From NCBI GenBank assembly GCA_046727435.1, contig JBKPCR010000063.1, positions 1 through 11,835 of the forward strand: DNA of 11,835 nt, written 5' to 3'. Position numbers and translations under genes: made by a program. How positions within the stretch are numbered: the first letter of the stretch is position 1; every line of letters begins with the position of its first letter. Source of the DNA: CAVPRW01 sp046727435 [NCBI: bacterium] (GTDB taxonomy: Bacteria > Tectomicrobia > Entotheonellia > J063). Positions 1 to 11,835 of the stretch are shown piece by piece. The notes beneath the pieces were generated by a model. The model did not search any database, had not been told where the DNA came from, and saw nothing but the letters and a program-made list of their open reading frames with translations.

Positions 1-168
1 CTGCCGGCGCGGGGCGGTGTGCCAATCGCTAAAACGGCCGGGCTCCGCGCTTCGAAAGACGACGCCCTTCGTGGCCATGAGCTGGGTGAGCTCTGGATGG
101 GAGGCGAGGTCCAATTCTTCGATGTGCGTTTGGCCATCTGGGCCGGTATACAAACGCGTAATCCCCAT
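1..168 (-). CDS. Cupin-like small protein, N-terminal part (runs off the left edge)
   Basis: The first 56 codons of a minus-strand gene are visible; the rest lies outside the window. The start ATG at 168 follows an AGGAGG ribosome binding site 6 bases upstream, so this start is secure. The peptide begins MGITRLYTGPDG, continues with an acidic LDLASHPELT stretch and reaches FSDWHTAPRRQ at the edge. This resembles the opening of short single-domain cupins from environmental bacteria, in which SDWHTAPRRQY leads into the metal-binding barrel. The barrel itself, with its His/Glu ligands, is not visible, so family membership rests on recognition of the N-terminus and the reaction is unknown. The gene follows the decayed LLM array on the same strand but has its own predicted promoter, flanked by inverted CACGTG-containing sites. 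Confidence 0.55.
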   Translation of the reverse strand, partial: MGITRLYTGPDGQTHIEELDLASHPELTQLMATKGVVFRSAEPGRFSDWHTAPRRQ

Positions 169-238
169 GGGAGTTCCTCCTAGGAAGAAGCCACATTTTG
201 ATAATGATCGAGACGGAAGGCTTGCACGTTAGCACGTG

Positions 239-267
239 ATCGTATCAGACCTTTTTGTTCGAGACAA
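239..267 (-). promoter_or_regulatory. Predicted sigma70-type promoter of the cupin-like gene
   Basis: On the minus strand a -35 box TTGTCT (262-267) is followed after 17 bases by a -10 box TACGAT (239-244). Each matches the consensus at 4 of 6 positions. Transcription would begin near 232, leaving a leader of about 60 bases before the ATG at 168. A 9-base inverted repeat flanks the promoter: GCACGTGAT at 232-240, overlapping the -10 box, and ATCACGTGC at 281-289, upstream of the -35 box. That arrangement suits a bound dimeric regulator. The boxes are seen; the function is inferred. Confidence 0.4.
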
Positions 268-347
268 GCCGTTCTTTCGCATCACGTGCAAACCGGTTTA
301 TGGAGACGGCAGCGATGGCGCCTGTATGGGGGCGTGGAGACCATCCT

Positions 348-521
348 TTACTTGATTGCAGGCCTCACCTCATGGATGAGAATTTGTAGGCTGCGCTTTA
401 CCCGCTCCGGGGGAATCTGTTCCCCGGAGTCGAGCTCACACAAATCGAAGGACTCGCGGAAGGATTCCGCCTGGCTGCGGCCTTGACGTGATTCAAACTC
501 CATAAAGATCCCGAAAGGCAT
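348..521 (-). pseudogene. Remnant of a luciferase-like monooxygenase gene: N- and C-terminus joined, core missing
   Basis: A 57-codon minus-strand reading frame runs from ATG 521 to TAA 348. A GAGGAAGG ribosome binding site lies 8 bases upstream of the ATG. Residues 1-30 (MPFGIFMEFES, then AESFRESFDLCEL) look like the first beta strand and helix of a luciferase-like (LLM) flavin monooxygenase, which typically opens MKFGIF and reaches a WxAEHHF motif near residue 40. Residues 34-57 (QIPPERVKRSLQILIHEVRP) look instead like the closing helix of the same family, compare IEHEKLMGSIRLMGEEVIPA in the neighbour at 586. About 280-300 residues of the TIM barrel are therefore missing, and the join is in frame. 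The product cannot form a barrel or bind flavin, so this is most likely a dead remnant; a short expressed peptide cannot be excluded. The joint coincides with a perfect-stem palindrome at 405-429. Confidence 0.6.
405..429. repeat. Palindrome (hairpin) at the deletion joint of the LLM remnant
   Basis: CTCC (405-408) pairs with GGAG (426-429), and GGGGAA (410-415) pairs with TTCCCC (420-425). This leaves a TCTG tetraloop and one bulged G at 409: a 10-base-pair stem. It falls inside the 57-codon remnant reading frame, at codons 31-39, where N-terminal family sequence changes to C-terminal family sequence. No T-run follows on either strand, so it is a poor intrinsic terminator. Confidence 0.6.
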
Positions 522-585
522 CGTTGTCGCCTTCCTCAGTGGGATTGCTCCGATGTGCGCAATACCCCAAGCTTGCTTCTGGCTG

Positions 586-1104
586 TCAAGTGGCCATATC
601 CCTTGGAGCGCGGCCGAGTCGACTGGCCTGCAGTTCCTCGTTGGTGACGACGCTCTCGTCTAAGAGTTGCGCTGGGAGCTCAACACGCGGCTGCACGTAA
701 CGTAGCGCCGGGATTACCTCCTCCCCCATGAGTCGGATCGACCCCATCAATTTCTCGTGCTCGATCCCACCGAACATCATGCAGTTACTGATGTGCGTCA
801 CGCCCACACTGGCAGCGTGTTTGAGCTTGGCGATGACGGTCTCGGGACCGCCGAAGAACAGCCGGTCCATCAGGCCTTTGTCATTGAGCTCGTTGGGGTA
901 GGGGCTAGCGTCGACCCTGCCGTTCGTCACCTCCTGGCGGTTCAGACCACGTTGGGCCCGCGTCTGCCAGCGGACATAGCTCAACGCCTCTGCGGCCTCC
1001 TCATCTGTAGGGGCAACGTGTGTCATGCACTGTAACCCGTGACGTAGATTGGTGAGCGGTTTGTCCAGTCCGGCGTGAGCGTGGACCAGCGCCCCAAACT
1101 GCAT
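586..1104 (-). pseudogene. Truncated luciferase-like (LLM) flavin monooxygenase, C-terminal portion
   Basis: The 172-codon frame from ATG 1104 to TGA 586 carries the C-terminal third of an LLM flavin-dependent oxidoreductase. Residues 26-48 (CMTHVAPTDEEAAEA) correspond to the strand and helix after the barrel insertion. Residues 83-134 (FFGGPETVIAKLKHAASVGV through EHEKLMGSIRLMGEEVIPAL) align with residues 294-342 of the intact neighbour at 1198, including the GxPE phosphate-side motif. Full-length members have about 340-380 residues, so roughly 200 are missing. The AEHHF motif and the ExAxLDxLxxGR region are absent. The ATG has a good GAGGAG site 6 bases upstream and reads MQFGALV, like a native LLM start, suggesting an in-frame internal deletion rather than loss of the 5' end. 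A frame extending to 1191 exists, but that part resembles nothing. It sits 93 bases below the intact gene. Probably inactive. Confidence 0.65.
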
Positions 1105-1197
1105 CGTGCTCTCCTCTGGTGCTCTCAAACCGCTTTGGCGCTTCCGGAACTGCCCCATGCGTCCCTTGGAGGCGCTGAGTCGTCCATACATCGCTCA

Positions 1198-2259
1198 TCA
1201 GAGAGCCGCTGTCGCCGCCGGTTGCCGAGGGCGAATCGCAGCGTTGGCAAAGAGCTCCAGTGAGCGGCACACCTGGTCGTGGGATAGACTGCCGAAGCTG
1301 CACACCAGCAATAGGGTGTCGATCCCGATCGATTCCAGGTGCTCAACTTTCGCCGCGATTTGTTCTGGCGATCCGATCAGCATGGCCCCGAGCGCCTCCA
1401 TCTCGTCGAAGCTCCGCCCGCCCCAACTACGGGTCAGCGATTTGAGGCGCTCGTCGGAAAAATCCGCTGGCGGCGGTGGAGCGGCGAGTGAGGATAGATG
1501 GTAGAAACCCTGCAACCCCAAAGCCCCCTCAGCCCGCGCCTGTTCCGGTGTTTCCGCGACATACGTCTCACGGCACAGCAGCAGACGCGGACGATATGGA
1601 CCTTCCCCCAGTGGCTGGTCACGCGTCGCGAGCGCGGCGTGATAATCCTGGACCGCCCGTGCCACGACCTCCGTCGGCGTGAAATGCATGGCCACCGGCC
1701 AGCCCTTTGCCCCAACGCGCGCCACTGATGCCGGGCGACTAGCTACTTCGTGCAGCGGTGGATAAGGCTGCTGATAAACCCGCGGCCGCAAGCTTAATTC
1801 TGGAAAGCTCCAGAACCGACCGGTATGGGAGCAGGTTTCCTGCGTCCAGACTTTGAGCACGATCTCGACGGCCTCCTCGGTCATCGCCACGCCATCGTCG
1901 AAATTGAGGCCGAGCTTGGCGAACTCACCCTGACGCACGCCCTTGCCTACACCGAAATCGAAGCGTCCTCGCGCCAGATTATCCAGCATGGCCGCTTCAG
2001 CGGCGAGCCGCAGCGGATGATGAAACGACATGGCATTGACGTAGTTGCCAAAGCGCATGTGGCCGGTGCGCTGGACGGCCGAGGCGATCATCAGATTGGG
2101 GCTGGGGAGCAGGGAATAATCAGTGAAGTGATGTTCCGCGAACCAGCACTCACCGAACCCTAGCGTTTCCGCCAGGACGATCTCATCCAGCATCTCATGA
2201 TAGGCTTGATCGTGGGGCACACCTCGCCCCTGGCAGTAGTAGAACAGTCCAAAGTCCAT
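1198..2259 (-). CDS. LLM-class flavin-dependent oxidoreductase (bacterial luciferase-like monooxygenase)
   Basis: This is an intact 353-residue TIM-barrel monooxygenase of the luciferase-like superfamily. The family uses reduced FMN or F420 and O2 to oxygenate or cleave small organic substrates in the cytoplasm. Visible landmarks are the opening beta strand MDFGLFYY (1-8), ECWFAEHHFTDY (37-48), the E88-G107 stretch with LDNLARGRFDFGVGKG, and the C-terminal GSPEQIAAKVEHL helix (296-308). The start at 2259 is chosen because an AGGAGG site lies 6 bases upstream and the protein then begins exactly like the family; a reading frame continuing to 2373 adds only unrelated residues. Length is normal. 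It lies 193 bases below a GntR regulator gene on the same strand and above two deleted paralogues, so it is probably the working copy of the array. The substrate and the choice between FMN and F420 cannot be read from sequence. Confidence 0.93.
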   Translation of the reverse strand: MDFGLFYYCQGRGVPHDQAYHEMLDEIVLAETLGFGECWFAEHHFTDYSLLPSPNLMIASAVQRTGHMRFGNYVNAMSFHHPLRLAAEAAMLDNLARGRFDFGVGKGVRQGEFAKLGLNFDDGVAMTEEAVEIVLKVWTQETCSHTGRFWSFPELSLRPRVYQQPYPPLHEVASRPASVARVGAKGWPVAMHFTPTEVVARAVQDYHAALATRDQPLGEGPYRPRLLLCRETYVAETPEQARAEGALGLQGFYHLSSLAAPPPPADFSDERLKSLTRSWGGRSFDEMEALGAMLIGSPEQIAAKVEHLESIGIDTLLLVCSFGSLSHDQVCRSLELFANAAIRPRQPAATAAL

Positions 2260-2357
2260 GAACGCCTCCTGATGATGATTGGGGTCGAACGCACCCGCTA
2301 ACTCCGACGCAATTGCGGATGCGGATGGACCTGCAACTCTGCACCATACGCCGCGAC

Positions 2358-2429
2358 GCCAGTTCCACCCCAACCCTCTCCCCGTCGAGGAGAAGGACTG
2401 GGTAAGGGGGCCACCTGCGCGGAACTGGC
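2358..2429. repeat. 72-base imperfect palindrome, MITE-like, between the GntR and LLM genes
   Basis: The ends are a perfect 9-base inverted repeat: GCCAGTTCC at 2358-2366 and GGAACTGGC at 2421-2429. Inside is a second, looser palindrome in which ACCCTCTCC (about 2373-2381) faces GGAGAAGGACTGGGT (about 2389-2403). The inner CCTCTCC/GGAGA core resembles intergenic palindromic repeats common in GC-rich environmental genomes. There is no coding capacity. It could be a small non-autonomous mobile element or a structured RNA segment in the regulator-monooxygenase transcript. A second CTCTCTC/GAGAGAG hairpin at 10295-10321 may be related. Confidence 0.45.
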
Positions 2430-2452
2430 CGAGTGGTTATGTCGCGCAATAC

Positions 2453-3148
2453 CTAGGCGATGGAAGGGTGGTTTGCCTGCTGCAGGCTATTGCGCAACGC
2501 CGCGATATGCCGTCGCATGGCCCACTCGGCTCCGGTCGCATCACGACCTGTGAGATACGACAAAATCTCGCGATGCTCCGCTAACGACTCGTCCTTACGG
2601 CCGGGGACGAGAATGACACGAAACTGATGCCGAATGAGCGGCGCCCGCAGCATACTGAGGAACTGGTCGATGAATTCGTTTCCTGCCATCTCGATTATGC
2701 GCTGGTGGAAACGGCCGACCAGCGGTAAATGGCCGAGGAGATCGTCGGCAGCGAGCGTTTTCTCCATCTCCACCACAATGTCGTGGAGCTCAGCAAGCTG
2801 GGCGGCTGTTGCCTTTTCGGCGGCGAGCCCGGCGGCGAGCCCCTCGAGTACCTCACGTACTTGCAGGATACGCGTCGCCTCTGCGACACTGAAGGCACGC
2901 ACTTGAGCGCCGCGGTTCGGCTGAATCTCCACGAAGCCCTCGTGTTGCAGCCGAAGCAGCGCCGCCCGCAGCGTCGCCCGACTGACCCCCAGGATCGGTG
3001 CGATGTCGGTTTCGATCAAACGCTGGCGGGGCGTATAGACCCCCTCCATGATGTCGCGTTTGAGCCGCTGGTAGGTGACTTCTACTCGACTACAGACCGG
3101 ACCCTCAGCCCCACGCTCTGGGGCATGTGTCCTCGCTGGTGACTTCAT
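2453..3148 (-). CDS. GntR-family transcriptional regulator, FadR/FCD subfamily
   Basis: The gene encodes a 231-residue repressor-type protein. Residues 22-86 form the GntR winged helix-turn-helix: a first helix around YQRLKRDIMEG, the recognition helix GVSRATLRAALLRLQHEGFV (54-73) and a wing ending QPNRGAQV. Residues 92-224 are the all-helical FCD effector domain. FCD proteins usually bind a metal through Asp and three His; here H148 (RFHQRI), H192 (AEHREI) and H214 (RRHIAAL) are visible, but the Asp four residues before the first His is Val144. The usual REAL of the recognition helix reads RAAL. Start ATG 3148 has a GGAGGGGAGG site directly upstream. The gene is transcribed toward the LLM array and has a strong promoter and a GntR-type operator at 3274-3286, so it probably regulates itself and the array. 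The effector is unknown, probably a small carboxylate. Confidence 0.93.
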   Translation of the reverse strand: MKSPARTHAPERGAEGPVCSRVEVTYQRLKRDIMEGVYTPRQRLIETDIAPILGVSRATLRAALLRLQHEGFVEIQPNRGAQVRAFSVAEATRILQVREVLEGLAAGLAAEKATAAQLAELHDIVVEMEKTLAADDLLGHLPLVGRFHQRIIEMAGNEFIDQFLSMLRAPLIRHQFRVILVPGRKDESLAEHREILSYLTGRDATGAEWAMRRHIAALRNSLQQANHPSIA

Positions 3149-3273
3149 GCCTCCCCTCCTCCACCCTCCTCTGTTCCACTGCGCCTCCTTCAGCTGACTT
3201 CTCGCGGTGTACTAGCCACTTGAGGGCATGCGACGTGCGTCGGGGCCACGTGGCCTCTTTCTGGTCAAGGAAA

Positions 3274-3286
3274 ATTGTCTGACAAT
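3274..3286. promoter_or_regulatory. GntR-type operator palindrome upstream of the regulator gene
   Basis: ATTGTC-T-GACAAT is a perfect 6+1+6 palindrome centred on 3280. Its core TTGTCTGACAA fits the published FadR-subfamily operator pattern TNGTNNNACNA exactly. It lies at about +16 to +28 relative to the predicted start of transcription near 3302, a position from which a bound repressor would block the polymerase. Autoregulation by the GntR/FCD protein encoded just below is the simplest reading. Confidence 0.7.
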
Positions 3287-3308
3287 CCTGCAATGCAAGC
3301 TAGCCGAC

Positions 3309-3337
3309 ATCATATGTTAGCATGGTTTCCGTGTCAC
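3309..3337 (-). promoter_or_regulatory. Strong predicted sigma70 promoter of the GntR gene
   Basis: On the minus strand GTGACA (3332-3337, 5 of 6 matches to TTGACA) and TATGAT (3309-3314, 5 of 6 matches to TATAAT) are separated by exactly 17 bases. Transcription would begin near 3302, giving a leader of about 154 bases that contains the operator at 3274-3286. This is one of the best promoter matches noticed in the window. Confidence 0.6.
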
Positions 3338-3428
3338 GCTGAGCGTTTGATTGCGGGGGCACTTATGGTCTCTAGATGAATTCATAGGAAGCCGCTGAGT
3401 CGCCATTGGTGCCGGCCGATGCAGAATA

Positions 3429-3468
3429 GGCGGGGATACTGCCAGGCTCCCGTAAGGAGAGTACCGCC
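3429..3468. other. Bulged hairpin in the recA-GntR intergenic region (possible structured RNA)
   Basis: Three uninterrupted helices stack on one side. GGCGG (3429-3433) pairs with CCGCC (3464-3468), TACT (3437-3440) with AGTA (3460-3463), and CTCC (3447-3450) with GGAG (3456-3459), closed by a five-base CGTAA loop. The right arm is continuous; the left arm carries bulges of 3 and 6 bases. In total 13 pairs form in 40 bases. No known riboswitch or RNA family was recognised. The surrounding 430 bases (3149-3578) hold the GntR promoter and operator and the recA 3' hairpin, and no convincing gene. Confidence 0.35.
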
Positions 3469-3516
3469 CAGCGAGGCCGTGAGGTGGTTTTGATGGAATG
3501 ATGCTCATGCGACAGC

Positions 3517-3541
3517 GGGGGATCGCCGTGAGGGATCCCCC
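3517..3541. terminator. Candidate terminator hairpin after recA
   Basis: A perfect 8-base-pair stem is formed by GGGGGATC (3517-3524) and GATCCCCC (3534-3541) with a 9-base loop. It lies 38 bases beyond the recA stop codon, where a terminator is expected. No T-run follows on the minus strand, so intrinsic termination is not certain; it may instead protect the 3' end. Confidence 0.45.
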
Positions 3542-3578
3542 CTTGATCCGTCGCTTGCCGTCTGTTCCACGAGCTCGC

Positions 3579-4673
3579 CTACACGTCGTCGCTCTCTAGA
3601 TCCAAGGACCCTCCATTGGAGCCATCTCCCCCCGGCGGCTCAGCGGCCACGCGCGTGAGTCCCAGCGTCTGGCGGAGCTGCTGCTCAATGGCGGCAGCGA
3701 TGTCCGTATGCTCCTTGAGATACTTCTTAGCGTTCTCGCGGCCCTGGCCAATCCGGTCATCCTGGTAGGCGTACCAGGCCCCACTTTTATGCACGAGACC
3801 GCGGTCACTCGCAAGGTCTAGGAGGTCTCCCTCGCGCGAGATGCCTTCGCCATACATCATATCGAACTCCGCCTGCCGGAACGGCGGGGCTACCTTGTTT
3901 TTCACTACCTTCACGCGCACGCGGCTGCCTGTCGTCTCGTCGCCTTCCTTGATTTGGCCGATGCGACGAACATCCAGGCGGACCGAGGCATAAAACTTGA
4001 GAGCATTGCCGCCGGTAGTGGTTTCGGGGTTGCCCACGAACATGCCGATCTTCTGGCGCAGTTGATTGATGAAGATCATGGCGGTCTTGGACTTGCTGAT
4101 GATGCCGGTCAGTTTCCGCAGGGCCTGCGACATGAGGCGCGCCTGCAGGCCCATCTGAGCATCGCCCATCTCGCCATCGATCTCAGCCTTGGGCACGAGC
4201 GCGGCCACCGAATCGACCACGATCACATCGATGGCGCCGCTGCGGACCAGCGTTTCGGCGATCTCCAAGGCCTGCTCGCCGGTGTCGGGTTGCGAAATGA
4301 GGAGCTCATCGGTCTTCACCCCAAGCTTCTGGGCATACACCGGGTCAAGGGCATGTTCGGCATCGATAAAGGCGGCAATGCCGCCCGTGGATTGCACCTC
4401 GGCAATGAGGTGGAGTGCGAGCGTGGTCTTACCCGAGGCCTCGGGACCGTAGATCTCGGTCACGCGCCCACGCGGGATCCCGCCCAAGCCGAGTGCGGCA
4501 TCGAGCGAAATCGCCCCAGTCGAAATGACCGCGATGTCCAAGGCGGCGGGCTGCGCGCCCAGGCGCATAATAGCGCCTTTACCGAATTGCCGCTCGATCT
4601 GGGCCACGGCAAGACTCAGCGCTTTCTCCTTCGGCTCTTTCGAGCCGTTCACTGCGGTCTTCAAAGTTTCCAC
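3579..4673 (-). CDS. recA: Recombinase A
   Basis: The 364-residue RecA carries out ATP-dependent homologous strand exchange and stimulates LexA-type repressor self-cleavage. The whole core is present: N-terminal helix ([20 protein letters not shown], 17-36), Walker A GPEASGKT (76-83), E106 of IDAEHALD, Walker [11 protein letters not shown] (150-159), loop L1 ([12 protein letters not shown], 164-175), loop L2 starting NQLRQKIG (203-210) and containing NPETTTGG, and a C-terminal domain ending in an acidic tail (LDLESDDV). Length is typical. The start is GTG at 4673, seven bases after a GGGAGGA site. One oddity: the L2 tripeptide normally read VMF (KIGVMFGNP in E. coli) is MFV here (211-213), moving the conserved Phe by one residue. 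A promoter with a perfect TTGACA lies upstream; no canonical LexA box was recognised. No recX follows on the same strand. Confidence 0.99.
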
Positions 4674-4733
4674 CAGCCTGTCCTCCCTAAGGGCCTCTGC
4701 TTCGTCTGAATACGACTCTTCTCGTCGTGCATG

Positions 4734-4761
4734 TTTATGGAGATCTATTGAACACTGTCAA
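4734..4761 (-). promoter_or_regulatory. Predicted recA promoter
   Basis: On the minus strand a perfect -35 box TTGACA (4756-4761) is followed after 16 bases by CATAAA (4734-4739, 4 of 6 matches to the -10 consensus). Transcription would start near 4727, about 54 bases before the GTG start codon. TTGACAGTG also occurs in the promoter candidate at 10397. The TTGA-N6-TCAA inverted repeat around the -35 box is too short to call a LexA site. Confidence 0.5.
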
Positions 4762-4991
4762 TCCCATAGCCTACCAGGTATCATGACGGATTCGCAAGGG
4801 AAAATTCTCGATCGAGCGCGACAGGTGTCCAGCCATGATGGTCAGCATGAGGACGTGGTTACGGTCGATAACCGTTCAATACATGTGTGAGGACATCTGA
4901 GGCCTATGAGCAGGCATTCCAGCCTCCACATCTCGGAGGATCCGGGCCTGCCCATTGAGACTGTGGCGCAAGCCTTTGGGATCCTCCCCTA

Positions 4992-5038
4992 GCATCGATC
5001 GCCGCAGATCATGAGCGGCTCCCCCTGAAGATCGATGC
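4992..5038. terminator. Long bulged hairpin just after the ABC operon (candidate terminator)
   Basis: GCATCGATC (4992-5000) pairs perfectly with GATCGATGC (5030-5038), and inside it GCCGC (5001-5005) pairs with GCGGC (5015-5019). The result is a 14-base-pair stem with a 9-base loop and a one-sided 10-base bulge (5020-5029). It starts 14 bases beyond the stop codon of the binding-protein gene, the last gene of the operon. It lacks a T-run, so it may terminate weakly or act as a 3'-end stabiliser. Confidence 0.45.
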
Positions 5039-5051
5039 CGACCATACACGA

Positions 5052-6110
5052 TCACTGGGACGCGGTGCCCAATTGGTCGAGCACCCGCATGAATGGCCCC
5101 CGATCGACCAACTGTGCGAGGTCGGGCTCTTGATCCTTTAGCAACCCTAGCGACTTCATCCTGGTGATCGTATATGTGAGCCGCGCCAGTTCAAGGCCGT
5201 CGTTGACGGGAAAGACCTGATTACGCACTAGCAGCACCTCATAAGTCTTGTCGATCACGCCAGCGTTGAAGCCGGTGGCTTCGGCAGCGATCCTGACCGT
5301 GCCAGCCCGATTCTGGTACATCAAGCGATGGGATTGGGTGAGCGCGGTTAGAAAGCGGCTGGCCAGATCGGGATGTTTGGCTAGCCAATTCTTGCTCACA
5401 AAGTATGTACCGTAGAAATAGTTGGGCTCGACCTCATGCAAATCGACGAGGACATGGAACCGTGTATCGCGCGCCAAAATCTCCATTGCCTGCTCGGTCT
5501 GGAGGATCGCCGAGTGAATCTGGCCGCTGATTAACCCTTGAATATAGCCGGGCGCGGATACCGGAATATAGTGCACGTCCTTTGCACTTAATTGGGCACT
5601 TTCGAGCACCATGCGGGTCATCACCTCGCGAAAGGCGCCCACGTCCTGGATGCCAGCGTTCTTGCCACGGAGCTGCGCGGCAGAAGTAATCGTCTTCGGC
5701 GTTACCATTGAGACGGTGAGGCGGTTGGCATATGTCCCGATGATCGCAAGATTGCCGCCTGCCACCGAGGCGTTGACCACTGGTTCGATACTGGCGCCGC
5801 CGATCGCGACATCATCGGCCACCACGGCCTGCACCACTTTTACCCCTGAATCGAAGTTCTGGATGCTGACGTCGAGAGCTTGCTGCTTGAACAGGCCCAG
5901 TTCCTGGGCAACCACCACATCTATGTTGGCGAAGCTGGTTTTGCCGGTCGGCAGCCCAATTCTAATCTTGGCCGGTGTCAGCGTGGACACAGGCGAGGCA
6001 GCGTCACCCGTCGGGATGAACACCACACGACCAGCACGTGGTGCGCTCCCGCACATCACCGCTAGGATAGTGAGCACGACGCCAACACCAACAGCCCGCA
6101 CCTGTTGCAT
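5052..6110 (-). CDS. ABC transporter substrate-binding protein, NMT1/SsuA-like (nitrate/sulfonate/taurine type)
   Basis: The 352-residue product is an exported solute receptor. Residues 1-26 are a signal peptide: MQQVR, a hydrophobic AVGVGVVLTILAVM core, then SAPRAG. The Cys after AVM does not sit in a proper lipobox, so a soluble periplasmic form is more likely than a lipoprotein. The mature part shows the NMT1/THI5-like pattern: KIRIGLPTG, then VVAQELGLFKQQALDVSI (about 66-83), GVKVVQAVVADDVAIGG (the usual G-x-x-x-x-A-L-x-x-G-x-x-D region), SAAQLRGKNAGIQ and YFVSKNWLAKHPD. Start ATG 6110 is supported by an AGGAGG site that overlaps the permease stop codon; longer frames upstream lie inside the permease gene. 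It is the last gene of the dehydrogenase-ATPase-permease-receptor operon. Relatives bind sulfonates, taurine, nitrate, pyrimidine precursors or aromatic acids; the ligand here cannot be assigned. Confidence 0.93.
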   Translation of the reverse strand: MQQVRAVGVGVVLTILAVMCGSAPRAGRVVFIPTGDAASPVSTLTPAKIRIGLPTGKTSFANIDVVVAQELGLFKQQALDVSIQNFDSGVKVVQAVVADDVAIGGASIEPVVNASVAGGNLAIIGTYANRLTVSMVTPKTITSAAQLRGKNAGIQDVGAFREVMTRMVLESAQLSAKDVHYIPVSAPGYIQGLISGQIHSAILQTEQAMEILARDTRFHVLVDLHEVEPNYFYGTYFVSKNWLAKHPDLASRFLTALTQSHRLMYQNRAGTVRIAAEATGFNAGVIDKTYEVLLVRNQVFPVNDGLELARLTYTITRMKSLGLLKDQEPDLAQLVDRGPFMRVLDQLGTASQ

Positions 6111-6120
6111 GAGATTCCTC

Positions 6121-6954
6121 CTAGGGAGAGGTTTGACGCCAACGCGAGATACGCGCTTCGGCCATTTCCAACGATGCTGTGCTGATAACCCCAAGCGCCA
6201 TAAGCACGACGACCGGCACAAACACGCGCGCCGTCTGAAAGGCATGGGCATTGGAGACAATGAGGTATCCCAGTCCGGAAATGGCGGTGTAGAACTCGGC
6301 GATGATGACCGCGATCAAGGCGCGGCCGATCGCCAGGCGGATGCCGGTCATGATGAACGGCAATGCCGACGCCAGGATCAGATCAGTCCACAGTCGGTAT
6401 TCCGTAGAACAAAACGCATGCGCCACCTCAATCAGGCGTGGGTCGACCTCGCGGACGCCCCGCTGCGTGTTGATGAGCACCGGAAAGACCGTGAACAGCA
6501 GTACGACCACGATTTTCGAGAAAGTACCAAAACCGAACCAGAGCACGAGGATGGGGACCAGCGCCACCATGGGCGTGGCATAAAGAGCCGTGACGGGGAT
6601 ATCCAGCAGCCCTGCGACCACCTGACTCCGACCGGCGAGCAGGCCGAGTCCGACCCCGACCAGTATGCCCAGGGCAAAACCGGTGGAGAGCACACTGAGG
6701 CTCTGGCCCAGGGCGCTCAGGAGCGTGCCATCGGCCAGCATGTCGATGGCGGCGCGAGCAATGGCCGTCGGATAAGTAAAGAGAATCGGGTTCGTGTTGC
6801 GCCCATACCATTCCCAGAGCGCCAATGTGATCGCCAGGGATGTGCCGCGGAGGCCCCACGTCATGCGGCGGTTCAGGTGCGTGCGCATTGGATGGCGGGT
6901 CGTACGCGCAGGTAAGGCAGGGGTTGGCGTGAGGTGACCAGCTGCTGTTTTCAC
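6121..6954 (-). CDS. ABC transporter permease, SsuC/TauC-like (BPD_transp_1)
   Basis: The 277-residue membrane protein has about six hydrophobic segments, for example SLAITLALWEWYG (39-51), VLSTGFALGILVGVGLGLLAG (88-108), MVALVPILVLWF (129-140), IVVVLLFTVFPVLI (148-161), LAIGRALIAVIIAEF (207-221) and VFVPVVVLMALGVI (244-257). Between segments four and five is the cytoplasmic EAA loop (176-199, EVAHAFCSTEYR through ASALP), which docks on the ATPase; its normally conserved Gly is Cys182. The GTG start at 6954 overlaps the ATPase stop by four bases (GTGA) and follows a GGAGG site 7 bases upstream, a classic translationally coupled pair. An ATG at codon 23 is an alternative start. It forms the inner-membrane pore of the importer with the neighbouring ATPase and binding protein. 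Confidence 0.94.
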   Translation of the reverse strand: MKTAAGHLTPTPALPARTTRHPMRTHLNRRMTWGLRGTSLAITLALWEWYGRNTNPILFTYPTAIARAAIDMLADGTLLSALGQSLSVLSTGFALGILVGVGLGLLAGRSQVVAGLLDIPVTALYATPMVALVPILVLWFGFGTFSKIVVVLLFTVFPVLINTQRGVREVDPRLIEVAHAFCSTEYRLWTDLILASALPFIMTGIRLAIGRALIAVIIAEFYTAISGLGYLIVSNAHAFQTARVFVPVVVLMALGVISTASLEMAEARISRWRQTSP

Positions 6955-7766
6955 GTGCCTCCCTCCACCGACAGTGTGGCGTGATCGCTCGCCTGGTGCA
7001 GCACATGGTCATCCTGGAGCGCCTCCCAAAGCTGGCGGCGTAGCTGGGGATAGGTGGGATGGAAGCGGAGATCCTGCGGTGCGCGTGGGCGGGGGATCGG
7101 GACCTCCAGATGCAGGCGCACGTGTCCTGGGGTGCCGCCGAGCACGACGATATGATCGCCGAGCAAAATGGCTTCATCGAGGTCATGCGTCACCAGGATG
7201 GCGCTTGTCCAACGACGCTGCGGGTCCTCCCAGAGGCGGATCAACTCGCCATGAAGCGTCTCCCGCGTGATCGCATCGACAGCGCTGAACGGTTCGTCGA
7301 GCAACAACACCTCAGGGCGCACTGCCAGCGCCCGCGCCAGGCCAACGCGCTGCTGCATCCCGCCAGACAGTTCGTAGGGGTAACGCGCCGCATGTTCGGT
7401 CAGCCCCATGACATCCAGCAGGCGCGTGACGACGCCGCTCTCGTCCCGACGTCCCTGGACCGACAGCCCATAGGCGATGTTTGCCCGTACCGTTTTCCAA
7501 GGAAACAGCCCGAAATGCTGGAAGATCATGGCGATGCGAGGAGTGGGGCGAGTGATGGCGACGCCGTCGAGGAGGATACGACCGCTGCGGAGCGGCAGCA
7601 GACCGGCGACAGCTCGGAGCAACGTGGTCTTGCCACTCCCCGATGTCCCGACGATGCACAGTAGGTCGTGTTCATAGAGGGTTAGTGACACACCCTGCAG
7701 GACGATCCGTTCGCCGAAGGCCAGCGCAACCTGATCAAGGAGGATCTTCGCAGTGCGTGAGCTCAT
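6951..7766 (-). CDS. ABC transporter ATP-binding protein, SsuB/TauB-like
   Basis: This is the energy-coupling subunit of the importer. Counting from a GTG six codons upstream (277 residues), all nucleotide-binding motifs are intact: Walker A GTSGSGKT (46-53), Q-loop FQHFGLFPW with Q89, signature LSGGMQQR (139-146), Walker B VLLLDE (159-164), D-loop SAVD (167-170) and switch His200 in VTHD. The FGLFPW after the Q-loop and the LPLRSGRILLDG segment fit the nitrate/taurine/sulfonate subfamily. The start is given at ATG 7766 (271 residues), which places the family-like ILLDQVALAF near the N-terminus and has a GAGGG 11 bases upstream; GTG 7784 with a weaker site is possible. It lies below the dehydrogenase gene and overlaps the permease by four bases. 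Confidence 0.95.
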   Translation of the reverse strand: MSSRTAKILLDQVALAFGERIVLQGVSLTLYEHDLLCIVGTSGSGKTTLLRAVAGLLPLRSGRILLDGVAITRPTPRIAMIFQHFGLFPWKTVRANIAYGLSVQGRRDESGVVTRLLDVMGLTEHAARYPYELSGGMQQRVGLARALAVRPEVLLLDEPFSAVDAITRETLHGELIRLWEDPQRRWTSAILVTHDLDEAILLGDHIVVLGGTPGHVRLHLEVPIPRPRAPQDLRFHPTYPQLRRQLWEALQDDHVLHQASDHATLSVEGGT

Positions 7767-7857
7767 GCGTCGGGCATCCCTCACCTGACCCTGTACGACA
7801 CGCCCTCATTATACGTGATGCCATTGGAGCTGCGCGCCTAGCTGAGCCTTGGGTGCG

Positions 7858-8958
7858 CTAGGGAGTGATGACAATCTTGATCGGATCGCCGTCGCGCTCG
7901 CGCATGACGCGAAAGGCCTCGGCGATTGCCTCCAAGGAAAACTCGTGAGTCACCAGCTCCGCCCCGCGCAGGCGTCCCTGGCCGGCCAGAGAGACGGCGC
8001 GTTTGACGTTATTGCCCCCTTCACCACGTGTGGTGTAGATGGTGATATCGCCGCGCACCACCGCACTTAGGTCTAGGGTGACCGGCTGCGGGTAGAAGGC
8101 GACGACGAGGATCTTGCCGCCACGCTTGGTCACCTGGACACACTGTTGTGGCGTCTCAACGGCCCCAGAACACTCGATTGCCATGTCGACGCCGGCGTCG
8201 TCGGTCAGCTCCTGAATCGTGGCGACCGGGTCGCACTCACGCACATTGATGATGTGGTCGGCGCCAAAGCGTTGGCCCATTTCCAGACGACTGATCCGTG
8301 TGCCCACTAGGAAGATGCGGCCGGCTCCCAGCTCTTTGCAGGCCTGGACCGTCATCAATCCTACCGGGCCAGGGCCAAAAATGGCGATGTCATACCCCAC
8401 AATGTACCCGCCGGCTGCGTCGAGGCCATACAGACCGGTGCCGGCGGTGGTCAGCAGCACTGCATCCTTGAAGGATACTTGAGGGGGTATCTTGTAGAGC
8501 GCGCTGACATGGTGCAGCACATACTCGGCAAAGCCTCCATCGGCGGTCATGCCGGTGGCGCGATGGCCCTTGGTCGCGTTGCCATACTGCAGGCAGGCGG
8601 TGTAGCGGCCGATGAGGCAATTATCACAGCGGCCACACCCATGATGCGCTTCAATGCACACCCGGTCCCCGACAGCGACTTCATCGACCGTCTCGCCCAG
8701 GGCCACCACTGTCCCCGTCCACTCATGTCCGGGCGTGAAAGCGCCATAGGGTGGAGTCAGCGGGAAATGTCCGTCATAGATCTTCAGGTCGGTGCCACAT
8801 GTCCCACACATCGCGACCTTGACCAGCACTTCGCCAGCGCCAGGCCACGGCACGGGGCGATTGATCTGGCGGATGTCCCTCGGACCGAAGAGGACCGCCG
8901 CCCGCATCGTATCGGGGATCGTCTCCTGGGTCGGTGGGGCATCGAGTGTCACTGTCAT
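7858..8958 (-). CDS. Zinc-dependent medium-chain alcohol dehydrogenase (threonine/sorbitol dehydrogenase-like)
   Basis: The 366-residue product should oxidise a secondary alcohol or polyol, or reduce the ketone, using NAD(P). Visible are the catalytic zinc site (C54 in GTCGTD, H78-E79 in PGHEW), the structural zinc Cys quartet C108, C111, C114 and C122 (CGRCDNCLIGRYTAC), and the Rossmann motif GPGPVG (195-200). The acidic residue usually ending the second Rossmann strand is replaced by GTR (219-221), which suggests a preference for NADP over NAD (inference). Start ATG 8958 has a GGAGG site 6 bases upstream; the frame stays open to 9270, but those residues do not resemble the family. It is the first gene of the operon, 91 bases above the ATPase, which links it to metabolism of the imported solute. 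Threonine 3-, sorbitol and inosamine dehydrogenases are all possible relatives. Confidence 0.94.
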   Translation of the reverse strand: MTVTLDAPPTQETIPDTMRAAVLFGPRDIRQINRPVPWPGAGEVLVKVAMCGTCGTDLKIYDGHFPLTPPYGAFTPGHEWTGTVVALGETVDEVAVGDRVCIEAHHGCGRCDNCLIGRYTACLQYGNATKGHRATGMTADGGFAEYVLHHVSALYKIPPQVSFKDAVLLTTAGTGLYGLDAAGGYIVGYDIAIFGPGPVGLMTVQACKELGAGRIFLVGTRISRLEMGQRFGADHIINVRECDPVATIQELTDDAGVDMAIECSGAVETPQQCVQVTKRGGKILVVAFYPQPVTLDLSAVVRGDITIYTTRGEGGNNVKRAVSLAGQGRLRGAELVTHEFSLEAIAEAFRVMRERDGDPIKIVITP

Positions 8959-9010
8959 AACGTCCTCCGCATCTGAGGGCCTAGTCACCCTCGGATACAG
9001 TCTCCGGCTC

Positions 9011-9250
9011 TCATAAGGCCTTATACAGGGGCACGAGTTGGTCAGCAAGACTCTTGTCATACATCTACGCATAGACGTTCTCGGCTGAGGCGGCGCCATT
9101 GTAGCTACCGGCCGGCGGCATGTCAATTTCAGCGTCGCACACCAGCGAGTTATTGGCGAGGAGTGGGGCTTGACCTGCGGGCAACGCCCATGGTAGAAAT
9201 GACTCCTGTGGATACTCGGAACCCGCCCATGTGGGCGTCTGCTGGAGGTT
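9011..9250 (-). pseudogene. Possible remnant of an unidentified protein gene upstream of the dehydrogenase
   Basis: A minus-strand frame reads through AGSEYPQESFLPWALPAG, APLLANNSLVCDAEIDMPP and AGSYNGAASAENVYA, meets an in-frame TAG at 9065-9067, and continues in the same frame with MYDKSLADQLVPLYKAL to a TGA at 9011-9013. Composition and the clean continuation past the TAG look like the tail of a real protein broken by one nonsense change. No ribosome binding site or N-terminal domain was found and the family was not recognised. It overlaps the upstream part of the longest GNAT frame on the other strand, so at most one of them is coding there. Chance is a real alternative. Confidence 0.28.
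9020..9048 (-). promoter_or_regulatory. Candidate promoter of the dehydrogenase-transporter operon, with a palindrome over the -10 box
   Basis: On the minus strand TATAAG (9020-9025, 5 of 6 matches to TATAAT) lies 17 bases after TTGCTG (9043-9048, 3 of 6 matches). Transcription would begin near 9013, about 55 bases before the ATG. A perfect 12-base palindrome, ATAAGGCCTTAT, covers 9013-9024 and overlaps the -10 box, so it could be an operator. The -35 box is weak, so the promoter may need an activator. Confidence 0.35.
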
Positions 9251-9303
9251 TGCCTGGGGCCAGGGTTCATGGCAGGGCTCCTTCAAACACCGGATGGAGA
9301 ACT

Positions 9304-10245
9304 GTGACACCGCTCGGCGACGTTCAAGTAGTGGACCTCTGCACTGTCACCGCCCCCGAGCTGGATGACCTCTGGCAGTATGAAGTGCGCCTGTGGCATG
9401 ACCGGCTTCTCTGGGACGTTTCGGGTGCCTTTGCCGCACTGCGCCGTATTGTGGGGCGCGGTGGCTTGCCAGGCAAGGCTGTGCGGGTACACGATCGGAC
9501 GGTCGGCTACACGTATTATGGGATAGATGGGCATCTCGGGGTGGTTGCCGGTCTGGTCGTCTTGCCAGATTGGAGTCGCAGTGATGTCGGGGAAACGCTC
9601 CTCAAGAACACCATTCATGAGATGCAACGGCAGGGGGTGTCACGCATCGAAAGCCGTTTCATATCTGCCGATTGTCCTTGGCTTGGGGCGGCGCTTGAGG
9701 CCGAAGGGTTCCAGAGCTATTGGCGCGAGTTCCTCCGCTGCGAACTGCGTCCATCGCGATGGCCTGGGCGCATTCTAGCGTTGGTGTCCTTGGAGCCATG
9801 GCAAGAAACCCACCTCGGCGAAGCCGCGGCGATTCTGCAGGCGGCCTATGCCGGCGGTATTGAAGCCGAGATTCTCGCTCTCTATCGCAGCATGGATGGC
9901 TGCCGTACCGTACTCGATAATATCGTAAACCAGGGCAGTTGCGGTGTTCTCGTTCCCGAAGCTTCAGCGATAGCTCAGAACCGAGGGCGAAGCCTCGGCT
10001 TCGTTGTGGTCACGGAAGTGGCCCCCCGACAGGGACATTTGCCCCAGGTAGCCGTGCTGCCTGAATACCAACGTCAAGGCATTGGTCGAGGGCTCCTGGA
10101 CTACAGCTTGCGGCAACTGGCCGAAGGCGGATTCGAGACTCTTTCCCTGATCGTCAGCCGTGCGAACGACCGAGCTCTCACGCTCTATCAGGCTATGGGC
10201 TTTCAATCCGTGCTAGCCTTCCCCGTAGGCATCTGGGAGAGGTAA
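9304..10245 (+). CDS. GNAT-family N-acetyltransferase with two tandem GNAT domains
   Basis: The protein (313 residues from the chosen GTG) carries two acetyltransferase folds. The C-terminal domain (about 155-311) has a good acetyl-CoA motif A, QVAVLPEYQRQGIGRGLL (248-265), with the pyrophosphate loop QRQGIGRG, and the motif B region ANDRALTLYQAMGF (287-300), so it should be the active one. The N-terminal domain (about 8-148) keeps the shape (VAGLVVLPDWSRSDVGETLL, 81-100, and CPWLGAALEAEGF) but its loop lacks the second Gly of the RxxGxG/A pattern and is probably degenerate. The start is uncertain: GTG 9304 has only a GGAG four bases upstream but begins where family similarity begins; the frame is open back to GTG 9163. 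It diverges from the dehydrogenase operon. The acceptor substrate is unknown. Confidence 0.85.
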   Translation: MTPLGDVQVVDLCTVTAPELDDLWQYEVRLWHDRLLWDVSGAFAALRRIVGRGGLPGKAVRVHDRTVGYTYYGIDGHLGVVAGLVVLPDWSRSDVGETLLKNTIHEMQRQGVSRIESRFISADCPWLGAALEAEGFQSYWREFLRCELRPSRWPGRILALVSLEPWQETHLGEAAAILQAAYAGGIEAEILALYRSMDGCRTVLDNIVNQGSCGVLVPEASAIAQNRGRSLGFVVVTEVAPRQGHLPQVAVLPEYQRQGIGRGLLDYSLRQLAEGGFETLSLIVSRANDRALTLYQAMGFQSVLAFPVGIWER

Positions 10246-10279
10246 AAACGGATGATCCTAAATCCGGGTTCTACGAGGT

Positions 10280-10347
10280 AGGTCCAGAGCCGATTCTCTC
10301 TCCGGCGCTGAGCGAGAGAGAGGGGGAGAGGAGGGAAAGGGAGACCT
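10280..10347. repeat. Purine-rich palindrome after the GNAT gene
   Basis: TCTCTCTC (10295-10302) pairs with GAGAGAGA (10314-10321) around an 11-base GC-rich loop. The stem is followed by a purine run to about 10343, and outer AGGTC (10280-10284) and GACCT (10343-10347) form a weak inverted repeat. It begins 35 bases after the GNAT stop codon, so it may act as a terminator, although no T-run follows. The CTCTC/GAGAG composition resembles the element at 2358-2429. Confidence 0.35.
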
Positions 10348-10378
10348 GAACACAACCGCACAAAAGACGGACGGAGCG

Positions 10379-10426
10379 CTGTCAAGCAGGTAACGCTTGA
10401 CAGTGACTAGGGTGTCCGAGTATCCT
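10379..10426 (+). promoter_or_regulatory. Palindromic operator overlapping a plus-strand promoter candidate
   Basis: CTGTCAAGC (10379-10387) and GCTTGACAG (10395-10403) form a perfect 9-base inverted repeat with a 7-base centre. The right arm contains a perfect -35 box TTGACA (10397-10402), followed after 18 bases by TATCCT (10421-10426, 4 of 6 matches to the -10 consensus). By symmetry the left arm carries the same -35 sequence on the other strand. A dimeric regulator bound here would cover the -35 box. The nearest downstream gene is the DUF1800 gene, nearly 400 bases away. Confidence 0.4.
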
Positions 10427-10818
10427 GGTTCATTATCGGGAATGATTCGCATTAGCTCCAATCAGGCGGCCCCGAGAGCGGCAAAGGGACGGTCCGAAGT
10501 AGAGTGTGCTGTCACCTCATGCATCATGGCTCTCCAGTTGAGAAATAGGTCGAGGGTCGCTTGGTCCCTAACACCTGTTGTATATCTCACCCTGAAGATG
10601 TTGCGCTGGGGAGAATTAGCTTCGCGCAGGGACGTAGGTGCAGCACACGACGTTCTTCGATTATCGGCGGTTCGGGCTAAGCAGCCTAGCCTGGCTGCCG
10701 AATGGGTTGGAGGTTGGAGTGTGAATACCTCGTCTACGGCGTTGCTGTAAAGGTCTGAACAGCAAGCCGCTTGACGTCGCCAGGGGCGTGATGCCCGTTC
10801 ACAAGGGAGGGAGGGCAT
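10427..10818. other. Long gene-free leader before the DUF1800 gene
   Basis: No convincing gene was found in these 392 bases. Two small hairpins are visible: GCAGCC (10681-10686) with GGCTGC (10693-10698), and GGGC (10784-10787) with GCCC (10793-10796); the second lies just before the AAGGGAGGGAGGG ribosome binding region. A minus-strand frame of 129 codons (10462-10851) overlaps the DUF1800 start and resembles nothing recognised. If the promoter near 10397 is used, this would be an unusually long untranslated leader. Confidence 0.5.
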
Positions 10819-11835
10819 ATGACTGACCAGAATGTTGCTCTGATGGCTCATCTCTTGCGCCGAGCTGGTTTTGGCGCAAGCCGTGCGGAAATCGAAGCCA
10901 AAGCGGCTCAGGGCTATGATGCGACGGTAGAAGAATTACTCAATCCTGAATCGCAGCCGGCCATCGAAGAAGACCTGATGTATCGCTGCCACCCAGCCTA
11001 TAACCATTCTGGCGCCATCCAGGTCAACGTCCAAGAGTGGGTGTATCGCATGATCAACAACCCCCGCCAGCTGCAGGAGAAGATGGCCCTTTTCTGGCAC
11101 ATGATCTTCTGCGCCGGCCACAGCAAGATCGACAGCGGGGAAGAGATGGCGCGCATGATCGCCATGTTCCGGGAGCATGGCATGGGCAACTTCCGGGACC
11201 TATTGATGCGCTTGTCCACCAGCCCTGCCATGATGTATTACCTGGACAACACCGAAAGCCACAGGGTTGCCATCAACGAAAACTATGGCCGCGAGCTGCT
11301 GGAGCTGTTCTCCTTGGGCGTCGGTAAGGACGAGGAGTTCAACTATAGCGAGGCTGACGTCAAAGTGTGCGCCCGCGCCTTTAGCGGTTGGAGCGTCGCA
11401 CCGGCCTATCCTCCCTTTCCCTATGGTCGTAGCCCGTGGGAGTTCCGCTATGATCCGGCCGACCACGATGATAGCGAAAAAACCTTCCTGGGTGAGACCG
11501 GTCGCTGGAATGGCGAGGATATCGTTAACCTCATCTGTAAGCAACCTGGCACGGCGCGGTTTCTCTCGCGGCACATGTACAACTTCTTCGTGGCCGACGA
11601 GGTGCCAGTGCCATCCTGGCGCATGACGCCGCCCAAGGATAAAGCGGCGATTGCAGCGCTGGAGAAGGCCTACTTCGACTCTGGCTATGAGATCAAGGCT
11701 ATGCTACGGACGCTGTTCACCTCTGACTTTTTCAAGGCGGATTCCGCTCGCTTTGCGCGCGTGGCAAATCCGGCGGAGATGGTCGCCGGCCTGATGCGTA
11801 CGGTGGGCGAGCACCGCGGCGAAATCAAGCCGGGC
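10819..11835 (+). CDS. DUF1800 family protein, N-terminal 339 residues (runs off the right edge)
   Basis: The frame is open from ATG 10819 to the window edge, with a GGGAGGGAGGG ribosome binding site just upstream. The family pattern is clear: HLLRRAGFGAS (11-21), NPRQLQEKMALFWHMIF (81-97), MMYYLDN (138-144), INENYGRELLELFSLGVG (152-169), ADVKVCARAFSGW (179-191), ADHDDSEKTFLG (214-225), WNGEDIVNLICKQPGTARFL (230-249) and the FFVADEVP stretch (256-263). DUF1800 proteins have no established biochemical role; they are typical of environmental bacteria and are usually encoded next to a DUF1501 (sulfatase-like) protein, which is expected just beyond the edge. Many members are exported, but this N-terminus shows no signal peptide. 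Full-length members have roughly 450-600 residues, so about two thirds is present. Confidence 0.95.
   Translation, partial: MTDQNVALMAHLLRRAGFGASRAEIEAKAAQGYDATVEELLNPESQPAIEEDLMYRCHPAYNHSGAIQVNVQEWVYRMINNPRQLQEKMALFWHMIFCAGHSKIDSGEEMARMIAMFREHGMGNFRDLLMRLSTSPAMMYYLDNTESHRVAINENYGRELLELFSLGVGKDEEFNYSEADVKVCARAFSGWSVAPAYPPFPYGRSPWEFRYDPADHDDSEKTFLGETGRWNGEDIVNLICKQPGTARFLSRHMYNFFVADEVPVPSWRMTPPKDKAAIAALEKAYFDSGYEIKAMLRTLFTSDFFKADSARFARVANPAEMVAGLMRTVGEHRGEIKPG

Follow-up and report, generated by a model that had tools for sequence, protein, structure and literature searches.

At one end of an 11,835-nucleotide stretch of bacterial DNA (the window, always meaning the whole of that stretch) lies a reading frame of 57 codons that begins like a luciferase-like monooxygenase (LLM) and also ends like one. 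LLMs are flavin- or F420-dependent TIM-barrel enzymes, and the locus raises the question of whether such a frame is the remains of an enzyme gene, a small protein that has been kept, a fault of the record or a chance likeness. The evidence given below points to the first of these.

The mini-gene and its signals

The frame, hereafter the mini-gene, is read on the minus strand, with ATG at 521 and TAA at 348–350 (57 codons and the stop); on the plus strand of 348–521 the translated frame contains two stops. A first-pass annotation, made from the letters of the DNA, had reported a 57-codon frame with its own ribosome binding site and left the strand unstated; frame and site are both present, on the minus strand. 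About 8 nt 5' of the ATG stands GAGGAAGG, for which a duplex of −7.9 kcal/mol with the anti-Shine-Dalgarno (anti-SD) tail of 16S rRNA is predicted, compared with −10.3 kcal/mol for the intact LLM gene of the window and −11.6 kcal/mol for recA (Table 1).

Scored against eight genes of the window, the mini-gene showed a codon usage of 0.199 bits per codon. This falls within the 5–95% range (0.11–0.52) of 41 in-frame 57-codon slices of intact genes, slices that have an advantage because the score was trained on the very genes they come from, while the five other frames of the mini-gene gave −0.623 to 0.059. For 205 wrong-frame slices the median was −0.36 and the 95th percentile, 0.223, lay above the value of the mini-gene. 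On this modest evidence, codon usage in the mini-gene is still coding-like. Structure prediction without an alignment gave the peptide three helices and no barrel, with low confidence (mean pLDDT 67.2, pTM 0.33).

Table 1. Features of the window around the mini-gene, with positions counted from its first letter.
Feature	Position	Strand	Basis
Core-deleted LLM remnant (mini-gene), LLM columns 1–30 joined in frame to 320–346	348..521	-	profile match
N-terminal end, residues 1–29 (MPFGIF...FDLCE); join at about residues 27–30	435..521	-	profile match
C-terminal end, residues 30–57 (LDSGEQIPPERVKRSLQILIHEVRPAIK) and stop	348..434	-	profile match
Shine-Dalgarno-like GAGGAAGGC of the mini-gene	529..537	-	duplex −7.9 kcal/mol
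Imperfect hairpin CTCCGGGGAA-CAGA-TTCCCCCGGAG, about 10 pairs, 4-base loop	405..429	-	DNA folding of 381–441
Truncated second LLM frame of 172 codons, ATG start preceded by an SD	586..1104	-	profile; PF00296 below gathering score
Intact LLM of 353 codons (MDFGLF start), SD present	1198..2259	-	PF00296 188.8 bits; profile
GntR/FCD regulator, upstream of the LLM cluster	2453–3148	-	family search
recA, beyond the GntR/FCD regulator	3579–4673	-	family search
NMT1-type ABC importer: substrate-binding protein, permease, ATPase	5052–7784	-	family search

Match of the two ends to LLM proteins

The comparison was based on an LLM profile of 351 columns built from 15 real proteins (12 from public plasmids, two from genomes and one from the window). 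Twenty-six LLM proteins had been extracted, and 11 of them (L112–L115 and L117–L123) were excluded ahead of any scoring of the mini-gene, on visual inspection of the printed ends, on the grounds that the start was set wrongly or that the protein belonged to a separate branch. To set the first residue of each row, the protein was aligned to the window's own LLM and whichever M or V lay closest to the start so indicated was taken; two of the rows were trimmed to 365 residues. For a wider, 26-protein profile the same 15 were combined with 11 further LLM proteins from other loci.

Against the 351-column profile, residues 1–29 of the mini-gene aligned to columns 1–30, of which column 1 is partly fitted since the row starts were chosen through the alignment to the window's LLM, and residues 30–57 aligned to columns 320–346. 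The two-part match totals 12.9 bits (P 2.5e-6), and the wider profile gave 15.2 bits (P 5e-7). When the halves were searched separately, as the first-pass annotation had asked, residues 1–30 (P 9.6e-5) and residues 29–57 (P 4.7e-5) both matched the profile, at opposite ends, each with less than 9 bits. In 20,000 shuffles with composition and initial M preserved, the highest score was 6.6 bits, short of the 12.9 observed, and the two end-anchored matches never occurred together. The window contains 331 stop-to-stop segments of 20 residues or more. Ranked by score, the segment with the mini-gene comes third (9.7 bits): the intact LLM reaches 423.6 bits, the second LLM frame 59.6 and the fourth-ranked segment 3.1. 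The profile and the shuffles thus bear out the proposal that an LLM N-terminus is joined here to an LLM C-terminus, and the absence of some 280–300 internal residues proposed with it agrees with the 289 missing columns (31–319 of 351).

Searches of Pfam and NCBIfam with the mini-gene or with either half returned no family at E up to 10, since neither surviving end is long enough for curated profiles to pick up; for the same 57-residue frame the gathering score of PF00296 was accordingly not reached. A phmmer search of the PDB with the mini-gene found no LLM, its sole match being a centrin at E = 1. By the measure of a complete TIM barrel (about 320–350 residues) the mini-gene falls outside PF00296, columns 31–319 being absent, while by descent alone it belongs with the LLMs, its N- and C-terminal ends aligning to LLM ends beyond chance. 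It shares with the superfamily the MxFG start, the first helix, the last loop and the C-terminal helix, but unlike the superfamily it is without about 289 of 351 columns, most of the barrel. No protein close to both ends was found among the LLMs compared. The two ends could derive from two different LLM genes, which counts against a single deletion.

A cluster of three LLM frames

On the minus strand three LLM frames follow one another: in reading direction an intact one, a truncated one and, last, the gutted mini-gene. Relatives of the intact LLM (1198–2259) in the PDB include 7bip (2.7e-32). The second frame carries a tip, MQFGALVHAHAG, and then from residue 19 matches LLM columns 222–347 of 353 (67 bits), so that about 205 columns are absent and roughly the C-terminal third is kept without the first two thirds. 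The frame also extends 36 residues past the end of its LLM match. Although the list of open reading frames gives it as 586–1191, the start is likely to be the ATG at 1104, since a good SD is found there (CAGAGGAGA, −9.1 kcal/mol) and none at the ATG at 1191 (−1.9 kcal/mol). The tip alone matches LLM columns 1–15 weakly (P 0.03). The second frame is likely to be core-deleted as well, rather than truncated at the N-terminus with a chance start.

The ABC importer at 5052–7784 shares its strand with the GntR regulator and the LLM frames, and may supply the LLM with substrate. Farther along, a plus-strand frame at 9163–10245 gave GNAT matches (PF13480 weakly at residues 51–163, PF00583 at 268–347) and perhaps encodes a two-domain acetyltransferase.

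Searches for relatives

Relatives of the mini-gene were sought in several collections. In genome contigs 241 stretches fitted its pattern and in viral contigs 18 did, with none confirmed in either, and no match was found in plasmids (tblastn, E up to 10). At E limits of 1, 0.1 and 0.01 respectively, matches occurred in 14 of 48 genomes (best E 0.016), in nine of 198 from one phylum (best E 0.003) and in two of 396 from another (best E 0.008); none of these counts exceeds chance, since the E-values apply to one genome. The genome searches covered a few phyla, those of the RecA loci retrieved, among which the host's own phylum is perhaps not represented. DNA motif scans of viral contigs returned one and five stretches respectively, and in the one and in four of the five no LLM-like frames lay near the motif. 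The window's intact LLM fitted 11 stretches in viral contigs, none of them confirmed, and was not found in three genomes.

RecA was used to reach related loci. Its C-terminal part matched at least 595 stretches of genome contigs with at least 243 relatives, the best identity among the matches listed being 69%. With full RecA (3579–4673) the best-scoring match, within the best 80 of at least 243 relatives, is 72.6% identical, and the host organism is therefore distant from these 80 loci. At E 1e-3, none of these best 80 of at least 243 RecA loci held a match to any of the window's three LLM frames. No undeleted counterpart or intact ortholog at the same place was found among the relatives reached, none of which is close. 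Judged by title, no paper in the literature searched has core-deleted LLM genes as its subject.

Origin of the mini-gene

The mini-gene is quite probably a pseudogene, from which one internal deletion took the LLM core and left the frame open by chance. The event would have been a single illegitimate deletion of about 870 bases, assuming a parent as long as the profile, and it would have happened to leave the reading frame open, a one-in-three chance for which no selection is required. Any single deletion within a gene leaves both ends, and a third of such deletions keep the frame by chance. For a pseudogene it counts that 57 residues stand against 351 columns, far fewer than in the homologs, and that the core is lost; against it counts that start codon, SD and open frame are kept in both truncated frames. 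Two independent deletions would keep both frames in about one case in nine, and selection is not called for, since one in nine is not rare enough and open frames are the ones that are noticed.

It had been argued in the first-pass annotation that loss of the core with both ends and the frame intact is unusual for random decay; this view found no support, in the light of the one-in-three chance, the bias in noticing and the truncated neighbour. The same annotation had left a choice between a recent single deletion and a retained small protein. An in-frame loss of the core that spared the start, the ribosome binding site and both ends is supported; for a retained protein no evidence was found in the contigs, plasmids and genomes searched.

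The position of the mini-gene's codon usage inside the range of in-frame slices suggests little decay since the deletion, and the truncated neighbouring frame fits decay of the cluster, which is best read as a set of eroding LLM paralogs, young pseudogenes with codon usage still coding-like. The cluster would then be shedding redundant paralogs. Because the ribosome binding site is still undecayed, translation of the peptide may go on. In the established fold of LLMs the retained ends cover the first strand, the first helix in part and the last helix, and the cofactor-binding parts of that fold are absent; with these and nearly all of the barrel gone, the peptide cannot act as an LLM. For the mini-gene we infer a single event, a recent age and a lack of function, the single deletion by inference only since the undeleted counterpart was not found.

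The hairpin at 405–429 lies downstream of the join, within a few bases of it, and folds better as DNA than most shuffles (z-score −2.81; two of 200 shuffles fold equally well). It possibly marks an endpoint of the deletion. A role as a terminator or leader element was rejected, given the lack of a T run, the absence of terminator-like sites in 1–2600 and an RNA z-score for 348–560 of only −2.05; tRNA, Rfam (gathering) and promoter/terminator scans likewise returned nothing. A repeat at 437–450 and 1950–1963 (12 of 14 bases alike) was considered as deletion homology. One copy is near the join, but the other falls within the intact LLM gene, midway along it rather than at a C-terminal end, and the repeat therefore does not account for the whole deletion.

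Other explanations

The alternative that survives best is an artefact of assembly or amplification, in which one or two full-length LLMs stand at this place in the real genome and were shortened in the record by collapse or chimeric joining. In its favour, the contig may derive from a metagenome or a single cell, a fairly strong hairpin adjoins the join of the mini-gene, and both neighbouring LLM frames are truncated, as expected of a region that is hard to assemble. The frame is, however, preserved across both joins. Assemblers usually collapse long near-identical repeats, whereas those in 1–2600 of the window are short and imperfect (the longest is 24 nt at 71%), which disfavours a simple repeat collapse. 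An artefact is accordingly considered unlikely.

It is very unlikely that selection has kept a small protein from the LLM remnant, for example a peptide that binds a paralog. The intact SD, start and frame, the coding-like codon usage and the seemingly similar architecture of the neighbouring LLM frame would all suit such a protein, but neutral young pseudogenes would look alike, the predicted fold of the peptide is of low confidence, and no homolog was confirmed in the contigs, plasmids, viral contigs and genomes searched. Remoter still is the idea that both LLM neighbours were gutted in frame, independently or jointly, and their products kept and translated, for instance to pair with the intact LLM. 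A chance resemblance, with the frame not derived from an LLM at all, is hardly credible: the lack of a match to curated profiles and the low scores of the single halves would allow it, but the shuffles, the rank among the segments, the anchoring at the right ends of the profile and the two adjoining LLM frames stand against it.

Meaning of the finding

As a pseudogene, the mini-gene can be set beside decayed genes described elsewhere. In tests of Pseudofinder on Shewanella and Sodalis, genes much shorter than their homologs were reported to be relatively common, and 238 and 305 remnants respectively were found where no frame had been called (PMC9336565). Like the truncation pseudogenes treated there, the mini-gene is far shorter than its homologs and lies beside a truncated paralog; it differs from them in that its frame and translation signals are open and only its length is telling. 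In young pseudogenes of endosymbionts, according to a second paper, ribosome binding sites can outlive function and few of the genes yield detectable protein (PMC13345370). The mini-gene likewise keeps its ribosome binding site, although those pseudogenes belong to other organisms and the mini-gene is known from sequence alone. The expansions of flavin monooxygenases in SAR202 are reported to involve several flavin-enzyme paralogs per genome, as here, and serve as an analogy only (PMC5395668, PMC6946804).

If the mini-gene were conserved in relatives, it would be a small protein born by the gutting of an enzyme gene. As it stands, it serves mostly as a warning that a good ribosome binding site before a short open frame is compatible with a young pseudogene.
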